A stretch of DNA of 64,000 nucleotides from Geodermatophilus marinus (GCF_003428645.1 NZ_QVQH01000008.1:62001-126000); one strand, 5' to 3'. Shown: positions 1-64,000, counted from the stretch's first letter. The notes: generated from the sequence alone by a model not told the origin. Numbers and translations: made by a program.

Positions 1-287
1 CCGGCGCGCCGTGGCAGGGACAGCCGTGGGCTGAGCACCACGTGGACCGAGGAGCGGCGGGCCGGCGCACCCAGCAGCTCGGCCGCCGTCCAGAGGCCGA
101 AGGCGGCGTCGTCCGGCAGCACCGGCGCCCATGCCGCGCAGCGGGTTCGCAGGTCGGGCTCGGCGGCGGAGGAGAGGTACAGGCCCTTGCCCAGCCGGAC
201 GCCGTCCCGCCGGATCTGCCCGCGCGTGGCGCCGGCCGCCCGCGCCGCCGCCCAGGTGTAGGCCTCGCCCAGCTCGATGTCGGTCAC
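1..287 (-). CDS. AbiEi/DUF559-type protein, N-terminal part (cut by window edge)
   Basis: The first 95 codons of a gene reading off the left edge of the window. The likely GTG start gives VTDIELGEAY, then a short helix-turn-helix-like stretch (RGQIRRDGVRLGKGLYL) and a region ending LWTAAELLGAP. This pattern of recognition helix, 'G.YL', then 'TAA.LLG' resembles the N-terminus of actinobacterial proteins related to AbiEi-type antitoxins, which often continue into a DUF559 endonuclease-like domain. The C-terminal half is outside the window, so catalytic residues cannot be checked. No good ribosome-binding site is visible, so the start is tentative. A run of 14 C lies about 80 bases upstream. 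Confidence 0.5.
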   Translation of the reverse strand, partial: MTDIELGEAYTWAAARAAGATRGQIRRDGVRLGKGLYLSSAAEPDLRTRCAAWAPVLPDDAAFGLWTAAELLGAPARRSSVHVVLSPRLSLPRRA

Positions 288-364
288 CCGGCGACCGTGC
301 TGGCCCGGAGCCGCCCACAGCGGTGGCGACGACGACCTGTGGACGCCGCTGCCGGGTGTGGGCG

Positions 365-378
365 CCCCCCCCCCCCCC
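365..378. repeat. 14-base homopolymer C tract
   Basis: An uninterrupted run of 14 C on the + strand, in the divergent gap between the AbiEi-like gene and the metallo-hydrolase and 7 bases before the first 70-bp palindromic element. Runs of this length are prone to slippage during replication and to sequencing error. Together with the 70-bp element it fills most of the 328-base gap between the two genes. Confidence 0.8.
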
Positions 379-385
379 GGCCGCG

Positions 386-455
386 GTGATCATGGGCTTC
401 TTGCCGGGGACACGCGCGGACACGCCCAGGCGGCCGGCCAGACGCCCATGATCAC
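386..455 (+). repeat. 70-bp palindromic element, copy 1
   Basis: Begins GTGATCATGGG and ends CCCATGATCAC, giving inverted terminal arms. The left arm carries TTCTTGCC and the interior carries GACACGC motifs. It is exactly 70 bp, like four other copies in this window (26355, 28975, 37036, 38818), and has the same orientation. Flanking bases extend the palindrome (CCGCG on the left, CGC on the right). It lies in a divergent gap, so it is not simply a transcription terminator. Confidence 0.85.
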
Positions 456-468
456 CGCTGGGGAAGTC

Positions 469-484
469 GCCCATGATCACCGCC
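469..484 (+). repeat. Extra right-end fragment of the 70-bp element
   Basis: The sequence CGCCCATGATCACCGC repeats the right terminus of the neighbouring 70-bp element 14 bases beyond its end. Copies 3 and 5 show comparable duplications of an end, so terminal duplication recurs in this family. Confidence 0.6.
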
Positions 485-615
485 GGGGGGTGGCGGGCGG
501 GTGAACGGTCGGTGCGGACCTGGGAACCAGGGTGGTCCCGGGGATCCTGGTGGGGGTGAATCCCCTGGGTCCTGTCACCCCCGGGCCCGATACTGGGTCG
601 GTGGGTGGGCCGTCG

Positions 616-1401
616 ATGCACTTCCTCGGGCACTCGACGGTCCGCGTCGAGCTGGCCGGCGTCACCGTGCTCACCGACCCGCTGCTCACCTCGCGGGTCG
701 GGCCGCTGCGCCGCGTCGTCCCCCCGCCGGCGCCGGAGACCTGGGCCGGCGTCGACCTCGTCCTCGTCAGCCACCTGCACGGCGACCACCTGCACCTGCC
801 CTCGCTGCGCCGGCTGGGCCCCGACGTCCGGGTCGCGGTCCCCCGCGGCGCCGGGCGCTGGCTGCGCGGCCGGGGGGTGCGCGACGTGGTGGAGGTCGCG
901 CCCGGGGAGTCCTTCACCCACGGCCCGCTGACGGTGACCGCCGTCCCGGCCGCGCACAGCGGCCACCGCTGGGGGCCGCGGCTGACCCACGGGCCCGACA
1001 CCCGCGCGGTCGGGCACCTGCTCGAGGGCGGCGGGAGCACCGTCTACGTCAGCGGCGACACCGGGCTGTTCGACGGCATGCGGGAGCTCGCGGGCGCCGC
1101 CCTCGACATCGCGCTGCTGCCGGTCTGGGGCTGGGGGCCCTCGCTGGGCCCCGGCCACCTCGACCCGCAGCAGGCGGCCGAGGCGGTGGCCCGGCTGCGC
1201 CCGCGGCTGGCGGTGCCCGTGCACTGGGGCACCCTCGCCGTGCGCGGGGCCACCGCGCTGCCGCGGCTGGGCAGCCGGATGCGCCGGCTGCTCACGTCCC
1301 CGCCGCACGAGTTCGCCGCCGCCGTCACCGCCCGGGCGCTGCCCACGCGGGTGGCGGTCACCCTGCCCGGGAACCCGGTCCTGCTGGGGACGACGGCATG
1401 A
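616..1401 (+). CDS. MBL-fold metal-dependent hydrolase (UlaG-like)
   Basis: A 261-residue metallo-beta-lactamase-fold protein. The N-terminus MHFLGHSTVRVELAGVTVLT is the typical opening of the UlaG-like branch. The metal-binding motif H53-x-H55-x-D57-H58 (SHLHGDHLHL) is intact, followed by later ligands in PAAHSGHRWG and SGDTGLF, and a GWGPSLGPGHLDP segment common in this branch. The ATG at 616 is chosen because it begins directly at the conserved strand; GTG codons further upstream would add a non-conserved tail. The stop overlaps the DedA-like start (ATGA), so it heads a tightly coupled three-gene operon. The substrate is unknown; relatives act on phosphoesters, lactones or N-acyl phospholipids. 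Confidence 0.85.
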   Translation: MHFLGHSTVRVELAGVTVLTDPLLTSRVGPLRRVVPPPAPETWAGVDLVLVSHLHGDHLHLPSLRRLGPDVRVAVPRGAGRWLRGRGVRDVVEVAPGESFTHGPLTVTAVPAAHSGHRWGPRLTHGPDTRAVGHLLEGGGSTVYVSGDTGLFDGMRELAGAALDIALLPVWGWGPSLGPGHLDPQQAAEAVARLRPRLAVPVHWGTLAVRGATALPRLGSRMRRLLTSPPHEFAAAVTARALPTRVAVTLPGNPVLLGTTA

Positions 1402-2072
1402 GCGCGCTGGCCTCGAGCTGGACCGACGGCGCGAGCATCGGCTACCCGGTCCTCTTCGGCGGCGTGCTGCTCGGCTCCATCGCGCCGGTGGTGCCGACCG
1501 GGGCGATCGTCGGCGCCGGGGCGGCGTTCGCGATGACCGCGCACGGGCTGAACCTGCCGCTGGTGGTGCTCGTCGCCACGCTGGCGGCCTGGACCGGGGA
1601 CGTCGTCACCTTCACCATCTGCCGGTCCGGGGGCCCCGCCGCGGTGCGCTGGGTGGCCCGCGGCCAGCACGCCGACCGCATCGCCGAGGTCCGCGAGCAG
1701 TTCCGGCAGCACGGCTGGCAGATCATCGTCGTCGGCCGGCTGCTGCCCGCCGGGCGCATCCCGGTGCTCCTGGCGGCCGGCGCGCTGGCCTACCCGTGGC
1801 GCCGGCTGCTGCCCGCCTCGTTCACCGCCGCCGCGCTGTGGGCGCTGGCCTACTCCCTGCTCGGCGTGATCAGCGGCGGCATCTTCGACTCCCCGCTGAC
1901 CGCCGTCCTGCTGGCCACGGTCCTGGTCCTGGTCGTCGGCGCGCTGCTCAACCTGCTCGGCAACCGCCGGCGCCGGGCCCGGGAGCCGGGCGAGCCCCCC
2001 ACCGCGGCCGGCCCCGGTGCCCGCCGGCCCGACCCCACCCGCCCCGACGCCACCCCCTGCGGTCCGGCGTGA
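1398..2072 (+). CDS. DedA-family membrane protein
   Basis: A 224-residue integral membrane protein with hydrophobic segments near residues 13-35, 50-70 and 140-190. It has the DedA/SNARE-associated signature: a glycine-rich re-entrant region (PVVPTGAIVGAGAAFA) and a conserved arginine-proline-glycine-like segment (VVGRLLPAGRIPVLLAAGAL). DedA proteins act as envelope transporters or flippases for undecaprenyl phosphate or phospholipids. The C-terminal tail is Arg/Pro rich and probably cytoplasmic. Its start overlaps the upstream hydrolase stop by 4 bases and its own stop overlaps the next start (GTGA), implying coupled translation and a shared envelope-lipid role. Confidence 0.8.
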   Translation: MSALASSWTDGASIGYPVLFGGVLLGSIAPVVPTGAIVGAGAAFAMTAHGLNLPLVVLVATLAAWTGDVVTFTICRSGGPAAVRWVARGQHADRIAEVREQFRQHGWQIIVVGRLLPAGRIPVLLAAGALAYPWRRLLPASFTAAALWALAYSLLGVISGGIFDSPLTAVLLATVLVLVVGALLNLLGNRRRRAREPGEPPTAAGPGARRPDPTRPDATPCGPA

Positions 2073-4237
2073 GCGCGGCCCCCCGGGTCGTCGGCCGCGT
2101 CCTGCAGGCCGGGCGCACGCCGGCCCGGCTGGTCCTCACCTGGGCGGTCACCACCGCGGCGCTGGTCCTGCTCGACGACCGGCTGCGCACCTTCACCATG
2201 GACTCCTGGTGGCAGCCCCCGGTCATCGCGCTGCTGCTCGGGCTGCTCACCGCGGTGGCCTGGCCGCTGGTCATGCGGGTCGCCCTGCCCCTGGCCTTCC
2301 TCACCCTCGGCCTGGGCAGCTTCCTGCTGCTCGGCGCGGCCGTGCTCGGGCTCTCCTTCCTCGTGCCCGGCGTGGTCATCACCGGCCTGCCCACCGCGGT
2401 GGTCGTCGGGGTGGTCATGGCCGGGGTCTCCGGGGTGGTCAGCAGCGTGCTCGCCCTCGACGAGGACGAGCTGTTCTTCCGCCGCGCGCGGCGACGGGCC
2501 CGGCGGGCGCAGCCGGACGGCGACCGCCCGCCCGGCGTGCTGTTCCTGCAGATCGACGCGCTCTCCTACGAGACGGCCCGGCGCGCGGTCCGCGACGGCT
2601 CCATGCCGGTCCTGTCCGCCTGGCTGCGCTCGGGCAGCCACGCGATGACCTCCTGGCACACCGACTGGAGCTCGCAGACCGGCGCGGCGGTCAGCGGCAT
2701 CCTGCACGGGTCGAACGAGGACGTCCCGGGCTTCCGCTTCTACGACAAGGACCGCGACCGCATCGTGCGGGTCTCCTCCCCCACCGACGCCGCGGAGATC
2801 GAGCGCCGGCTCTCCGACGGCCGCGGGCTGCTCGCCGGCGGCGGGGCCAGCCGCGGCAACCTGTTCACCGGCGACGCCGCGCACGTCAGCCTCACCATGA
2901 GCTCGCTGGCCCACGTGGTCCCCGCCCGCTCCCGCCGGGCCCGCCGCCGGGAGCGGGTCGGCACCGGCTACTACGCCTACTTCGCCAGCCCGGTGAACGC
3001 CCTGCGCACCCTCGCGGTCTCCCTGGTCGACGTCGGCCGGGAACTGCTCGCCGCGGCCCGGGAGCGGCGCGACGACGTCCGGCCGCGCACCTCCCGCGGC
3101 GGCCTGTACCCGCTGGCCCGCCCGGGGACGACGGTGATCAGCCGGGACGTCGTCGTCTTCGCCCTGCTCGAGGACATGCTGGCCGGCCGCCCGGTGGCCT
3201 ACGCGGACTTCCTCGGCTACGACGAGGCGGCCCACCACGCCGGGCTCGAGCGGGCCGACAGCCTGGCCGTGCTGCGCACCATCGACCAGCAGATCGGCCG
3301 GCTGCAGCGGGCCGCGCAGCTCGCCCCCCGCGAGTACCACCTGGTCTGCCTGTCCGACCACGGCCAGACCCAGGGCGAGTCCTTCGCCACCCGCTTCGGC
3401 GAGACGGTCGAGGCGCTCGTCGGCCGGCTGTGCGGCGGCTCGGAAGCCGGCACCGGGCACCTCACCGGGCCCCGCGACAGCCGCCGGCTGACCGAGGGCT
3501 GGCAGGTCGGGGCCGCCCTGGCCGAGGGCGCCGGCCCGATCGCCCGGCGGCTGCGGGAGCGGGCCGAGCGGGGCGCCGGCCGGCCGCACGACCACGAGCT
3601 GCCGGCCGACCGCGCCGGGCAGGTGCCGCGGGTCGCCCCGGGGGTCGTCGTCGCCGTCTCCGGGCACACCGCGATGGTCTCCTTCCCCGACATCCCGGGC
3701 CGGGTGCCGCTGGAGGAGATCGAGCAGCACTGGCCGGCGCTGCTACCCGGGCTGGTCGACCACGACGGCGTCGGGTTCCTGCTGGTGCACTCCACCGAGC
3801 AGGGCCCGGTCGTGCTCGGCCGGGACGGCGTGCACCGGCTGGCCACCGGCGAGGTGCTCGGCGAGGACCCGCTCACCCCCTACGGCCCGCACGCCGCCCG
3901 CCTGGTGGCCCGCGCCTCGACGTTCCGGCACTGCGCCGACGTCGTGGTCAACAGCCGGTACGACCCGCACACCGACGAGGCGTCGGCCTTCGAGCCGCAC
4001 GTCGGCTCGCACGGCGGGCTCGGCGGCCCGCAGCAGCTCGGCTTCCTGCTGCACCCCCGCTCGTTCCGGCCGCCCGGCGAGATCGTCGGGGCCGAGCACC
4101 TGCACCGCGTGCTGCGCGGCTGGCTGACCGACCTCGGCCACCCCGAGCCGACCGGGGAGGGGGCCGCGGTGGGTCCGGACAGCGCCACCGCGCGGGCGCG
4201 GCGCTCCCCCGCCCCCGTGGCCGACGTCCCGGCCTGA
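2069..4237 (+). CDS. Phage-holin-family membrane domain fused to an alkaline-phosphatase-superfamily phosphodiesterase
   Basis: A 722-residue protein. Residues about 15-130 form four membrane segments of the 'phage holin family' (superfamily IV) type found in actinobacterial envelope proteins. Residues about 155-700 belong to the type I phosphodiesterase/nucleotide pyrophosphatase branch of the alkaline phosphatase superfamily: FLQIDALSYE (metal Asp), a likely nucleophile in WHTDWSSQTGA, DFLGYDEAAHH and CLSDHGQTQGE (metal Asp/His), and a late GSHGGLGGPQ segment. The GTG start overlaps the DedA-like stop by 4 bases. A polytopic head with a hydrolase tail suggests action on an envelope-linked phosphodiester. 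The substrate is not predictable. Confidence 0.8.
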   Translation: MSAAPRVVGRVLQAGRTPARLVLTWAVTTAALVLLDDRLRTFTMDSWWQPPVIALLLGLLTAVAWPLVMRVALPLAFLTLGLGSFLLLGAAVLGLSFLVPGVVITGLPTAVVVGVVMAGVSGVVSSVLALDEDELFFRRARRRARRAQPDGDRPPGVLFLQIDALSYETARRAVRDGSMPVLSAWLRSGSHAMTSWHTDWSSQTGAAVSGILHGSNEDVPGFRFYDKDRDRIVRVSSPTDAAEIERRLSDGRGLLAGGGASRGNLFTGDAAHVSLTMSSLAHVVPARSRRARRRERVGTGYYAYFASPVNALRTLAVSLVDVGRELLAAARERRDDVRPRTSRGGLYPLARPGTTVISRDVVVFALLEDMLAGRPVAYADFLGYDEAAHHAGLERADSLAVLRTIDQQIGRLQRAAQLAPREYHLVCLSDHGQTQGESFATRFGETVEALVGRLCGGSEAGTGHLTGPRDSRRLTEGWQVGAALAEGAGPIARRLRERAERGAGRPHDHELPADRAGQVPRVAPGVVVAVSGHTAMVSFPDIPGRVPLEEIEQHWPALLPGLVDHDGVGFLLVHSTEQGPVVLGRDGVHRLATGEVLGEDPLTPYGPHAARLVARASTFRHCADVVVNSRYDPHTDEASAFEPHVGSHGGLGGPQQLGFLLHPRSFRPPGEIVGAEHLHRVLRGWLTDLGHPEPTGEGAAVGPDSATARARRSPAPVADVPA

Positions 4238-4257
4238 CCGGCCGGCGCCCCGGCCGG
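4238..4257. terminator. Hairpin between convergent genes
   Basis: CCGGCCGG, a 4-base loop, CCGGCCGG: a perfect 8-bp GC stem immediately after the phosphodiesterase stop and 14 bases before the stop of the opposing adenylation enzyme. It has no U-tract. Such bare GC hairpins are common between convergent actinobacterial genes and could stop transcription from both sides. Confidence 0.55.
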
Positions 4258-4270
4258 CGGGGACGGTACG

Positions 4271-7200
4271 TCAGCCGGCCGACGGCGAGGGCGACGCCGC
4301 CAGCGCCGCCGACACCGCCCGCGCCAGCCCCGGGGCGTGCTCGGCGGCCAGGAGGTCGTGGTGTGCCCCGGGCACGTCGGCGACCGCGAGGTCGGGCGCG
4401 ACCCGCCGCCACGCGGCGAGCTGGTTCATGATCACCGGGATCCGCCGGCGCGCCCGGAAGTAGCTCACCCGCCCGCCGTAGGGGCCCCACGCGTGCGCGT
4501 TGAACAGCTCCTCGCTGCGCTGCAGCGCCGCCTCCTCGGGGGCCGGCGGGGGCGCCGGCGCCAGGCGCAGCAGCGGGGCCAGCGGGCCGGCGCGCAGGAA
4601 GTCCACCGGGCCGTCCTCGGCCATGCCCGGCACGAAGCGGGCCAGCAGCGCCGCCAGGTGGTACAGCCGCTGCCGGTTCCGGGACAGCCGGCCGGTCGGC
4701 GGCAGGACGTCGAGCAGGCCGAGGAAGGGCACCTCCCGGCCCCGGGCGGTCAGCAGCCGGGCCATCTCGTAGGCCACCAGCCCGCCGAAGGAGTACCCGG
4801 CCAGCCGCACCGGCCCGGCCGGCCACACCGTCGAGACCGTCTCCACGTGCCGGCGGGCCAGCTCGGCGACCCCGCCGCCCTCACCGGGGGGCACGGGCAG
4901 CCCGTACACCGGGGCGTCGGTGTCCAGGGCCTCGACCAGGGCCCGGTAGGCGTCGACGTCCCCGAAGGCCCCGTGCACCAGGACCAGCGGCGGCTCGCCG
5001 GCCGCCCCCTCCCGGAGCGGCTCCACCGTCGCCCCCTGCGGGTCGGCCTCGGCCAGCGCCGTGGTCAGGCCGCGGACGGTCGGCTCGGCGGCGAACACCT
5101 CCAGGCCCACCGGGCGGCCGAGCTCGCTGCGCAGCCGGCGCAGCACGGTCATCGAGCTGCGGGAGGTCCCGCCGGCGTCGAAGAAGTCGGCGTCGTCGGG
5201 CACGGGGGCGCCGAGGACCTCGGTGAAGACGCGGGCCACCGCGTCGTGCACGCCGCCCTGCGGGCCGTCCGCGGCCGGCGAGGGCGCCGCAGCAGCCGCA
5301 GCAGCCGCCCCGGCCGCGGCCGCCGCGGCCGCCGCGATGCCCCGCAGCGACCCCGGGTTGCGCAGCGCGGCGGTGTTGCGCACCGGCTCGCCGTCGAGCA
5401 CCGCGCGGGCGGCCGCCTCCGACCGCTTGCCGTTGTGCGTCAGCGGCAGCTCGTCGACGGCCAGCAGCAGGTCCGGCACGTGCGCCGGCGACCCCTCCCG
5501 CCGCAGCGCCGCCCGGAGCGCGACGGCCAGCCCGTCGTCCAGCTCCACCCCGGGCCGCAGCACCACGAGCAGCGCCAGCCGGGTGCTGCCCTCCGCCGCC
5601 GGGTCGCGGGTCTCGACCGCCATGGCGTCGGCCACCCCGGGGACCGCCCGCGCGATCGTGTAGATCTCCGAGGGCCCGATCCGGACGCCGGCGACGTTGA
5701 GCACGCCGTCCGAGCGGCCGTGCACCCGCGCCGAGCCGTCGGCGTCGACGTCGACGCGGTCGCCGTGCGTCCACACCCCCGGGTGCCGGGCGAAGTAGGC
5801 GGCCCGGAAGCGCTCGCCGTCCGGGTCGTCCAGGAAGCCGGTCGGCCGGGAGGGGAACGGGTTGCGGCAGACCAGCTCGCCGACCTGCCCGAGCACCGGG
5901 CGGCCGGCGTCGTCGAGGGCGGCGACGTCCAGGCCGAGGCTGAGCGCCTGCGACCGGCCGGGCCGCACCGGCAGCTCCGGGGAGCCGAGGACGAAGCAGC
6001 CGACGATGTCGGTGCCGCCGGAGATCGACTGCAGCGGCACGGCCCCGACGGCGTCGGCGGCCCAGCGGAACTGCCACTCGTGCAGCACGGCGCCGGTCGA
6101 GAGCACCGCGCGCAGCCGGGAGAGGTCCACCTCGTCGCGCGGCCGGTACCCCTCGTCCTGGCACAGCTGCAGGTACGCCGGGCTGGTGCCCAGCACCGTG
6201 ACGCCGTGCTCGGCGGCCAGCCGCCACAGCGTGTCCGGCCCGGTCAGCGGCACGTCGGCGAGCACCACGTGCGCCCCGACGGCGAGCGCCGAGAGCTGCC
6301 AGTTCCACATCATCCAGGCGGTGGTGGTGTGGAAGTGCAGCGTGTCGCCGGGGCCCAGGTCGCCGTGCAGCCGGTGCTCCTTGACGTGCTCCAGCAGCGA
6401 GCCGCCGGTGCCGTGCACCATCGCCTTCGGCGGGCCGGTCGTGCCCGAGGACGCCATCACCCACAGCGGCGCGTCGAACGGCTGCCGGGGCCAGGCGGGG
6501 CCCGGGTCGCCGGCCGGGACGGCGGCCACCCGGTCGGCGAGGCGGTCGACGGCCACCCCCTCCAGGGCGGGCAGCGGCCCGTCGTCGAGCAGCAGCACCC
6601 GCTCGGCGGTGGGCAGGCCGGCGAGCACCGCGGCGAGCACGTCGTCGGCCGGCGCGTCGGGGCGGGCCATGCCGGTCCGGTCCACCAGCAGGGTCGCCGC
6701 CCGCACCGGCCCGAACCGGCCGAGCAGCGTGCTCGGGCCCATGTCCGGGGTGGCGGTCGACAGCGCGGCGCCCAGCCCGGCGACGGCGAGCGCCGCGACG
6801 GCGACCGCGGCGGTGTTCGGCGCGACGGCCAGCACCGCGGCCCCCGGGCCGACGCCTGAGTCGGCCAGGGCGCGGGAGGTCCGGCGGACGGCGGCCCGCA
6901 GCTCCCCGCGGGTGTACCGCTCCACCGACCCGTCGGCGTGCACGGAGGTCAGGGCGGGGGCGTCGTCCCCGGCGCCGTCCACCGCCCGCAGCGCGTTCTC
7001 GGCGTAGTTGAGCCGCACGCCGGGGAAGAACCGCGCCGTCCGCACGTCCCCCTCGGTCAGGACCGGGTCGGCCGAGCCCTCCCAGACCAGGCCGGACCAG
7101 TCGAGGAACGTGCGCCAGAAGTCGCCGGGGGCGGCCACCGACCAGGCGTGCAGCGCGGGAGGGGTGGGCAGCGGGCGGCCGGCGACGGCCTCGGCGCGCG

Positions 7201-7276
7201 CCCGGAAGCCGGCGACCTGCGGGGCCGCGGTCCGGGGCCCGGCGGGCGCGGGCCCCACCGGGGGCGGGGTCTTCAC
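4271..7276 (-). CDS. Acetoacetyl-CoA-synthetase-type adenylation - carrier protein - thioesterase (A-T-TE) enzyme
   Basis: A 1001-residue single-module assembly enzyme. Residues 1-640 resemble acetoacetyl-CoA synthetase: ACS-type N-terminus (HAWSVAAPGDFWRTFLDWSGL), P-loop ASSGTTGPPKAMVHG near 275, SGGTDI, THGDRVDVDADG near 503, and catalytic Lys in LTHNGKRSE near 614. An Ala-rich linker (about 644-665) leads to a carrier domain (about 670-745) with the phosphopantetheine serine in DAGGTSRSSM near 703. A type I thioesterase (about 757-1001) has GYSFGG near 828 and GAHHDLL near 970. There is no condensation or ketosynthase domain. It should load a carboxylic acid, possibly a beta-keto acid, and release or dimerise it. 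The GTG start has AGGAGG 6 bases upstream and overlaps the PPTase stop. Confidence 0.85.
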   Translation of the reverse strand: MKTPPPVGPAPAGPRTAAPQVAGFRARAEAVAGRPLPTPPALHAWSVAAPGDFWRTFLDWSGLVWEGSADPVLTEGDVRTARFFPGVRLNYAENALRAVDGAGDDAPALTSVHADGSVERYTRGELRAAVRRTSRALADSGVGPGAAVLAVAPNTAAVAVAALAVAGLGAALSTATPDMGPSTLLGRFGPVRAATLLVDRTGMARPDAPADDVLAAVLAGLPTAERVLLLDDGPLPALEGVAVDRLADRVAAVPAGDPGPAWPRQPFDAPLWVMASSGTTGPPKAMVHGTGGSLLEHVKEHRLHGDLGPGDTLHFHTTTAWMMWNWQLSALAVGAHVVLADVPLTGPDTLWRLAAEHGVTVLGTSPAYLQLCQDEGYRPRDEVDLSRLRAVLSTGAVLHEWQFRWAADAVGAVPLQSISGGTDIVGCFVLGSPELPVRPGRSQALSLGLDVAALDDAGRPVLGQVGELVCRNPFPSRPTGFLDDPDGERFRAAYFARHPGVWTHGDRVDVDADGSARVHGRSDGVLNVAGVRIGPSEIYTIARAVPGVADAMAVETRDPAAEGSTRLALLVVLRPGVELDDGLAVALRAALRREGSPAHVPDLLLAVDELPLTHNGKRSEAAARAVLDGEPVRNTAALRNPGSLRGIAAAAAAAAGAAAAAAAAPSPAADGPQGGVHDAVARVFTEVLGAPVPDDADFFDAGGTSRSSMTVLRRLRSELGRPVGLEVFAAEPTVRGLTTALAEADPQGATVEPLREGAAGEPPLVLVHGAFGDVDAYRALVEALDTDAPVYGLPVPPGEGGGVAELARRHVETVSTVWPAGPVRLAGYSFGGLVAYEMARLLTARGREVPFLGLLDVLPPTGRLSRNRQRLYHLAALLARFVPGMAEDGPVDFLRAGPLAPLLRLAPAPPPAPEEAALQRSEELFNAHAWGPYGGRVSYFRARRRIPVIMNQLAAWRRVAPDLAVADVPGAHHDLLAAEHAPGLARAVSAALAASPSPSAG

Positions 7277-7977
7277 CGTGGACCTCCTGGGGGGAGCAGG
7301 ACGACACCGGGGGCGGGCACGGGGACGTCGGCCGCCAGGGCGGCGAGCGACCCGGCCGGGACGGGCAGCGCGGTCACCCACTCCGGCCCGACCCGTCCCG
7401 AGTCGGCCACCGGGGTCACCACGTCGGCGGGGGGACGGCGGATCCCGGTCCCCCGCGCCTTGAGCACGGCCTCCTTCTGCACCCAGCAGCGGGTGACCGC
7501 GGGCAGCCGGGAGGCGGCGGGGAGCTCGGCGATCCGGGCCTGCTCGGCGGGCGCCAGCCAGCCCTCGGCGGGCGCGGCGGCGGCCTCGGCGTCCCGGTGC
7601 GGCTGCACGTCGACGCCGATCCGCGCGCCTGCCGCGACCGCCACCAGGGCGAGGTCCCCGCCGGCCGAGCAGGACAGGCCGAGGTCCGCCCCGTCGACCA
7701 GCGGCCGGCCGCGGTCGCCGCGCAGGGGCACCGCGGCCGGCGGGACGCCGAGCACCCCGCCGAGCACCCGGCGCAGGCCGGCGCGGACCAGGAGCCGGCG
7801 GCGCCGCACGGCCGGGACGCCGCGCTCGGCGCGCTCGCGCTCGGCGGCGGTGAGGACGGCGGCGGCCGCGTCGAGGTCCCACCCCGGGTCGGCGAGGTCG
7901 AGGAGGTGGACGACGACCACGGCGGGGCCCCGGGCAGGGCGCCGCCGCGTCAGGTGTCGCGCCGCTCGTCCCGCCAT
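7273..7977 (-). CDS. Sfp-type 4'-phosphopantetheinyl transferase
   Basis: A 234-residue protein that would attach phosphopantetheine from CoA to carrier-protein serines. The Mg/CoA motif GVDVQPH is at 121-127 and WVQKEAVLKARG (K168, E169, K173) at 165-176, both intact. The usual SHS stretch before the first motif reads LSCSAGGDLA here, with Cys in place of His. The ATG start (MAGRAARHL) follows a short G-rich stretch; longer N-terminal extensions in the same frame look non-coding. Its stop overlaps the start of the A-T-TE gene (GTGA), so the enzyme and the carrier it should activate are translationally coupled. Confidence 0.88.
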   Translation of the reverse strand: MAGRAARHLTRRRPARGPAVVVVHLLDLADPGWDLDAAAAVLTAAERERAERGVPAVRRRRLLVRAGLRRVLGGVLGVPPAAVPLRGDRGRPLVDGADLGLSCSAGGDLALVAVAAGARIGVDVQPHRDAEAAAAPAEGWLAPAEQARIAELPAASRLPAVTRCWVQKEAVLKARGTGIRRPPADVVTPVADSGRVGPEWVTALPVPAGSLAALAADVPVPAPGVVLLPPGGPR

Positions 7978-8027
7978 GTCCCCCCGGGCGTCCCGCCCTG
8001 TGTCCCCCGGACCCGCGTCCGCCGACC

Positions 8028-8057
8028 ACCGTACGAGCGGCCCCCCTCGCCTGCCAA
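8028..8057 (-). promoter_or_regulatory. Candidate promoter for the PPTase / A-T-TE operon
   Basis: On the minus strand TTGGCA (8057-8052), an 18-base spacer and TACGGT (8033-8028) match a housekeeping-type -35/-10 pair. Transcription would begin near 8020, giving a leader of about 40 bases. The 181-base gap is shared with the divergent glycosyltransferase operon. Confidence 0.45.
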
Positions 8058-8158
8058 CGGCTCCCGGGCGCCGGGCCCGGTGACGGCCGCCGGACGTGCG
8101 TGTGAACACTGGCCTCCCGCCGTGGCGCCGGCGACCGGCCGTCCCGGAGAGTGGGCCG

Positions 8159-9133
8159 ATGCGACCCGACGCCGGCGCGTGGTTCCGGACCCGCACGACC
8201 TCCGTCCCCACCCTCGACGCGGTCGACGCCGACCTCCTGCTGCGGGCCAGGCGCCGCGGCCGGCAGCGGGTCAGCGTCGTCCTCCCCGCCCGCGACGAGG
8301 AGGCCACCGTGGGGCGGCTGGTCGCCGACCTGCGCCGGCACTGGGTCGAGGAGGTCCCGCTGGTCGACGAGCTGCTCGTCGTCGACTCCGACTCGACCGA
8401 CGGCACGGCCGCGGCGGCCCGGGCCGCCGGGGCCGAGGTGGTGGCCGCCGGCGACGTGCTGCCGGCCCACGGCCACCGGCCCGGCAAGGGCGAGGCGCTG
8501 TGGAAGTCGCTGGCCGCCACGACGGGGGACCTGGTGGTCTTCCTCGACGCCGACCTGCTCGGCGACGTCCGGCACTACGTCCCCGGGCTGCTCGGCCCCC
8601 TGCTCACCGACCCGGGCGTCGACTACGTCAAGGGCTGCTACACCCGGCCGCTGGAGGTCGGCGGCCGGGTGCTCCCCGCCGGCGGCGGGCGGGTCACCGA
8701 GCTCACCGCGCGCCCGCTGCTCAACGCCCTGTGGCCCGAGCTGGCCGGCGTCGTCCAGCCGCTGGGCGGCGAGTACGCCGGCCGGCGGTCGGCGCTGGAG
8801 CAGGTGCCGTTCGTCTCCGGCTACGGCGTGGAAGTCGGGCTGCTGGTCGACCTGCTCGACCTGGTCGGCCTGCACGCGCTGGCGCAGGTGGACCTCGGCG
8901 TCCGGCGGCACACCTCCCAGGACGAGGTGGCCCTCGGCCGGATGGCCGGCCAGGTGGTGTCGGCGGTCCTCGCCCGCGCCGGCGGGCTGCGCACCGACCC
9001 CGGCGGCCTGCTCACCCGGTTCACCCACGACGGGACGGCGTTCGTGCCGGGCAGCACCGCGGTCGCCGTGGACGAGCGCCCGCCGATGGCCACCGTGCCC
9101 GGGTACCGGGCGCGCACCGACGAGGTCGGCTGA
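8159..9133 (+). CDS. Glucosyl-3-phosphoglycerate synthase-like glycosyltransferase (first of tandem pair)
   Basis: 324 residues, the length of mycobacterial GpgS. It is a retaining GT-A enzyme (GT81 type) expected to transfer glucose from UDP- or GDP-glucose to 3-phosphoglycerate, the first step of glucosylglycerate or methylglucose-lipopolysaccharide synthesis. Visible motifs: VSVVLPARDEEATVG, VDSDSTDGT, HRPGKGEALWKSL, the metal motif FLDADL, and VQPLGGEYAGRR. The ATG at 8159 is chosen over an upstream start because it has GGAGAG 9 bases before it and begins at the MRPDAGAWF conserved N-terminus. A second homologue follows; the pair probably arose by duplication, and the two may differ in acceptor. 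Confidence 0.85.
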   Translation: MRPDAGAWFRTRTTSVPTLDAVDADLLLRARRRGRQRVSVVLPARDEEATVGRLVADLRRHWVEEVPLVDELLVVDSDSTDGTAAAARAAGAEVVAAGDVLPAHGHRPGKGEALWKSLAATTGDLVVFLDADLLGDVRHYVPGLLGPLLTDPGVDYVKGCYTRPLEVGGRVLPAGGGRVTELTARPLLNALWPELAGVVQPLGGEYAGRRSALEQVPFVSGYGVEVGLLVDLLDLVGLHALAQVDLGVRRHTSQDEVALGRMAGQVVSAVLARAGGLRTDPGGLLTRFTHDGTAFVPGSTAVAVDERPPMATVPGYRARTDEVG

Positions 9134-9294
9134 GGTCCGGGGCCGCTCCGGCGCGCCGCGCGGCCCGCGATCCGGTACAACGGCACCCCGGGTGCAGACC
9201 AGCCGCCCGGGACCGTCCGGGCCCGCCGCCCCCGGCGCGACGGGCCCGCCCGCGTGCCGGCGAGGCCGTCGGCACCGCCTCCCCGGGAGGGCAC

Positions 9295-10260
9295 GTGCGC
9301 CCCGACGTCCGGCACTGGTTCGGCACCCGCACCTACACCGCGGGCACCTGGCGGGCAGCGCAGCTGCTCGAGCGCAAGGCCGACGGCGGCACCACGGTGA
9401 GCGTGGTGCTGCCCGCCCTCGACGAGGAGCGCACCGTCGGCGACATCGTCGCCGCCCTCCGGCGCGCGCTGGTCGAGGACTGCCCCCTGGTCGACGAGGT
9501 GGTCGTCGTCGACAGCGGCTCCACCGACCGGACCGCGCAGGTCGCGGCGACCGCGGGGGCGACGGTGGTGACCGCCGCCGACGTGCTGCCCGCGCACGGC
9601 GGCCGGCCCGGCAAGGGCGAGGCGCTGTGGAAGTCGCTGCACGCCACCACCGGCGACCTCGTCGTCTTCGTCGACGCCGACCTCATCGGCTTCGACCCGC
9701 AGTTCGTCGTCGGCCTGCTGGGCCCGCTGCTCACCGACCCGGCGATCGGCTACGTCAAGGCCCTCTACGACCGCCCGCTCACCACCGTCGACGGCATCGT
9801 GCCCTCCGGCGGCGGGCGGGTCACCGAGCTGCTCGCGCGGCCGCTGATCAACGCCTTCTGGCCCGAGCTGGCCGGCTTCGTGCAGCCGCTGTCCGGGGAG
9901 TACGCCGGGCGGCGGGACCTCCTCGAGCGGGTGCCGTTCGTCTCCGGGTACGGCGTGGAGCTCGGCCTGCTGGTGGACCTCGCCGCCCTCGCCGGGCTCG
10001 ACGCCCTGGCCCAGGTCGACCTCGGCACCCGCCGGCACGGCCACCAGCCCGACGCGGCGCTGGGGCGGATGGCCGGGCAGGTCCTGCAGACCGCGCTCGC
10101 CCGCCGGCCCGGCGGCGGGCGGCCGGCCACCGAGCTGCTGCAGTTCCTGCGCACCGCCGACGGGCTGGAGGGGGTGACCTGGGACGTCGGGGTCGCCGAG
10201 CGCCCGCCGATGCGGTCGGTGCGGCGCGCGGCCGCCCGCGACGGCACCCCCCGGCCGTGA
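9295..10260 (+). CDS. Glucosyl-3-phosphoglycerate synthase-like glycosyltransferase (second of tandem pair)
   Basis: 321 residues, clearly homologous to the preceding gene along its whole length (for example RPGKGEALWKSL, FVDADL, GGGRVTEL, GEYAGRR and RVPFVSGYGVE are shared). It keeps the GT-A nucleotide-sugar and metal-binding motifs, so both copies look catalytically competent. The GTG at 9295 has GGGAGG 4 bases upstream and gives VRPDVRHWF, aligning with the N-terminus of its neighbour. Its stop overlaps the start of the GT4 gene (GTGA), tying it into a glycosyltransferase operon. Which copy is the true GpgS cannot be decided from sequence alone. Confidence 0.85.
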   Translation: MRPDVRHWFGTRTYTAGTWRAAQLLERKADGGTTVSVVLPALDEERTVGDIVAALRRALVEDCPLVDEVVVVDSGSTDRTAQVAATAGATVVTAADVLPAHGGRPGKGEALWKSLHATTGDLVVFVDADLIGFDPQFVVGLLGPLLTDPAIGYVKALYDRPLTTVDGIVPSGGGRVTELLARPLINAFWPELAGFVQPLSGEYAGRRDLLERVPFVSGYGVELGLLVDLAALAGLDALAQVDLGTRRHGHQPDAALGRMAGQVLQTALARRPGGGRPATELLQFLRTADGLEGVTWDVGVAERPPMRSVRRAAARDGTPRP

Positions 10261-11411
10261 AGGTCCTCATGGACGCCGGGCCGTGGCTCCCGGTGCCCCC
10301 GCCGGGCTACGGCGGGGTGGAGAACGTGGTGGCCACCCTCACCACCGAGCTGCGCGCCCGCGGGCACACCGTCGTCCTCGCCGCGCCCGGCGACTCGACG
10401 CTGCCGGTCGACGGGCTGGTCAGCGCCTTCCCCGACGGCCGGTTCGAGCTGCTGGGCGGCCCCTACCCGCAGGTGGTGGGCACCGCCCACGCGCACGAGC
10501 AGGCTGTGCTGCGCGCCCTCGCCGACCACGCCGTCGCCGGGCGGCCCTTCGACCTGGTGCACACGCACGTCGAGGTCGTGGGGCCGGCCGTGCTGGGTGC
10601 CCTCGACAGCGCCGGCCCCCCGGTGCTGGGCACGCTGCACTGGGACCTGCACCGCAACGCCGACTTCTGGGCGACCTTCGACGGCCGCGGGCGGGTCTGC
10701 TTCGCCGGGGTCTCGGCGAGCCAGGTGGCGCGGGCGGCCCCGCGGCTGCGCGAGCAGGTGGTGGGCGTCGTCCCCCTGGCCGTGCCGGTCGACCGGCGGC
10801 CGCCGGTGCCCCGCGGGCAGCGGGCCGACCGCGTCCTGGTGCTGTCGCGGCTGTGCGCGTCCAAGGGCGTGGACACCGCGCTGCGGGCCTGCCGCGCGGC
10901 CGGGGTGCCGCTGGTCCTCGCCGGCCCGGTCGGCGGGCTGCCCGACCGGGCGGCCCTCGACGCCGCGCTCGCCGACCCCGACCACCCGGCCCGCTCGCAC
11001 CCCGACGTCGCCTGGTTCGCCGAGCACGTGGCACCGCACCTCGACGGCCGGTCCGCCCGCTGGATCGGCAGCGTGGGCGGCGCCGCGAAGGACGAGCTGC
11101 TGCGCACCTCCCGGGCGGTCCTGTTCCCCATCCGCTGGGAGGAGCCCGGCGGCACCGCGGTGTGCGAGGCGCTGGCCGCCGGCACCCCGGTGGTCGCCAT
11201 GGCGCGCGGCTGCCTGCCCTCGCTGGTGGACGACGGCCGCACCGGGTGGCTGGCCGGCGACGAGGCGGGCTTCACCGCGGCGCTGCGCCGGCTCGACGCG
11301 ATCGACCCGGAGGTGTGCGCGGCGGAGGCCCGGCGCCGGTTCGCCCCGGCCGTCATGGCCGACGGCTACCTGCGGCTCTACGCGGAGGTGCTGCGGCGGG
11401 CGGGGCGGTAG
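10257..11411 (+). CDS. GT4-family glycosyltransferase
   Basis: 384 residues with a GT-B fold. The N-terminal glycine-rich acceptor loop (PPPGYGGVENVVATL) and the C-terminal nucleotide-sugar site (FPIRWEEPGGTAVCEALAAG) are typical of family GT4. The GTG start overlaps the stop of the second GpgS-like gene by 4 bases. Coupling to GpgS-like enzymes suggests it adds a further hexose to glucosyl(3-phospho)glycerate, as in mannosylglucosylglycerate synthesis, but this is inference. No glucosyl-phosphoglycerate phosphatase lies in the operon. Confidence 0.8.
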   Translation: MKVLMDAGPWLPVPPPGYGGVENVVATLTTELRARGHTVVLAAPGDSTLPVDGLVSAFPDGRFELLGGPYPQVVGTAHAHEQAVLRALADHAVAGRPFDLVHTHVEVVGPAVLGALDSAGPPVLGTLHWDLHRNADFWATFDGRGRVCFAGVSASQVARAAPRLREQVVGVVPLAVPVDRRPPVPRGQRADRVLVLSRLCASKGVDTALRACRAAGVPLVLAGPVGGLPDRAALDAALADPDHPARSHPDVAWFAEHVAPHLDGRSARWIGSVGGAAKDELLRTSRAVLFPIRWEEPGGTAVCEALAAGTPVVAMARGCLPSLVDDGRTGWLAGDEAGFTAALRRLDAIDPEVCAAEARRRFAPAVMADGYLRLYAEVLRRAGR

Positions 11412-11426
11412 CCGGGCGGCAGGCCG

Positions 11427-12377
11427 TCAGGGGCGGACGGCGGCGCCGGTGCGCGCCGACTCGGCGATCGCCACCCCCACCCGGTGGGTGCGCAGCGCCT
11501 CGGCGTAGTCGACCAGCCCCGGGGCCGGCGGCCCGCCGGCCAGCAGGTCGACGAAGGCCCGGTCGACGGCGGTGCGGGCGTCGACCTGCGGCTGCCGGGT
11601 CTCCGCGCCGTCCCGGGTGGTGACGGTCAGCGCGGTCTCGGTCAGCTCGACGGCCACCCCGTCGCAGACGACGTCGAGGCCGGCGCGCACCTTGGCCGGC
11701 AGCGTGCAGGCGGCGGTGACGGTGCCGACCGCGCCGCCGGTGAAGGCGAGCAGGGCCGCGGTGGCGTCGTCGACGTCCCGCCCCGCGCCGGTCGAGCCGG
11801 CCGGGAGGGCGCGGACCTCGGCGACCTCGCCGGCCAGCAGCCGCGCCAGGTCGAGCACGTGGGTGAGCTGCTCGACGACCTGCCCGCCGGAGGCCTCCCG
11901 CCGGCGCCACCAGGCCGGGGGCGGCACCGTGTCCAGCCAGGTCGCGTCGACCAGCCGGGGCGGGGAGGCGGCGCAGACCTCCCGGGCGCGGGCCACCGTG
12001 TCGAGGTGGCGCCAGTGGTAGCCGGTGGCGGTGGGCAGGCCGGCCGCGGCGACGGCGGCGGCCACCTCCTCGGCCACCGGCAGGCCGGTGGACAGCGGCT
12101 TCTCCACGAGGAAGGGCACCCCCGCGCGGACGGCGGCCAGCTCGGGCGCGCCGTGGGCGAACGGCGGCACGCACAGCCAGACCGCGTCCGGCCGCTGCCG
12201 CAGCAGGGCCGGCAGGTCCGGGGCGACCGGGACGCCGAGGTCCGCGGCCAGGGCGCCGGCGACCCCGGGCGCCGGGTCGGTGATCCCGATCAGCTCGACG
12301 TCGGGGAAGCCGGCCAGGGTCCGGGCGTGCCGGGCGCCCACCCCACCGGCGCCGACGAGCCCCGCGCGCAGCACCAC
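11427..12377 (-). CDS. Gfo/Idh/MocA-family oxidoreductase
   Basis: 316 residues. The N-terminal Rossmann fold shows GLVGAGGVGARHARTL, then the family's EKPLS motif (FLVEKPLSTG), in which the lysine is catalytic, and GYHWRH and EQLTHVLDLARLL in the dehydrogenase domain. Members oxidise or reduce sugars, inositols or their derivatives with NAD(P). The GTG at 12377 is chosen because the Rossmann strand starts two residues later; no strong ribosome-binding site is visible. It converges on the glycosyltransferase operon, whose last stop is only 15 bases away, and is divergent from the small zinc-site protein. The substrate is unknown. Confidence 0.82.
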   Translation of the reverse strand: MVLRAGLVGAGGVGARHARTLAGFPDVELIGITDPAPGVAGALAADLGVPVAPDLPALLRQRPDAVWLCVPPFAHGAPELAAVRAGVPFLVEKPLSTGLPVAEEVAAAVAAAGLPTATGYHWRHLDTVARAREVCAASPPRLVDATWLDTVPPPAWWRRREASGGQVVEQLTHVLDLARLLAGEVAEVRALPAGSTGAGRDVDDATAALLAFTGGAVGTVTAACTLPAKVRAGLDVVCDGVAVELTETALTVTTRDGAETRQPQVDARTAVDRAFVDLLAGGPPAPGLVDYAEALRTHRVGVAIAESARTGAAVRP

Positions 12378-12464
12378 GCCGGGGCGGTGCCCGCGCGGCT
12401 CCCCGGCCAACCGCGGACGGGGAGCCGGACCGCTCCGGGGGCCGCCGTGGGGCACGATCGGCGG

Positions 12465-12929
12465 GTGCCCACGCCGCCGCCCGCCGTCCCGCCCGCCCGC
12501 ACCGCCGCGGACGCCGCGGTGCAGTGCCCCGGCTGCGGATCGGTGCTCGCCGCCCTGGAGACCACCGCCCCGGAGCCGCCCGCCGCCCCGACGGCCGCCT
12601 GCGCTCGGCTCTTCGAGGAGACCACGCGGGGGCTGCGCGACGAGGAGGGTGCGGACCCGCGGCCGGCGGCCACGCTCGCCCTCGCCGAGGCCGCCTGGAC
12701 CGCCCAGCACGCGGCCGGGGCCGGACCCGACCGGGTGCGCGCCGCCCTCGACGCGCTGGCCACCCGGACGGCCTCGCCCCCGGTCCCGGAGGGCACGGCG
12801 CGGCCGGCGGTGTGGCGGACGACGATCGCTGACGTCGCGGCGGACCTCGACGTCATCGACCTGGCCGTGCTGGTCGACTCGTGGGCCCGGGCCGTGCTGC
12901 AGGACTGGCGGCGCGACGCGGCCGGGTGA
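12465..12929 (+). CDS. DUF5946-like small protein with N-terminal CPGCG
   Basis: 154 residues. A Pro/Ala-rich start precedes a zinc-ribbon-like knuckle CPGCGSVLAAL, then an all-helical domain with FEETTRGLRD, AEAAWTAQHAAG and a closing VLVDSWARAVLQDW. The CPGCG knuckle, an '.A..QH..G' segment and the final W...V..W pattern recall DUF5946, but I cannot confirm this without a profile search. The GTG start is supported by codon pattern more than by a ribosome-binding site. It is divergent from the oxidoreductase and convergent with the TetR gene. No function is assigned. Confidence 0.6.
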   Translation: MPTPPPAVPPARTAADAAVQCPGCGSVLAALETTAPEPPAAPTAACARLFEETTRGLRDEEGADPRPAATLALAEAAWTAQHAAGAGPDRVRAALDALATRTASPPVPEGTARPAVWRTTIADVAADLDVIDLAVLVDSWARAVLQDWRRDAAG

Positions 12930-12936
12930 CCCGGGG

Positions 12937-13533
12937 TCAGACGGCGGCGGCCTCGCCGGCGGGCATGCGGACGATCGGCAGCAGCACCTCGTCGAGCACC
13001 CGCTGCACCTGGTCGTCGGGCATCGGGCCGGTGCCGGCGGTGAACCGCTGCCACCAGAACGCCTCGAGCACCGAGCCGAGCAGCGCCAGCCGCGCCGGCG
13101 GCAGGCCCTCGCCGCGGGCCTCGGCGCGGGCGCCGATCTCCGCCACGGCCGCCGCCAGCGGCTGCACGAGCGCGGCGTCGAGCCCGGCCCGCAGCTCGTC
13201 GTCGTGGCGGGCGGCACCGACCAGGCTCGCCACGGCCCGCTCCTCGCGGTCCAGCGGGCGGCGCCAGCGGTCCACGAGCAGGGCCAGGTCGTCGCGCAGC
13301 GACCCGGTGTCGACCGGGGCGGCGACCAGCGCGGTGCGGCTGACCGCGTGGCGGGCCATCGCCGCCATCGTCGGCCAGCGCCGGTAGATCCCGGCCTTCC
13401 CCGCGCGTGCACGGGCAGCGACCCGGTCGCTGTTGAGCTTGCCCCACCCGTCCTCGGCCAGGATGTCGACCGCCACGGTCAGCAGTTGCTCGGACAGCTC
13501 CGCGCTCAGCGGGCGCCCCGGCGTCCCTGTCAC
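12937..13533 (-). CDS. TetR/AcrR-family transcriptional regulator
   Basis: 198 residues. An N-terminal helix-turn-helix is visible: LLTVAVDILAEDGWGKLNSDR, with the recognition helix in ARAGKAGIYRRWPTMAAM, a variant of the TetR 'K..lY.hF..K' core with RW in place of HF. The C-terminal part resembles the TetR_C_16/C_11 type ligand domain (FWWQRFTAGTGPMPDDQVQRVLDE). The GTG start (VTGTPGRPLSAEL) has an AGAGGGG stretch upstream. The unusually AT-rich 13600-13650 region before it probably holds its promoter and its own operator. Its target genes are not evident; the nearest genes on either side are unrelated small proteins. Confidence 0.85.
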   Translation of the reverse strand: MTGTPGRPLSAELSEQLLTVAVDILAEDGWGKLNSDRVAARARAGKAGIYRRWPTMAAMARHAVSRTALVAAPVDTGSLRDDLALLVDRWRRPLDREERAVASLVGAARHDDELRAGLDAALVQPLAAAVAEIGARAEARGEGLPPARLALLGSVLEAFWWQRFTAGTGPMPDDQVQRVLDEVLLPIVRMPAGEAAAV

Positions 13534-13669
13534 CTCTCGGCCCCTCTCCCGGTCGTCACGACGCAGGCCATCGTGGACCGTGGGTCGGAGTCCCCACAAT
13601 CACCCGCGACCGTTCTCCCCCAGTTTTCCTTACTTTCTCAACTTCTGCTCCCAGGGCGTCGGGCCGGCC

Positions 13670-13999
13670 TCAGGCCCCCGCGGCGCTCTCCACGTGCACC
13701 TGCAGGCTGCCGTCGTCGGCGACCCAGCCGCGCTCCCGGGCGGTCGCCAGCATCCCCTCCCAGCGCTGCGGCCAGTCGGCGGCCCCCGCCTGCGGCTCCG
13801 CCGACGCGCGCAGGGCCGCCGGGTCCAGGTACCCGGTCTCGCCGTCGGCCAGCCGGCCGAGCCCCGCGGCGCGCAGGGCACCGTCGGCCTCCTCGTCGGT
13901 CACCTCGCCCAGCGCCAGGTGCAGGGACGTCAGCTCGTCGACGTCCACCACCTTCACCTCGGGGCGCGCGTCCGCCCCGCCGACCACCTCGACGATCAC
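13670..13999 (-). CDS. Hypothetical protein
   Basis: About 109 residues starting VIVEVVGGADARPEVK at a GTG preceded by AAGGGGG. I do not recognise the family. It is acidic, with a beta-like N-terminus (VKVVDVDELTSLHLAL), a helical middle (TDEEADGALRAAGL; WPQRWEGMLATARERGWV) and a final strand (DGSLQVHVE). It lies 55 bases downstream of menB on the same strand, probably in one transcript, though nothing links it to menaquinone synthesis. It has no signal peptide and no membrane segment. Confidence 0.6.
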   Translation of the reverse strand: MIVEVVGGADARPEVKVVDVDELTSLHLALGEVTDEEADGALRAAGLGRLADGETGYLDPAALRASAEPQAGAADWPQRWEGMLATARERGWVADDGSLQVHVESAAGA

Positions 14000-14054
14000 A
14001 GCAAGGACCCCCTTCTCCCCAGCGCTCGCACGCCCGCGCCGGGCGCGTCGGTCG

Positions 14055-14945
<891 letters not shown>

Positions 14946-14951
14946 GACCCG

Positions 14952-14957
14952 AACCTA
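14952..14957 (-). promoter_or_regulatory. -10 element of a probable leaderless menB mRNA
   Basis: TAGGTT on the minus strand ends 6 bases before the menB ATG. It fits TANNNT at the spacing expected when transcription begins at the start codon. Confidence 0.5.
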
Positions 14958-14975
14958 GTGCTCCCGCCCGGAGGT

Positions 14976-15065
14976 GGCCGGGCGGTGGCCGGGTCAGGGC
15001 CGGTGGCCGGCCTGCGGCCGGCGGCCGGCGGCCGGCGGCCGGGCGGTGGCCGGGTCAGGGCCGGT
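14976..15065. repeat. Two 29-bp direct repeats
   Basis: The same 29 bases (starting GGCCGGGCGGTGGCC and ending CAGGGCCGGT) occur at 14976-15004 and 15037-15065, separated by GC-rich GGCCGGC repeats. The second copy includes the stop codon of the secreted Ala/Pro-rich gene, so the gene's 3' end appears to have been duplicated into the spacer towards menB. Confidence 0.75.
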
Positions 15066-16002
15066 CGTGCCCGTGCCGGCGCCCGGGCTCCCCGGGGGCC
15101 GGCGGCGCCGCCTGCGCGGCGGTGGCGGTGGGAGCGGGGACGGCGGCGGCGGTGGTGCTCGCGGCGGTGGTCGCCGCCGGGTCGGTCGACGGGGTCGGCG
15201 CGGTCCCGGCCGTCGGTGCCGCCTCCTCCGTCGCGTCGGCCTCCCCCGTCGACCCGGCGGGCGGGGTGGCCGGTGCCGGGGCGGCCGGTGGCGCGGGGGC
15301 GACGGCCGGTGGCGCGGGGGCGACGGCCGGTGGCGCGGGGGCGACGGCCGGTGGCGCGGGGGCGACGGCCGGTGGCGCGGGGGCGACGGCCGGTGGCGCG
15401 GGGGCGGCGGCCGGCGCCGCCGTGCGGGCGGCGGTGCCGCCCGGGGCCGTGGTGGCCGCGGGCAGGGTGGCGCCGCTGGGCGCGCCCGTCGTGCCGCCCG
15501 CGGCCGGGGAGGCGGCCGCTCCCGGAACCGGGGCGGCGGGTGCCGGCGTCCCCGGCACGACGGGCGCCGGGAGGACCGTCGCGCCGGCCGGGGTCGTGGC
15601 GGGAGCTGCGATGGCCGTCGGGGTGGTCGCCCCGGCGCTGGTCGCCCCGGCGGGGGTCGCCGTGCCCGCGGGGGCGTCGGGAGCCGCCGGGCCGGTCGCG
15701 GCCGGCGCCCGGGTCGCCGCGGTGGGCGGCGGGGTGCCCGGGGACCCGGACGGCGCGGTCGCCCCCGGGCCGGAGGAGCGGTTCCAGGCGCGGGAGAGGC
15801 CGCTGCCCGTCTCCGCGGGCGACGCGGCCGGGGCCTCCCGGACCCGCCCCTCGGCGGCCACGGTCGCCGTCCCCGGGGACGCCGCCGACACGACCGCCAC
15901 CAGGGCCGCGACGCAGCCGAGCAGCAGGAGCAGGCCGGCCAGGCGGCGCCCGCGCCGGCCCGAGGCGCCTGCGGCGGTGCGACGGTGGCGGTGGGAACTC
16001 AC
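15055..16002 (-). CDS. Membrane-anchored or secreted Ala/Pro/Thr-rich repeat protein
   Basis: 315 residues. A basic N-terminus (SSHRHRRTAAG, GRRGRR) precedes one hydrophobic segment near residues 18-40 (LAGLLLLLGCVAALVAVVSAA), which acts as a signal anchor or signal peptide. The rest is low-complexity Ala, Pro, Thr and Gly, with tandem VAPAPPA heptapeptides at the DNA level in 21-bp units near 15285-15415. The GTG start has GGAGG 8 bases upstream, better placed than an upstream ATG. Such tails span the cell wall or form glycosylated stalks. No enzyme domain is visible, and no family can be assigned. Confidence 0.65.
   Translation of the reverse strand: MSSHRHRRTAAGASGRRGRRLAGLLLLLGCVAALVAVVSAASPGTATVAAEGRVREAPAASPAETGSGLSRAWNRSSGPGATAPSGSPGTPPPTAATRAPAATGPAAPDAPAGTATPAGATSAGATTPTAIAAPATTPAGATVLPAPVVPGTPAPAAPVPGAAASPAAGGTTGAPSGATLPAATTAPGGTAARTAAPAAAPAPPAVAPAPPAVAPAPPAVAPAPPAVAPAPPAVAPAPPAAPAPATPPAGSTGEADATEEAAPTAGTAPTPSTDPAATTAASTTAAAVPAPTATAAQAAPPAPGEPGRRHGHDRP
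15285..15415. repeat. 21-bp tandem repeat encoding VAPAPPA
   Basis: About six near-identical copies of a 21-base unit (GGTGGCGCGGGGGCGACGGCC, or single-base variants, on the + strand), read on the minus strand as the heptapeptide VAPAPPA. The high identity between copies implies recent expansion; copy number probably varies between strains. Confidence 0.8.
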
Positions 16003-16104
16003 GGCCGGTTCCTCCGAACGGGTGACAGCGCGACGACGCAAGGTAACGGTTCAGGCACGGTCCGGTACAGCCCCGCGTGTCCGGCCGGACCGCTCGGGCC
16101 CCGG

Positions 16105-16110
16105 TAGCGT
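16105..16110 (+). promoter_or_regulatory. -10 element of a probable leaderless mRNA
   Basis: TAGCGT ends 7 bases before the GTG of the endonuclease/exonuclease/phosphatase-family gene, and no ribosome-binding site is present. Confidence 0.5.
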
Positions 16111-16117
16111 CCGGGAC

Positions 16118-16927
16118 GTGCCCCCCGCCCCCGCCGTCCGCGTGGGCACCCTGAACCTCGCCGGCGGCCGCGGCCCGGGCGGCGCGGTGCTCGGCCCCGA
16201 CCAGCTCGCCGCGGCCGTCACCGGCCTGGACGTCGACGTCCTCGCGGTGCAGGAGGTGGACGCCGGCCAGCCGCGCTCGCAGGGCACCGACCAGGCCGCC
16301 GTCCTCGCCGGCGCGCTGGAGGCCGGGCACTGGCGGGGAGCCGCGACCGTGGCGGGCACGCCCGACCCGTTCCGGAGCTGGCGGCCGGCGCCGCCGGCCC
16401 TGCGCGGTCCGGACGACGGCAGCGCCGACGGCCCCGCCTACGGCATCGCCCTGCTCAGCCGCCTGCCCGTGCGGGAGTGGTCGGTGCTCGGGCTGGGTGC
16501 CGGCCGCGCCCGGCTGCCCATGCAGGCCCTCGACCCGCGCACCGGGCGGCCGCGCTGGTGGTGGATCCCCGACGAGCCGCGGGTCGCCGTCGCCGCGCGG
16601 CTGGACGCGGTGACCGTGGTGGCCACGCACCTGTCGTTCGCGCCGCACACCGCGGTGCGCCAGCTGCTGCGGCTGCGCCGGTGGATGGCCGGGCTGCGCG
16701 GGCCCGTCGTCCTGGCCGGCGACCTCAACCTGCCCGGTCGGGTGCCCGCCCGGCTGGCCCGGGCCCACCCGCTGGTGCGGCTGCCCAGCTTCCCGGCGCA
16801 CGGGCCGCGGGTGCAGCTCGACCACCTGCTGGCCGTCGGGGACGGGCTGGCCGGCCACGACGCGGCGGCCACCCGCCTGGCGGTCGGCGACCACCGGGCG
16901 CTGTCGGTGACCGTCGCCCCGGCCTGA
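16118..16927 (+). CDS. Endonuclease/exonuclease/phosphatase-family protein
   Basis: 269 residues with the metal-dependent fold shared by exonuclease III, DNase I and phosphoinositide phosphatases. Visible motifs in order: VGTLNLAGG (metal Asn), VDVLAVQEVD (metal Glu), GIALLSRLP, VATHLSFAPH, VVLAGDLNLPG (Asp/Asn pair), LDHLLAVG, and a final VGDHRALSV (Asp-His). All catalytic positions look intact. The GTG start sits 7 bases after a TAGCGT hexamer, so the message is probably leaderless. There is no signal peptide, so the protein is likely cytoplasmic. The substrate (nucleic acid or phospholipid headgroup) cannot be told. Confidence 0.85.
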   Translation: MPPAPAVRVGTLNLAGGRGPGGAVLGPDQLAAAVTGLDVDVLAVQEVDAGQPRSQGTDQAAVLAGALEAGHWRGAATVAGTPDPFRSWRPAPPALRGPDDGSADGPAYGIALLSRLPVREWSVLGLGAGRARLPMQALDPRTGRPRWWWIPDEPRVAVAARLDAVTVVATHLSFAPHTAVRQLLRLRRWMAGLRGPVVLAGDLNLPGRVPARLARAHPLVRLPSFPAHGPRVQLDHLLAVGDGLAGHDAAATRLAVGDHRALSVTVAPA

Positions 16928-16995
16928 CCCCGGCGACCGGTCGTCGTCCCGGCCCCCTCCCGATCGCCGCCGGGGCCGCCGTCGTCCTGGCTCAC

Positions 16996-17043
16996 CGTTG
17001 CGGGTCCTGGCTCAGCACCGGTGGTGAGCCAGGACCGGCAACG
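16996..17043. repeat. 48-bp inverted repeat
   Basis: CGTTGC and GGTCCTGGCTCA on the left pair with TGAGCCAGGACC and GCAACG on the right, around a short loop. It lies downstream of the phosphatase-family gene and overlaps the first copy of a 44-bp repeat (17021-17064). It may serve as a terminator for the phosphatase-family gene, but it has no U-tract. Confidence 0.65.
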
Positions 17044-17064
17044 ACCAGGTGACCTGATCATCGG
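17021..17064 (+). repeat. 44-bp repeat family C, copy 1
   Basis: Begins GTGGTGAGCCAGGA and ends CTGATCATCGG. A second copy of exactly the same length lies at 58135-58178 with the first 14 bases identical and a matching end. It is intergenic in both places. The CAGGTGACCTG core near the right end is itself palindromic. Confidence 0.6.
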
Positions 17065-17140
17065 CCGCCCCGACCCGGCCGCCCCGACCCGGCCGCCCCG
17101 ACCCGGCCGCCCCGCTCGGCCGCCCCGACCCGGCCGGCCC
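17065..17140. repeat. 15-bp tandem repeat
   Basis: About five copies of CGGCCGCCCCGACCC, one with a variant base, between the 44-bp repeat and the Nudix gene. It has no coding sense in any frame and is probably a slippage product. Confidence 0.7.
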
Positions 17141-17162
17141 GCCCCACCCGCCGCGCCCTGGG

Positions 17163-17627
17163 TCAGGGGAGGAGGGCGGCGACCCGGACCAGCGAGGCCT
17201 CGAACCCCGGGTGCAGCGGCACCGACACCAGGTCGGCGACCGGGATCCAGGCCACCCCGTCGCTCTCGCCGTCCAGCCGCAGGTCGGCCGCCTCGATGCG
17301 GCGCACCGGCCGGGCCAGCACCGTGGTGTAGGACCACCCGCCGTGGTCGTCGACCGATGAGGCCCCGAGCACCAGGTCGGCCGGGTCGAGGCCCAGCTCC
17401 TCCCGGACCTCGCGCAGCGCCCCGTGCTCCGGGCTCTCCCCCGCGTGCAGCGCGCCGCCGGGGGTGCCCCAGGTGCCGCCGTGGTGCGACCAGACCGCGC
17501 GGTGCTGGAGCAGCAGCTCGGGGCCGTCGTCGCCGTCCCGGTGCACGAGCAGGCCGGCCGCGCCGACCAGGCCCCAGTGCCGGTGCCCGAGGTCGCACCG
17601 CACCCAGCCGTCGGTGGAGGTGAACAC
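17163..17627 (-). CDS. Nudix hydrolase
   Basis: 154 residues. The Nudix box is complete: GGALHAGESPEHGALREVREELG matches G-x5-E-x7-REUxEExGU, with the metal-binding glutamates present. Members hydrolyse a nucleoside diphosphate linked to another moiety, such as damaged nucleotides, NADH or ADP-ribose. The N-terminal GHRHWGLVGAAGLLV and the HHGGTWGTPGG entry resemble small actinobacterial ADP-ribose or MutT-like enzymes; specificity is not predictable. The GTG start is divergent from the LOG-family gene, 68 bases away. Confidence 0.88.
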   Translation of the reverse strand: MFTSTDGWVRCDLGHRHWGLVGAAGLLVHRDGDDGPELLLQHRAVWSHHGGTWGTPGGALHAGESPEHGALREVREELGLDPADLVLGASSVDDHGGWSYTTVLARPVRRIEAADLRLDGESDGVAWIPVADLVSVPLHPGFEASLVRVAALLP

Positions 17628-17695
17628 GCCGACCAGTGAACCCCGGGTCGCGGGGGCGCGGCGGGCGCCCCGGGCGGGCGTGCCAGGCTCGGGGC

Positions 17696-18265
17696 GTGCG
17701 CGTCGCCGTCTTCACCGGGTCCCGCAGCGGGCCGCCGTCCCACCGCGCGGCCGCCGCCGCCCTCGCCGCGGACCTGGCCCGCGCCGGTGTCGGCCTGGTC
17801 TACGGCGGCGGGCGCGTCGGGCTGATGGGCGTGGTCGCCGACGCGGCGCTGGCCGCCGGCGGGGACGTCGTCGGCGTCATCCCGCAGCACCTGGTCGACG
17901 ACGAGCTGGCCCACCCGGGGCTGCCGCAGCTGGAGGTCGTCGGGTCGATGCACGAGCGCAAGGCCCGCATGGCCGAGCTGGCCGACGCCTTCGTGGCACT
18001 GCCCGGCGCGGCCGGCACCCTCGAGGAGCTGTTCGAGGCCTGGACCTGGGGGATGCTCGGGCTGCACGCCAAGCCGGTCGTGCTGGTGGACGTCGACGGG
18101 TTCTGGCAGCCGCTGCTGGACCAGGTGCAGCGCATGGTCGAGGACGGCTACCTCGACGCCCACCGCCTCGACGCGCTCGGCGTGGTGGGCAGCGCGGCGG
18201 AGCTGCTGGCCTTCGTCGAGGCCTACGAGCACCCGGAGCGCAAGTGGCAGCCCACGCCGCCGTGA
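17696..18265 (+). CDS. LOG-family (TIGR00730) phosphoribohydrolase-like protein
   Basis: 189 residues with the Rossmann-like LOG fold: GSRSGPP near the start, VYGGGRVGLMGVVADAAL at 35-52, and the catalytic MHERK segment (R88). LOG enzymes release free cytokinin-like bases from nucleoside 5'-monophosphates, and several bacterial members cleave AMP. The usual PGGxGTxxE signature reads PGAAGTLEE here, with Ala in place of the second Gly, so nucleotide binding may be altered. The GTG start has no ribosome-binding site. It is followed directly by the flavoenzyme gene. Confidence 0.85.
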   Translation: MRVAVFTGSRSGPPSHRAAAAALAADLARAGVGLVYGGGRVGLMGVVADAALAAGGDVVGVIPQHLVDDELAHPGLPQLEVVGSMHERKARMAELADAFVALPGAAGTLEELFEAWTWGMLGLHAKPVVLVDVDGFWQPLLDQVQRMVEDGYLDAHRLDALGVVGSAAELLAFVEAYEHPERKWQPTPP

Positions 18266-18290
18266 TCGTGCGCCGCTGAACCGGGCCGCC

Positions 18291-18296
18291 TAGCGT
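18291..18296 (+). promoter_or_regulatory. -10 element of a probable leaderless mRNA
   Basis: TAGCGT ends 7 bases before the GTG of the geranylgeranyl-reductase-family gene. The hexamer and spacing are the same as those before the gene at 16118. Confidence 0.5.
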
Positions 18297-18303
18297 CGGT
18301 CGG

Positions 18304-19425
18304 GTGGAGCGCTGGGACGTCGTCGTCGTCGGCGGCGGCCCGGCCGGAGCGGCCGCCGCGCTCGCGGCCCGGGCCACCGGCGCGTCCGTGCTGGTGCTCG
18401 ACCGGGCCGGCTTCCCGCGGGACAAGGTGTGCGGCGACGGGGTGGCCGCCGAGGCTCTCGACGTGCTCGCCGGCCTCGGGGTCGACCCGGCCGCGGTGGT
18501 CGCCGGCCACCCGCCGGTGCCCCGGCTGTCCCTGCGCTCGCCGCGCGGCGCGACCGTCGAGCGGGACGTCGCCCGGCCCTCGTACGTGGTCCCGCGGCTG
18601 GTGCTCGACGCGCGGCTCCTCGACGCCGCCCGCGCCCGGGGTGCGCAGGTGCGCCGGCACGCGGTGCGGCGGGTGGCGCCCGGCCCGGACGGCGTGGTCG
18701 TCGACGGCGCCCTGACCGCCGGGGTGCTCGTGGGGGCCGACGGCGCGGAGTCCGTCGTCCGCCGGGCGCTGGGGCTGGGCACCAACCGCCCCGACCGGCT
18801 GGCGGTGGCGATCCGCGGCTACGCCCCCGAGCCGCCCGGCCGGCCCGGCACCCAGGTGCTGGTCACCACCGAGCGGCGCTGGCCGGCCTACGCGTGGTCG
18901 TTCCCGATCGGCGACGGGCGGGTGAACGCCGGCTACGGCGAGCTGGTCTCCGGCGGGGCGACGCGGGCGGCGCTCCTCGAGGGCCTGGCCCGGCTGCTGC
19001 CCGGGGTCGAGCCGACGGCGCTGCGGGCGCACCGGCTGCCGCTGTCCACGGAGCGCCCGCGCCAGCCCGACGGCCGGGTGCTGCTGGCGGGGGACGCCGC
19101 CTCGCTGGTCAACCCGCTGACCGGGGAGGGGATCTTCTACGCCGTCCTCTCCGGGGCGCTGGCCGGGGCGTGCGCCCGGGAGGGGGCGGGTGCCGGGGCG
19201 CGCTACCGGTCGGCGCTGCGCCGGCGGCTGGGCCGGCACCTGCGGTCGTCGGCGGCGGCCTCGCAGCTGTCCCGGTGGCCGGCGCTCATGGACGCCGCCG
19301 TCCGCGCCGCCGCGGCCGACCGGCGGGTGTTCGACGACGTCGTCGCCCTCGGGCTCGCCGACGGCCGGCTCACCGCGCGGGCGCTGGCCGGGACGGTCCG
19401 CGGCCTCGCGTCCCCGGGCCGGTGA
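18304..19425 (+). CDS. Geranylgeranyl-reductase-family FAD oxidoreductase
   Basis: 373 residues. The N-terminal FAD motif VVVVGGGPAGAAAALAAR, then DKVCGDGV, VGADGAES, and the second FAD motif LLAGDAASLVNPLTGEGI are all intact. The family saturates isoprenoid chains: chlorophyll and archaeal lipid geranylgeranyl groups, or menaquinone side chains by MenJ in mycobacteria. The presence of menB nearby makes a menaquinone-reductase role plausible, but MenJ identity cannot be shown here. The GTG start lies 7 bases after TAGCGT, suggesting leaderless translation. The downstream App1-PLD gene starts 51 bases later and may share the transcript. Confidence 0.85.
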   Translation: MERWDVVVVGGGPAGAAAALAARATGASVLVLDRAGFPRDKVCGDGVAAEALDVLAGLGVDPAAVVAGHPPVPRLSLRSPRGATVERDVARPSYVVPRLVLDARLLDAARARGAQVRRHAVRRVAPGPDGVVVDGALTAGVLVGADGAESVVRRALGLGTNRPDRLAVAIRGYAPEPPGRPGTQVLVTTERRWPAYAWSFPIGDGRVNAGYGELVSGGATRAALLEGLARLLPGVEPTALRAHRLPLSTERPRQPDGRVLLAGDAASLVNPLTGEGIFYAVLSGALAGACAREGAGAGARYRSALRRRLGRHLRSSAAASQLSRWPALMDAAVRAAAADRRVFDDVVALGLADGRLTARALAGTVRGLASPGR

Positions 19426-19476
19426 CCAGCGCCGGAGCGGTGGCCCCGCGGCCGCAGGGCGAGTAGGACGGTCCAG

Positions 19477-22146
19477 GTGACCACCGCCCGGCCGAGCCGC
19501 GTACCGGGAGGCGACGCCCCGCAGGGCGCCGCCCCGGGGAGCGCGCCCCCACCCGCCCGCCGGCTGCTCGTGCTGGCCAACCGGCTCGGCACGGCCGTCC
19601 GCGAGGGCTCGGCCGCGGTGGCCCGGCGCAGCGGCTGGACGACGGCGGCCCTCGCCTTCCCCGGCTACGGCGCCTCGGGCCGGGCCCGCGTGCTCGGCCG
19701 GCTGCTGCTGGCCCCGCCCGCCACCGACCCGGGCACGCGCCGCGACGTGCCCGGCTGGCGGCGGCTGCTCACCCTGGAGGAGCCGGGCGGGGCGGTGGAG
19801 GTCGACCTCGGCGGCACGCGCACCCGGGTCCGCGCCGACCGGGCCGGGCTGCTCGACGTCACCGTCGACGCCCACCTGCCCCCGGGCCCGGCGCGCGCCC
19901 TGCTGCACGTCGAGGGGCGCCCGCCGGTGCCCGCGCCGGTGCACGTGGCCGCGCCGGAGGCGGCCCGCGGCGTCGTCTGCGACGTCGACGACACGGTGTG
20001 GGTCACCGGGCTGCGGCACCCGCTGCGCGCCGCCTGGCGGACGTTCGCCCGCAGCGGCGCCGGCCGGCGGCCGGTCTCGGGGATGGCCGGGCTGCTCAAC
20101 CGCCTCCTCGAGGGCGAGCCGGACCCGCCGGTGGTCTACCTGAGCAACGGCCCGTGGAACCTGGCCGGCGTGATCAGCCGCTTCCTGGCCCGGCACGAGT
20201 TCCCCGCCGGGGCGCTGCTCATGACCGACTGGGGCATCAGCCCCACGGCCTGGTTCCGCAGCGGGAAGGCGCACAAGCGGGCCGAGCTCGAGCGGCTGGC
20301 CGCCGACCTGCCGGACGTCCGCTGGGTGCTCGTCGGGGACGACGGCGAGCACGACCCCGAGATCTACGCCGACTTCGCGCGGCGGCACCCCGACCGGGTG
20401 GTCGCCATCGCGCTGCGCACCGTCGCGCCGCCCGGAACGCCCGAGCCGGCCCCGCGGATCGGGGACCGGGTGGGCGAGGTGCCGGTGGTCGCGGCCCCCG
20501 ACGGGTCCGACCTCTACGCCCGGCTGCACGCCGTCCTCGACGGGCCGGAACCGGGGACGGAGCGCACCGGCCCCGAGGCCTGGTTCCTCAGCGCCGAGGA
20601 GCGGGGCAACGACGCCACCCGGCTGCGGGCCTGGACCGAGGGCAACGCGGTGCGGGCGCTGGTCGACGGCCGCAGCTACTTCCCCGTGCTGCTCGACGCG
20701 CTGGAGGGCGCCGCCGACGGCGACCTGGTCTTCTTCGCCGACTGGCGCGGCGACCCGGACGAGCAGCTGGTCGACGACGGCCCGCGGCTCGGCGAGATCC
20801 TGTCGCGGGCCGCGCGGCGGGGCGCGCTGGTCAAGGGGCTGGTCTGGCGCTCGCACCTGGACCGCTTCCAGTTCTCCGCCGCGCAGAACCGGGACCTCTC
20901 CGAGGACGTCAACGACGACGGCGGGGAGGTGCTGCTCGACCAGCGGGTGCGGCCGATGGGCAGCCACCACCAGAAGTTCGTCGTCGTCCGGCACGCCGAC
21001 GACCCCCGGCGGGACGTCGCCTTCCTGGGCGGGATCGACCTCGGCCACAGCCGGCGCGACGACGCCGACCACGGCGGGGACCCGCAGACCCAGCCCTTTG
21101 CCGACCCCTACGGCGGCAGCCCGGCCTGGCACGACGTGCAGGTGCAGGTCCAGGGGCCGGCCGTGCGGGAGGTGGAGGACGTCTTCCGCGAGCGCTGGGA
21201 GGACCCGGCCGCCCTGACCCGGCTGCCGTGGCAGGCGCTGCCGGACATGCTGCGCCGGCTGGACCGCGAGCCCTCGCACCTGCCCGAGCCGCGACCGGAC
21301 CCGCCGGCCGCGGGGAGCTGCGCGGTCCAGCTGCTGCGCACCTACCCCAACCGCTGGCCGGGCTACCCGTTCGCCCCCGACGGGGAGCGCAGCGCCGCCC
21401 GCGGCTACGCCAAGGCGCTGCGGCGGGCCCGCCGGCTGGTCTACGTCGAGGACCAGTACCTGTGGTCCATCGACGTGGCCCGGGTGTTCGCCGAGGCCCT
21501 GCGCGCGCAGCCGCGGCTGCACCTGGTCGCCGTCGTCCCCCGCTTCCCCGACCAGGACGGGCGCTTCAGCGTCCCCGCGGTGATGCTCGGGCACGCCGAG
21601 GCGCTGGAGATGGTGCGGGAGGCCGGCGGGGACCGGGTGCAGGTCTTCGACGTCGAGAACCGGGACGGCGAGCCGGTGTACGTGCACGCCAAGGTCTGCG
21701 TGGTCGACGACGTGTGGGCCGCCGTCGGCAGCGACAACTTCAACCGCCGGTCCTGGACCCACGACTCGGAGCTGACCGCCGCGGTGCTCGACGCCGCCCG
21801 CGACGAGCGAGCGCCGGCCGACCCCGCCGGGCTCGGCGACGGGGCGCGGGTGTTCGCCCGCGAGCTGCGGCTGCGCCTGCTGCGCGAGCACCTCGACCGC
21901 GCCGACGGGGACGACGCCGACCTGCTCGACCCGGACTCCGCCGTCGCGGCGCTGCGGGCCTCCGCGGACGCCCTGGACACCTGGCACGCCGGCGGGCGCA
22001 CCGGCCCCCGCCCGCCCGGCCGGCTGCGGCCGCACCGGGTGCAGCCGCCACCGCGCTGGCAGCGGCTCTTCGCCGCCCCGGCCTACCGCCTGGTGTTCGA
22101 CCCCGACGGCCGGCCGCCGCGGATGAAGCTGCGCCGCACGATGTGA
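19477..22146 (+). CDS. App1 phosphatidate phosphatase - phospholipase D fusion
   Basis: 889 residues combining two lipid enzymes. Residues about 25-335 are an App1 domain: CDVDDTVWVTG (HAD nucleophile Asp) near 168, VVYLSNGPWNLAGVI, and the acidic VGDDGEHDPEIY motif. Residues about 360-830 are phospholipase D with two HxK sites, SHHQKFVVVRHADD near 495 and HAKVCVVDDVWAAVGSDN near 736. The first has extra residues before its Asp. PLD would make phosphatidate and App1 would dephosphorylate it to diacylglycerol, so one chain may run consecutive steps. There is no signal peptide. The GTG start follows an AGGACGG stretch. The order App1 then PLD is inferred from motifs only. Confidence 0.85.
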   Translation: MTTARPSRVPGGDAPQGAAPGSAPPPARRLLVLANRLGTAVREGSAAVARRSGWTTAALAFPGYGASGRARVLGRLLLAPPATDPGTRRDVPGWRRLLTLEEPGGAVEVDLGGTRTRVRADRAGLLDVTVDAHLPPGPARALLHVEGRPPVPAPVHVAAPEAARGVVCDVDDTVWVTGLRHPLRAAWRTFARSGAGRRPVSGMAGLLNRLLEGEPDPPVVYLSNGPWNLAGVISRFLARHEFPAGALLMTDWGISPTAWFRSGKAHKRAELERLAADLPDVRWVLVGDDGEHDPEIYADFARRHPDRVVAIALRTVAPPGTPEPAPRIGDRVGEVPVVAAPDGSDLYARLHAVLDGPEPGTERTGPEAWFLSAEERGNDATRLRAWTEGNAVRALVDGRSYFPVLLDALEGAADGDLVFFADWRGDPDEQLVDDGPRLGEILSRAARRGALVKGLVWRSHLDRFQFSAAQNRDLSEDVNDDGGEVLLDQRVRPMGSHHQKFVVVRHADDPRRDVAFLGGIDLGHSRRDDADHGGDPQTQPFADPYGGSPAWHDVQVQVQGPAVREVEDVFRERWEDPAALTRLPWQALPDMLRRLDREPSHLPEPRPDPPAAGSCAVQLLRTYPNRWPGYPFAPDGERSAARGYAKALRRARRLVYVEDQYLWSIDVARVFAEALRAQPRLHLVAVVPRFPDQDGRFSVPAVMLGHAEALEMVREAGGDRVQVFDVENRDGEPVYVHAKVCVVDDVWAAVGSDNFNRRSWTHDSELTAAVLDAARDERAPADPAGLGDGARVFARELRLRLLREHLDRADGDDADLLDPDSAVAALRASADALDTWHAGGRTGPRPPGRLRPHRVQPPPRWQRLFAAPAYRLVFDPDGRPPRMKLRRTM

Positions 22147-22156
22147 CCCGCCGGCC

Positions 22157-22201
22157 GGGTCCTGCTGGGCCGGGTCCTGCTGGGCCGGGTCCTGCTGGGC
22201 C
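22157..22201. repeat. 15-bp tandem repeat
   Basis: Three copies of GGGTCCTGCTGGGCC follow the App1-PLD stop codon. They could form part of the gene's 3' untranslated region; no terminator hairpin is evident within them. Confidence 0.75.
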
Positions 22202-22258
22202 GCGGCTGCGGCGGCTGCGGGTCCCTGGGCCCGGCCGCCGCGCGGGAGGCCGCGGAGA

Positions 22259-22307
22259 AGGAAACCATGCCGGCGTCCAGCAGCCCGTGACGGGGGCATG
22301 GCTTCCT
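22259..22307. repeat. 49-bp palindromic repeat family B, copy 1
   Basis: Starts AGGAAACCATGCC and ends GGCATGGCTTCCT, with CGTCCAGC in the middle. It forms a hairpin between the convergent App1-PLD and GerMN lipoprotein genes. A second element of exactly 49 bp with the same ends and the same central CGTCCAGC lies at 47333-47381; the stem sequence differs but stays self-complementary. Confidence 0.7.
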
Positions 22308-22351
22308 GTCCCTCGCACACCGGGGGCGTCCCGCGCGCCGGGGACCTCACG

Positions 22352-23035
22352 TCAGGAGGGCGGCGCGGGGACCGACGGCGCGGGGCTCGCCGGGGCGGGG
22401 ATCTCCGCGACGGGGGTCTGCTCGACGGGGGTCAGGAACTCCGTGTAGTCGACCGCGGTGAGCGGGTCGGCGGTCAGCTCGCCCGACGGCAGCGGCGCCT
22501 CGACGCGCTCGCCGTCCACGGTGAGCACGACCGAGGAGATCCCGGCCACGCTGGTCGCGGTGAGCACCACCTGGGCCACCGCCCGCCGGCCCGCCGTGCC
22601 CGAGGGGACCTGCTCCGAGCCGCTGAGGTCGATGGTCGCCGTCCCGCCGGAGACCTCGACGACGTCGAGCTCGACCTCGGGTGGCAGCGCGGTGGACAGC
22701 TGCGCGTCCCGCTCCGTGCTCGTCGGGCCGGCGGCCAGCTCGTCGAGGACCGACTCCAGCCGGTCGGGCAGCGCCCCGGCGAGCACCTCCCGGCCGCGGG
22801 GGACGAGGTGGTCCCCGGCGGCGAGCAGGTACACCTCGGGGACGCCGGGCGCGGGGGTGGGCGAGGTGCTCGGGGCCGGCTCGGTCGTGGGCGTGGCCAG
22901 CCCGAAGGGCACGTCGGAGGCCGGGATCGGCTCGGCCGGGTCGCCGGTGGGCACCCCGCAGCCGGTCAGCAGCACCAGCGACGAGGCCGCGGGGAGGGCC
23001 ACCGCACCGACCCAGCGCCGGTGACGTGCGGTCAC
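22352..23035 (-). CDS. GerMN-domain lipoprotein (LpqB-like, short)
   Basis: 227 residues. A lipoprotein signal ends in the lipobox LLTGC (Cys26). After a Pro/Thr-rich linker, a GerMN domain follows (VYLLAAGDHLVPRGREV, RLESVLDELAAGPT, VELDVVEVSGGTATIDLSG, AVAQVVLTATSVAGISSVVLTVDGE). In mycobacteria LpqB is the third gene of mtrA-mtrB-lpqB and tunes the kinase, but LpqB also carries a long beta-propeller that is missing here. The GTG start overlaps the kinase stop (GTGA), so it is translated with the kinase. It probably sits on the outer face of the membrane and affects sensing by that kinase. Confidence 0.85.
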   Translation of the reverse strand: MTARHRRWVGAVALPAASSLVLLTGCGVPTGDPAEPIPASDVPFGLATPTTEPAPSTSPTPAPGVPEVYLLAAGDHLVPRGREVLAGALPDRLESVLDELAAGPTSTERDAQLSTALPPEVELDVVEVSGGTATIDLSGSEQVPSGTAGRRAVAQVVLTATSVAGISSVVLTVDGERVEAPLPSGELTADPLTAVDYTEFLTPVEQTPVAEIPAPASPAPSVPAPPS

Positions 23036-24513
23036 GGGGTCCCCCTGCGGGTGCTCCCCGCCGGGGCGACCGGCTCGGCCTCCCCGCCGCGCGCCGCACC
23101 GGGCGCGCCACCGGACGGCGAGCCCTCGCCCGCCGGCCCGCCGACGGGGGCGGCCGGCACCGACAGGTTGAACCGTGCCCCGCCTCCCGGTGCCTCGCTC
23201 ACCCACGCGGCGCCGCCGTGCCGGGCCGCGGTCTCCGCGACGATGGCCAGGCCGAGCCCGGCACCGGGCAGCGAGCCGCGCGCGGCGCCGGTCCCGCGGG
23301 CGAAGCGCTCGAACACCCGCTCCCGGTCCTCGAGCGCGACCCCGGGGCCGGCGTCGTCCACGCCGGCCACGACCGTGTCCCCGGTGCGGCGCACCACCAC
23401 CGCGACCGCGCCGCCGGCGTGCCGGTCGGCGTTGTCGAGCAGGTTGCGCAGGGCGCGCTCCAGGGCGGTCTTGTCGCCGAGGACGGTGGTGTCCTCCCCC
23501 GCCTCGGCCCGCAGCAGGTCGGGGTCCCGGCCGGTGGCCGCCAGGAGCTCCCGGGCCAGCGCCGCCACCGACACCGGGGTGCCGGCGGACGGGTCGGGGG
23601 CGCCGTCGATGCGGGCGAGCTCCAGCAGGTCGTCGAGCATGTGCCGGAACCGGTCGAGCTCGCGCTCCACCAGCGCCAGCGCCTGGTCGGCCCGCGGGCT
23701 GAGCTCCGCACGCCGTGCGCCGAGCACCTCGACGCTGGTGACCACGCTGGTCAGCGGGCTGCGCAGCTCGTGGCTGACGTCGCCGACGAACCGGGCATCG
23801 CGCTCGATGCGGGCCGACAGGGCGTCGACCATGCTGTTGAACGCCGCGACGATGCCGACCAGGTCGGGGTCCTCGGTGGGCGGCAGCCGGGTGGTCAGCT
23901 CGCCGCCGGCGATGCGGGTCGCGGCGCCGGCCACCTGCTCCAGCGGCGTGACCGCGCGCCGGCTGGCCCACACCCCGAAGGCCGCGCCGGCGGCGGTCGC
24001 GACGAGCGCACCGGCGCCGAGGACGGCGGCCAGCGTCCGCAGCACCTGCTGCAGCTCGGTCAACCGGGTGACCTCGTAGAACTCGACGTCGGCCGAGGCG
24101 ACGGGGACGCCGACCAGCAGCGCCGGCACGCCCCCGATCTCCACCCGCGCGGTGCCGGCCGACCCGTCCTCGACCAGCGCCTGCAGGGACGTGGGCACGT
24201 CCCGGGCGCCGACGTCCAGGCTGGTGGAGTACCAGGAGTCGCCGCTGCGGACGACGACGTCCGCCCCGCCGGAGGGCACCTGCTCGGTGAGCACGTCGCC
24301 CACCTCGGTCCCGGCGGTGGCCAGCCGGCTGGCCAGCACGTTGGCGTCGGCGAACGCCTGCCGGGTCAGCGAGCGCTCGCGCTGGTCGACCAGGTAGCCG
24401 CGGGCCAGCAGCCAGGTGGTGGTCACCAGCACGGCGGAGACGAGCAGGGTGCCGACGGCGAACCCCAGCACGATCCGCGCCCGCAGCCCCCGCGCCCGCA
24501 GGGACTCGGTCAC
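23032..24513 (-). CDS. Two-component sensor histidine kinase
   Basis: 493 residues. A first membrane helix (residues about 13-37), an extracytoplasmic sensor of about 125 residues, a second helix (about 162-184), HAMP, then HisKA with the phospho-accepting His near 248 (FVGDVSHELRSPLT) and an HATPase with NLLDNADRH, DDAGPGV, FERFARG and GAGLGLAIV. All ATP-binding boxes are intact. The ATG start overlaps the response regulator stop (ATGA). Gene order regulator - kinase - GerMN lipoprotein resembles MtrA-MtrB-LpqB, and also CseB-CseC with lipoprotein CseA. The long Gly/Ala-rich C-terminal tail is unusual but probably neutral. Confidence 0.9.
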   Translation of the reverse strand: MTESLRARGLRARIVLGFAVGTLLVSAVLVTTTWLLARGYLVDQRERSLTRQAFADANVLASRLATAGTEVGDVLTEQVPSGGADVVVRSGDSWYSTSLDVGARDVPTSLQALVEDGSAGTARVEIGGVPALLVGVPVASADVEFYEVTRLTELQQVLRTLAAVLGAGALVATAAGAAFGVWASRRAVTPLEQVAGAATRIAGGELTTRLPPTEDPDLVGIVAAFNSMVDALSARIERDARFVGDVSHELRSPLTSVVTSVEVLGARRAELSPRADQALALVERELDRFRHMLDDLLELARIDGAPDPSAGTPVSVAALARELLAATGRDPDLLRAEAGEDTTVLGDKTALERALRNLLDNADRHAGGAVAVVVRRTGDTVVAGVDDAGPGVALEDRERVFERFARGTGAARGSLPGAGLGLAIVAETAARHGGAAWVSEAPGGGARFNLSVPAAPVGGPAGEGSPSGGAPGAARGGEAEPVAPAGSTRRGTP

Positions 24514-25232
24514 TGCGGGTCCAGGCGGTAGCCCAGCCCCCGCACGGTCACCACCAGCCGGGGGGAGCCGGGGTCGAGCTCGACCTTCGTGCGCAGCCGG
24601 CGGATGTGGACGTCGACGATCCGCTCGTCACCGAAGAAGCCGTGCTCCCAGACCCGCTCGAGCAGGGCCTGGCGGCTGAACACCCGCCCCGGGGCGGCGG
24701 CGAGCTCGCACAGCAGCCGGAACTCGGTGAGCGTGAGGGGCACCTGCTCGTCGCCGCGGTGCACCGTGCCCCGCTGCTCGCGCAGCACCAGCGGCGCCGC
24801 GGGGTGCGCGTCGAGCACGACCTCGTCGGGCGGGACGTCGGGCGCCGCGCCGCCGCCGGCCCGGGCCCGGCGGCGCAGGGCACGCAGCCGGGCGGTGATC
24901 TCCTTGACCTGGAAGGGCTTGGTCACGTAGTCGTCGGCGCCGGCCTCCAGGGCGGCGACGATGTCGTGGGTGTCGGCGCGGGCGCTGACCACGATGATCG
25001 GCAGGTCGTGCTCGCGGCGGACCTCGCGGATGACCGCGAAGCCGTCGGTGGAGCCCAGCATCAGGTCGACGACCATCACGTCGGGCGCGGCGACGGCGAC
25101 CTGGGCGATCGCGTCTTCCCCCGTGGCCGCCTCGGCCACGTCGTAGCCCTCGTCCTCCAGCGCCCAGCGCAGGGCAGTGCGGATCGGGTCGTCGTCCTCG
25201 ACGACCAGCAGGCGGGGTGGCACCCGGATCAT
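24510..25232 (-). CDS. OmpR-family response regulator
   Basis: 240 residues. The receiver domain has the acidic pocket (VVEDDDP), phospho-acceptor Asp56 (VMVVDLMLG), the conserved Ser/Thr region (IIVVSAR) and Lys105 (TKPF). The C-terminal winged helix contains LTLTEFRLLCELAAAPGRVFSRQALLERVW and a recognition helix VDVHIRRLRTKVE. It is first in the three-gene operon with its kinase and lipoprotein. Upstream, the divergent spacer holds two copies of TTGCGAT (minus strand) about 23 bases apart. OmpR-family proteins bind direct repeats, so these may be an autoregulatory site, but this is only a suggestion. Confidence 0.92.
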   Translation of the reverse strand: MIRVPPRLLVVEDDDPIRTALRWALEDEGYDVAEAATGEDAIAQVAVAAPDVMVVDLMLGSTDGFAVIREVRREHDLPIIVVSARADTHDIVAALEAGADDYVTKPFQVKEITARLRALRRRARAGGGAAPDVPPDEVVLDAHPAAPLVLREQRGTVHRGDEQVPLTLTEFRLLCELAAAPGRVFSRQALLERVWEHGFFGDERIVDVHIRRLRTKVELDPGSPRLVVTVRGLGYRLDPQ

Positions 25233-25367
25233 GCTGCCACCGCGGCCTTCCCCGACGCGCTTCCGTCATGGGATCGCAAAGCAACTCCAAGAGGTATCGC
25301 AACGTCCCCCACCGAGTCTGTCAGTACCCGCTCACAGGATCCGGTCACCGACTCCAGGAGGACACCG

Positions 25368-25712
25368 ATGACCACTGCCGCCCGCACCCGGGCCGAGGTC
25401 GAGACGCGCGGCGACGTGGTGACCGTCCACCTCGACGACGCGATGCTCGCCGACGGTCTGGCGGACGTGCGGTGGCTGCTGCACGACGCGCTGCTCGCCG
25501 GCGCGCGGCGGCTGGTCGTCGACCTCACCGGGGTGGCCCATCTGTCGAGTTCCGCGGTGGCGAGCTTCCTGTGGGCGCACCGCACCTGCCGCGCCCGCGG
25601 CGGGGCGGTGGTGCTGCGCGGCGCCAACCGGCGCACCGAGGACCTCCTGCACCGCACCGGCCTGTGGCGTGTGATGCAACTGGAGCCCGCACCGGGCAGA
25701 GCCGTCGCGTGA
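25368..25712 (+). CDS. STAS-domain protein (anti-sigma factor antagonist-like)
   Basis: 114 residues covering one STAS domain (VVTVHLDDAMLADGLADVRWLL, ARRLVVDLTGVAHLSSSAVASFLWAHRTCR, GAVVLRGANRRTEDLLHRTGLWRVM). In classic antagonists the phosphorylated serine lies in a DSSG-like stretch; here it reads LSSSAV, so a serine remains but the acidic residue before it is lost. The ATG has CAGGAGGA upstream. It is the first gene of a small + strand cluster (STAS, membrane peptide, STAS). No anti-sigma kinase is nearby, so its partner is unknown. Confidence 0.82.
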   Translation: MTTAARTRAEVETRGDVVTVHLDDAMLADGLADVRWLLHDALLAGARRLVVDLTGVAHLSSSAVASFLWAHRTCRARGGAVVLRGANRRTEDLLHRTGLWRVMQLEPAPGRAVA

Positions 25713-25745
25713 GCACCGAACCCTCCCCGTCCACGGAGGTGGACC

Positions 25746-25913
25746 GTGCTCGCCCTGACCGCCCTCATGGCCGTCGTCTGGCTGACCCTCGCCGTCCTCG
25801 GCAGCGTGCTCACCGGCTGGTTCTGGCTGACCGTCGTCGGCCTCGCCCTGCTGATGGCCACCGTGGCCGGGGCCGAGGCGCTCTACCGCCCCACCCGGCA
25901 CCCGGGTACCTGA
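25746..25913 (+). CDS. Small two-helix membrane protein (55 residues)
   Basis: 55 residues starting at a GTG with GGAGG 6 bases upstream. It consists almost wholly of two hydrophobic helices (LALTALMAVVWLTLAVLGSV, then GWFWLTVVGLALLMATVAGA) with a short cytoplasmic-like tail EALYRPTRHPGT. The strong ribosome-binding site, the clear membrane pattern and the position 33 bases after one STAS gene and 25 bases before another support a real gene. I do not recognise a family. It may anchor or signal for the STAS proteins, but that is only suggested by position. Confidence 0.7.
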   Translation: MLALTALMAVVWLTLAVLGSVLTGWFWLTVVGLALLMATVAGAEALYRPTRHPGT

Positions 25914-25938
25914 CCGGGCCGGCCGGTCGGGGCCCTCG

Positions 25939-26190
25939 GTGAGCCCCGACCTGGTCGAGGTCGAGGTGGTGGACCGCCGCGCCGGGCTGATCCGGGTGCG
26001 CGGCCCCCTCACCTCCCTCGGCGCCGACCTGCTCCGGGGCACCGCCGACGGGCTGCGCGGCAGCGGCCCGCCCCGGGTGGTGCTCGACATGCGCGGGGTC
26101 CGCGGCGCCGACCTCGGGGCCCTGGACATCCTGCGCGAGATGCGCGACGAGTTCGCCGCCGAGGGCGGGCAGCTCGTCGTCCGCACCTGA
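25939..26190 (+). CDS. Short STAS-like protein without phosphoacceptor serine
   Basis: 83 residues with STAS-like strands and helix (VEVEVVDRRAGLIRVRGPLTS, PPRVVLDMRGVRGADLGALDIL, REMRDEFAAEGGQLVVRT). Where antagonists have DSSG the sequence reads RGADLG, with no Ser or Thr, so it could not be switched by serine phosphorylation in the usual way. It lacks the last helix of longer STAS proteins. The GTG start is read from the coding pattern. It is probably cotranscribed with the preceding two genes; it ends 12 bases before the tRNA-Ser gene on the other strand. Confidence 0.7.
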   Translation: MSPDLVEVEVVDRRAGLIRVRGPLTSLGADLLRGTADGLRGSGPPRVVLDMRGVRGADLGALDILREMRDEFAAEGGQLVVRT

Positions 26191-26202
26191 CCGCGCTCCG
26201 AG

Positions 26203-26289
26203 CGGAGGGCGTGGGATTCGAACCCACGATGGGTGTCACCCCATAGCGGTTTTCAAGACCGCCGCCATCGGCCACTAGGCGAGCCCTCC
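26203..26289 (-). tRNA. tRNA-Ser (anticodon TGA)
   Basis: 87 bases on the minus strand. The acceptor stem GGAGGGC pairs with GCCCTCC, the anticodon loop CTTGAAA carries TGA, a long variable arm (TATGGGGTGACACCCCAT) marks a class II tRNA, and the T arm reads GTGGG-TTCGAAT-CCCAC. No CCA is encoded. It reads UCA and, by wobble, other UCN serine codons. Confidence 0.95.
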
Positions 26290-26307
26290 TGGCGCCGTCG
26301 AGGCTAT

Positions 26308-26351
26308 CCTCCCCGCCGTCCTCCCCGCCGTCCTCCCCGCCGTCCTCCCCG
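26308..26351. repeat. 12-bp tandem repeat
   Basis: Three and a partial fourth copy of CCTCCCCGCCGT between the tRNA-Ser gene and the second 70-bp palindromic element, which begins 3 bases later. Confidence 0.8.
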
Positions 26352-26354
26352 GCC

Positions 26355-26424
26355 GTGATCATGGGCTTCTTGCCAGCGGACACGCGCAGGCCGGCGTGTC
26401 GACGAGCCAGATCCCCATGATCAC
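26355..26424 (+). repeat. 70-bp palindromic element, copy 2
   Basis: Begins GTGATCATGGGCTTCTTGCC and ends ATCCCCATGATCAC. The interior GACACGC on the left pairs with GCGTGTC on the right, giving a long imperfect hairpin. It lies upstream of the GH65 gene, with copy 3 downstream of the same gene in the same orientation. Flanks are GGCC and GGCGGG. Confidence 0.88.
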
Positions 26425-26552
26425 GGCGGGAGAGGAGGCCGGGACCTCCGCCGTCCGGATCGCGCCCGGGGGCGCCGGCCGGTAGGACGGTCAGCGGGAT
26501 GCCCGGCCCGCGCGTCCCGCTCCACCCCGGACGACGCGAGTGAGGACTGCCC

Positions 26553-28886
26553 GTGGCCGCCCCGACCCTCGACACCGACCCGTGGCGGGTCCGCGAACCG
26601 CACGTGGACCTCGAGGCGCTCGCCGTCGCCGAGTCGGTGTTCAGCCTCTCCAACGGCTACGTGGGGATCCGCGGGACGTTCGACGAGGTGGAGCCCGCCG
26701 ACATGCGGGGCACGTACCTGTCCGGGGTCTTCGAGACGCACCCGCTGTCCTACCCCGAAGGTGGTTACGGGCACCCGGAGGAGGGGCAGGCGCTGCTCAC
26801 CGTGGCCGACGGGACGCCGCTGCGCCTGCTGGTCGACGGGGTCGCGCTCGACGTGCGCGAGGTCCGGCCGCAGGTCCACGAGCGCACGCTGGACCTGCGC
26901 GCCGGCACGCTCGACCGCCGCGTGCGGTGGACGGCGCTGTCGGGCACGTCGGTGGAGGTGTCCTCCCGGCGGCTCGTCTCGCTCGCGGAGCGGTCGGTCT
27001 GCGCCGTGCGGTACGAGGTCCGCGCCCTGGACGGGCCCGCGCACGTCCTCGTGCGGTCGGAGCTGGCCGCCGGGCAGGTCACGCCGGCGGGCGTGGACAA
27101 CGACGACCCGCGGGTCGCGGAGTGCCTGGACGAGGCCTTCGACCCGCGCGCGCAGATCGGCACGGCGACCGGCGGCGCCCTCGTGGAGCGGACCCGCCGG
27201 TCGGGCATCACGGTCGCCACCGCCGTCGAGCACCGGGCCGAGGGCGGGCGGGTCGACTCCCACGTCGACGAGCAGCACGTCGTCACCACGATCGCCGCCG
27301 ACCTGCTCGCCGGCGAGGCCCTCACCATCGTCAAGGTCGTCGGGTACAGCTGGTCGGCCGACGCCGGCTCCGACTCCGTCCTCGGCGAGGCGTCGGCCGC
27401 CGTGAGCTCCGCGCTCGACCTCGGATGGGACCGGCTGCTCGCCGGTCAGCGGGCCGTGCTCGACGAGCTGTGGGCGACGGCGGACGTCGAGGTCGACGGC
27501 GACAACGAGCTCCAGCAGGCCCTGCGCTACGCCGTTTTCCAGCTGTTCTGCTCCGCCGCCTGCATCTCGGACGCCCCCGTCGGCGCCAAGGGGCTGACCG
27601 GCGTGGGCTACAGCGGCCACACCTTCTGGGACGTCGAGGGGTTCGTCCTGCCGGCGCTGACCCTGCTGCGCCCGGACGCGGCGGCACGCCTGCTGCGGTG
27701 GCGCTCGGGCGGCCTGCACCACGCCCGCGAGCGGGCCGCGACGCTGGGGTTGGAGGGGGCCTGCTTCGCGTGGCGCACGATCAGCGGGCGCGAGGTCTCC
27801 GCGTACTGGCCCGCCAGCACGGCGGCGATGCACGTCAACGCCGACATCTCCCGCGCCTTCTGGCTCCACGAGAACGTCACCGGCTCCGACCTCGACTCCG
27901 TCGGGGGCCTGGAGGTGCTCGTCGAGACGGCGCGGCTGTGGATGTCCCTGGGGCACGAGGACGCCGCCGGCCGCTGGCACCTGTTCGGCATGACGGGGCC
28001 GGACGAGTACACCGGGATCGTCGACGACAACGTCTTCACCAACCTCATGGCCCGGGCCAACCTCCGGCGCGCCGCCGACGCGTGCCGGCGGATGGGCGCG
28101 CGCGCCGCGGAGCTCGGCGTGGACCACGCCGAGACGGCGACCTGGCGGGCCGCGGCGGACGCCGTCCACGTCCCGTGGGACGACGGCCTGCGGGTGCACC
28201 CGATGAACGAGAACTTCACGAGCTACCGCGAGTGGCGGTTCGAGGACGCGCGCGACTCCTACCCGGTCCAGGAGCACGAGCACTACGCCACGTTCTACCG
28301 GCGGCAGGTGCTCAAGCAGGCCGACCTCGTCCAGGCGCTGTGGTGGTGCCGCGACGACTTCACGGCCGAGGAGGTGGCGCGCGACCTGGACTACTACGAG
28401 GCGCGCACCGTCCGGGACTCCTCGCTCTCGGCCGCCGTCCAGGCGGTGGTGTGCGCCCAGGCCCAGCACCCGGACCTCGCGCTGCGCTACCTGCGCGAGG
28501 CCGCGCTCGTGGACCTCCGGGACGTCACCGGCTCCACCGCCCAGGGGTTGCACATGGCCTCGGTGGGCGGGGCGTGGCTGGCGTTCACCGCCGGTCTCGG
28601 TGGGCTGCGGGAGGACCACGAGGACCTCGAGCTCGCGCCGCTGCTGCCCTCCTCGCTCTCGCGCACCGCCTACTCCGTCACCTGGCGCGGCCGGCTGCTC
28701 CGCGTCGAGACGACGCGCGAGGGCACCACGGTCACGCTGGTGCGCGGCGGGGAGCCGGTGACCGTCGTCGTGGACGGCGCCCGTCTGGTGGCCACGGCCG
28801 CCACCCCTGCCACCGCGCCGCTGCGCGCCCCCACCCCGCTGCTCGACGAGCCGCGGCAGCCGGTGGGCCGCGAGCCCCGCACCTGA
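26553..28886 (+). CDS. Glycoside hydrolase family 65 disaccharide phosphorylase
   Basis: 777 residues, full length for GH65. N-terminal beta-sandwich (SVFSLSNGYVGIRGTFDE is the family's opening motif), then the (alpha/alpha)6 barrel with TFWDVEGFVLPAL, RHAR-like HHARERA, the catalytic acid region GMTGPDEYTGIVDDNVFTN (Glu near 484), HPMNENFTSY, and KQADLVQAL. Family members phosphorolyse maltose, trehalose, kojibiose or nigerose; which one applies is not decided. The GTG start has GAGG 8 bases upstream. Among the first 130 codons Thr is mostly ACG, whereas neighbouring genes use mainly ACC, hinting at another source. Copies 2 and 3 of the 70-bp element bracket it. Confidence 0.88.
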   Translation: MAAPTLDTDPWRVREPHVDLEALAVAESVFSLSNGYVGIRGTFDEVEPADMRGTYLSGVFETHPLSYPEGGYGHPEEGQALLTVADGTPLRLLVDGVALDVREVRPQVHERTLDLRAGTLDRRVRWTALSGTSVEVSSRRLVSLAERSVCAVRYEVRALDGPAHVLVRSELAAGQVTPAGVDNDDPRVAECLDEAFDPRAQIGTATGGALVERTRRSGITVATAVEHRAEGGRVDSHVDEQHVVTTIAADLLAGEALTIVKVVGYSWSADAGSDSVLGEASAAVSSALDLGWDRLLAGQRAVLDELWATADVEVDGDNELQQALRYAVFQLFCSAACISDAPVGAKGLTGVGYSGHTFWDVEGFVLPALTLLRPDAAARLLRWRSGGLHHARERAATLGLEGACFAWRTISGREVSAYWPASTAAMHVNADISRAFWLHENVTGSDLDSVGGLEVLVETARLWMSLGHEDAAGRWHLFGMTGPDEYTGIVDDNVFTNLMARANLRRAADACRRMGARAAELGVDHAETATWRAAADAVHVPWDDGLRVHPMNENFTSYREWRFEDARDSYPVQEHEHYATFYRRQVLKQADLVQALWWCRDDFTAEEVARDLDYYEARTVRDSSLSAAVQAVVCAQAQHPDLALRYLREAALVDLRDVTGSTAQGLHMASVGGAWLAFTAGLGGLREDHEDLELAPLLPSSLSRTAYSVTWRGRLLRVETTREGTTVTLVRGGEPVTVVVDGARLVATAATPATAPLRAPTPLLDEPRQPVGREPRT

Positions 28887-28940
28887 GGCGCCCGCCGATC
28901 CTCACCCCGACCCGCGCCCGCGGCCGGCGCCGCCGCCCCT

Positions 28941-28955
28941 GCGGCCGTGATCATG
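28941..28955 (+). repeat. Extra left-end fragment of the 70-bp element
   Basis: GCGGCCGTGATCATG occurs here and again 28 bases later, where it opens copy 3. It looks like a duplicated left terminus, mirroring the duplicated right ends near copies 1 and 5. Confidence 0.65.
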
Positions 28956-28974
28956 CGGGTGGCGCCCCGCGGCC

Positions 28975-29044
28975 GTGATCATGGAGGTCTTGCCACGGGA
29001 CACGCGCACACCGGCGTGTCGGCGAGCCGGATCCCCATGATCAC
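28975..29044 (+). repeat. 70-bp palindromic element, copy 3
   Basis: Begins GTGATCATGGAGGTCTTGCC and ends ATCCCCATGATCAC, with GACACGCGCA...GGCGTGTC in the centre. It lies between the GH65 gene and the convergent LLM-family gene. A tandem GGCGTGAGCGGCGGG-like repeat follows at about 29050-29100. Apart from these repeats nothing is seen in the 275-base gap. Confidence 0.88.
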
Positions 29045-29161
29045 CGCGGGGTGGGCGCGTGAGCGGCGGTGGGGGCGTGAGCGGCGGGGGCGTGAGCGGC
29101 GCGGCGGCGGGGGCCACGGCTGGGGAGTGGACGGCGGACGGGTCGGCGGGGTGCACGGCGG

Positions 29162-30025
29162 TCAGGGGAGCGCGTCCTCCGCGAGCAGCTCCACCTGGTC
29201 GGGGTCGGACACGGTCGGGTCCAGCACGAGCTCGTCCACGCCGATCGCCTCGAACCCGGCGATCACCTCGCGGATGGCCTCCGGCGAGCGGTGCGCGCTG
29301 CCGGCGATGTACTGCGCGGCCTCGTCGCCCATCGCGGCGTAGTAGTCGAGCAGGTAGCCGCGGGAGCGCTCCTCGGTGTCGCCGAGGCCGAAGTAGTTGA
29401 GCGCCACGATCCGCGGAGAGCCCTCCCGGCCGGCGTCCTGCCAGGCCGCGCGGACCCGGTCGACGAACGGCGCGGTCGCCTCGGGCGGCAGGCCCCCGGC
29501 GGTCCAGCCGACGCCGTGCTCGACGGTCCGGCGGATCGCCGCGTCGGTGTTGCCGCCGATGAGGACCGGCACCGGGCCGACCCCGGTCTCCGGGGCCGGC
29601 GGGCGGGTGCCCTCGGCCAGCGCCTCCCCGGCCCAGGCGCGGCGCAGGTCGGCCAGCTGCCGGTCGAACAGCGCACCGCGGGTGGCGTGGTCGCGGCCGG
29701 TGAGGGCGTAGTCGGAGGCCCGCCACCCCACCCCCAGGCCGAGGGTCAGCCGCCCGCCGGTGAGCTCGTGCACCGTGGCCGCCTGCTTGGCCAGCTCGGC
29801 GGCGCTCCGGGCCGGGGCGATGAGCACGTTGCTGAGGAACCGGATCCGCTCGGTCACCGCCCCGGCGGCGGCGAACACCGTCAGCTCCTCGTAGGTGGGG
29901 TAGGAGACGGCGCCGATCGAGGCCAGGCTGGAGAACCCGGCCGCCTCGGCCCGCCGCGCCCAGTCCAGCAGCTGCCCACCCGTCGTCCCGCGGATGCTGT
30001 TGGGCATCCCGATCGCGATCTCCAC
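29162..30025 (-). CDS. LLM-class flavin-dependent oxidoreductase
   Basis: 287 residues with the bacterial luciferase-like TIM barrel: EIAIGMPNS at the N-terminus, TERIRFLSNVLIAPARSAAELAKQAATVHELTGGRLTLG-type core (residues about 60-100), GLGVGWRASDY, and VPVLIGGNTDAAIRR. In actinobacteria many of these enzymes use coenzyme F420 rather than FMN, and the neighbouring PPOX-like gene also suggests F420 use. The GTG start has AGGAGG 5 bases upstream. It starts 15 bases after the stop of the PPOX-class gene, in one likely transcript. The substrate is unknown. Confidence 0.88.
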   Translation of the reverse strand: MEIAIGMPNSIRGTTGGQLLDWARRAEAAGFSSLASIGAVSYPTYEELTVFAAAGAVTERIRFLSNVLIAPARSAAELAKQAATVHELTGGRLTLGLGVGWRASDYALTGRDHATRGALFDRQLADLRRAWAGEALAEGTRPPAPETGVGPVPVLIGGNTDAAIRRTVEHGVGWTAGGLPPEATAPFVDRVRAAWQDAGREGSPRIVALNYFGLGDTEERSRGYLLDYYAAMGDEAAQYIAGSAHRSPEAIREVIAGFEAIGVDELVLDPTVSDPDQVELLAEDALP

Positions 30026-30040
30026 CCGGACCTCCTCGTG

Positions 30041-30454
30041 TCAGGACCTGCTCGACCAACCGCTCCAGCGGTCGACGGTGACCACGAGCAGCGGCCCGGA
30101 CGGCGGCTGCGCGCGGTACTGGGGGTAGCGGGCGGCCAGGGCGGCCAGCCCGGGGTGCGCGGGGTCCGGCGGGTCGACGACCTCCGCCGTCCCGTCCGCG
30201 CGCACCCACCACAGCGCCGCCCAGTCGTCCTCGTAGTGGTCGGCGAGGAGGGCGCAGCGCGGCTCGGCGCGCAGGTTGGCCAGGCGCTGCAGCCGGGCGG
30301 TGCGCTTCGGCTTGGCGTCCACGGCGCTGTAGACCAGGTCGCCCACCGCGGCGAAGGTCACCGGGACCAGGTGCGGGGCGCCGTCCGGGCGCACCGTGGC
30401 CAGGCGCGCGACGTGGCACGAGGCGAAGCGCTCCCGGGCCTCCGCCGTCCGCAC
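30041..30454 (-). CDS. PPOX-class F420-dependent oxidoreductase-like protein (TIGR03668 type)
   Basis: 137 residues with the split-barrel FMN/F420-binding fold. Key stretches are ERFASCHVARLATVRPDGAPH, VPVTFAAVGDLVYSAVDAKPKR, LANLRAEPRCALLADHYEDDW, LWWVRADGTAEVV, and the C-terminal VVTVDRWSGWSS. This arrangement matches the TIGR03668 group of deazaflavin-dependent enzymes. The GTG start (VRTAEARERF) lies in the gap divergent from the lipoprotein gene. It precedes the LLM-family gene by 15 bases and probably shares its transcript; both could belong to F420 redox metabolism. Confidence 0.82.
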   Translation of the reverse strand: MRTAEARERFASCHVARLATVRPDGAPHLVPVTFAAVGDLVYSAVDAKPKRTARLQRLANLRAEPRCALLADHYEDDWAALWWVRADGTAEVVDPPDPAHPGLAALAARYPQYRAQPPSGPLLVVTVDRWSGWSSRS

Positions 30455-30650
30455 GGGCCGTTCCTACCGCACCGGCCGCCCCGGCGGGAGCCCGCGCCGG
30501 ACCGACCCCCCCGCCTCCCCGGCCGGCACATGTCATTGCGTTGACGAAGCGGGCCGATCCGGGGCGGCCGCCGGGGCGGCGGGAAGGAGACGGGGACCAC
30601 GACCGACGGCCGGGAACCGCTGTTCCCGTGAACCCGAGGAGGACCAACCG

Positions 30651-31202
30651 ATGCGCACCCACCGGACCCGGACCGCGCTCACCGGGCTCGCCGCCGCCGC
30701 CGTCCTGGGGCTGGCCGGCTGCGGCGGCGACGACGCCGACACCGCACTCCCGGGGACCGGTGACACCGGCGCCGGCGAGGACACCACCGGCGAGGACGCC
30801 CTGGAGACGCTCGAGCCGGACGACGAGCTCGTCGAGCCGCCCGTGTTCGCCGGCGGCTACGGGCCGGACTTCGTCAGCGACGTCGACCAGTACGCCCAGC
30901 AGCAGGTCCAGCTCGACGGCCAGGTCACCGAGGTGATCCAGCCCGGCTTCTTCGCGATGACCGCGCCCGACGACCCCTCGGTGGCCCCGCTCCTCGTCGT
31001 CGACACCGAAGCGGGGAGCACCGGCTCCCTCGACCCGGGGACCCCGGTGCAGGTCACCGGCACCCTGGAGGAGGGCTTCGACGTGCCCACCGTGGAGAGC
31101 GACCAGGGCGTCGACCTCGACGACGCGCTGTTCGAGCCGTACGCCGGCCAGCCGTTCGTCGTCACGGACTCCGTGGCGGTGCAGGAAGGCGCGACCGGCT
31201 GA
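30651..31202 (+). CDS. Acidic lipoprotein of unknown function
   Basis: 183 residues. The signal peptide (MRTHRTRTALTGLAAAAVLG) ends in the lipobox LAGC (Cys24), so it is probably anchored on the outer leaflet. A long Asp/Glu/Thr-rich linker (residues 27-60) precedes a beta-rich domain (VQLDGQVTEVIQPGFFAMT, PLLVVDTEAGS, PVQVTGTLEEGFDV, PFVVTDSVAVQ) resembling a small OB-like fold. Such domains recur in actinobacterial lipoproteins of unknown role. The ATG has GAGGAGGA 8 bases upstream. It stands alone, convergent with the ABC-transporter operon. Confidence 0.78.
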   Translation: MRTHRTRTALTGLAAAAVLGLAGCGGDDADTALPGTGDTGAGEDTTGEDALETLEPDDELVEPPVFAGGYGPDFVSDVDQYAQQQVQLDGQVTEVIQPGFFAMTAPDDPSVAPLLVVDTEAGSTGSLDPGTPVQVTGTLEEGFDVPTVESDQGVDLDDALFEPYAGQPFVVTDSVAVQEGATG

Positions 31203-31232
31203 GCCCCCGCCGCGCGCCGCGGCCGGCCCGGA

Positions 31233-32327
31233 CTACCGGGCCGCGGAGCCGGTGGCGGCGCGCGGCGGCCGGTCCGCGGCGCCGTCCGCCTCCGCCGCCA
31301 CCGGCGTGCCGACGACGCCGTGCAGGTGGCAGGCGGCCAGGTGGCCGGGTGCCGACCCGACCGGCTGCAGCGCCGGGTCGACGTCGGGGCACGGCTCGAA
31401 GACGTCCGGGCAGCGGGTGCGGAAGCGGCACCCGCTCGGGACGGCGGCCGGCGAGGGCACGTCGCCGCCGAGCACCACCCGCTGCCGGGAGCGCTCGAGC
31501 TCCGGGTGCGGCACGGGCACCGCCGACAGCAGCGCCCGCGTGTAGGGCATCTGCGGGTCGCCGGCGACCGCCGCGGCCGGGCCCACCTCGACGATGCGGC
31601 CCAGGTACATGACGGCGATGCGGTCGGAGATGTGCCGCACCGCCGACAGGTCGTGCGAGACGAACAGCAGGGTCAGGCCCAGCTGCCGCTGCAGCCGGCG
31701 CAGCAGGTTGAGCACCTGGGCCTGCACGCTCACGTCGAGCGAGGCGATCGCCTCGTCGCACACCAGGAAGTCCGGCTCCCCGGCCAGCGCTCGGGCGATG
31801 CCCACCCGCTGCCGCTGCCCGCCGGAGAACTCGTGCGGGTAGCGCCCGGCGACCGCGGGGTCCAGCCCCACCAGCTCGAGCAGCTCCCCGACCCGGGCCG
31901 CCCGCTCCCGCCGGTCCCCGGCCAGCCCGTGCACCTCGAGCGGCTCGGACACCGTCTGGGCCACGGTGCGCCGGGGGTCGAGGGAGGCGAAGGGGTCCTG
32001 GAACACCATCCCGGCGCGGCGGCGCAGCTCCCGCAGCCGCCGCCGGTCCAGCGCGGTGACGTCGATGCCGTCGAAGGTCACCCGGCCGCCGGTGGGCGGC
32101 ACGAGGCGCAGCAGCGCGTTGCCCAGGGTCGACTTCCCGCAGCCGGACTCCCCGACCAGCCCCAGCGTCTCGCCGCGGTACACGTCCAGGTCGACGCCGT
32201 CGACGGCCCGCACCGCCCCGATCGGCCGCCGGCGGAAGCCGCTGCCGCGGATCGGGAAGTGCACCTCCAGCCCGCGGGCGGAGACCAGCACGTCCCGCTC
32301 GGGCTCGGCCCGCTTGGTCAGGTCCAC
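31233..32327 (-). CDS. Dipeptide/oligopeptide ABC transporter ATP-binding protein (OppF/DppF-like)
   Basis: 364 residues. Walker [11 protein letters not shown]-loop [10 protein letters not shown], signature [15 protein letters not shown], Walker [13 protein letters not shown] and the switch His in SHDLSAV are all present. A C-terminal oligopeptide-type extension holds a Cys-rich segment ([15 protein letters not shown]), common in these ATPases, where it can bind an iron-sulfur cluster. The GTG start overlaps the end of the partner ATPase gene by 10 bases. It is last in the operon binding protein - permease - permease - ATPase - ATPase. Confidence 0.9.
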
Positions 32328-33346
32328 CGGTCGTCCCCCTCCCGGCACCAGGTCGCCGCGCGGTGCGGCAACCCGTCGCCCTTCGTGAGCAGCGGTCCCC
32401 CCACCAGGTCCAGGGGCGGCTGCTCGGTCTCGCAGCGCGGGTCCGAGCGCACCGGGCAGCGCGGCCAGAACACGCACCCCTCGGGCAGGTCGGTCGGCGG
32501 TGGGGGGACGCCGGGCACGGTGGCGAGGTCGGGCACCTCGCCGTCCCCGGTCTCCTCGGCCAGGTCGGGCAGCGCGCCGAGCAGGCCGCGCGTGTAGGGG
32601 TGGGCCGGGCGCTCGAGGACGTCGTCCACCGTGCCGTCCTCCACGCACCGGCCGCCGTACATGACCAGCACCCGGTCGGCGATGCCGGCGACCACCCCGA
32701 GGTCGTGGGTGATCCACACGACGCCGGTGCCGTGGTCCTCCTGCAGCCGGTCCACCAGCTCGATGATCTGCGCCTGCACGGTGACGTCGAGGGCGGTGGT
32801 GGCCTCGTCGGCGATCAGCAGCGCCGGGGAGTTGGCCAGCGCGATCGCGATGATGACCCGCTGCCGCATGCCGCCGGAGAGCTGGTGCGGGTAGCGGTCC
32901 ACCGCGCGGTCGGGGTCGGGGAGGCCGACCTCGCGGAGCAGGTCGACTGCGCGCTCCCGGGCGGCGGCCTTGGAGCTCTCCCCGTGCGCGCGCACCGCCT
33001 CGGCCAGCTGGCGGCCGATGGTGAGCACCGGGTTCAGCGAGGTCATCGGGTCCTGGAAGACCATGCCGACGCCCGGGCCGCGGACCTCCCGCAGCCGGTT
33101 CTTCGACATGGTGAGCAGGTCCTCGCCCTGCAGGGCGGCGCGGCCGGTCACCGTCGCCGTCCGGGAGGGCAGCAGGCCGAGCAGGGCGAGCACCGAGACG
33201 CTCTTGCCGCTGCCGGACTCCCCCACCACCGCCACCGTCTCGCCGCGGCCCACGGTGTAGCTCAGGCCGTTCACCACGTGCGCCGTCCCGCGCGGGGTGC
33301 GCAGGTCCACCCGCAGGTCCTCGACCTCCAGCACGGGCTCGCTCAC
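32318..33346 (-). CDS. Dipeptide/oligopeptide ABC transporter ATP-binding protein (OppD/DppD-like)
   Basis: 342 residues. Walker [10 protein letters not shown]-loop [14 protein letters not shown], signature [15 protein letters not shown], Walker [13 protein letters not shown] and the switch region WITHDLGVV are intact. The C-terminal extension again carries the Cys motif ([16 protein letters not shown]). It pairs with the downstream OppF-like ATPase to power uptake. The GTG start overlaps the stop of the upstream permease (GTGA), so ATPase and permease are translated together. Confidence 0.9.
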
Positions 33347-34281
33347 CGGCCACCCCCCATCGCCGTCCGCTGCCGGGGGTCGAGGACGTCGCGCAGTCCG
33401 TCGCCGAGCAGGTTGAAGCACAGGACGACGAGGAAGATCGCCATGCCCGGGAAGAAGGCGATCCACCAGGCCAGCTCGATGTAGCCGCGGCCCTCGGCGA
33501 GCATCAGCCCCCACGACGGGTTCGGCGGCTGGGTGCCCAGGCCGAGGAAGGACAGCGCCGCCTCGGCGAGGACGGCGAAGGCCAGGCTGATCGAGGTCTG
33601 CACGATGATCGGCGGCGCGGCGTTGGGCAGGATGTGCCGGGTCAGCAGGCGCAGGTCGGAGGCGCCGACCGAGCGGGAGGCCCGCACGTAGACCTCCTCC
33701 CGCACGCCGAGCACGCTGGCCCGGGTCACCCGCGCGAAGATCGGCACGTAGACGACCGCGATCGCGATGGCGGTGTTGGTCGGCCCGGGCCCGCGGACGG
33801 CGAGCACCGCGATGGCCAGCAGCACCGCCGGGAACGCGAAGATCACGTCCATGAAGCGCATGAGGACGTCGTCGACCCACTTGCCGTAGTAGCCGGCGAG
33901 CAGGCCGATCAGCGTGCCCACGACCAGGGCGATGCCGACGGCGGTGAACCCGACCCGCAGGGACACCGAGGCGCCCAGGATGATCCGGCTGAGGACGTCG
34001 CGGCCGAGGTCGTCGGTGCCGAACCAGTGCTCGGTGCTGGGCGGCTGCAGCCGGTCCTCGACGGAGATCTCGTTCGGCCCCTCGGGGGCCAGCTGCTGGT
34101 CGAAGACGGCCACGAGCGCGACGAGCACGAGGACCGTCGCGGCGCCGGCCGCGGTCGGGTTGCGGGCCAGCAGCCCGAGGGTCTCCCGCCAGCGCGGGCG
34201 GGCGGGGCGCAGCGAGGGCTCGCGGCCGGCCTCGGTCGCGGTGGGGCTCGCCGCCGGTTCGGGGTAGGGCTGGCCGGTCAT
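33343..34281 (-). CDS. Dipeptide/oligopeptide ABC transporter permease (DppC-like)
   Basis: 312 residues. A Pro-rich cytoplasmic N-terminus, a first membrane helix ([12 protein letters not shown]), the conserved periplasmic [17 protein letters not shown] motif of DppC, then five more helices and the EAA loop ([25 protein letters not shown] region). It ends with a helix before the ATPase. Its ATG is unusual: it overlaps the stop of an 18-codon mini-ORF, itself linked to a 9-codon mini-ORF that overlaps the stop of the upstream permease. The initiation region has been tandemly duplicated. Confidence 0.9.
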
Positions 34282-34360
34282 CGCGGCAGGCCTCGGCTGT
34301 GTGCGGCCGGCTGCCGGCCTCGGCTGTGGGTCATCGCTGCCGGCCTCGGTTGTCTGTCAT
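34278..34360 (-). promoter_or_regulatory. Chain of two ATGA-linked mini-ORFs between the permease genes
   Basis: On the minus strand the upstream permease stop overlaps an ATG (ATGA at 34360-34357) opening a 9-codon ORF (MTDNRGRQR). That ORF's stop overlaps a second ATG (34334) opening an 18-codon ORF ([18 protein letters not shown]), whose stop overlaps the DppC-like ATG (34281). Each mini-ORF carries a GAGG 9 bases before the next ATG. The repeated CCGAGGCC...GCGATGAC units show that this is a duplicated initiation region. It could pass ribosomes from one permease to the next or lower the yield of the second. Confidence 0.65.
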
Positions 34361-35301
34361 CGCCGGGCGATCCTCGGGTCGATCACGCTGTACAGCAGGT
34401 CCACCACCAGGTTGATGACGAGGAAGACGAGCGCGAACAGCAGGACGGCGCCCTGAAGCACCGGGTAGTCGCGGGCCTGCACCGACTGCAGCGCCAGCTG
34501 GCCCAGGCCCGGCCAGGCGAACACGATCTCCACGACCACCACCCCCGACAGCAGGTAGGCCAGCTGCACGCCGGTGACGGTGACCAGCGGCAGCAGGGCG
34601 TTGCGCAGCACGTGCCAGCCGAGCACCTGGCGGGTCGCCATGCCCTTGGCCTGCGCCGTCCGCACGTGGTCCTGGCCCAGCACCTCCAGCACGCTGGAGC
34701 GCACGAACCGGGTGATGACCGAGCCGGAGACCACGCCGGTCACGATCGCCGGCAGGATCAGCCGCTGCAGCCAGCCCAGCGGGTCCTCGGTGAGCGGCAC
34801 GTACCCGCCGGAGGGCAGCCAGCCCAGCGTCCCGGCGAAGATCAGGATGAGCACGATCGCCATCCAGAAATCCGGCACCGAGATGCCGAACTGGCTGAGC
34901 ACGGTGGCGCCCCGGTCGACCACCGACCGCGGGCGCAGCGCCGAGAGGGTGCCCAGCGGGACGGCGATCAGCAGCGCCACCAGGATCGAGGCGAACGCCA
35001 GCGTGAGCGTCGCCGGCAGCCGCTCCAGGACGAGCTGGGTGACCGGCTCGCCGCTGCGGAAGCTCACCCCCAGGTCACCGGTCAGCGCGTTGCCGGCCCA
35101 GGTGACGTACTGCTGGAGCACCGGCTGGTCCAGGCCGGAGCGCTCGAGCAGCGCGTCGTAGGTCTCCTGGGAGAAGCGGGTGCCCAGCGCGAGCCGGATC
35201 GGGTCGCCCGGCACCAGCTGGAGCAGCCCGAAGACGACCACGCTCACGCCGACCAGGACGACAGCGGCCTGGCCGACGCGGCGCAGCAGGTAACCGCCCA
35301 C
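34357..35301 (-). CDS. Dipeptide/oligopeptide ABC transporter permease (DppB-like)
   Basis: 314 residues with six membrane helices. The N-terminal MGGYLLRRVGQAAVVLVGVS and VFGLLQLVPGDPIRLALG are standard for DppB, as are the long periplasmic segment after helix 1, the EAA motif (DHVRTAQAKGMATRQVLGWH region) and the C-terminal LVINLVVDLLYSVIDPRIARR. The GTG start is 3 bases after the stop of the binding-protein gene, so translation is coupled. The stop takes part in the ATGA chain leading to the DppC-like gene. Confidence 0.92.
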   Translation of the reverse strand: MGGYLLRRVGQAAVVLVGVSVVVFGLLQLVPGDPIRLALGTRFSQETYDALLERSGLDQPVLQQYVTWAGNALTGDLGVSFRSGEPVTQLVLERLPATLTLAFASILVALLIAVPLGTLSALRPRSVVDRGATVLSQFGISVPDFWMAIVLILIFAGTLGWLPSGGYVPLTEDPLGWLQRLILPAIVTGVVSGSVITRFVRSSVLEVLGQDHVRTAQAKGMATRQVLGWHVLRNALLPLVTVTGVQLAYLLSGVVVVEIVFAWPGLGQLALQSVQARDYPVLQGAVLLFALVFLVINLVVDLLYSVIDPRIARR

Positions 35302-35304
35302 GGC

Positions 35305-36831
35305 TCAGGGCAGCTCGACGGTCTCGAAGTTGATCGCCTTGTCGGGTCGGATCTGGTACCCGGTCAGCCCCGGCGTCCAGGCCTGCACCACGTTCGGGTT
35401 GTACAGGTACAGGTAGGACACGTCGTCGACGATCAGCTGGACCGCCTGGTTGTACAGGTCGCGCCGGGCGTCCTCGTCGGTCTCCGTGGCCGCCTCGTTG
35501 AGCAGCCGGTCGACCTCGGGGTTGCTGTAGCCCTGGTAGTTGCTGGACCCGTCGGTGATGTGCTGCGCGTGGTAGTAGTCGAACGGGTCGATGTTGCCCA
35601 GCCAGCCCAGCATGAAGGCGTCGAAGTCGCCCTGGGCCTCCCGGTCCAGCCAGGTGGCGAAGTCCAGCGTCTCGACGTTGACGTTGATGCCGATCGGCTC
35701 GAGCTGGCTGGCGATCACCTGCGCGGCGGTCACCGTCTCGGGGAACTCGTCGGTGACCATCAGGCCCATCTCGATCGGCAGCGGCACGCCGGACTGCTCG
35801 AGCAGCTGGCGGGCGGCGTCCTGGTTCGTGTCGAAGGGCGCGTAGTCCGAGGCGTAGAAGTTGTCCTCGGGGATCGCGGTCTGGTTCGGCTGGGCCGCCT
35901 CGAAGCGGGCGGCCTCGGTGACCGCGGCCCGGTCGACGGCGGTGGCGACGGCCCGGCGCACGTCGCGGTTGTCGAACGGCGGCCGGTCGTAGTTCATCGT
36001 CATGTACCAGTAGTCGACGCTGGGGATGCTCTGGAGCTCGACGCCCTCCTCGCTCTCCAGCGCGCTGACCTGCTGCGGCGGGATGTTGTCGGTCCAGTCC
36101 ACCTCGCCGTTCTGCAGCGCGGTCAGCGCCGCGGCGGGCTCGGTGATGTAGCGGAACTCCACCCCGTCGACCGTCGGCGCGCCGCCCCAGTAGTCCTCGT
36201 AGGCGGTGAGCACGGTGCTGCCGGCGTCGGAGCTCTCCAGCTGGAAGGGGCCGGTGCCGATCGCCTCGGTGGTGAGGTCGACCTGGTCGGCCGCGCCCTC
36301 GGGGAGGATCGCCATGCCCTTGAAGCCGCCGATGAGCGCGGGCAGGTTCGGCGTCGGCTGGGTGACCCGGATCTCCACCGTCTGCGGGTCGACGGCCTCC
36401 ACCGACTCCACCGTCGCGAAGCGGTAGGCGTTGTTGAGCTGCTCGTCGATGATCCGGTTGTAGGAGTAGACGACGTCGGCGGCGTCGAACTCGCTGCCGT
36501 CGTGGAAGGTGACGTCGTCCCGGAGCGTGAAGGTCCAGGTCAGGCCGTCCTCGCTGGTCTCCCACCCGGTGGCCAGGCTGGGCTCCATCGTGAGGTCCTC
36601 GGCGTTGGGGACCACGAGGGTGTCGTAGACGTTCTCCAGCACCTGGAAGCTCGGGTAGGCGCTGGTGACGTGCGGGTCGAGCTGGTCGGGCTGGGCGCTC
36701 ACCGCGGCCACCAGAACGTTCTCGCCCCCGCCGCCGCCTCCCCCGCCGGTGTCGACGCTCTCCCCGCCCGAGCAGGCGGTGAGCAGCAGGGCGCCGGCCG
36801 CGACCGACGACAGCGTTCGAGGAGCACGCAC
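35305..36831 (-). CDS. Peptide ABC transporter substrate-binding lipoprotein (SBP family 5)
   Basis: 508 residues. Lipoprotein signal VRAPRTLSSVAAGALLLTAC with Cys20, a short Gly-rich linker, then the family 5 binding fold: PDQLDPHVTSAYPSFQVLENVY, GLTWTFTLRDDVTFHDGSEFDAADVVYS, IGTGPFQLES, NYDRPPFDNRDVRRAVATAVDR, and WLGNIDPFDYYHAQ. The GTG at 36831 has GGAGG 5 bases upstream. It is first in a five-gene uptake operon. Because ligand specificity in this family is broad, the substrate (peptide, or another small molecule, as in some family-5 proteins) is uncertain. Confidence 0.92.
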   Translation of the reverse strand: MRAPRTLSSVAAGALLLTACSGGESVDTGGGGGGGGENVLVAAVSAQPDQLDPHVTSAYPSFQVLENVYDTLVVPNAEDLTMEPSLATGWETSEDGLTWTFTLRDDVTFHDGSEFDAADVVYSYNRIIDEQLNNAYRFATVESVEAVDPQTVEIRVTQPTPNLPALIGGFKGMAILPEGAADQVDLTTEAIGTGPFQLESSDAGSTVLTAYEDYWGGAPTVDGVEFRYITEPAAALTALQNGEVDWTDNIPPQQVSALESEEGVELQSIPSVDYWYMTMNYDRPPFDNRDVRRAVATAVDRAAVTEAARFEAAQPNQTAIPEDNFYASDYAPFDTNQDAARQLLEQSGVPLPIEMGLMVTDEFPETVTAAQVIASQLEPIGINVNVETLDFATWLDREAQGDFDAFMLGWLGNIDPFDYYHAQHITDGSSNYQGYSNPEVDRLLNEAATETDEDARRDLYNQAVQLIVDDVSYLYLYNPNVVQAWTPGLTGYQIRPDKAINFETVELP

Positions 36832-36907
36832 GGGGACCTCCGGGGATTCGGCGGTTCGTCGTCCGCCCTCGACCCTGACCCCGCGGCGGCCACCTCGCAG
36901 GTCGAAG

Positions 36908-36937
36908 CCGTGATCGTTGCCTGCCCGTGATCGTTGC
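36908..36937 (-). promoter_or_regulatory. Paired direct repeats upstream of the ABC operon
   Basis: On the minus strand CAACGATCACGG occurs twice, about 18 bases apart, some 80-105 bases before the binding-protein start. Direct repeats at this spacing on one face of the helix can be operator sites. They also resemble the GTGATCATGG ends of the 70-bp element, so they could be decayed remnants of it. Confidence 0.35.
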
Positions 36938-36980
36938 GCACGACCGGCCGCCGCCCCGTCGACGGCCGCCCTCCCGCGCG

Positions 36981-37036
36981 CCCCCTCCCCGCGGCCCCCT
37001 CCCCGCGGCCCCCTCCCCGCGGCCCCCTCCCCGCGG
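36981..37036. repeat. 14-bp tandem repeat
   Basis: Four perfect copies of CCCCCTCCCCGCGG running directly into copy 4 of the 70-bp element. Together with the direct repeats upstream of the ABC operon, they account for most of the 325-base gap between the binding-protein gene and the amidase. Confidence 0.85.
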
Positions 37037-37105
37037 TGATCATGGGGGTCTTGCACGGGACACGGGTCGACACGCCGCGCGGGCGTGCCAGAGCCCCATG
37101 ATCAC
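37036..37105 (+). repeat. 70-bp palindromic element, copy 4
   Basis: Begins GTGATCATGGGGGTCTTGC and ends AGCCCCATGATCAC, with GACACGGGTCGACACGCC and GGCGTGCC inside. It lies between the amidase stop and the ABC operon. Copy 5 lies on the other side of the amidase in the same orientation. Confidence 0.88.
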
Positions 37106-37156
37106 GGCGGCGCAGCGGCCCCGGGCGGGTCGGGGGCCGCCCGGGGCAGGGGCGGC

Positions 37157-38707
37157 TCAGGCCGGGGCGGCCGCGCGGTCGGCCGGGCGCGGGAAGCCGC
37201 CGACGAGCTGCTCGAAGGCGTGCGCGACCCGCAGGCAGGTGGCGTCCTCGAACCGCCGGCCGACCAGCATCATGCCGACCGGCAACCCGTCCGACAGCCC
37301 CGCCGGGACGCTCGTCGCCGGGTGCCCGCTGACGTCGAACGGCGCGCAGTTGACGATCATCTCCAGCCCGCGGGCGATGCGGATCTCGAGCGGGTCGTCC
37401 GGCGCGGGGATCTCCGGGGCCACCATCGGCACCGTGGGCAGCACGAGCAGGTCGACGTCGGCCAGCGCCCGGTCGTACTGCCGGCGGACCTCCGCGCCCA
37501 GGTTCTGCGCCATCGCGTAGTGCCGGGTGTGCTCCCGCTCGGCCGACCAGCGGCCGGCCAGCGCGACGAGGGTGACCGTGGGCGACCAGCGGTCGGTCAC
37601 CTCGCGCCGGCGGCGGCCGTAGTGCGCGATGAGCTCGGGGTCGTAGCGCCCCTCCCAGTTCTGGCCGTACCCGTTGCCCTCGATCATCTGCACGGTCGCG
37701 CCGTCGGTGGCGATCACGTTCCAGACGTGCAGCGCGTGCCGGTGCCAGGGCAGCTCCAGCTCGACGACGTCGACGCCCAGCTCGCCCAGCCGCCGGGCGG
37801 CGGCCCGCACGGTGTCGTCGACGCCGGGCTCGGACAGCTCCGCCCAGCCGAAGCCATCGGTCAGGACCCCGACGCGCAGCCCGCGGACGTCGCCGTCCAG
37901 GGCCGCCGCGTAGCCACCCGCCTGCAGGTCGGCCGGCTGCCGGGGGTCGTGCCCGTCGCGCCCGGCGAGGACGTCGAGCATCGTCGCGGCGTCGGCCACC
38001 GTGCGGGTCATGGGGCCGAGGTGGTCGAGGGTCAGCTCGATGGGGAACGCGCCGGTGTAGGGCACCAGGCCGTGCGTGGGCTTGTGCCCCACGATCCCGC
38101 AGAACGCCGCCGGCATGCGGATCGACCCGCCCTGGTCGCCGCCGATGGCCAGGTCGACCGCGCCCGAGGCGACCAGCGCGGCGCTGCCACTGGAGCTGCC
38201 GCCGGTGGTGCGGGTGGGGTCCCACGGGTTGCGGACCGGGCCGGTCACCGACGTGTGGCTGCCGCCGGAGAAGCAGAGGTCCTCGCAGACCGCCTTGCCG
38301 GTGATGCGGGCCCCGGCCTCGAGCAGCCGGGTGACGACGGTGGCGTCCTCGGACGGGACGAACCCCTCGACGGTGTGCGACCCGTTCATCATGGGCACGC
38401 CGGCGACCGCGACGTTGTCCTTGACCGCGACCGTGCGGCCGGCCAGCGGACCGGAGCCGGCACCCGGGATGTCGGTGGTGACGTACCAGGCGCCGAGCGG
38501 GTTGTCGGCGTCGCCCGGCCGGTTGCTGGGCCGGTCCACCGGCGCCTGCCGCTCCAGCGTGGCGTGCAGCTCCTCGACCGCGTCGTAGGAGGACAGCGCG
38601 CCGGCCACGAGCGTGGTCCAGGTCGCCACCTCCCCCGGCGGCAGCTCGATCCCGTAACCGGCCGCGAGGGCGGCCACCTCGTTCTCGTCCGGCGGTCGTA
38701 CGGGCAC
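37157..38707 (-). CDS. Amidase-signature enzyme (Rhodococcus-type amidase)
   Basis: 516 residues. The catalytic triad positions are intact: Lys96 in TVAVKDNVA, Ser171 in [12 protein letters not shown] and Ser195 in [13 protein letters not shown]. This numbering equals that known for the amidase of Rhodococcus sp. N-771 (Lys96-Ser171-Ser195), and overall length and N-terminus agree, so it probably hydrolyses aliphatic or aromatic amides to acids and ammonia. In rhodococci it follows nitrile hydratase; none is visible here. The GTG start has AGGAGG 7 bases upstream. Copies 4 and 5 of the 70-bp element flank it closely. Confidence 0.9.
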
Positions 38708-38780
38708 GGTGGGCCTCCTGGAGCGCGGGAGCCCGACGCTAGCGACCCGCCGCGGCCCGGTCCATCCCGGCAGCGGCCGG

Positions 38781-38820
38781 CCCCCTCCTCCGCCGTGCGG
38801 CCGCCCCCTCCTCCGCCGTG
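38781..38820. repeat. Two 17-bp direct repeats abutting 70-bp element copy 5
   Basis: CCCCCTCCTCCGCCGTG occurs at 38781-38797 and 38804-38820. The second copy runs into the start of copy 5, sharing its GTG. Confidence 0.8.
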
Positions 38821-38887
38821 ATCATGGGGTTCTTGCCCGCGGACACCCCGGGAGCGGCGCGTCGGCGGGCGAGAAGCCCATGATCAC
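38818..38887 (+). repeat. 70-bp palindromic element, copy 5
   Basis: Begins GTGATCATGGGGTTCTTGCC and ends AGCCCATGATCAC. The interior is the most diverged of the five. The right end is duplicated: GATCACCGCGG occurs twice in tandem from 38882. It lies in the divergent gap between the amidase and the enoyl-reductase-like gene. Confidence 0.85.
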
Positions 38888-39003
38888 CGCGGGATCACCG
38901 CGGGAGGGCCGCGGGGAGGGCCGGGGGGAGGCGCGGTTCGGGGAGGCCCGAGGGAGGCCGGGCGAGGATGGCCGCGCGCTGCCGCCCGGGCGAGGATGGC
39001 CGG

Positions 39004-40224
39004 GTGACCACCACCTCCGACGTCGTCGTCTACGGCGCCACCGGGTTCGTCGGCCGCCTGCTGGCCGCCCACCTGGCCGTGCACGCCCCGTCCGGCACGC
39101 GCATAGCGCTGGCCGGGCGCTCCGAGCAGCGGCTCGCCGAGGTCCGGGCCGGGCTGCCGCCGGCCGCGCACGACTGGCCGCTGGTGGTGGCCGACTCCGG
39201 CGACCCGGGCTCCGTGGCCGCCATGGCCGCGGGCACCCGGGTGGTGGCGACCACCGTCGGCCCCTACGCGCGGCACGGCCTGCCCGTGGTCGAGGCCTGC
39301 GCCCGGGCCGGGACCCACTACGCCGACCTCACCGGCGAGGTCCTCTTCGTCCGGGAGGCGATCGACCGCTTCGACGCGGCGGCCCGGGAGAGCGGAGCCC
39401 GCCTCGTGCACGCCTGCGGGTACGACTCGGTGCCCTCGGACCTCTCCGTGCTGCTGCTCGCCCGGCGGGCCGCCGCCGACGGGGCGGGCGGGCTCACCGA
39501 CGTCCGCCTCGTGGCCACCGCCCGCGGCGGGATCAGCGGCGGCACGGTCGACTCGCTGCGCGGCCAGCTGGAGGCCGTGCGCCGGGACCCGGCCGCGCGC
39601 CGGCTGGCGGCCGACCCCCACGCCCTCTCCCCCGACCGGGACGCCGAACCCGCGACCCGCCAGCCCGCGGACGCCGGGCCGCCGGCCCGCACCCGCGACG
39701 GCGTCTGGACCGCCCCGTTCGTGATGGCGCCGTTCAACACCCGGGTCGTGCGCCGCAGCAACGCCCTGCAGGACTGGGCGTACGGCCGCGGCCTGCGCTA
39801 CGGCGAGGCGATGGGCTGCGGGCGCGGCCCGCTCGGCGCGGCCTCCGCGGTGGCCCTCACCACGGGGCTGGCCGCCGGTCTGGCCGCGATGAGCCTGCCG
39901 CCCGCCCGCGCGCTGCTGGACCGGGTGCTCCCCGCCCCGGGCAGCGGGCCGGGCGAGCGCACCCGCAGCCGCGGCTGGTTCCGCATGGAGGTGGACGCGC
40001 AGACCGAGAGCGGCCGCCGGTACCGGGCGACCGCGGCCGGCCCGGGGGACCCGGGGTACGCCGCCACCGCCGTCATGCTCGGGCAGGCCGTCCTCGCGCT
40101 GGCCGGGGACGGGGACCGGCTGCCGGAGCGCGCCGGGTCCCTCACCCCCGCCACCGCGCTCGGCGAGCCGCTGGTGGAGCGGCTGCGCGCCGCCGGGCAC
40201 ACCTACGAGGTCGCCGCGGGCTGA
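39004..40224 (+). CDS. Saccharopine dehydrogenase-like / trans-acting enoyl reductase-type protein
   Basis: 406 residues. The N-terminal Rossmann fold reads VVVYGATGFVGRLLAAHL and continues VATTVGPYARHGLPVVEACARAGTHYADLTGE, the pattern of actinobacterial relatives of mycobacterial trans-acting enoyl reductases (Rv2449c, Rv2953). These are NAD(P)-dependent lipid enzymes, but this genome segment has no polyketide synthase for it to assist, so its substrate is open. The GTG start follows GAGGA within a short duplicated stretch (GCGAGGATGGCCG twice). Its 3' end overlaps the opposing phosphatase gene by 22 bases. Confidence 0.8.
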   Translation: MTTTSDVVVYGATGFVGRLLAAHLAVHAPSGTRIALAGRSEQRLAEVRAGLPPAAHDWPLVVADSGDPGSVAAMAAGTRVVATTVGPYARHGLPVVEACARAGTHYADLTGEVLFVREAIDRFDAAARESGARLVHACGYDSVPSDLSVLLLARRAAADGAGGLTDVRLVATARGGISGGTVDSLRGQLEAVRRDPAARRLAADPHALSPDRDAEPATRQPADAGPPARTRDGVWTAPFVMAPFNTRVVRRSNALQDWAYGRGLRYGEAMGCGRGPLGAASAVALTTGLAAGLAAMSLPPARALLDRVLPAPGSGPGERTRSRGWFRMEVDAQTESGRRYRATAAGPGDPGYAATAVMLGQAVLALAGDGDRLPERAGSLTPATALGEPLVERLRAAGHTYEVAAG

Positions 40225-42953
40225 TCCAGCCGCAGGGCGAGCAGCGCGACGTCGTCCTCGGCGTCGGGGAGGAACAGCTCGGCGAGCACGCGGTCGCACA
40301 GCTCCTCCAGCGGGAGGTGCGCGTGCGCCCGCAGCGCCCCGACCAGCTCGGCGGTGCCGGTGTCCAGGTCGCGGTCGCGCCGCTCCACCAGCCCGTCGGT
40401 GTGCAGCAGGAGGGTGCTGCCCGGGGGCAGATCGCTGACCCGCTCGGTGCGCGGGGTGGCCGGGTCGACCCCGAGCAGCAGGTCGGCCGGCCGCCCCCCG
40501 AGCACCTGCACCCGGCCGCCGGGCGCTACCAGCAGCGGCGGCGGGTGGCCGGCGCTCGACCAGCGCAGCCGGGCGGGGACGCCGTCCGGGTCGCCGTCGC
40601 CGGATTCCAGCCGGGCGACCAGGGCGGTCGCCAGCGCCTGGAGCTCCAGGCCCTCGACGGCGCGGTCCAGCTGGGTCAGCACCTGCGCGGGTGACCCGCC
40701 GCCGGCGTAGCTGATGCCGCGGAGCAGGCCGCGCAGCTGCCCCATCGCGGCCGCGGCGCGGCTGTCGTGGCCGGCGACGTCGCCGATGGCCAGCACCGTG
40801 GACCCGCCGGGCTCGAGGAAGGCGTCGTACCAGTCCCCGCCGATCTCGGCCCCGGCGGCCGCGGGCACGTAGCGCACGACGATCGAGCAGTGCCGGGGCT
40901 GCGGCGGCGCGGTGAGCATGCTGTGCTGCAGCGCACCGGCCAGCTCGCGCTGCTGGCCGTGCAGGCGGGCGTGGTGCAGGGAGAGCCCGGCGCGCCGGCC
41001 GATCTCGGCCGCGGTCTGCACCTGCGCGTCGGTGAGCGGTCCGCGGCCGTCGGCGGAGAACAGGCCCAGCGCACCCAGCGTCTGCCCCCGCGCCGTCAGC
41101 GGGACGATGACCCCGGACGCGAGGCCGAGCCGGACGGCCAGCTCCCGCGTCGCCGGGTCGGGCAGGGCCCGCTCCAGGCGCTCGGCGCTGATCCGCGGCA
41201 GCCGCAGCGGCCGGCCGGTGCTGGTGACCACGCGGGCGGCCGCCTGCTCGGTCATGCCGACGACCATCTGCCGGACGTAGCGCTCCAGCTCGGCGCGCAG
41301 CTGCGGGTCGCGGTGCGCCGACGCCAGCTCGTGGTGCCGGCCCTGCTCGTCGGTGACGACCAGCCAGCACCAGTCCCCGAGCGCGGGGACGACGAGGTCG
41401 GCCAGCTGCCGCACCTGCGCGGTGACCTCCAGGCTGCCGGAGAGCACCCGGCCGGCGTCGGCCAGCAGCTGCAGCCGCGCGGTGGCCTCCCGCATCGCGG
41501 CGACCGCCTCGCCGCGGGCCGCGTCGGCGTGCAGCCGCGAGGAGGTCAGCGCGATCTGCGCGGCGAGCGCCTCGAGCAGCTCGACGTCCTCGGCGCGGAA
41601 GGCGTGGTCGGTGTGCCAGACGACGACGAAGGAGCCGATCAGCCGCCCGCCCACCCGCAGCGGGAGGGCGGCCAGGGCGCGGATGCCGAGCAACGCCTGC
41701 ACCCGGCCCATCGCCGGGAAGCGCGCCGCGGCGGCCGCGGGGTCGGGGAACAGGAGCGGCTCCCCGTGCCGGGCCACCCACTGGGTGGGCAGCTCGTCGT
41801 CCAGCGGCACCTCCAGCCCGCCCTCCGGCAGGTGGAGGTCGGCCGCGCTGGCCACCTCGTCCACGAGGCGGCGGGACAGGTGCGCGTACAGCCGGCCGTC
41901 GCGCGGGTCGACGACGGCGAGGCCGACGGCGTCCGCCCCGACCACCTCCGCGCCCCGCAGGGCGATCTCGGCCAGCTCGGCCATGCGGGTGCCGTGCGCG
42001 AGCTGCGCGGCGACCTCGGCCACGGCGGCCGCCCGGCGGACGGCGGAGAGCTGCTGCTCGGCCTGGTCGCGGGCGTCGGTGACGTCCACGACCGTGCCCA
42101 GGATGCGGTCGGGCCCGCCGTCCGGGCCGGTGAGCACGCGGCCGCGGCTGATCGTCCAGCGCAGCCCGCCGTCGGCGCGCAGCACGCGCAGCTCGACCGT
42201 GTACTGCGCTCGGGCGGCCACCGCCGCGCCCATGGCCTCGGCGGCGCGCTCCTGGTCCTCGGGGTGCACGTGCTCGGCGAAGAGCCGGTCCAGGGGCAGC
42301 CGCGTGGCGTCGTCCAGGCCGAAGATCGCCGCGCAGCGGGCGTCCCAGTCGATGTGCCCGGCCCGCAGGTCGACCTCCCAGATGCCGACCGACCCGGCCT
42401 CCAGGGCGACGTCGAGGCGGGTGAGCGAGGCGTCGACGGCCGCGCGGACCGCCGGCAGCTCGAGCTCGGCGACCACGGAACCGGCGAGCGCCGCGAGCAG
42501 CGCGGGGTCGTCGTCCGCCCAGGCGCGCGGGACGGCGTCGTGCACCGACAGCGCCCCCACCGCGTCGCCCGCGGCAGTGGACAGGGGGACTCCGAGGTAG
42601 GCGCCCAGCCGGCCGGACCGCACACCGGGCAGACCCGCCGCCACCGGGTCGGTGGCGGCGTCGGCCACGACCAGCGGCGCGCCGCGACGCACCGTCTCCA
42701 CCGCCAGGGGGCCGGTCAGCTGCGCGGGGCCGCCGGCCGTCTCCGGCGACAGGCCGTACCCACCGACGACCACCGGCCGGTCGGTGACCAGCGTGATCGT
42801 CGCCCGCGCGGCACCGAGCAGCCGCGCGGCCAGCCCGGCCAGCCGGTCCGCGGCGACCGGGTCGGGCCCCTCAGCCAGCAGCCGGCGGGCCGCGGCGACA
42901 CGACCGGGGTCGCCGCGGACGCCCGGCTGCTCGGCCGGCGTCGCGGGGAGCAT
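40203..42953 (-). CDS. GAF/PAS sensor PP2C-type (SpoIIE) serine phosphatase
   Basis: 916 residues. Domains in order: a GAF-like domain (about 20-165), a PAS fold with its C-terminal motif (about 175-300; WEVDLRAGHIDW, ELRVLRADGGLRW), a second GAF (about 310-455), a third GAF (about 475-640), and a SpoIIE-type PP2C phosphatase (about 655-910) with GGDWYDAF, IGDVAGHDSRAAAAM, TDGLVERRDRD and EDDVALLAL. All metal-binding acids appear present. There are no membrane segments, so it is a cytoplasmic sensor. Such proteins dephosphorylate STAS antagonists; STAS genes are 15 kb away, so a link is only possible. The ATG follows AGGAGGGGCC. Confidence 0.88.
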   Translation of the reverse strand: MLPATPAEQPGVRGDPGRVAAARRLLAEGPDPVAADRLAGLAARLLGAARATITLVTDRPVVVGGYGLSPETAGGPAQLTGPLAVETVRRGAPLVVADAATDPVAAGLPGVRSGRLGAYLGVPLSTAAGDAVGALSVHDAVPRAWADDDPALLAALAGSVVAELELPAVRAAVDASLTRLDVALEAGSVGIWEVDLRAGHIDWDARCAAIFGLDDATRLPLDRLFAEHVHPEDQERAAEAMGAAVAARAQYTVELRVLRADGGLRWTISRGRVLTGPDGGPDRILGTVVDVTDARDQAEQQLSAVRRAAAVAEVAAQLAHGTRMAELAEIALRGAEVVGADAVGLAVVDPRDGRLYAHLSRRLVDEVASAADLHLPEGGLEVPLDDELPTQWVARHGEPLLFPDPAAAAARFPAMGRVQALLGIRALAALPLRVGGRLIGSFVVVWHTDHAFRAEDVELLEALAAQIALTSSRLHADAARGEAVAAMREATARLQLLADAGRVLSGSLEVTAQVRQLADLVVPALGDWCWLVVTDEQGRHHELASAHRDPQLRAELERYVRQMVVGMTEQAAARVVTSTGRPLRLPRISAERLERALPDPATRELAVRLGLASGVIVPLTARGQTLGALGLFSADGRGPLTDAQVQTAAEIGRRAGLSLHHARLHGQQRELAGALQHSMLTAPPQPRHCSIVVRYVPAAAGAEIGGDWYDAFLEPGGSTVLAIGDVAGHDSRAAAAMGQLRGLLRGISYAGGGSPAQVLTQLDRAVEGLELQALATALVARLESGDGDPDGVPARLRWSSAGHPPPLLVAPGGRVQVLGGRPADLLLGVDPATPRTERVSDLPPGSTLLLHTDGLVERRDRDLDTGTAELVGALRAHAHLPLEELCDRVLAELFLPDAEDDVALLALRLDQPAATS

Positions 42954-43121
42954 GGCCCCTCCTCGGCGGTCGTGCGGGACACGGGTGCTCCGCGTCGCCG
43001 CCATGCTGGCACGAGGAGGGCCCCCGGATCGTGACCGCCACCACGACCGTACGTCCCCCGGACGGGTGGGACCCGACCCCTGCGGCGTGCCGCGGCGGCC
43101 GGCCCGTGCCGATGGAGGGGC

Positions 43122-44207
43122 ATGGCCGCCCCCTCCGCCGCCACGCTGCCGGACTGCCGTCCGCTCCTGGCCGACCCCGACGACCTGACGCTGGTCTTCC
43201 AGCCCGTCGTCGACCTGGCCGGTGCCCGGGTCGCCGGGTACGAGGCGCTGTCCCGCTTCCCCGGGACGGCCGGGCCGGACGTGTGGTTCGCCGCCGCCGC
43301 CGACCTCGGGCTGGCCGCCGAGCTGGAGGCGCTGGCGATCGCCAAGGCCCTGGCCGCGGTGCCGCGGCTGCCCGAGGACACCTTCCTGACGGTCAACGTC
43401 AGCCCGCACCTGCTCGGCAGCGGCCCGGTGCAGGACGCGCTCGACCGGCGCCGCGACCTGTCGTGCGTCGTCATCGAGCTGACCGAGCACGCCCCCGCCG
43501 GGGACCTGGACCTGGTGCGCTGCCTGTCCGACCAGCTGCGGGCGCGCGGTGCCCTGGTCGCCCTGGACGACGCGGGCGCCGGGTACGCCGGGCTGCAGGC
43601 GATGACGGTGCTGCGGCCCCAGCTGGTCAAGCTGGACCGGGCGCTGGTCTCCGGCGTGGACACCGACCCGGTGCGCAGCGCGCTGGCCGAGCTGGTCGGC
43701 GAGTTCGCCGGCCGCATCGACGCCTGGCTGCTGGCCGAGGGCGTGGAGACAGCCGGCGAGCTGGCCACCTTCGCCCGGCTCGGCGTCCCGCTCGCGCAGG
43801 GCTGGCTGCTGGGCCGGCCGGCCCCCGGGTTCGCCCCGCTCGCACCCGAGGTGACCCGGCTGGTGCGGGCCCAGGTCGAGCGCGGCCGGCGCACCGACAG
43901 CGTGGCCGGCCTGGTGCGCCCGATCCGCCGCTGCGACGCCGGGGAGCCGGCCGGCGCCCCACCGGCCGTGCTGCTCGGCCGGCTGGGCGAGCCGGTGGGC
44001 CTGCTGCTGGCCGACCCGCGGACCGGGGAGACCTACACCGCGCCGGTCAGCCTGCGGGTGCACCCCTCCGCCGGCGTCCCGGAGGTGCTGCACCGGGCGC
44101 TCACCCGCCCGCCCGCGCACCGGTTCGAGCCCGTGCTGTGCACCGACCCGACCGGCGCCGTCGTCGGCCTGCTGCGCGTCGAGGACCTCGCCGCCGCGCG
44201 CCCCTGA
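43122..44207 (+). CDS. EAL-domain protein (c-di-GMP phosphodiesterase-like) with extra C-terminal domain
   Basis: 361 residues. The EAL domain (about 20-255) starts with FQPVVDL and carries GYEALSRF (Glu41), VNVSPHLL, VIELTEHA, LVKLDRALV, LLAEGVET and AQGWLLGRP, covering the metal and catalytic positions. The usual DDFGTGYS reads DDAGAGYAG: the Asp pair is kept but the loop residues are altered. Residues about 260-361 form a separate CBS-like domain (AVLLGRLGEPVGLLLAD and AVVGLLRVEDLA). The ATG follows GGAGG. It has no membrane segment and no GGDEF domain. Hydrolysis of c-di-GMP is likely but unproven. Confidence 0.85.
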   Translation: MAAPSAATLPDCRPLLADPDDLTLVFQPVVDLAGARVAGYEALSRFPGTAGPDVWFAAAADLGLAAELEALAIAKALAAVPRLPEDTFLTVNVSPHLLGSGPVQDALDRRRDLSCVVIELTEHAPAGDLDLVRCLSDQLRARGALVALDDAGAGYAGLQAMTVLRPQLVKLDRALVSGVDTDPVRSALAELVGEFAGRIDAWLLAEGVETAGELATFARLGVPLAQGWLLGRPAPGFAPLAPEVTRLVRAQVERGRRTDSVAGLVRPIRRCDAGEPAGAPPAVLLGRLGEPVGLLLADPRTGETYTAPVSLRVHPSAGVPEVLHRALTRPPAHRFEPVLCTDPTGAVVGLLRVEDLAAARP

Positions 44208-44263
44208 GCCCCGGCCGCCCGCCCGGGCGGCCGGCCCACCCCCACACCCGGGAGACCCACGCC

Positions 44264-44437
44264 ATGAAGACCTTCGCCTGCGGGGACGTCGTCCCCGGCT
44301 GCAGCGCCCGTTTCACCGCCGGGGACGCCGAGGGCATCCTCGCCCAGGTGGCCGGCCACGCCCGCGACGACCACGGCGTGACCGAGGTGGGCCCGGACCT
44401 CGTCGCCGCCGTGCGGGCGCACATCCACCCGGTCTGA
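44264..44437 (+). CDS. DUF1059 small protein
   Basis: 57 residues. MKTFACGDVVPGC is the DUF1059 signature, with the conserved Cys pair, followed by FTAGDAEGILAQVAGHARDDHGV and a short C-terminal helix. These are small, widespread actinobacterial proteins of unknown function. GGGAGA lies upstream of the ATG. It ends 6 bases before a strong hairpin and converges on the aldo/keto reductase gene. Confidence 0.88.
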   Translation: MKTFACGDVVPGCSARFTAGDAEGILAQVAGHARDDHGVTEVGPDLVAAVRAHIHPV

Positions 44438-44443
44438 GCGAGC

Positions 44444-44482
44444 GGAGTGGGTCCGTGGGCGTGACGCCCACGGACCCACTCC
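44444..44482. terminator. 18-bp perfect hairpin between convergent genes
   Basis: GGAGTGGGTCCGTGGGCG, loop TGA, then its exact reverse complement. It starts 6 bases after the DUF1059 stop and ends 2 bases before the stop of the opposing aldo/keto reductase gene. It lacks a U-tract but is the strongest hairpin in the window, and probably terminates both transcripts. Confidence 0.85.
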
Positions 44483-44484
44483 AC

Positions 44485-45408
44485 TCACGCCGACGCGTCG
44501 GTGAGCCGCTGCCGCTGCTCGTCGGTGAGCCGCAGGTCGAGCACCGGCAGCAGGTCGGCGAGCTGCTCCACCGAGCGCGCGCTGGCGATCGGCGCCACGA
44601 CCGTCGGCTGCTCGGCCAGCCAGCGCAGGGCGACCGCGGCCATCGTCGTCCCGGTCTCGCCGGCGACGCCCTCCAGCGCGGCGAGCACCCGGTCGCCGTG
44701 CTCCCCCACGTAGGCCGACGCCTTCGGCGCGCGCGGCGAGTCGACCCGCTCCCCCGCCCGGTACTTGCCGGTCAGGAAACCCTTGGCCAGGGAGAAGTAG
44801 GGCAGCACGCCCATGCCCTGGGCGGCGACGACGTCGCGCAGCTCGGTCTCGTAGGCGGGCCGCTCCACCAGGTTGTAGTGCGGCTGCAGCGCCACGTACC
44901 CGCGCACGCCGAGCCGGTCGGCGGTCTCGCGCGCCTCGACCAGGCGCTTGGCGGAGTAGTTGGACGCCGCGGCGTGACGGACCTTGCCGGCCTGCACCAG
45001 CTCGTCCATCGCCCGGAGGGTCTCCTCCAGCGGCGTGCTCTCGTCGTCGTAGTGGGCGTAGTAGAGGTCGATGCGGTCGGTCCGCAGGTTGCGCAGCGAG
45101 CGCTCGGCGGCCGCCCGGATCTCCGGCGCCGACAGCGGGTGCTCCTTGCGGCCCGGCGAGGCCTTGGTGGCCACGACGACGCGGTCGCGCATCGACCGCT
45201 CGGCCATCCAGCCGCCGAGGATCTGCTCGGAGCGGCCGTCGCCGTACATCTCCGCGGTGTCCACGAACGGGGCCAGCGTGCCGGGGGTGGCGTCCTCGTA
45301 GCGGTCCAGCAGGGCGAACGAGGTCGCCTCGTCGGCGGTCCAGCCGAAGACGTTCGCCCCCAGGCACAGGTCGCTGACGGTCAGGTCGGTCCCGGGGATC
45401 TGCGGCAT
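44485..45408 (-). CDS. Aldo/keto reductase
   Basis: 307 residues with the (beta/alpha)8 fold of the aldo/keto reductase superfamily. The catalytic tetrad can be assigned to Asp and Tyr in FVDTAEMYGDGRSE, Lys in VVVATKASPG and His in DLYYAHYDDES. The NADPH-binding end (APIASARSVEQL) is present. It reduces aldehydes or ketones using NADPH; the specific substrate is unknown. TAGCTT lies 6 bases before the ATG with no ribosome-binding site, suggesting a leaderless message. It is divergent from hup and terminates at the hairpin shared with DUF1059. Confidence 0.9.
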   Translation of the reverse strand: MPQIPGTDLTVSDLCLGANVFGWTADEATSFALLDRYEDATPGTLAPFVDTAEMYGDGRSEQILGGWMAERSMRDRVVVATKASPGRKEHPLSAPEIRAAAERSLRNLRTDRIDLYYAHYDDESTPLEETLRAMDELVQAGKVRHAAASNYSAKRLVEARETADRLGVRGYVALQPHYNLVERPAYETELRDVVAAQGMGVLPYFSLAKGFLTGKYRAGERVDSPRAPKASAYVGEHGDRVLAALEGVAGETGTTMAAVALRWLAEQPTVVAPIASARSVEQLADLLPVLDLRLTDEQRQRLTDASA

Positions 45409-45414
45409 GCCCCC

Positions 45415-45420
45415 AAGCTA
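45415..45420 (-). promoter_or_regulatory. -10 element of a probable leaderless mRNA (aldo/keto reductase)
   Basis: TAGCTT on the minus strand ends 6 bases before the ATG. No ribosome-binding site lies between them. Confidence 0.5.
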
Positions 45421-45603
45421 TGCCGGGCGGCCGCCGCACGCCGTCCCGGCGGGTGGGGCCGCTGGTGCGCGGGGGACCCGCCCGCCCCCCTCGGTGGCGG
45501 GAGCCCGGGTCGGCATGGCACCGTGCCCTGCGATCCGCACCGCGGTATCCGCCGAGGTCCGGACGCCGGACCACCACACCACACCCACAAACGGGAGGAC
45601 GAC

Positions 45604-45888
45604 ATGAACAAGGCCGAACTGGTCTCCGCCATCGCCAAGCGCGCCGACGTGCCCGCCTCGACCGTCGACTCGGTGCTCGCCGGGCTGCAGGACGAGCTCG
45701 TCGAGGCCATCACCCGCGGCGAGAAGGTCGCCGTCTCGGGCCTGCTGACCGTCGAGCGCACCCAGCGCTCGGCCCGGACCGGTCGCAACCCGCAGACCGG
45801 CGAGTCGATCGAGATCCCCGCCGCCAACACCGTCAAGGTGACCGCCGGCTCGAACCTGAAGAAGGCCGCCAGCAACGTCCCGGTCTGA
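45604..45888 (+). CDS. hup: HU-family DNA-binding protein
   Basis: 94 residues, typical HU length without the long Lys/Ala tail of mycobacterial HupB. MNKAELVSAIAKRADVPAST opens the dimerisation helices, followed by EAITRGEKVAVSGLLTVERT and the DNA-embracing arm RSARTGRNPQTGESIEIPA. It compacts and bends DNA. The ATG has GGGAGGA 5 bases upstream. A hairpin at 45964 lies downstream. It is divergent from the aldo/keto reductase; the promoter lies in the 195-base gap, but I could not place its -35/-10 with confidence. Confidence 0.93.
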   Translation: MNKAELVSAIAKRADVPASTVDSVLAGLQDELVEAITRGEKVAVSGLLTVERTQRSARTGRNPQTGESIEIPAANTVKVTAGSNLKKAASNVPV

Positions 45889-45963
45889 CCGGAGGGGCCG
45901 GGCGGCGTCCCGGTGCGCCCGCCGGTCGGGCGGGCCCGCGCCGTCGGGCGGCACCCCGTGTGG

Positions 45964-45989
45964 CCTGACCCACAGCGTCGTGGGTCAGG
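45964..45989. terminator. Hairpin downstream of hup
   Basis: CCTGACCCAC, a 6-base loop, GTGGGTCAGG: a perfect 10-bp stem 75 bases after the hup stop and 53 bases before the next start. It has no U-tract. It probably terminates the hup transcript. Confidence 0.65.
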
Positions 45990-46041
45990 ATGCGCGGGAG
46001 GCCGCCGCCCGACGGGGGACGGCGGCGGGGAGGGAGGACGC

Positions 46042-47298
46042 GTGACGACCGAGCTGAAGGTGGACACCGACCCCGCCGAGGTGGGCTTCGACCCCGCCCG
46101 GCTGGAGCGCCTGGACCGGCGGCTGGCCCGCTTCGTCGACGAGGGGCGGATGCCCGGCTCCCTCGTCACGGTGGCCCGCCACGGCCGGCTGGCGCACCTG
46201 AGCGCGTACGGCGCCCGCGACGTCGAGCGCGGCCTGCCGGTGGAGCCCGGCACCCGCTGGCGCATCTACTCCATGACCAAGCCGATCACCTCGGTCGCGG
46301 CGATGATGCTGTACGAGGAGGGCGCCTTCCAGCTCTCCGACCCCATCGCCCGGTGGCTGCCGGAGTTCGCCGACACCCGGGTGTACGTGGCCGGCTCGGC
46401 GCAGAAGCCGGTCACCGCCCCGCAGACCGAGCCGATCCGGGTGTGGCACCTGCTGACCCACACCTCCGGGCTCACCTACGGCTTCCACCACGCCCACCCC
46501 TGCGACGCGATGTACCGGGCCGCGGGGCACGAGTGGGGCACCCCGCCGGGCGCCGACTCCGCCGAGGTGTGCCGGCAGTGGGCGGCCGTCCCGCTGGTCT
46601 TCCAGCCCGGGTCGGAGTGGAACTACGGCGTCTCCACCGACGTCCTGGGCCGGCTGGTCGAGGTGGTCTCCGGCCAGCCCCTGGACGAGTTCTTCGAACA
46701 GCGCATCTTCCGGCCGCTGGGCATGACCGACACGTCCTTCGGGCTGCGGCCGGGGGACGACGTCGACACCCTGGCCCGGCTCTACACCGCCGTCCCCGGG
46801 CAGCCCGGGGGCCCGCCGACGACCTACGCGCCGCTGGACACCATGGGCGCCACCGCGCACGCCAAGCCGGCGTTCCTCTCCGGCGGCGGCGGCCTGGTCT
46901 CCACCGCCGGGGACTACCTGCGCTTCGTCGAGCTGCTGCGCCGCGGCGGCTCCTACGACGGCGGGCGGCTGCTCGGCCCCCGCACCATCGCGCTGATGAC
47001 CCGCAACCACCTGCCGGGCGACGCCGACCTGGAGACCTTCGGCCGGCCGCTGTTCGCCGAGACCCCGCTGCGGGGCGTCGGCTTCGGCCTCGGGTTCTCG
47101 ATGGTGGTCGACCCGGTGCGCTACGGGGTCCTCTCCAACGTCGGCGACTACAGCTGGGGCGGGGCGGCGTCCACGGCCTTCTACGTCGACCCGGTCGAGG
47201 ACGTCACGGTCACCTTCTTCACCCAGCTGCTGCCCTCGAGCACGCTGCCGATCCGCAACTACCTGCGCCAGCTGGTCAACCAGGCCCTGGTCGACTGA
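46042..47298 (+). CDS. Beta-lactamase-family serine hydrolase
   Basis: 418 residues of the class C beta-lactamase/esterase fold. The catalytic Ser and Lys are in YSMTKPITS, and the Tyr motif is in EWNYGVSTD. A long insertion after HLLTHTSGLTYGFHH fits the EstB-like esterases, which hydrolyse short-chain esters rather than beta-lactams. There is no signal peptide, so it is cytoplasmic, arguing against a role in drug resistance. The GTG at 46042 has GGGAGGAC upstream. A 49-bp palindrome lies after its stop. Confidence 0.88.
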   Translation: MTTELKVDTDPAEVGFDPARLERLDRRLARFVDEGRMPGSLVTVARHGRLAHLSAYGARDVERGLPVEPGTRWRIYSMTKPITSVAAMMLYEEGAFQLSDPIARWLPEFADTRVYVAGSAQKPVTAPQTEPIRVWHLLTHTSGLTYGFHHAHPCDAMYRAAGHEWGTPPGADSAEVCRQWAAVPLVFQPGSEWNYGVSTDVLGRLVEVVSGQPLDEFFEQRIFRPLGMTDTSFGLRPGDDVDTLARLYTAVPGQPGGPPTTYAPLDTMGATAHAKPAFLSGGGGLVSTAGDYLRFVELLRRGGSYDGGRLLGPRTIALMTRNHLPGDADLETFGRPLFAETPLRGVGFGLGFSMVVDPVRYGVLSNVGDYSWGGAASTAFYVDPVEDVTVTFFTQLLPSSTLPIRNYLRQLVNQALVD

Positions 47299-47332
47299 GG
47301 GAGGCCCCCGGCACCCCCGCCACCCCCGGCAC

Positions 47333-47381
47333 AGGAGGCTCTTCCCACGTCCAGCGGCTCAGGACGTGGGAAGAGCTTCCT
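47333..47381. repeat. 49-bp palindromic repeat family B, copy 2 / terminator-like hairpin
   Basis: AGGAGGCTCTTCCCACGTCC pairs with its near-complement GGACGTGGGAAGAGCTTCCT around AGCGGCTCA. It has the same 49-bp length, the same AGGA...CTTCCT ends and the same central CGTCCAGC as the element at 22259. It lies between the convergent esterase-like and MaoC-like genes and may act as their terminator. Confidence 0.75.
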
Positions 47382-47426
47382 GCGCCCCCGGCGCGCAGCG
47401 CGTCTGCCCCCAGCGCGCGCGGCGCG

Positions 47427-47888
47427 TCAGACGTAGCGGCGGGAGACCGTCGTGGCCACCATCGCCGGCTTGGACCCGCCCTCGACCTCGACGGTCACCG
47501 TGGCCACCATCTGCACCCCGCCGTCGAACGGCGTCGCCGAGTCCAGCGTCGCCCCGGCCCGCACCCGGCTGCCCACCGGCACCGGCGCCGGGAAGCGGAC
47601 CTTCTCCAGGCCGTAGTTGACACCCATCCGGAACCCGGTGGTCTCCATGATCTGCGGCATGAGCATCGGCAGCAGCGACAGCGTCAGGTAGCCGTGCGCC
47701 ACCGGGCCGCCGAACGGGCTCTCCCGCCGGGCCCGCTCCGGGTCGACGTGGATCCACTGGTGGTCGCCGGTGGCCTCGGCGAACCGGTCGACCCGCTCCT
47801 GGGTGATCTCCAGCCACTCGCTGTGCCCCAGGTGCTGCCCGACCAGCTCCTGCACGCCCTCGACGCCGTCGGCGGTCGTCTGCGCCAT
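47427..47888 (-). CDS. MaoC-like (R)-specific enoyl-CoA hydratase
   Basis: 153 residues with a single hot-dog domain. The hydratase motif is clear: DRFAEATGDHQWIHVDPERA with catalytic Asp and His, then SPFGGPVAHGYLTLSLLP. The enzyme hydrates trans-2-enoyl-CoA to (R)-3-hydroxyacyl-CoA in fatty acid or PHA metabolism. The ATG has GAGGGAGGAC upstream. It is divergent from the folP2-type gene, 66 bases away, and near acyl-CoA ligase and thioesterase genes, so a role in fatty-acid breakdown is plausible. Confidence 0.88.
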   Translation of the reverse strand: MAQTTADGVEGVQELVGQHLGHSEWLEITQERVDRFAEATGDHQWIHVDPERARRESPFGGPVAHGYLTLSLLPMLMPQIMETTGFRMGVNYGLEKVRFPAPVPVGSRVRAGATLDSATPFDGGVQMVATVTVEVEGGSKPAMVATTVSRRYV

Positions 47889-47954
47889 GTCCGTCCTCCC
47901 TCGTCCCGGTCTGGTTGGCTGACTCCACCACACCGGTGAGGACGGGGGGACGGC

Positions 47955-48815
47955 GTGCTGCGGATCGGCGGTCTCGACGTGCCCGACGGCGACCTCGTCG
48001 TCATGGCGATCGTCAACCGCACCCCCGACTCGTTCTACGACCGCGGGGCCACCTACGAGCTCGCCCGGGCCGTGGAGCGCGTCGACCGGGTGGTCGCCGA
48101 GGGCGCGGACATGGTGGACGTCGGCGGGGTCAAGGCCGCCCCCGGCGAGCACGTGGACGCCGCCGAGGAGATCCGCCGCACGGTCGACCTGGTGGCGGCG
48201 ATCCGGGCGGCGCACCCGGCGCTGCCGATCTCGATCGACACCTGGCGCGCGGAGGTGGCGCGGGAGGCGCTCGCGGCGGGTGCGGACGTCGTCAACGACG
48301 CCTGGGGCGGGGTGGACCCGGAGCTCGCCGCCGTGGCCGCGGCGGCCGGCGCGGGGATCGTGTGCACCCACGCCGGCGGGCTGCCGCCCCGCACGCGGCC
48401 GCACCGGGTGACCTACGACGACGTGGTGGCCGACGTGGTGGCGCGGACGACGGCGCTGGCCGGGGCCGCGGTGGCCGCCGGCGTGGACCCCGACCGGGTG
48501 CTGGTCGACCCCGGCCACGACTTCGGCAAGAACACCCGGCACTCGCTGGAGGCGACCCGGCGCCTGGACGAGCTGGTCGCCACCGGCTGGCCGGTGCTGG
48601 TCGCGCTGTCGAACAAGGACTTCGTCGGCGAGACCCTCGACGTCCCGCTGGAGGAGCGGCTCACCGGCACCCTGGCCGCGACCGCGGTGAGCGCCTGGCT
48701 GGGCGCCCGGGTGTTCCGCGCGCACGACGTGGCGCCGACCCGGCAGACGCTGGACATGGTCGCCTCGATCCGCGGCGACCGCCCGCCCGCCCGCACCACC
48801 CGCGGCCTGGCCTGA
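47955..48815 (+). CDS. folP2: Dihydropteroate synthase paralogue, FolP2-type
   Basis: 286 residues. VVMAIVNRTPDSFYDRGATY, DVGGVKAAPGE, ISIDTWRAEVAREAL, NDAWGGVDPEL, DPGHDFGKNT and ALSNKDFVGETLDV match mycobacterial FolP2 closely. In true dihydropteroate synthase the pterin site has NVTxDSFSDGG and GGESTRPG; here these read NRTPDSFYDRG and GGVKAAPG. FolP2 in mycobacteria lacks demonstrated dihydropteroate synthase activity, so a true folate role is doubtful. In mycobacteria folP2 neighbours gpgS; here the gpgS-like pair is 38 kb away. The GTG start follows GGGGGGA. Confidence 0.88.
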   Translation: MLRIGGLDVPDGDLVVMAIVNRTPDSFYDRGATYELARAVERVDRVVAEGADMVDVGGVKAAPGEHVDAAEEIRRTVDLVAAIRAAHPALPISIDTWRAEVAREALAAGADVVNDAWGGVDPELAAVAAAAGAGIVCTHAGGLPPRTRPHRVTYDDVVADVVARTTALAGAAVAAGVDPDRVLVDPGHDFGKNTRHSLEATRRLDELVATGWPVLVALSNKDFVGETLDVPLEERLTGTLAATAVSAWLGARVFRAHDVAPTRQTLDMVASIRGDRPPARTTRGLA

Positions 48816-48908
48816 GCGAGAACCCGTTCCCCCGGCGCCGCGGCCGGTCTAGCGTCGCCCCCGTCCGCCAGGTGGGGCAGGTGCTCGTGCGGTGCAGGAG
48901 GTGTTCCC

Positions 48909-49295
48909 GTGACCGGACGCGTCGTCCACTTCGAGATCCCCTTCGACGACGGGGATCGTGCGCGGGCCTTCTACAAGGAGGCCTTCGGCTGGCAGCTGCA
49001 GTCCTACCCCGGCATGGACTACACCCTGGTGACGACCGGGCCGACCGGGGACGCGGGCCCCGCCGAGCCGGGCTTCGTCAACGGGGGGATGCTGCCGCGG
49101 CCGGAGAGCGTCGCCGGCACCCCGGTCGTCGTCGTCGACGTGGAGAGCATCGACGTCGCGCTCGAGCGCATCGGCGAGCTCGGCGGGGAGACCGTGCTCG
49201 GCAAGCAGCCGGTGGGCGACATGGGGTGGAGCGCCTACGTGCGGGACCCGGAGGGCAACGTCGTCGGCCTGTGGGAGACCGCCGCCGGGACGTGA
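48909..49295 (+). CDS. VOC-family (glyoxalase-like) protein
   Basis: 128 residues forming one vicinal-oxygen-chelate unit of paired beta-alpha-beta-beta-beta modules: VVHFEIPFDDGDRARAFYKEAFGW, then VVVDVESIDVALERIGELGG and MGWSAYVRDPEGNVVGLWE. Metal-ligand positions His8 and Glu near the end are kept. Proteins of this size act as dioxygenases, glyoxalases or drug-binding proteins; nothing more can be said. The GTG start follows an AGGAGG-like stretch. A TAGCGT hexamer 55 bases upstream may be its -10 element. Confidence 0.85.
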   Translation: MTGRVVHFEIPFDDGDRARAFYKEAFGWQLQSYPGMDYTLVTTGPTGDAGPAEPGFVNGGMLPRPESVAGTPVVVVDVESIDVALERIGELGGETVLGKQPVGDMGWSAYVRDPEGNVVGLWETAAGT

Positions 49296-49334
49296 GCACC
49301 GCCGGTCACCCGATTCCCGGGCACGGGCCCTGGA

Positions 49335-49340
49335 TAGGTT
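49335..49340 (+). promoter_or_regulatory. -10 element of a probable leaderless mRNA (PaaI-like thioesterase)
   Basis: TAGGTT ends 7 bases before the ATG at 49348. No ribosome-binding site is present. Confidence 0.5.
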
Positions 49341-49347
49341 GCCGCGC

Positions 49348-49773
49348 ATGGCCGCCACCGGGTTCCACACCGCCGACGAGCTCAACGCCCTCCTGCCCGG
49401 GACCCTCCCCGGGCTGCTGGGGCTGGTCATCGACACCCACGAGCCGGGCCGGCTGACCGCGCACGTCGACGTCCGCCCGGAGCTGCTCGCGCCCAACGGT
49501 TACCTGCACGCCGCGACCGTGGTGGGGCTGGCCGACACCGCCTGCGGGCTGGCCACCCGGGCGCTGCTGCCGGAGGGCTCCAGCGGCTTCACCACGATCG
49601 AGCTCAAGACCAACTACCTCGGCACGGTCCGCGAGGGCCGGATCGCCACGGTCGCGACCAACGCCCACGCCGGGCGGACGACGCAGGTCTGGGACGCCGT
49701 CGTGACCGCCGAGGCCACCGGGAAGACGCTCGGGCTGTTCCGCTGCACCCAGTCCGTGCTCTGGCCCCGGTGA
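49348..49773 (+). CDS. PaaI-family hot-dog thioesterase
   Basis: 141 residues. PELLAPNGYLHAATVVGLADTACGLA is the PaaI pattern (Asn/Gly, then a catalytic acidic residue in LADTACG), followed by FTTIELKTNYLGTVREGRI and an RTTQVWDAVVTAE strand. It hydrolyses acyl- or aryl-CoA thioesters. The ATG at 49348 is preferred over one 9 bases earlier because TAGGTT sits 7 bases before it. It is followed 92 bases later by an acyl-CoA ligase, so the pair may manage the same CoA esters. Confidence 0.85.
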   Translation: MAATGFHTADELNALLPGTLPGLLGLVIDTHEPGRLTAHVDVRPELLAPNGYLHAATVVGLADTACGLATRALLPEGSSGFTTIELKTNYLGTVREGRIATVATNAHAGRTTQVWDAVVTAEATGKTLGLFRCTQSVLWPR

Positions 49774-49865
49774 CCCGTTCCGGTACCCACGGGTAACCCA
49801 CCTGTGACGGGAGCCACCGGGGATGTGAGACTGGCGACACACCCGAGACCCGAGGAGCACGACCC

Positions 49866-51464
49866 GTGGCCCTGGCCAGCCTGTACCCCGACATCGAGAT
49901 CCCCGACCTGTCGGTCCCCGCGTACGTCCTGTCCGCCGGCAGCGCGAACCCGGACGCGCCCGCGCTGGTGGACGGGCTGAAGGGCGACACCATCACCCAC
50001 GGCCAGCTGGCCGCCTACGTCGACCGGGTGGCCGCGGCGCTGCACGCCCGCGGGCTGCGCAAGGGCGACGTCGTCGCCGTCTTCTGCCCGAACACCCCGT
50101 GGTTCCCCGTGGTCTTCCACGGCATCGCGGCCGCCGGCTGCGTGATGAGCCCGATCAACTCGCTGTACACGCCCGACGAGATCGCCTTCCAGCTGCGCGA
50201 CTCCGGCGCGAAGGTGCTCGTCACCGTCTCGCCGTTCCTGGACCGGGCGCTGGCCGCGGTCGAGAAGGCCCCGGTGGACGAGGTCGTCGTCATGGACGGC
50301 GCCGAGGGCCACGCGTCGCTGCTGGACCTGCTCGGCAGCGACGCACCGTCGGCCCAGGTCGACATCGACCCGGCGAACGACCTGGTGACGCTGCCCTACT
50401 CCAGCGGCACGACCGGCCTGCCCAAGGGCGTCATGCTGACCCACCGCAACCTGGTGGCCAACGTCGCCCAGTGCAAGCCGCTGATCGACCTCGGCGCGGA
50501 CGAGCGGATCATCGCCGTCCTGCCGTTCTTCCACATCTACGGCCTCACCGTCCTGATGAACCAGGGCCTGGCCTGGGGCGGCGCGGTCGTGACGCTGCCG
50601 CGCTTCGACCTGGAGGACTTCCTCCGCACCATCCAGGACCACAGGATCACCCGGGCGTTCGTGGCGCCGCCGATCCTGCTCGCGCTGGCCAAGCACCCCC
50701 TGGTCGACTCCTACGACCTGTCGTCGCTGCGCTCGATCACCTCCGGCGCCGCCCCGCTGGACGAGCAGCTGGCCCTCGCCGCCGAGCGGCGGCTGCGCAA
50801 GGGCGCCGGCACCGGCGTCACCGTGGCGCAGGGCTACGGCATGACCGAGCTGTCGCCGGTCTCGCACACCACGCCGGACGAGGGCAAGGAGCCGGCCGGC
50901 GTCACCTCCGCGGTGCCGAAGGGCTCGGTGGGCTACGCCGTCCCGAACACCGAGTGCCGGCTGGTCGACCCCGAGACCGGGCAGGACGCCGCCGCCGGCG
51001 AGCGCGGCGAGCTGTGGGTCCGCGGGCCGCAGGTCATGAAGGGCTACCTGAACAACCCGGAGGCCACCGCGAACACCCTCGACCCCGAGGGCTGGCTGCG
51101 CACCGGGGACGTCGCCGTCGTCGACGAGGACGGCCGCTACACGGTGGTCGACCGGGTCAAGGAGCTGATCAAGTACAAGGGCTACCAGGTCGCCCCCGCC
51201 GAGCTCGAGGCCGTGCTGCTGGGCCACCCGGAGATCGCCGACGCCGCGGTCATCGGCGTCCCGGATAAGGAGAGCGGCGAGGAGCTGCCGAAGGCCTTCG
51301 TGGTCCGCACGCCCGGCTCGGAGGTCACCGAGCAGGCGGTCATGGAGTACATGGCCGGCAAGGTGGCCCCGCACAAGAAGATCCGCTTCGTCGAGTTCAT
51401 CGACCAGGTGCCGAAGTCGGCGGCGGGCAAGATCCTGCGCAAGGACCTCAAGGCCCGCGCCTGA
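49866..51464 (+). CDS. 4-coumarate-CoA ligase-like / long-chain acyl-CoA synthetase
   Basis: 532 residues. AMP-binding signature YSSGTTGLPKGVMLTHRN (residues about 180-197), LPFFHIYGLTVL, GYGMTELSPVSHT, GWLRTGDVAVVDEDGRY, and the C-terminal KYKGYQVAPAELEAVLL and PKSAAGKILRKDL with the catalytic Lys. This set is typical of 4CL-type aryl- or fatty-acyl-CoA ligases. The GTG start has CGAGGAG upstream. A strong hairpin follows the stop. It is distinct from the AACS-like domain at 4271, which lacks these 4CL features. Confidence 0.92.
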   Translation: MALASLYPDIEIPDLSVPAYVLSAGSANPDAPALVDGLKGDTITHGQLAAYVDRVAAALHARGLRKGDVVAVFCPNTPWFPVVFHGIAAAGCVMSPINSLYTPDEIAFQLRDSGAKVLVTVSPFLDRALAAVEKAPVDEVVVMDGAEGHASLLDLLGSDAPSAQVDIDPANDLVTLPYSSGTTGLPKGVMLTHRNLVANVAQCKPLIDLGADERIIAVLPFFHIYGLTVLMNQGLAWGGAVVTLPRFDLEDFLRTIQDHRITRAFVAPPILLALAKHPLVDSYDLSSLRSITSGAAPLDEQLALAAERRLRKGAGTGVTVAQGYGMTELSPVSHTTPDEGKEPAGVTSAVPKGSVGYAVPNTECRLVDPETGQDAAAGERGELWVRGPQVMKGYLNNPEATANTLDPEGWLRTGDVAVVDEDGRYTVVDRVKELIKYKGYQVAPAELEAVLLGHPEIADAAVIGVPDKESGEELPKAFVVRTPGSEVTEQAVMEYMAGKVAPHKKIRFVEFIDQVPKSAAGKILRKDLKARA

Positions 51465-51471
51465 CCTACCC

Positions 51472-51500
51472 GGGGCCGGCCGGTGCGTCCGGCCGGCCCC
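51472..51500. terminator. 12-bp perfect hairpin after the acyl-CoA ligase
   Basis: GGGGCCGGCCGG, loop TGCGT, then CCGGCCGGCCCC, starting 7 bases after the ligase stop. It has no U-tract but is a likely terminator. Confidence 0.75.
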
Positions 51501-51532
51501 GCGGCCGAAGCTCCCCCGCGAGTTCGGCGGGG

Positions 51533-51742
51533 GCACGGGCGGCCCCCGTGCAGGGTCCCGCCGCGAGCCTGCGAGCGGTGGGGGGGCACGGGCGGCCCCC
51601 GTGCAGGGTCCCGCCGCGAGCCTGCGAGCGGTGGGGGGGCACGGGCGGCCCCCGTGCAGGGTCCCGCCGCGAGCCTGCGAGCGGTGGGGGGCACGGGCGG
51701 CCCCCGTGCAGGGTCCCGCCGCGAGCCTGCGAGCGGTGGGGG
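51533..51742 (+). repeat. 53-bp tandem repeat array (four copies)
   Basis: Four head-to-tail units, the first two of 53 and the last two of 52 bases because one G is missing from a G run. Each opens with the small hairpin GCACGGG-CGGCC-CCCGTGC and continues GGGTCCCGCCGCGAGCC. A partial fifth unit runs to about 51750. The array ends 20 bases before the start of the quinone reductase, and open frames through it are periodic, so it is not a protein-coding gene. It fills most of the 305-base gap after the ligase terminator. Confidence 0.85.
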
Positions 51743-51757
51743 GCACGGGGGTCCTCT

Positions 51758-51763
51758 TAAGGT
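51758..51763 (+). promoter_or_regulatory. -10 element of a probable leaderless mRNA (quinone reductase)
   Basis: TAAGGT lies 6 bases before the ATG. It follows immediately after the 53-bp tandem array, so the array occupies the -35 and upstream region. Confidence 0.45.
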
Positions 51764-51769
51764 CGGGGC

Positions 51770-52762
51770 ATGCGTGCGGTGACCTTCTCCGAGCCCGGCG
51801 GCCCCGACGTCCTCGTGTGGGGGGAGGCGCCCGACCCGGTGCCGGGGCCCGGTGAGGTACTGGTGGACGTGGTGGCCACGGCGGTCAACCGGGCCGACCT
51901 GCTGCAGCGGGCGGGCAACTACCCGCCACCCCCCGGGGCCAGCGACGTCCTGGGCCTGGAGTGCAGCGGGGTGGTCAGCGAGGTCGGCGAGGGGGTCACC
52001 GGCTGGTCGGTCGGCGACGAGGTGTGCGCCCTGCTGTCGGGCGGCGGGTACGCCGAGCGCGTCGCCGTCCCGGCCGGCCAGCTGCTGCCGCGCCCGGCCG
52101 GGGTGGAGCTGGCGACCGCGGCGGCGCTGCCCGAGGTGGTGTGCACGGTGTGGTCCAACGTGTTCATGCTCGCCGGGCTGCGCCGGGGTGACTGCTTCCT
52201 GGTGCACGGCGGCTCGAGCGGCATCGGCACGATGGCCGTCCAGCTGGCCGCCCGGGCCGGCGCCCGGGTGTTCACCACCGCCGGGACGCCGGCCAAGCTC
52301 GACGTCTGCCGGGAGCTGGGCGCCGAGGTCGGCATCAACTACCGCGAGGAGGACTTCGTCGAGCGGGTCCGCGAGGAGACCGACGGCGCGGGGGTGGACG
52401 TCGTCCTCGACAACATGGGCGCCAAGTACCTGGCCCGCAACGTCGACGCGCTGGCGGCCGGCGGCCGGCTGGTGTGCATCGGGATGCAGGGCGGGACGAA
52501 GGCCGAGCTGGACCTCGGCACGCTCATGCGCAAGCGGGGCACCATCCACGCCACGACGCTGCGCGGGCGGCCGGCGACCGGCCCCGGCAGCAAGGCCGAG
52601 GTCGTGGCGGCGGTGCTGCACGACGTGTGGCCCGACGTCGAGCGGGGCGTCGTCCGGCCGATCGTGGACCGGCGGCTGCCGATGTCCCGCGCCGCCGAGG
52701 CGCACCGGGTGGTCGACGCCAGCGAGCACGTCGGCAAGGTGCTGCTGCTGACGGACGGCTGA
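51770..52762 (+). CDS. NAD(P)H quinone oxidoreductase, PIG3-type
   Basis: 330 residues of the zinc-free medium-chain dehydrogenase fold. NRADLLQRAGNYPPPPGASDVLGLECSG (split, residues about 40-66) is the PIG3 opening, then VHGGSSGIGTMAVQLAARAGARV (NADPH site) and DNMGAKYLARNVDAL. Such enzymes reduce quinones using NADPH. The ATG comes right after the 53-bp array with TAAGGT 6 bases before it and no ribosome-binding site. It is followed by a small Cys-rich gene. Confidence 0.88.
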   Translation: MRAVTFSEPGGPDVLVWGEAPDPVPGPGEVLVDVVATAVNRADLLQRAGNYPPPPGASDVLGLECSGVVSEVGEGVTGWSVGDEVCALLSGGGYAERVAVPAGQLLPRPAGVELATAAALPEVVCTVWSNVFMLAGLRRGDCFLVHGGSSGIGTMAVQLAARAGARVFTTAGTPAKLDVCRELGAEVGINYREEDFVERVREETDGAGVDVVLDNMGAKYLARNVDALAAGGRLVCIGMQGGTKAELDLGTLMRKRGTIHATTLRGRPATGPGSKAEVVAAVLHDVWPDVERGVVRPIVDRRLPMSRAAEAHRVVDASEHVGKVLLLTDG

Positions 52763-52925
52763 GGACCTCCCGGCACGGGCGCGTACCGGAACGAGCTCAC
52801 CCGCGGCGAGGCGTTTCAGAGGGGGGCTCGGAGCCGATGGACGCCGTGTCGCGGGGGGACCTGGGCCGGAGCCACGCGGCCGGTCCCCCGTTCCGGATGG
52901 CGCCATGCCACGGGAGGACAGCACC

Positions 52926-53114
52926 TTGGACGTGAGCGAACGGGTCACCTGGGAGGACTGCCCGGTCTGCCGGCGGGTCGCGGCCGTCGGCTGGTCCAGC
53001 GCTCGACCCGTCGAGTTCGACTGCCCCAACGGCTGCAGCCCGAGCGCGGAGCAGATACGCACCCTCGCGGGACGGCAGGGCCGGGCACCGCGCGAGTGGT
53101 CGCCCCACCCGTAG
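52926..53114 (+). CDS. Small zinc-ribbon-like protein
   Basis: About 62 residues. Two Cys pairs (EDCPVCRR and DCPNGCSP) would bind one zinc; the rest is polar (VGWSSARPVEFDCPNGC, AEQIRTLAGRQG). The TTG at 52926 is chosen as start because GGAGGA lies 7 bases before it; an in-frame ATG at 52905 is the alternative and adds 7 residues. I do not recognise a named family. It probably has a structural or DNA/RNA-binding role. It lies between the quinone reductase and the convergent aminotransferase homologue. Confidence 0.6.
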   Translation: MDVSERVTWEDCPVCRRVAAVGWSSARPVEFDCPNGCSPSAEQIRTLAGRQGRAPREWSPHP

Positions 53115-53156
53115 GGCCGAGGCCCCGGCGCGACCCGGGGCAGCCCGCCCGCGGGC

Positions 53157-54380
53157 TCACCTCGGCCGCAGCGCCGCCACCGCGTCGACGAGGTAGCCGA
53201 CCTCCTCCGCGGTGTTGTAGTGCATGAGGCCCAGCTGGACCGCGCCGCCCTGCTCGTTCACGCCGAGGGCGTCGAACAGCTCCCGGGCCGCGAAGTCGCC
53301 GTCCCACGCGCAGATGCCGCGGCGGGCCAGCTCGGCGGCGGCCTGGCGGGCGCGCATGCCCTCGACGGTGAACGACGCCGTGGGCGTGCGCCGCGGCGCC
53401 TCCCCGAGGACGTGCACGTGCCGCATCGCCCGCAGCGCCTCGTCCAGCCAGGCGAACAGCTCCCCCTCGTAGGCGGCGACCGCGGCCATCGAGGTGCGCA
53501 GCCGCTCCCGCCGGGAGCCGGTGGCGCCGTCGGCGAGCCCGGCCAGGTGCTCGACCGCCGCGGTGACGCCGGCGAGCAGCTCGAACGGGAGGCCGCCGGT
53601 CTCGAACCGTTCCGGCACCCGGTCCGGGTCGGGCAGCAGCCTGTCGGGCTGCAGCTCCTCCAGCAGGCCGGGGTCGGCCACCAGCGCCGCCACGCGCGGG
53701 CCGCACCACCGGTCGGCCGAGACGGTCAGCGAGTCGGCGCCCAGCACGGCGCGGTCCAGCAGCGCGTGCGGCGCGGCGTGGACGGCGTCGACGTGCACCA
53801 GCGCGCCGACCTGGCGCGCCCGGGCGGCGATCGCCGGCACGTCCGGGCAGGTGCCGAGGGCGTCGCTGGCCGCGGTGACGGCCACCAGGCGGGTGCGCTC
53901 GGTCAGCAGGTCGTCGTACTGCCAGTCGGGCAGCTCCCCGGTCTCGATGTCCACCTCCGCCCAGCGCACGGTGGCCCCGCGCTCGGCGGCCATCTGCACC
54001 CAGGGCCGGATGTTCGCGTCGTGGTCGAGCCGGCTGACCACGACCTCGTCGCCGCGGCGCCAGGTGCGGGCGACCGCCCGGGCGAAGGTGTAGGTCAGCG
54101 CGGTGGGGTTCGGGCCGAGCACCACGCCCCCGGGCGCCCCGCCGACCAGGTCGGCGACCGCCGCGCGCGCGGCCGAGACCAGCCCCTCGGCGCGCCCGGA
54201 GGCGGGGAAGACACCGCCCCGGCCGGCGACCGGCACCCGCATCGCCGAGCTCACCGCGTGCACGACGCTCTCCGGCAGCAGGGCGCCGGCCGCGCCGTCG
54301 GCGTGCACGAACCCGTCGGAGAGCCCCGGGAAGAGACCGCGGACGCGGGCGACGTCCAGCCGTGCCTCCCCCCACGCCAT
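53157..54380 (-). CDS. Class V aminotransferase homologue lacking any lysine
   Basis: 407 residues, clearly of the class V aminotransferase / cysteine-desulfurase-like fold (closest in pattern to TIGR01976): FVHADGAAGALLP, GPNPTALTYTFARA, SRLDHDANIRPWV, LVHVDAVHAAPH (PLP-pyridine Asp), and a C-terminal FAARELFDALG. Where relatives have the PLP lysine (S-A-Y-K-W/F-GP) this protein reads VSADRWCGP. The complete translation contains no lysine anywhere, so it cannot form the internal aldimine. It may be a pseudo-enzyme or use PLP differently. The ATG follows TACGGT by 7 bases, suggesting a leaderless message. It is divergent from bpa. Confidence 0.85.
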   Translation of the reverse strand: MAWGEARLDVARVRGLFPGLSDGFVHADGAAGALLPESVVHAVSSAMRVPVAGRGGVFPASGRAEGLVSAARAAVADLVGGAPGGVVLGPNPTALTYTFARAVARTWRRGDEVVVSRLDHDANIRPWVQMAAERGATVRWAEVDIETGELPDWQYDDLLTERTRLVAVTAASDALGTCPDVPAIAARARQVGALVHVDAVHAAPHALLDRAVLGADSLTVSADRWCGPRVAALVADPGLLEELQPDRLLPDPDRVPERFETGGLPFELLAGVTAAVEHLAGLADGATGSRRERLRTSMAAVAAYEGELFAWLDEALRAMRHVHVLGEAPRRTPTASFTVEGMRARQAAAELARRGICAWDGDFAARELFDALGVNEQGGAVQLGLMHYNTAEEVGYLVDAVAALRPR

Positions 54381-54387
54381 GGGTGGA

Positions 54388-54393
54388 ACCGTA
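54388..54393 (-). promoter_or_regulatory. -10 element of a probable leaderless mRNA (aminotransferase homologue)
   Basis: TACGGT on the minus strand ends 7 bases before the ATG. Confidence 0.45.
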
Positions 54394-54456
54394 GACGCTG
54401 GGCGGCCGCCGGGCTCGGGTGCGCAGGGGCCGCGTTCGCGGGCCGACCGGGCGGGG

Positions 54457-54462
54457 CAGGAT
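54457..54462 (+). promoter_or_regulatory. Possible -10 element of bpa
   Basis: CAGGAT, one mismatch from TANNNT, ends 6 bases before the bpa ATG; no good ribosome-binding site is present. Confidence 0.35.
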
Positions 54463-54468
54463 GGGTGC

Positions 54469-55026
54469 ATGACCGCACCGGGAAACGGCAGTGATCGCCC
54501 TCAGCAGGTCGTCGTCGTCGGCCCCGACGGCCGGCCGGTCGGCACGATGCCGATGTCGCAGGCGCCGGGCGGGGACGTCGAGCCGGGCGAGGGCGCCGGG
54601 GCCGTCGGCGACATGGTCGAGCAGCCCGCGAAGGTCATGCGGATCGGTACGATGATCAAGCAGCTGCTCGAGGAGGTCCGCGCGGCGCCGCTGGACGACG
54701 CCAGCCGCCAGCGGCTGCGCGACATCCACGCCTCCTCGATCCGCGAGCTCGAGCAGGGCCTGGCCCCGGAGCTGCGCGACGAGCTGGAGCGGATCACGTT
54801 GCCCTTCAGCGAGGACCAGACCCCGTCGGACGCCGAGCTGCGCATCGCCCAGGCCCAGCTGGTGGGCTGGCTCGAGGGCGTCTTCCACGGCATCCAGACC
54901 GCGCTGTTCGCCCAGCAGATGGCCGCCCGGGCGCAGCTGGAGGAGATGCGCCGGCGGGCGCTGCCGGGTGGCTCGCAGCCACCGCAGCAACCCGACCTGC
55001 GCCCCGGCGGCGGCCAGTACCTGTGA
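54469..55026 (+). CDS. bpa: Bacterial proteasome activator (DUF2587)
   Basis: 185 residues. Family signature: VMRIGTMIKQLLEEVRAAPLD, HASSIRELEQGLAPELRDELERI, DAELRIAQAQLVGWLEGVFHGIQTALFAQQ (split) and the C-terminal GQYL. The last four residues are the motif that docks into the pocket between proteasome alpha subunits in Mycobacterium (Bpa/PafE, Rv3780), so it should activate ATP-independent degradation by the 20S proteasome. Bpa forms a dodecameric ring. No proteasome subunit genes are in this window. The gene is divergent from the aminotransferase homologue and precedes the DUF1707 gene. Confidence 0.95.
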   Translation: MTAPGNGSDRPQQVVVVGPDGRPVGTMPMSQAPGGDVEPGEGAGAVGDMVEQPAKVMRIGTMIKQLLEEVRAAPLDDASRQRLRDIHASSIRELEQGLAPELRDELERITLPFSEDQTPSDAELRIAQAQLVGWLEGVFHGIQTALFAQQMAARAQLEEMRRRALPGGSQPPQQPDLRPGGGQYL

Positions 55027-55039
55027 GCGGGGAGGGCCG

Positions 55040-55234
55040 GTGCCAGCAGGGGACGAGGCGGTCCGCGCGTCCGACGCCGAGCGCGAGGAGACGGTGCGCC
55101 AGCTGCAGCGGGGCCTGACCCAGGGGCGGCTGACGGTCGACGAGTTCGACGAGCGGGTGCGGGCCGCCTACGCGGCCCGCACCCGCGGCGACCTCGCCGA
55201 GCTCACCGCCGACCTGCCGCGGAGTCTGTGGTGA
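55040..55234 (+). CDS. DUF1707 (SHOCT-like) small protein
   Basis: 64 residues. RASDAEREETVRQLQRGLTQGRLTVDEFDERV (split here) and AYAARTRGDLAELTADLP are the DUF1707 motif, a short helical module often at the N-terminus of actinobacterial membrane proteins; here it stands alone with no membrane segment. The GTG has GGGAGGG upstream. It follows bpa by 13 bases and its 3' end overlaps the opposing slipin gene by 32 bases. The function is unknown. Confidence 0.85.
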   Translation: MPAGDEAVRASDAEREETVRQLQRGLTQGRLTVDEFDERVRAAYAARTRGDLAELTADLPRSLW

Positions 55235-56153
55235 GCCCCGCGGTGGTGGCGCCGGTCAGCCCGTCGACGCGCCCCTCGGGGACGGCCGCGGGCAGGGCGC
55301 GGGTGCCCTCCTCGGTCTCCTCCCCGACCTCCGGCTGACCGTCGCCCGCGGCGTCCCGGGCGCTCTCGACCTGCTGGGCCCCGGGGGCCTGCTGCGCCCC
55401 GGCGGCCTGCTCGAAGAAGCGCAGCAGCTCGACCGGGAACGGCATGACCAGGGTGCTGTTCTTCTCCGACGCGACGTCGGCGACGGTCTGCAGCAGCCGC
55501 AGCTGCAGGGCGCCGGGGGTGGCGCTCATGGCGTCGGCGGCCTGGGCGAGCTTGCTGGAGGCCTGCAGCTCGCCGTCCGCGGAGATGACGCGGGCCCGCC
55601 GGTCGCGCTCGGCCTCGGCCTGCCGCGACATGGACCGCCGCATGCCCTCGGGCAGCGAGATGTCCTTGACCTCGACCCGGTCGATCTTGATGCCCCAGTC
55701 CTCGGTGGGGGTGTCGATGACCGCGCGCAGCTCGGCGTTGATCGCCTCCCGGTCCGACAGGAGGGTGTCGAGGTCCGCCCGGCCGATCACCGACCGCAGC
55801 GAGGTCTGGGAGACCTGCGAGGTGGCGATCATGTAGTTCTCGACGTTGATGACCGCCTTCACGGGGTCGACCACGCGGAAGTAGACGACGGCGTCCACGC
55901 CGATGGTCACGTTGTCCCGGGTGATCGTGCCCTGCGAGGGCACGTCGAGGACCAGGGTCTGCACGGGCACCTTGGTCATCTGGTCGACGAACGGGATCAG
56001 CAGCCGCAGCCCCGGCTCCCGGACGCCCTCCAGCAACCGGCCGAAGCGGAGCACCACCCCGCGCTGGTACTGCTGCACCATCCGGACGCTCGCGCCCAGG
56101 ACGACGAGTGCGACGACGGCCACGACCGCCAGCACGATGAGGGCGACATCCAT
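55203..56153 (-). CDS. SPFH/Band 7 protein (slipin)
   Basis: 316 residues. One N-terminal membrane helix (residues about 4-25, VALIVLAVVAVVALVVLGAS), then the Band 7 domain: YQRGVVLRFGRLLEGVREPGL, TRDNVTIGVDAVVYFRVVDP, and the long amphipathic EGMRRSMSRQAEAERDRRARV helix. It ends in Ala/Gln/Glu-rich sequence. Slipins form membrane-associated cages that scaffold proteases or stabilise lipid domains; usually an NfeD-type partner protease is adjacent, but none is visible. GGAGG lies about 6 bases before the ATG. The 3' end overlaps the DUF1707 gene. Confidence 0.88.
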   Translation of the reverse strand: MDVALIVLAVVAVVALVVLGASVRMVQQYQRGVVLRFGRLLEGVREPGLRLLIPFVDQMTKVPVQTLVLDVPSQGTITRDNVTIGVDAVVYFRVVDPVKAVINVENYMIATSQVSQTSLRSVIGRADLDTLLSDREAINAELRAVIDTPTEDWGIKIDRVEVKDISLPEGMRRSMSRQAEAERDRRARVISADGELQASSKLAQAADAMSATPGALQLRLLQTVADVASEKNSTLVMPFPVELLRFFEQAAGAQQAPGAQQVESARDAAGDGQPEVGEETEEGTRALPAAVPEGRVDGLTGATTAGLTTDSAAGRR

Positions 56154-56268
56154 GGCCGGCCTCCTCCCGGCCGGCGCGGCGTCGTCAGGACGTTCCCACG
56201 GCACCTGGAGCGCCGGCCCGTCCACCACCATCCTCCCAGGTCGCGGGGCGGGCTGCCACGACGGTCAG

Positions 56269-56321
56269 GGGGTCCGGGGGAGGTGCACCGGGCGCCGTCG
56301 GCGAGCCGTCCCCCGGACCCC
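56269..56321 (-). terminator. Hairpin downstream of the chemotaxis transducer
   Basis: A 13-bp perfect stem (GGGGTCCGGGGGA pairing with TCCCCCGGACCCC) around a 27-base loop, starting 20 bases past the transducer stop on the minus strand. It probably terminates that transcript before the slipin gene. Confidence 0.6.
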
Positions 56322-56341
56322 GTGACCACGTCGCGCGGGTG

Positions 56342-57970
56342 TCAGACGGTGAAGCGGCGGACGGCGTCCCGCAGGTCACCGCTCATGCGGGCCAGCTCCT
56401 CGGCCGCCCGCTGCGCGTCCTCCACCCGGGCGTTGGTCTCCTGGGTGCCGGCGGCCAGCCCGGTGATCGCCGCGGCGATCTGCCGCGACCCGGTGGCGGC
56501 CTCGGCCACGTTGCGGTTCATCTCGTCGGTGGTGGCGGTCTGCTCCTCGACGGCCGCGGCGATCGTCGCCTGGAAGTCGTTGATCTCCCCGATCACGGTG
56601 CTGATCTGCCGGATGGCCTCGACCGCCCCGGCGGTGTCGCCCTGGATGGTCTCGACCCGCCGCGAGATGTCCTCGGTCGCCCGGGCGGTCTCCTGCGCGA
56701 GCTCCTTGACCTCGCTGGCGACCACCGCGAAGCCCTTCCCGGCCTCGCCGGCACGCGCCGCCTCGATGGTGGCGTTGAGCGCGAGCAGGTTGGTCTGCTC
56801 GGCGATGCCGTTGATCAGCTTCACCACGGTGGCGATCTCCTGCGAGGAGTCGCCGAGCTTGCCGACGGTCCGGGTGGTGCTCTCGGCGACCCCGACCGCC
56901 TGACCGGCCACCCGGGCGGCCTCCGTCGCGTTGCGGGAGATCTCGCGGATCGCGGACTCCATCTGCGTGGAGCCGGCCGCCACGGTGTCGACGCTGGCGG
57001 CCACCTCGCCGGAGGAGGCGACGACGACGTCGGCCTGGCCGGCCGCGGTGCGGGCGTTGTCCGCGATCGCGCCGGAGGCGGCGCTCAGCTCCGCCGACGC
57101 GTCGTTCAGCCGCCGGGAGGAGTCGTGCACCAGCGTGAGGACGCCGCCGAGCGCGTCGAGGGTGTCGTCCAGCGAGCGCGCCATCTCCCCCAGCTCCGCG
57201 CCGCCGGTGCGGCCGGCCCGGACGGTGAGGTCACCGGCGGCGACCCGGCCGAGGACCTCCCGGATGCGCTGCACGGGACGGGTCACGCCGCGGGCGACGA
57301 GGGAGGCCAGCGCGACGGAGACCACGAGCCCGAGCGCGATGATCACCAGGGTGAGGGTGCGCGCCGCGGTGTAGGCGTCCTCGGCGTCCGCCGCGGTGCC
57401 GACCGCCTGCGCGCTCGCCGCGGCCGTGGCCGCGGCGATCGACCCGCTGATCACGGCCTCCTGCTCGGTGAGCTGGGCGACCATGCCGCGGAGCTGGTCC
57501 GGGGTGCTGGTGCCCCGCGCGGCGACCATCTGCCCGAGCACCGCCAGGTAGGACTCGACGGCGGGCTGGAAGCGGTCGAAGGCCTCCCGGGCGTCGGCCG
57601 AGAGCGGCATCGCCGCCACCGCGGCGGTCTGCTCGGTCAGCCGCGCCCCCACCGCCGCGGCGTTCTGCTGCGACGTGGCGAGCGACTCGGGGGGCAGGGT
57701 GGGGATGTTCGCGCGAGCGGTGTGCGCCATCAGCTCCCACCAGTCGGCCTGCAGCTGCCGCAGCCCGTCGAGCGGGACGGCGCCCTCGGTGTGGACGCGC
57801 TCGGCCTGCGCGCTCAGCGCCGACATCCGCTGGATGCCGAACAGGCCGACGCCCAGGGTGGTCAGGGCGACGACGAGGACCGCGCCCAGGAGCCGGGTGC
57901 GCAGGCCCCAGCGGCTGCCGGTGGCGTCCTCGGCCGGGTCGCGGCGGGCGGGCGTCCGGGTGTGCTCCAT
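56342..57970 (-). CDS. Methyl-accepting chemotaxis protein
   Basis: 542 residues. A cytoplasmic start, first membrane helix (about 24-44, [20 protein letters not shown]), an extracytoplasmic helical sensor, a second helix ([21 protein letters not shown]), HAMP, and the signalling hairpin with the highly conserved tip [13 protein letters not shown] preceded by [32 protein letters not shown] (split). It senses an external stimulus and controls CheA. The ATG at 57970 is used because the upstream extension is not conserved. A sigma-28-type promoter (CTCAA, 15 bases, GCCGAAG) lies about 45 bases upstream, linking it to a motility regulon. Confidence 0.93.
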
Positions 57971-58012
57971 GGGTGCGGCTGCCTTCCGGGGCTGGGCGGG
58001 GGTGCACAGCAC

Positions 58013-58041
58013 ACTTCGGCAGCGCGCGCGGGCTGTTGAGC
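58013..58041 (-). promoter_or_regulatory. Sigma-28 (FliA)-type promoter of the chemotaxis transducer
   Basis: On the minus strand CTCAA (58040-58036), a 15-base spacer and GCCGAAG (58020-58014). This fits the CTCA-N15-17-GCCGAA pattern of flagellar genes in motile actinomycetes. It lies about 45 bases before the ATG. Confidence 0.6.
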
Positions 58042-58134
58042 CGGGACGGCCGCCTCCGGGCTCACCGCTGCCGTAGAAGGACCCTGTCCTCCCCACCCCT
58101 CGCCCCGCTCGGGGCGGTGCCCTGGACGAAGGCC

Positions 58135-58178
58135 GTGGTGAGCCAGGAGTCCCGGGGATCAGGTCAGCTGGTCATCGG
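58135..58178 (+). repeat. 44-bp repeat family C, copy 2
   Basis: Begins GTGGTGAGCCAGGA and ends CTGGTCATCGG. Same length and same ends as the copy at 17021; the central ten bases differ. It lies in the gap between the chemotaxis promoter and the HAD phosphatase stop. Confidence 0.6.
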
Positions 58179-58213
58179 AGGCGGGGAGGACCCGGTGGAC
58201 CCCGGGGCGGGGA

Positions 58214-59017
58214 TCAGAGGGCGGCGAGGAAGGCCGCGACGCCGTCGTCCTCGTTGGTGCCGGTGACGTCGGTGGCCGCGGCCAGCAGGTCGGGGTGGGC
58301 GTGCGCCATGGCCACCGCCCGCCCGCCGCCCTCCCGCACCCAGTCGAAGGCGGCGAGGTCGTTGGGCATGTCCCCGAAGACGACGACGTCCTCCGGGCCC
58401 ACGCCGTGCTGCGCGGCGACCTTGGCCAGCCCGGTGGCCTTGGTGACCCCGCGCGCCGAGATCTCCGCCAGGGCGTCCTCCGAGGAGTGGGTCACCGTGG
58501 CCCGGTCGCCGACCACGGCCTCGACCAGGGCCACGAACTCGTCGCGCCCCAGGGACTCGTGGCGGGCCAGCAGCTTGGCCACCGGCGCGGCGACCATCTC
58601 CTCCAGCGTCGCCACCGCCACGCCGGGGGCGTCGACGTCCCAGCGCGGCTGGTAGACCGGCTCGTGGCGGAACTCCAGGCCGTACTCGACGGCGAACCAG
58701 GTGTCCGGCTGCTGCCGGCGGAGCTCGGCGGTGACCTCCTGGAGGACGTCGGGCGCGAGCGGGTCCTCGTCGACGACCTCGAACGCCGCCAGGTCCAGCA
58801 GGACGGCGCCGTTGCAGCAGACCGCGGTGCCGTGCCCCAGCACCTCCCGGATGCGGGTCATCCACCGCGGCGGGCGGCCGGTGGCCAGGACGACCGGCAC
58901 CCCCTCGGCGCGCCAGCGCGCGAGCTCGGCGACGGTGGTGTCGCTGACCGTGTCGTCCCAGCGCAGGAGCGTGCCGTCCATGTCGCTGGCGATGAGCCGG
59001 GGCCTCCAGTCAGACAC
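58214..59017 (-). CDS. HAD-family (Cof-type) hydrolase
   Basis: 267 residues of the Cof/IIB haloacid-dehalogenase branch. Nucleophile motif IASDMDGTLL at 9-18, ATGRPPRWM (motif II), Lys in VAKLLARH and VTKATGLAKV, and the motif [16 protein letters not shown]. These enzymes dephosphorylate sugar phosphates, FMN or PLP-type cofactors. The GTG start overlaps the stop of the preceding HAD gene by 8 bases, so the two are cotranslated behind serS. The substrate is unknown; glucosyl-3-phosphoglycerate is one candidate, because the window lacks another such phosphatase, but that is only a guess. Confidence 0.88.
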   Translation of the reverse strand: MSDWRPRLIASDMDGTLLRWDDTVSDTTVAELARWRAEGVPVVLATGRPPRWMTRIREVLGHGTAVCCNGAVLLDLAAFEVVDEDPLAPDVLQEVTAELRRQQPDTWFAVEYGLEFRHEPVYQPRWDVDAPGVAVATLEEMVAAPVAKLLARHESLGRDEFVALVEAVVGDRATVTHSSEDALAEISARGVTKATGLAKVAAQHGVGPEDVVVFGDMPNDLAAFDWVREGGGRAVAMAHAHPDLLAAATDVTGTNEDDGVAAFLAAL

Positions 59018-59935
59018 CGGGCCGCCTCCCGTCGAGCAGCAGGGCCTCCAGGTAGCGGGCCACCCCGTCGGCGTCGTGGCCGCCGGTGACCTCCTCCGTG
59101 GCCGCCCGGACGGCGGGGTGCGCGTTGGCCACCGCCACCGCGCGTCCGCCGGCGTCCCGGACCGCCTCGAGCATCGGCAGGTCGTTGGGCATGTCGCCGA
59201 ACACGAGCACGTCGCCGAAGCCGACCCCGTAGCGCTCCAGGGCGATGGCCAGGCCGGAGGCCTTGGTGACGCCGACCGGCAGGACCTCGATGAACCCGAG
59301 GCCGGCGTGGGTCAGCTCGGCGTCGGCCGGGTCGACGACCTCCCGGGCGCGGGCGAGCAGCTCGTCCTGGCCGATCGAGGGCGAGCGCAGGAAGACCTTG
59401 AGCACGGCGCCCTGCGGCAGCACCTGGTGCCGGGGCAGCAGGTGCGCGGGCTCGGGGTAGGGCCAGTTGAAGCCGTGCTGGACGCGCAGCGCGGTGTGCA
59501 CCTCGGCCTGCTCGGCGGCGTCCTCGACCGCGACCACCAGCTCGCCGGCGACCGCCTCGATGCGCGCGATCACCGCCATGGCCTCGTCCCGGGGCAGCCC
59601 GACGGTGCGCAGCACCTCGTCGCGCTCGAGGTCGACGACGAACCCGCCCTGGGCGAGGACGGCGATGCCCCGCCCGTCGAGCGCGGCCCGCACGCTGTCG
59701 AGCAGCCGGGGCCCGCGACCGGTCACGCCGACGACCGGGACGCCGGCGTCCCAGCAGGCGTCCAGGGCCGCCCGGGTGCGCGGGCTGACCACGCCGTCGG
59801 AGCTCAGCAGGGTGCCGTCGAGGTCGCTGGCCACCAGTTTCGGCCGCCAGTCCCCCAGGTCGCCGAGCTCCACCACCCGGTCGGCGTCCGGGGAGGGGAC
59901 GTGCCCGGACAGGACGGCCCGGGGCGCGGTGTCGC

Positions 59936-59939
<4 letters not shown>
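59010..59939 (-). CDS. HAD-family (Cof-type) hydrolase
   Basis: 309 residues, paralogous to the next gene. After a 30-residue N-terminal extension come [14 protein letters not shown] (nucleophile), [24 protein letters not shown] (Lys) and [14 protein letters not shown]. All four HAD motifs look intact. The ATG overlaps the serS stop (ATGA), so it is translated with serS. Two Cof-type hydrolases in tandem behind serS suggest duplication. Neither has a recognisable substrate signature. Confidence 0.88.
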
Positions 59940-63210
<3,271 letters not shown>

Positions 63211-63220
63211 GCCGGCGCCG

Positions 63221-63568
63221 GTGAGGCCGCTGCCCCGCGAGGTCTTCGAGGACCTCGTCGCCGACGCGCTCGACGAGGTCCCGCCCGAGCTCATGGCGCT
63301 GCTGGACAACGTCGTCGTCCTGGTCGAGGACCGCAACGACGAGGACCCCGAGCTGCTCGGCCTCTACGAGGGCCACGCGCTGACCGAGCGCGGCTGGCAG
63401 TACGGCGGCGCGCTGCCCGACCGGATCATGGTCTACCGGGACCCGATCTGCGCGATGTGCTCGACCGCCGAGGAGGTGCGCGAGGAGGTGACGATCACCG
63501 TCGTCCACGAGATCGCGCACCACTTCGGCATCGACGACGAGCGGCTGCACGAGCTCGGCTGGGGCTGA
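63221..63568 (+). CDS. Zinc metallopeptidase-like protein (DUF1025-type, HExxH)
   Basis: 115 residues. PREVFEDLVADALDEVPPEL at the N-terminus, DNVVVLVEDRN, PDRIMVYRDPICAMC and the zinc motif VVHEIAHHFGIDDERLHELGWG place it in the minimal zincin family PF06262. HEIAH and a third ligand in the following Asp give a complete site. Mycobacterial homologues are small, cytoplasmic and poorly studied. The GTG start lies 10 bases after the guaB1 stop, so it is probably cotranscribed. Confidence 0.88.
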   Translation: MRPLPREVFEDLVADALDEVPPELMALLDNVVVLVEDRNDEDPELLGLYEGHALTERGWQYGGALPDRIMVYRDPICAMCSTAEEVREEVTITVVHEIAHHFGIDDERLHELGWG

Positions 63569-63612
63569 CGGGGCAGGCACCCGCGGGGCGGGGCCGGGAC
63601 CGCGGCGGCGCG

Positions 63613-63618
63613 TAGCCT
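63613..63618 (+). promoter_or_regulatory. -10 element of a probable leaderless mRNA (GroES-like)
   Basis: TAGCCT ends 8 bases before the GTG. Confidence 0.4.
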
Positions 63619-63626
63619 GCAGCACC

Positions 63627-63956
63627 GTGGCTGACGTCAAGGGCTCGGGGCTGCCGATCAAGATGCTGCACGACCGCATCCTCGTGTCGCTGCGCAAGGA
63701 GAACGGCGAGCGGCGCAGCACCGGCGGCATCCTCATCCCGGCCACCGCCCAGGTGGCCAAGCGCCTGGTGTGGGGCGAGGCCCGCGGGGTCGGCTCGAGC
63801 GTGCGGCAGGTGAAGGTCGGCGACCAGGTGCTGTTCTCCCCGGAGGACCAGCACGAGGTCGAGGTGCACGGCGAGGAGCTGGTGATCCTGCGGGAGCGGG
63901 ACGTGCACGCGGTCGCGGCCGAGCGGATCGAGGAGAGCACCGGCCTCTACCTGTGA
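63627..63956 (+). CDS. GroES-like co-chaperonin family protein
   Basis: 109 residues. LHDRILVSLRKENGERRSTGGILIPATAQVAKRL carries the GroES fold and its mobile loop; VGDQVLFSPEDQHEVEVHGEELVILRERDV is the second half with the conserved strands. It is not next to a groEL gene, unlike canonical groES, and lacks the usual C-terminal DILA end, ending STGLYL instead, so it is a second, divergent GroES-type protein rather than the main one. The GTG start follows TAGCCT at 8 bases. Confidence 0.82.
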   Translation: MADVKGSGLPIKMLHDRILVSLRKENGERRSTGGILIPATAQVAKRLVWGEARGVGSSVRQVKVGDQVLFSPEDQHEVEVHGEELVILRERDVHAVAAERIEESTGLYL

Positions 63957-64000
63957 CCGCGGGTGCAGGGCGCGGCGCGGGCGCGGAAGAGGAAGCTGTG

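What the first reader, a model, noticed from the sequence alone, without database searches (positions are those of the whole stretch)
4271..7977. Stand-alone A-T-TE enzyme with acetoacetyl-CoA-synthetase-type adenylation domain, coupled to its own phosphopantetheinyl transferase
The adenylation half resembles AACS, not a classic amino-acid A domain, yet is fused to a carrier domain (GGTS) and a thioesterase. No condensation or ketosynthase domain is present. The PPTase stop overlaps its start. Known A-T-TE enzymes (atromentin- and ralfuranone-type synthetases) join two keto acids, so this could be an uncharacterised small-molecule pathway using a beta-keto or short carboxylic acid.
Basis: partly seen in the sequence, partly recalled or inferred. 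Interest (0 to 1): 0.7.

Follow-up and report, generated by a model that had tools for sequence, protein, structure and literature searches.

The report
Acetoacetate-type A-T-TE synthetase with own PPTase
Next to the enzyme that switches it on sits a one-protein assembly line built from an acetoacetate-activating enzyme; databases call such proteins ordinary acetoacetate-CoA ligases, but it appears to have lost CoA binding and to load the acid onto itself, so it probably makes an unknown small molecule in many soil bacteria.

Summary
Confirmed. Window 7276-4271 (-) encodes one 1001-aa protein: acetoacetyl-CoA-synthetase (AACS)-type adenylation domain, carrier domain (Ser705) and thioesterase (Ser829/Asp856/His972). 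A PPTase (7977-7273) overlaps its start by 4 nt.

It belongs to a well-supported clade (SH-aLRT 100) of full-length A-T-TE proteins, sister to stand-alone AACS, in Actinomycetota, Burkholderiales, Acetobacterales and Verrucomicrobia; the two annotated public records checked call it 'acetoacetate--CoA ligase'. The catalytic lysine and an AACS-like acyl pocket are kept. The CoA-contacting positions of AACS are lost, and a held-out set agreed. It should therefore load its own carrier, not free CoA.

The PPTase is the only widely recurring neighbour (within two genes in 56 of 88 loci). Six Geodermatophilus genomes lacking the pair have mfd and a surA-like gene directly adjacent, so the genetic unit is just these two genes. 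No NRPS-type partner is near, with few exceptions.

In two Blastococcus species the thioesterase is replaced by a serine-acetyltransferase-like domain under purifying selection, favouring acyl transfer to an acceptor over dimerisation. Substrate (acetoacetate or similar) and product are inferred. New variant of a known kind; I found no description of it in the open-access papers searched.

The parts
7273..7977 (-). Sfp/HetI-type 4'-phosphopantetheinyl transferase, 234 aa (ATG at 7977; a codon model prefers a later GTG at 7920)
   Evidence: Pfam ACPS 2.8e-12; NF042922 HetI hit 62 bits, below cut-off; translation; start alternative
4271..7276 (-). A-T-TE protein, 1001 aa, GTG start overlapping the PPTase stop by 4 nt
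   Evidence: AlphaFold2 model mean pLDDT 85
5858..7156 (-). AACS-type N-terminal and large adenylation subdomain (ACAS_N 41-95, AMP-binding 105-473); pocket motifs AWMMWNWQLSAL (320-331), STGAVL (393-398), SISGGTDIVGCFVLG (417-431)
5426..5656 (-). AMP-binding C-terminal subdomain 541-617 with catalytic Lys617 (nt 5426-5428); the AACS-invariant Arg598 position is Ala
5057..5242 (-). Carrier (T/PCP) domain 679-740, phosphopantetheine Ser705 (nt 5162-5164)
   Evidence: Pfam PF00550 2.5e-10; Ser705 in 90/90
4292..4990 (-). Type I thioesterase domain (~763-995), Ser829 (4790-4792), Asp856 (4709-4711), His972 (4361-4363)
   Evidence: Pfam PF00975 1.6e-22; triad invariant in the 30-sequence alignment; T-TE model pLDDT 89, nearest PDB EntF, Pks13 and NocB thioesterases

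Best explanation
A two-gene biosynthetic unit. The PPTase converts the carrier domain to its holo form. The AACS-derived A domain adenylates a short beta-oxo acid (acetoacetate or a close analogue) and transfers the acyl group to the phosphopantetheine on its own Ser705 instead of to free CoA. The thioesterase takes it on Ser829 and, most likely, passes it to a hydroxyl or amine of a diffusible acceptor, giving an acetoacetyl(-like) ester or amide. Shown by sequence: domains, catalytic residues, loss of CoA-contacting positions, two-gene unit. Inferred: substrate, self-loading, transfer as the release mode; the acceptor is unknown.
For: Domains and catalytic residues. AACS ancestry and one clade of 61 A-T-TE rows against 38 AACS, SH-aLRT 100. 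AACS motif around SeAcs Arg191 (D-G-Y-x-x-x-G-K/R; D200 45/47, G201 47/47, Y202 46/47) absent in A-T-TE; Arg592 (= SeAcs Arg584) R/K in 47/47 AACS but R in only 39/90 A-T-TE; Arg598 47/47 against 0/90; Arg532 (= SeAcs Arg526) 47/47 against 49/90; these Acs arginines contact CoA or hold the thioester-forming conformation (PMC10455477). Held-out check: 5/5 further stand-alone AACS carry DGYRYxGK and SxRHVP, 6/6 A-T-TE from the same group of genomes do not. Pocket matches the A-T-TE consensus at 27-28/36 positions in the best stand-alone AACS and 34/36 on average within the family. Dedicated PPTase: 56/88 loci within two genes, 35 overlapping or touching; the own genome has 4 such PPTases, 3 beside its 3 A-T-TEs. 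Two-gene unit by empty sites in 6/6 genomes. TE replaced by CysE/EpsC-like hexapeptide acyltransferase in L075/L079 with dN/dS 0.12 there and 0.17 in the A domain. Precedent: Pks13 TE releases a beta-ketoacyl chain onto trehalose (PMC9210659) and is among the nearest TE folds. In L227/L228 the gene sits within a carnitine-catabolism locus with BKACE and carnitine dehydrogenase, which yield acetoacetate, where Leisingera has a stand-alone AACS.
Against: No biochemistry. TE folds do not reveal hydrolysis, transfer or cyclisation. The domain swap is known in two closely related species and may have changed the product. The carnitine locus is one syntenic case among about 26. No acceptor-supplying gene is conserved.
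Confidence: 0.42

Rival explanations
1. Self-condensing synthetase working like atromentin/ralfuranone synthetases: two acyl units, one on the TE serine and one on the carrier, are joined by the TE into a dimeric or lactonised product such as a pyrone.
For: Same A-T-TE order without a condensation domain; no other conserved biosynthetic gene and a two-gene unit, as expected if the product is complete on release; intact TE triad in most relatives.
Against: A domain is of the AACS family, not the amino-acid/aryl-keto-acid type. Some family members have a hexapeptide acyltransferase or a TE without the nucleophile in place of an active TE, which would not catalyse this condensation.
Confidence: 0.28
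2. The protein is a carrier-bound acyl donor used in trans: acetoacetyl-S-T is handed to a separate enzyme (for example a glycan or lipid acyltransferase) and the TE is mainly editing or accessory.
For: TE nucleophile and His lost in L117, L078, L112 while Lys617 and Ser705 stay; glycan genes beside several loci, e.g. Wzx/UDP-galactopyranose mutase in L119, two AT3 O-acyltransferases in L106, GpgS-like transferases in the window.
Against: No conserved partner gene. Glycosyltransferases are not more frequent beside these genes (5/132) than in random regions of the same genomes (4/96). Most members keep the full TE triad.
Confidence: 0.15
3. It is still an acetoacetate-CoA ligase, as annotated, and the T-TE part is an accessory or proofreading addition.
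For: Passes the TIGR01217 cut-off; annotated so in public records; most of the 21 Burkholderiales genomes searched carry it and no stand-alone AACS.
Against: CoA-contacting positions conserved in all AACS examined are lost or drifting in A-T-TE, confirmed on held-out sequences; the own genome keeps two stand-alone AACS with these positions; coupled PPTase and invariant carrier serine.
Confidence: 0.08

Closest known systems
Acetoacetyl-CoA synthetase (S. lividans AACS, PDB 4wd1; TIGR01217)
   Same: Whole adenylation part including the N-terminal ACAS_N region, catalytic lysine, SGGTD pocket motif and the C-terminal extension (N634, L638, P641 invariant); 36% identity in the structural alignment.
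   Different: Fused to carrier and thioesterase; CoA-contacting positions lost; forms its own clade.
Atromentin / polyporic acid / ralfuranone synthetases (AtrA, GreA, CorA, RalA, EchA)
   Same: Stand-alone A-T-TE without condensation domain (PMC10316625, PMC9047271).
   Different: Those activate aromatic alpha-keto acids with NRPS-type A domains; here the A domain is AACS-type and product chemistry is unknown.
EntF / NocB / Pks13 carrier-thioesterase regions
   Same: T-TE fold and Ser-Asp-His triad; best Foldseek matches; Pks13 TE releases a beta-ketoacyl chain onto trehalose (PMC9210659).
   Different: No condensation or ketosynthase domain upstream; single small acyl unit expected.

Membership tests
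Acetoacetate-CoA ligase (AACS) | Scores above the curated AACS model cut-off | tested here: met
   TIGR01217 546.2 over 520.9, though NF002937 613.6 is under its 639
Acetoacetate-CoA ligase (AACS) | Conserved CoA-contacting positions | tested here: not met
   DGYxxxG(K/R) motif and Arg598 absent; the window protein itself keeps Arg592 and Arg532, which drift in the clade
Acetoacetate-CoA ligase (AACS) | Catalytic lysine and AACS-type acyl pocket | tested here: met
   Lys617 in 90/90 A-T-TE and 47/47 AACS; SGGTD conserved
Acetoacetate-CoA ligase (AACS) | Forms acetoacetyl-CoA | not testable with these tools
   needs an enzyme assay
Atromentin/ralfuranone-type synthetases | Domain order A-T-TE without condensation domain | tested here: met
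   relatives
Atromentin/ralfuranone-type synthetases | NRPS-type A domain for aromatic alpha-keto acids | tested here: not met
   amino-acid adenylation model 97.7 against cut-off 317.4; AACS models 546-614 bits
Atromentin/ralfuranone-type synthetases | TE joins two identical keto acids | not testable with these tools
   no sequence marker of this activity was available for test
Sfp-type PPTase (neighbour) | ACPS-superfamily domain | tested here: met
   PF01648 47.1 bits over 25

The most novel reading that the evidence does not exclude
A widespread, apparently undescribed family of minimal two-gene pathways (PPTase + AACS-derived A-T-TE) in which an acetoacetyl-CoA synthetase has become a carrier-loading synthetase that transfers an acetoacetyl-type group to an acceptor, with exchangeable release domains (thioesterase or hexapeptide acyltransferase), hidden in databases as acetoacetate-CoA ligase.
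Probability: 0.42. Interest if true: 0.7.

Novelty: new variant of a known kind. Interest (0 to 1): 0.55.

Why it matters
It shows a change of function from primary metabolism (CoA ligase) to a self-loading synthetase with a sequence signature that separates the two. It would correct the annotation of these genes and offers perhaps the smallest possible pathway to test (two genes), likely leading to a new small molecule or modification. Geodermatophilaceae and Burkholderiales genomes that have it carry one to three copies.

Tried and rejected
Glycan hypothesis: glycan genes recur beside the gene, but group-1 glycosyltransferases are not enriched over random regions of the same genomes (5/132 against 4/96); kept only as a lead. 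L191 looked like an A-only variant but is an A-T-TE with one frameshift after the A domain. A search for a described equivalent in nine open-access paper searches found none (one search left unused; subscription papers not covered). PADLOC: no hit. Class-wide prevalence search failed, and earlier family-wide tries failed before a smaller one worked. A control of stand-alone AACS neighbourhoods was dropped because only 5 stand-alone AACS were present in the 21 Burkholderiales genomes.

Full report
Observation. On the minus strand a PPTase (7977-7273) and a 1001-aa protein (7276-4271) overlap by the tetranucleotide GTGA. The large protein has, in order, ACAS_N, AMP-binding, AMP-binding_C, PP-binding and Thioesterase domains, all above Pfam's gathering scores. 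NCBIfam places the first 650 residues in the acetoacetate-CoA ligase family (546 bits, cut-off 520.9) and far from the amino-acid adenylation model (98 bits, cut-off 317). The nearest solved protein is S. lividans AACS, 4wd1. An AlphaFold2 model from a 30-sequence family alignment has mean pLDDT 85; its best PDB match is again 4wd1 and the next is the EntF terminal module.

Relatives. The window's genome has three full-length copies (window; contig 34, 66% identical; contig 12, 60%) plus two stand-alone AACS at about 40%. Full-length copies occur in 16 of 26 congeneric genomes (my count) and in 32 of 99 genomes of the family, so the gene is accessory. A scan of 84,980 species genomes gave 80 kept loci in Geodermatophilaceae, Pseudonocardia, Solirubrobacterales/Thermoleophilia, Burkholderiales, Acetobacterales, a delta-proteobacterium and Verrucomicrobia, nearly all about 920-1130 aa long in one frame. 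On a tree of 61 A-T-TE and 38 AACS adenylation domains each group is one side of a branch with SH-aLRT 100 (quick search, unrooted). The two annotated public plasmid copies examined, from Cupriavidus and Caballeronia, are named acetoacetate--CoA ligase.

From CoA ligase to self-loading enzyme. The catalytic lysine (Lys617), the carrier serine (Ser705) and the SGGTD pocket are invariant in 90 A-T-TE sequences. In Acs, Arg191 and Arg584 contact CoA phosphates and Arg526 stabilises the thioester-forming conformation (PMC10455477). The stretch around Arg191 is DGY..(G)G(K/R) in AACS (D 45/47, G 47/47, Y 46/47) and is degenerate in A-T-TE. The Arg584 equivalent (592) is R/K in 47/47 AACS but R in 39/90 A-T-TE; the Arg526 equivalent (532) is 47/47 against 49/90; and Arg598, invariant in AACS, is never Arg in A-T-TE. 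The window protein itself still has Arg at 592 and 532, so for it the case rests on the 200-207 motif and position 598. As a held-out check, five further stand-alone AACS from Burkholderiales all carry DGYRYxGK and SxRHVP, and six A-T-TE proteins from the same group of genomes do not. The alignment to Acs numbering is mine, by homology. The acyl pocket is close to that of AACS (27-28 of 36 motif positions shared with the nearest stand-alone AACS), which makes acetoacetate or a near analogue the best substrate guess. It also has family-specific, nearly invariant changes (Trp326, Gln327, Gly426, Cys427, Leu430), so another short acid is possible.

Two-gene unit. Across 88 loci the PPTase is the only widely recurring neighbour: 56 have one within two genes, 35 of them overlapping or touching the A-T-TE. 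The host genome has four such PPTases and three lie beside the three A-T-TEs. In the commonest Geodermatophilus site the pair lies between mfd and a surA-like lipoprotein gene; in six of six congeneric genomes without the A-T-TE those two genes are directly adjacent. Apart from four loci with a second, ordinary-A-domain A-T-TE and one with an NRPS, no adenylation, carrier or thioesterase homologue was found in the flanks. That comparison used A, T and TE queries, so a lone condensation or ketosynthase gene could have been missed.

Release step. The thioesterase has Ser829, Asp856 and His972, invariant in the 30-sequence alignment, and its fold is nearest to EntF, Pks13 and NocB thioesterases. 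In Blastococcus tunisiensis and B. xanthinilyticus the thioesterase is replaced in frame by a hexapeptide-repeat domain nearest to serine acetyltransferases and EpsC, with dN/dS 0.12 in that domain and 0.17 in the A domain, so these are not decayed genes. In three further loci the TE lacks the nucleophile and the histidine while A and T stay intact. This suggests that the loaded acyl-carrier is the essential intermediate and that release can be an acyl transfer to an acceptor. Pks13, whose TE releases a beta-ketoacyl product onto trehalose (PMC9210659), is a precedent. I rate transfer above self-condensation, but only moderately.

Genomic hints to substrate. In two Caballeronia (L227, L228; one syntenic case) the gene sits between a GlxA-like regulator and a betaine-binding protein followed by BKACE and carnitine dehydrogenase, the enzymes that make acetoacetate from carnitine (established pathway knowledge); Leisingera has a stand-alone AACS in the same company. 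Glycan genes are frequent neighbours elsewhere, but no more than in random regions.

Verdict. Real, conserved and mislabelled in databases; a new variant of stand-alone A-T-TE synthetases. Substrate, acceptor and product need experiments.

Noticed in passing
L075:7950-10724 (+) and L079:7947-10727 (+): Blastococcus homologues in which the thioesterase is replaced by a serine-acetyltransferase-like hexapeptide domain, under purifying selection.
   Followed up: partly
L117, L078, L112: A-T-TE homologues whose thioesterase has lost the nucleophilic serine and the histidine while A and T domains stay intact.
   Followed up: partly
L037:4906-7521 (-), also L058, L062, L129: A second A-T-TE of about 872 aa with an ordinary NRPS-like A domain close to the AACS-type one, beside a GT2 and two GH16 genes in L037.
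   Followed up: partly
L227 and L228: AACS-type A-T-TE inside a carnitine/choline catabolism locus with BKACE and carnitine dehydrogenase.
   Followed up: partly
window 8159-9133 and 9295-10260 (+): Two adjacent GT2 genes; the first scores as glucosyl-3-phosphoglycerate synthase (404 bits, cut-off 262) and the second is its relative; followed by a GT4 gene.
   Followed up: no
window 2069-4237 (+): Membrane domain of the Phage_holin_4_2 family fused to a type I phosphodiesterase domain in one ORF.
   Followed up: no
L191:3461-5677 (-): A-T-TE with a frameshift after the A domain in a complete genome; sequencing error or recent loss.
   Followed up: partly
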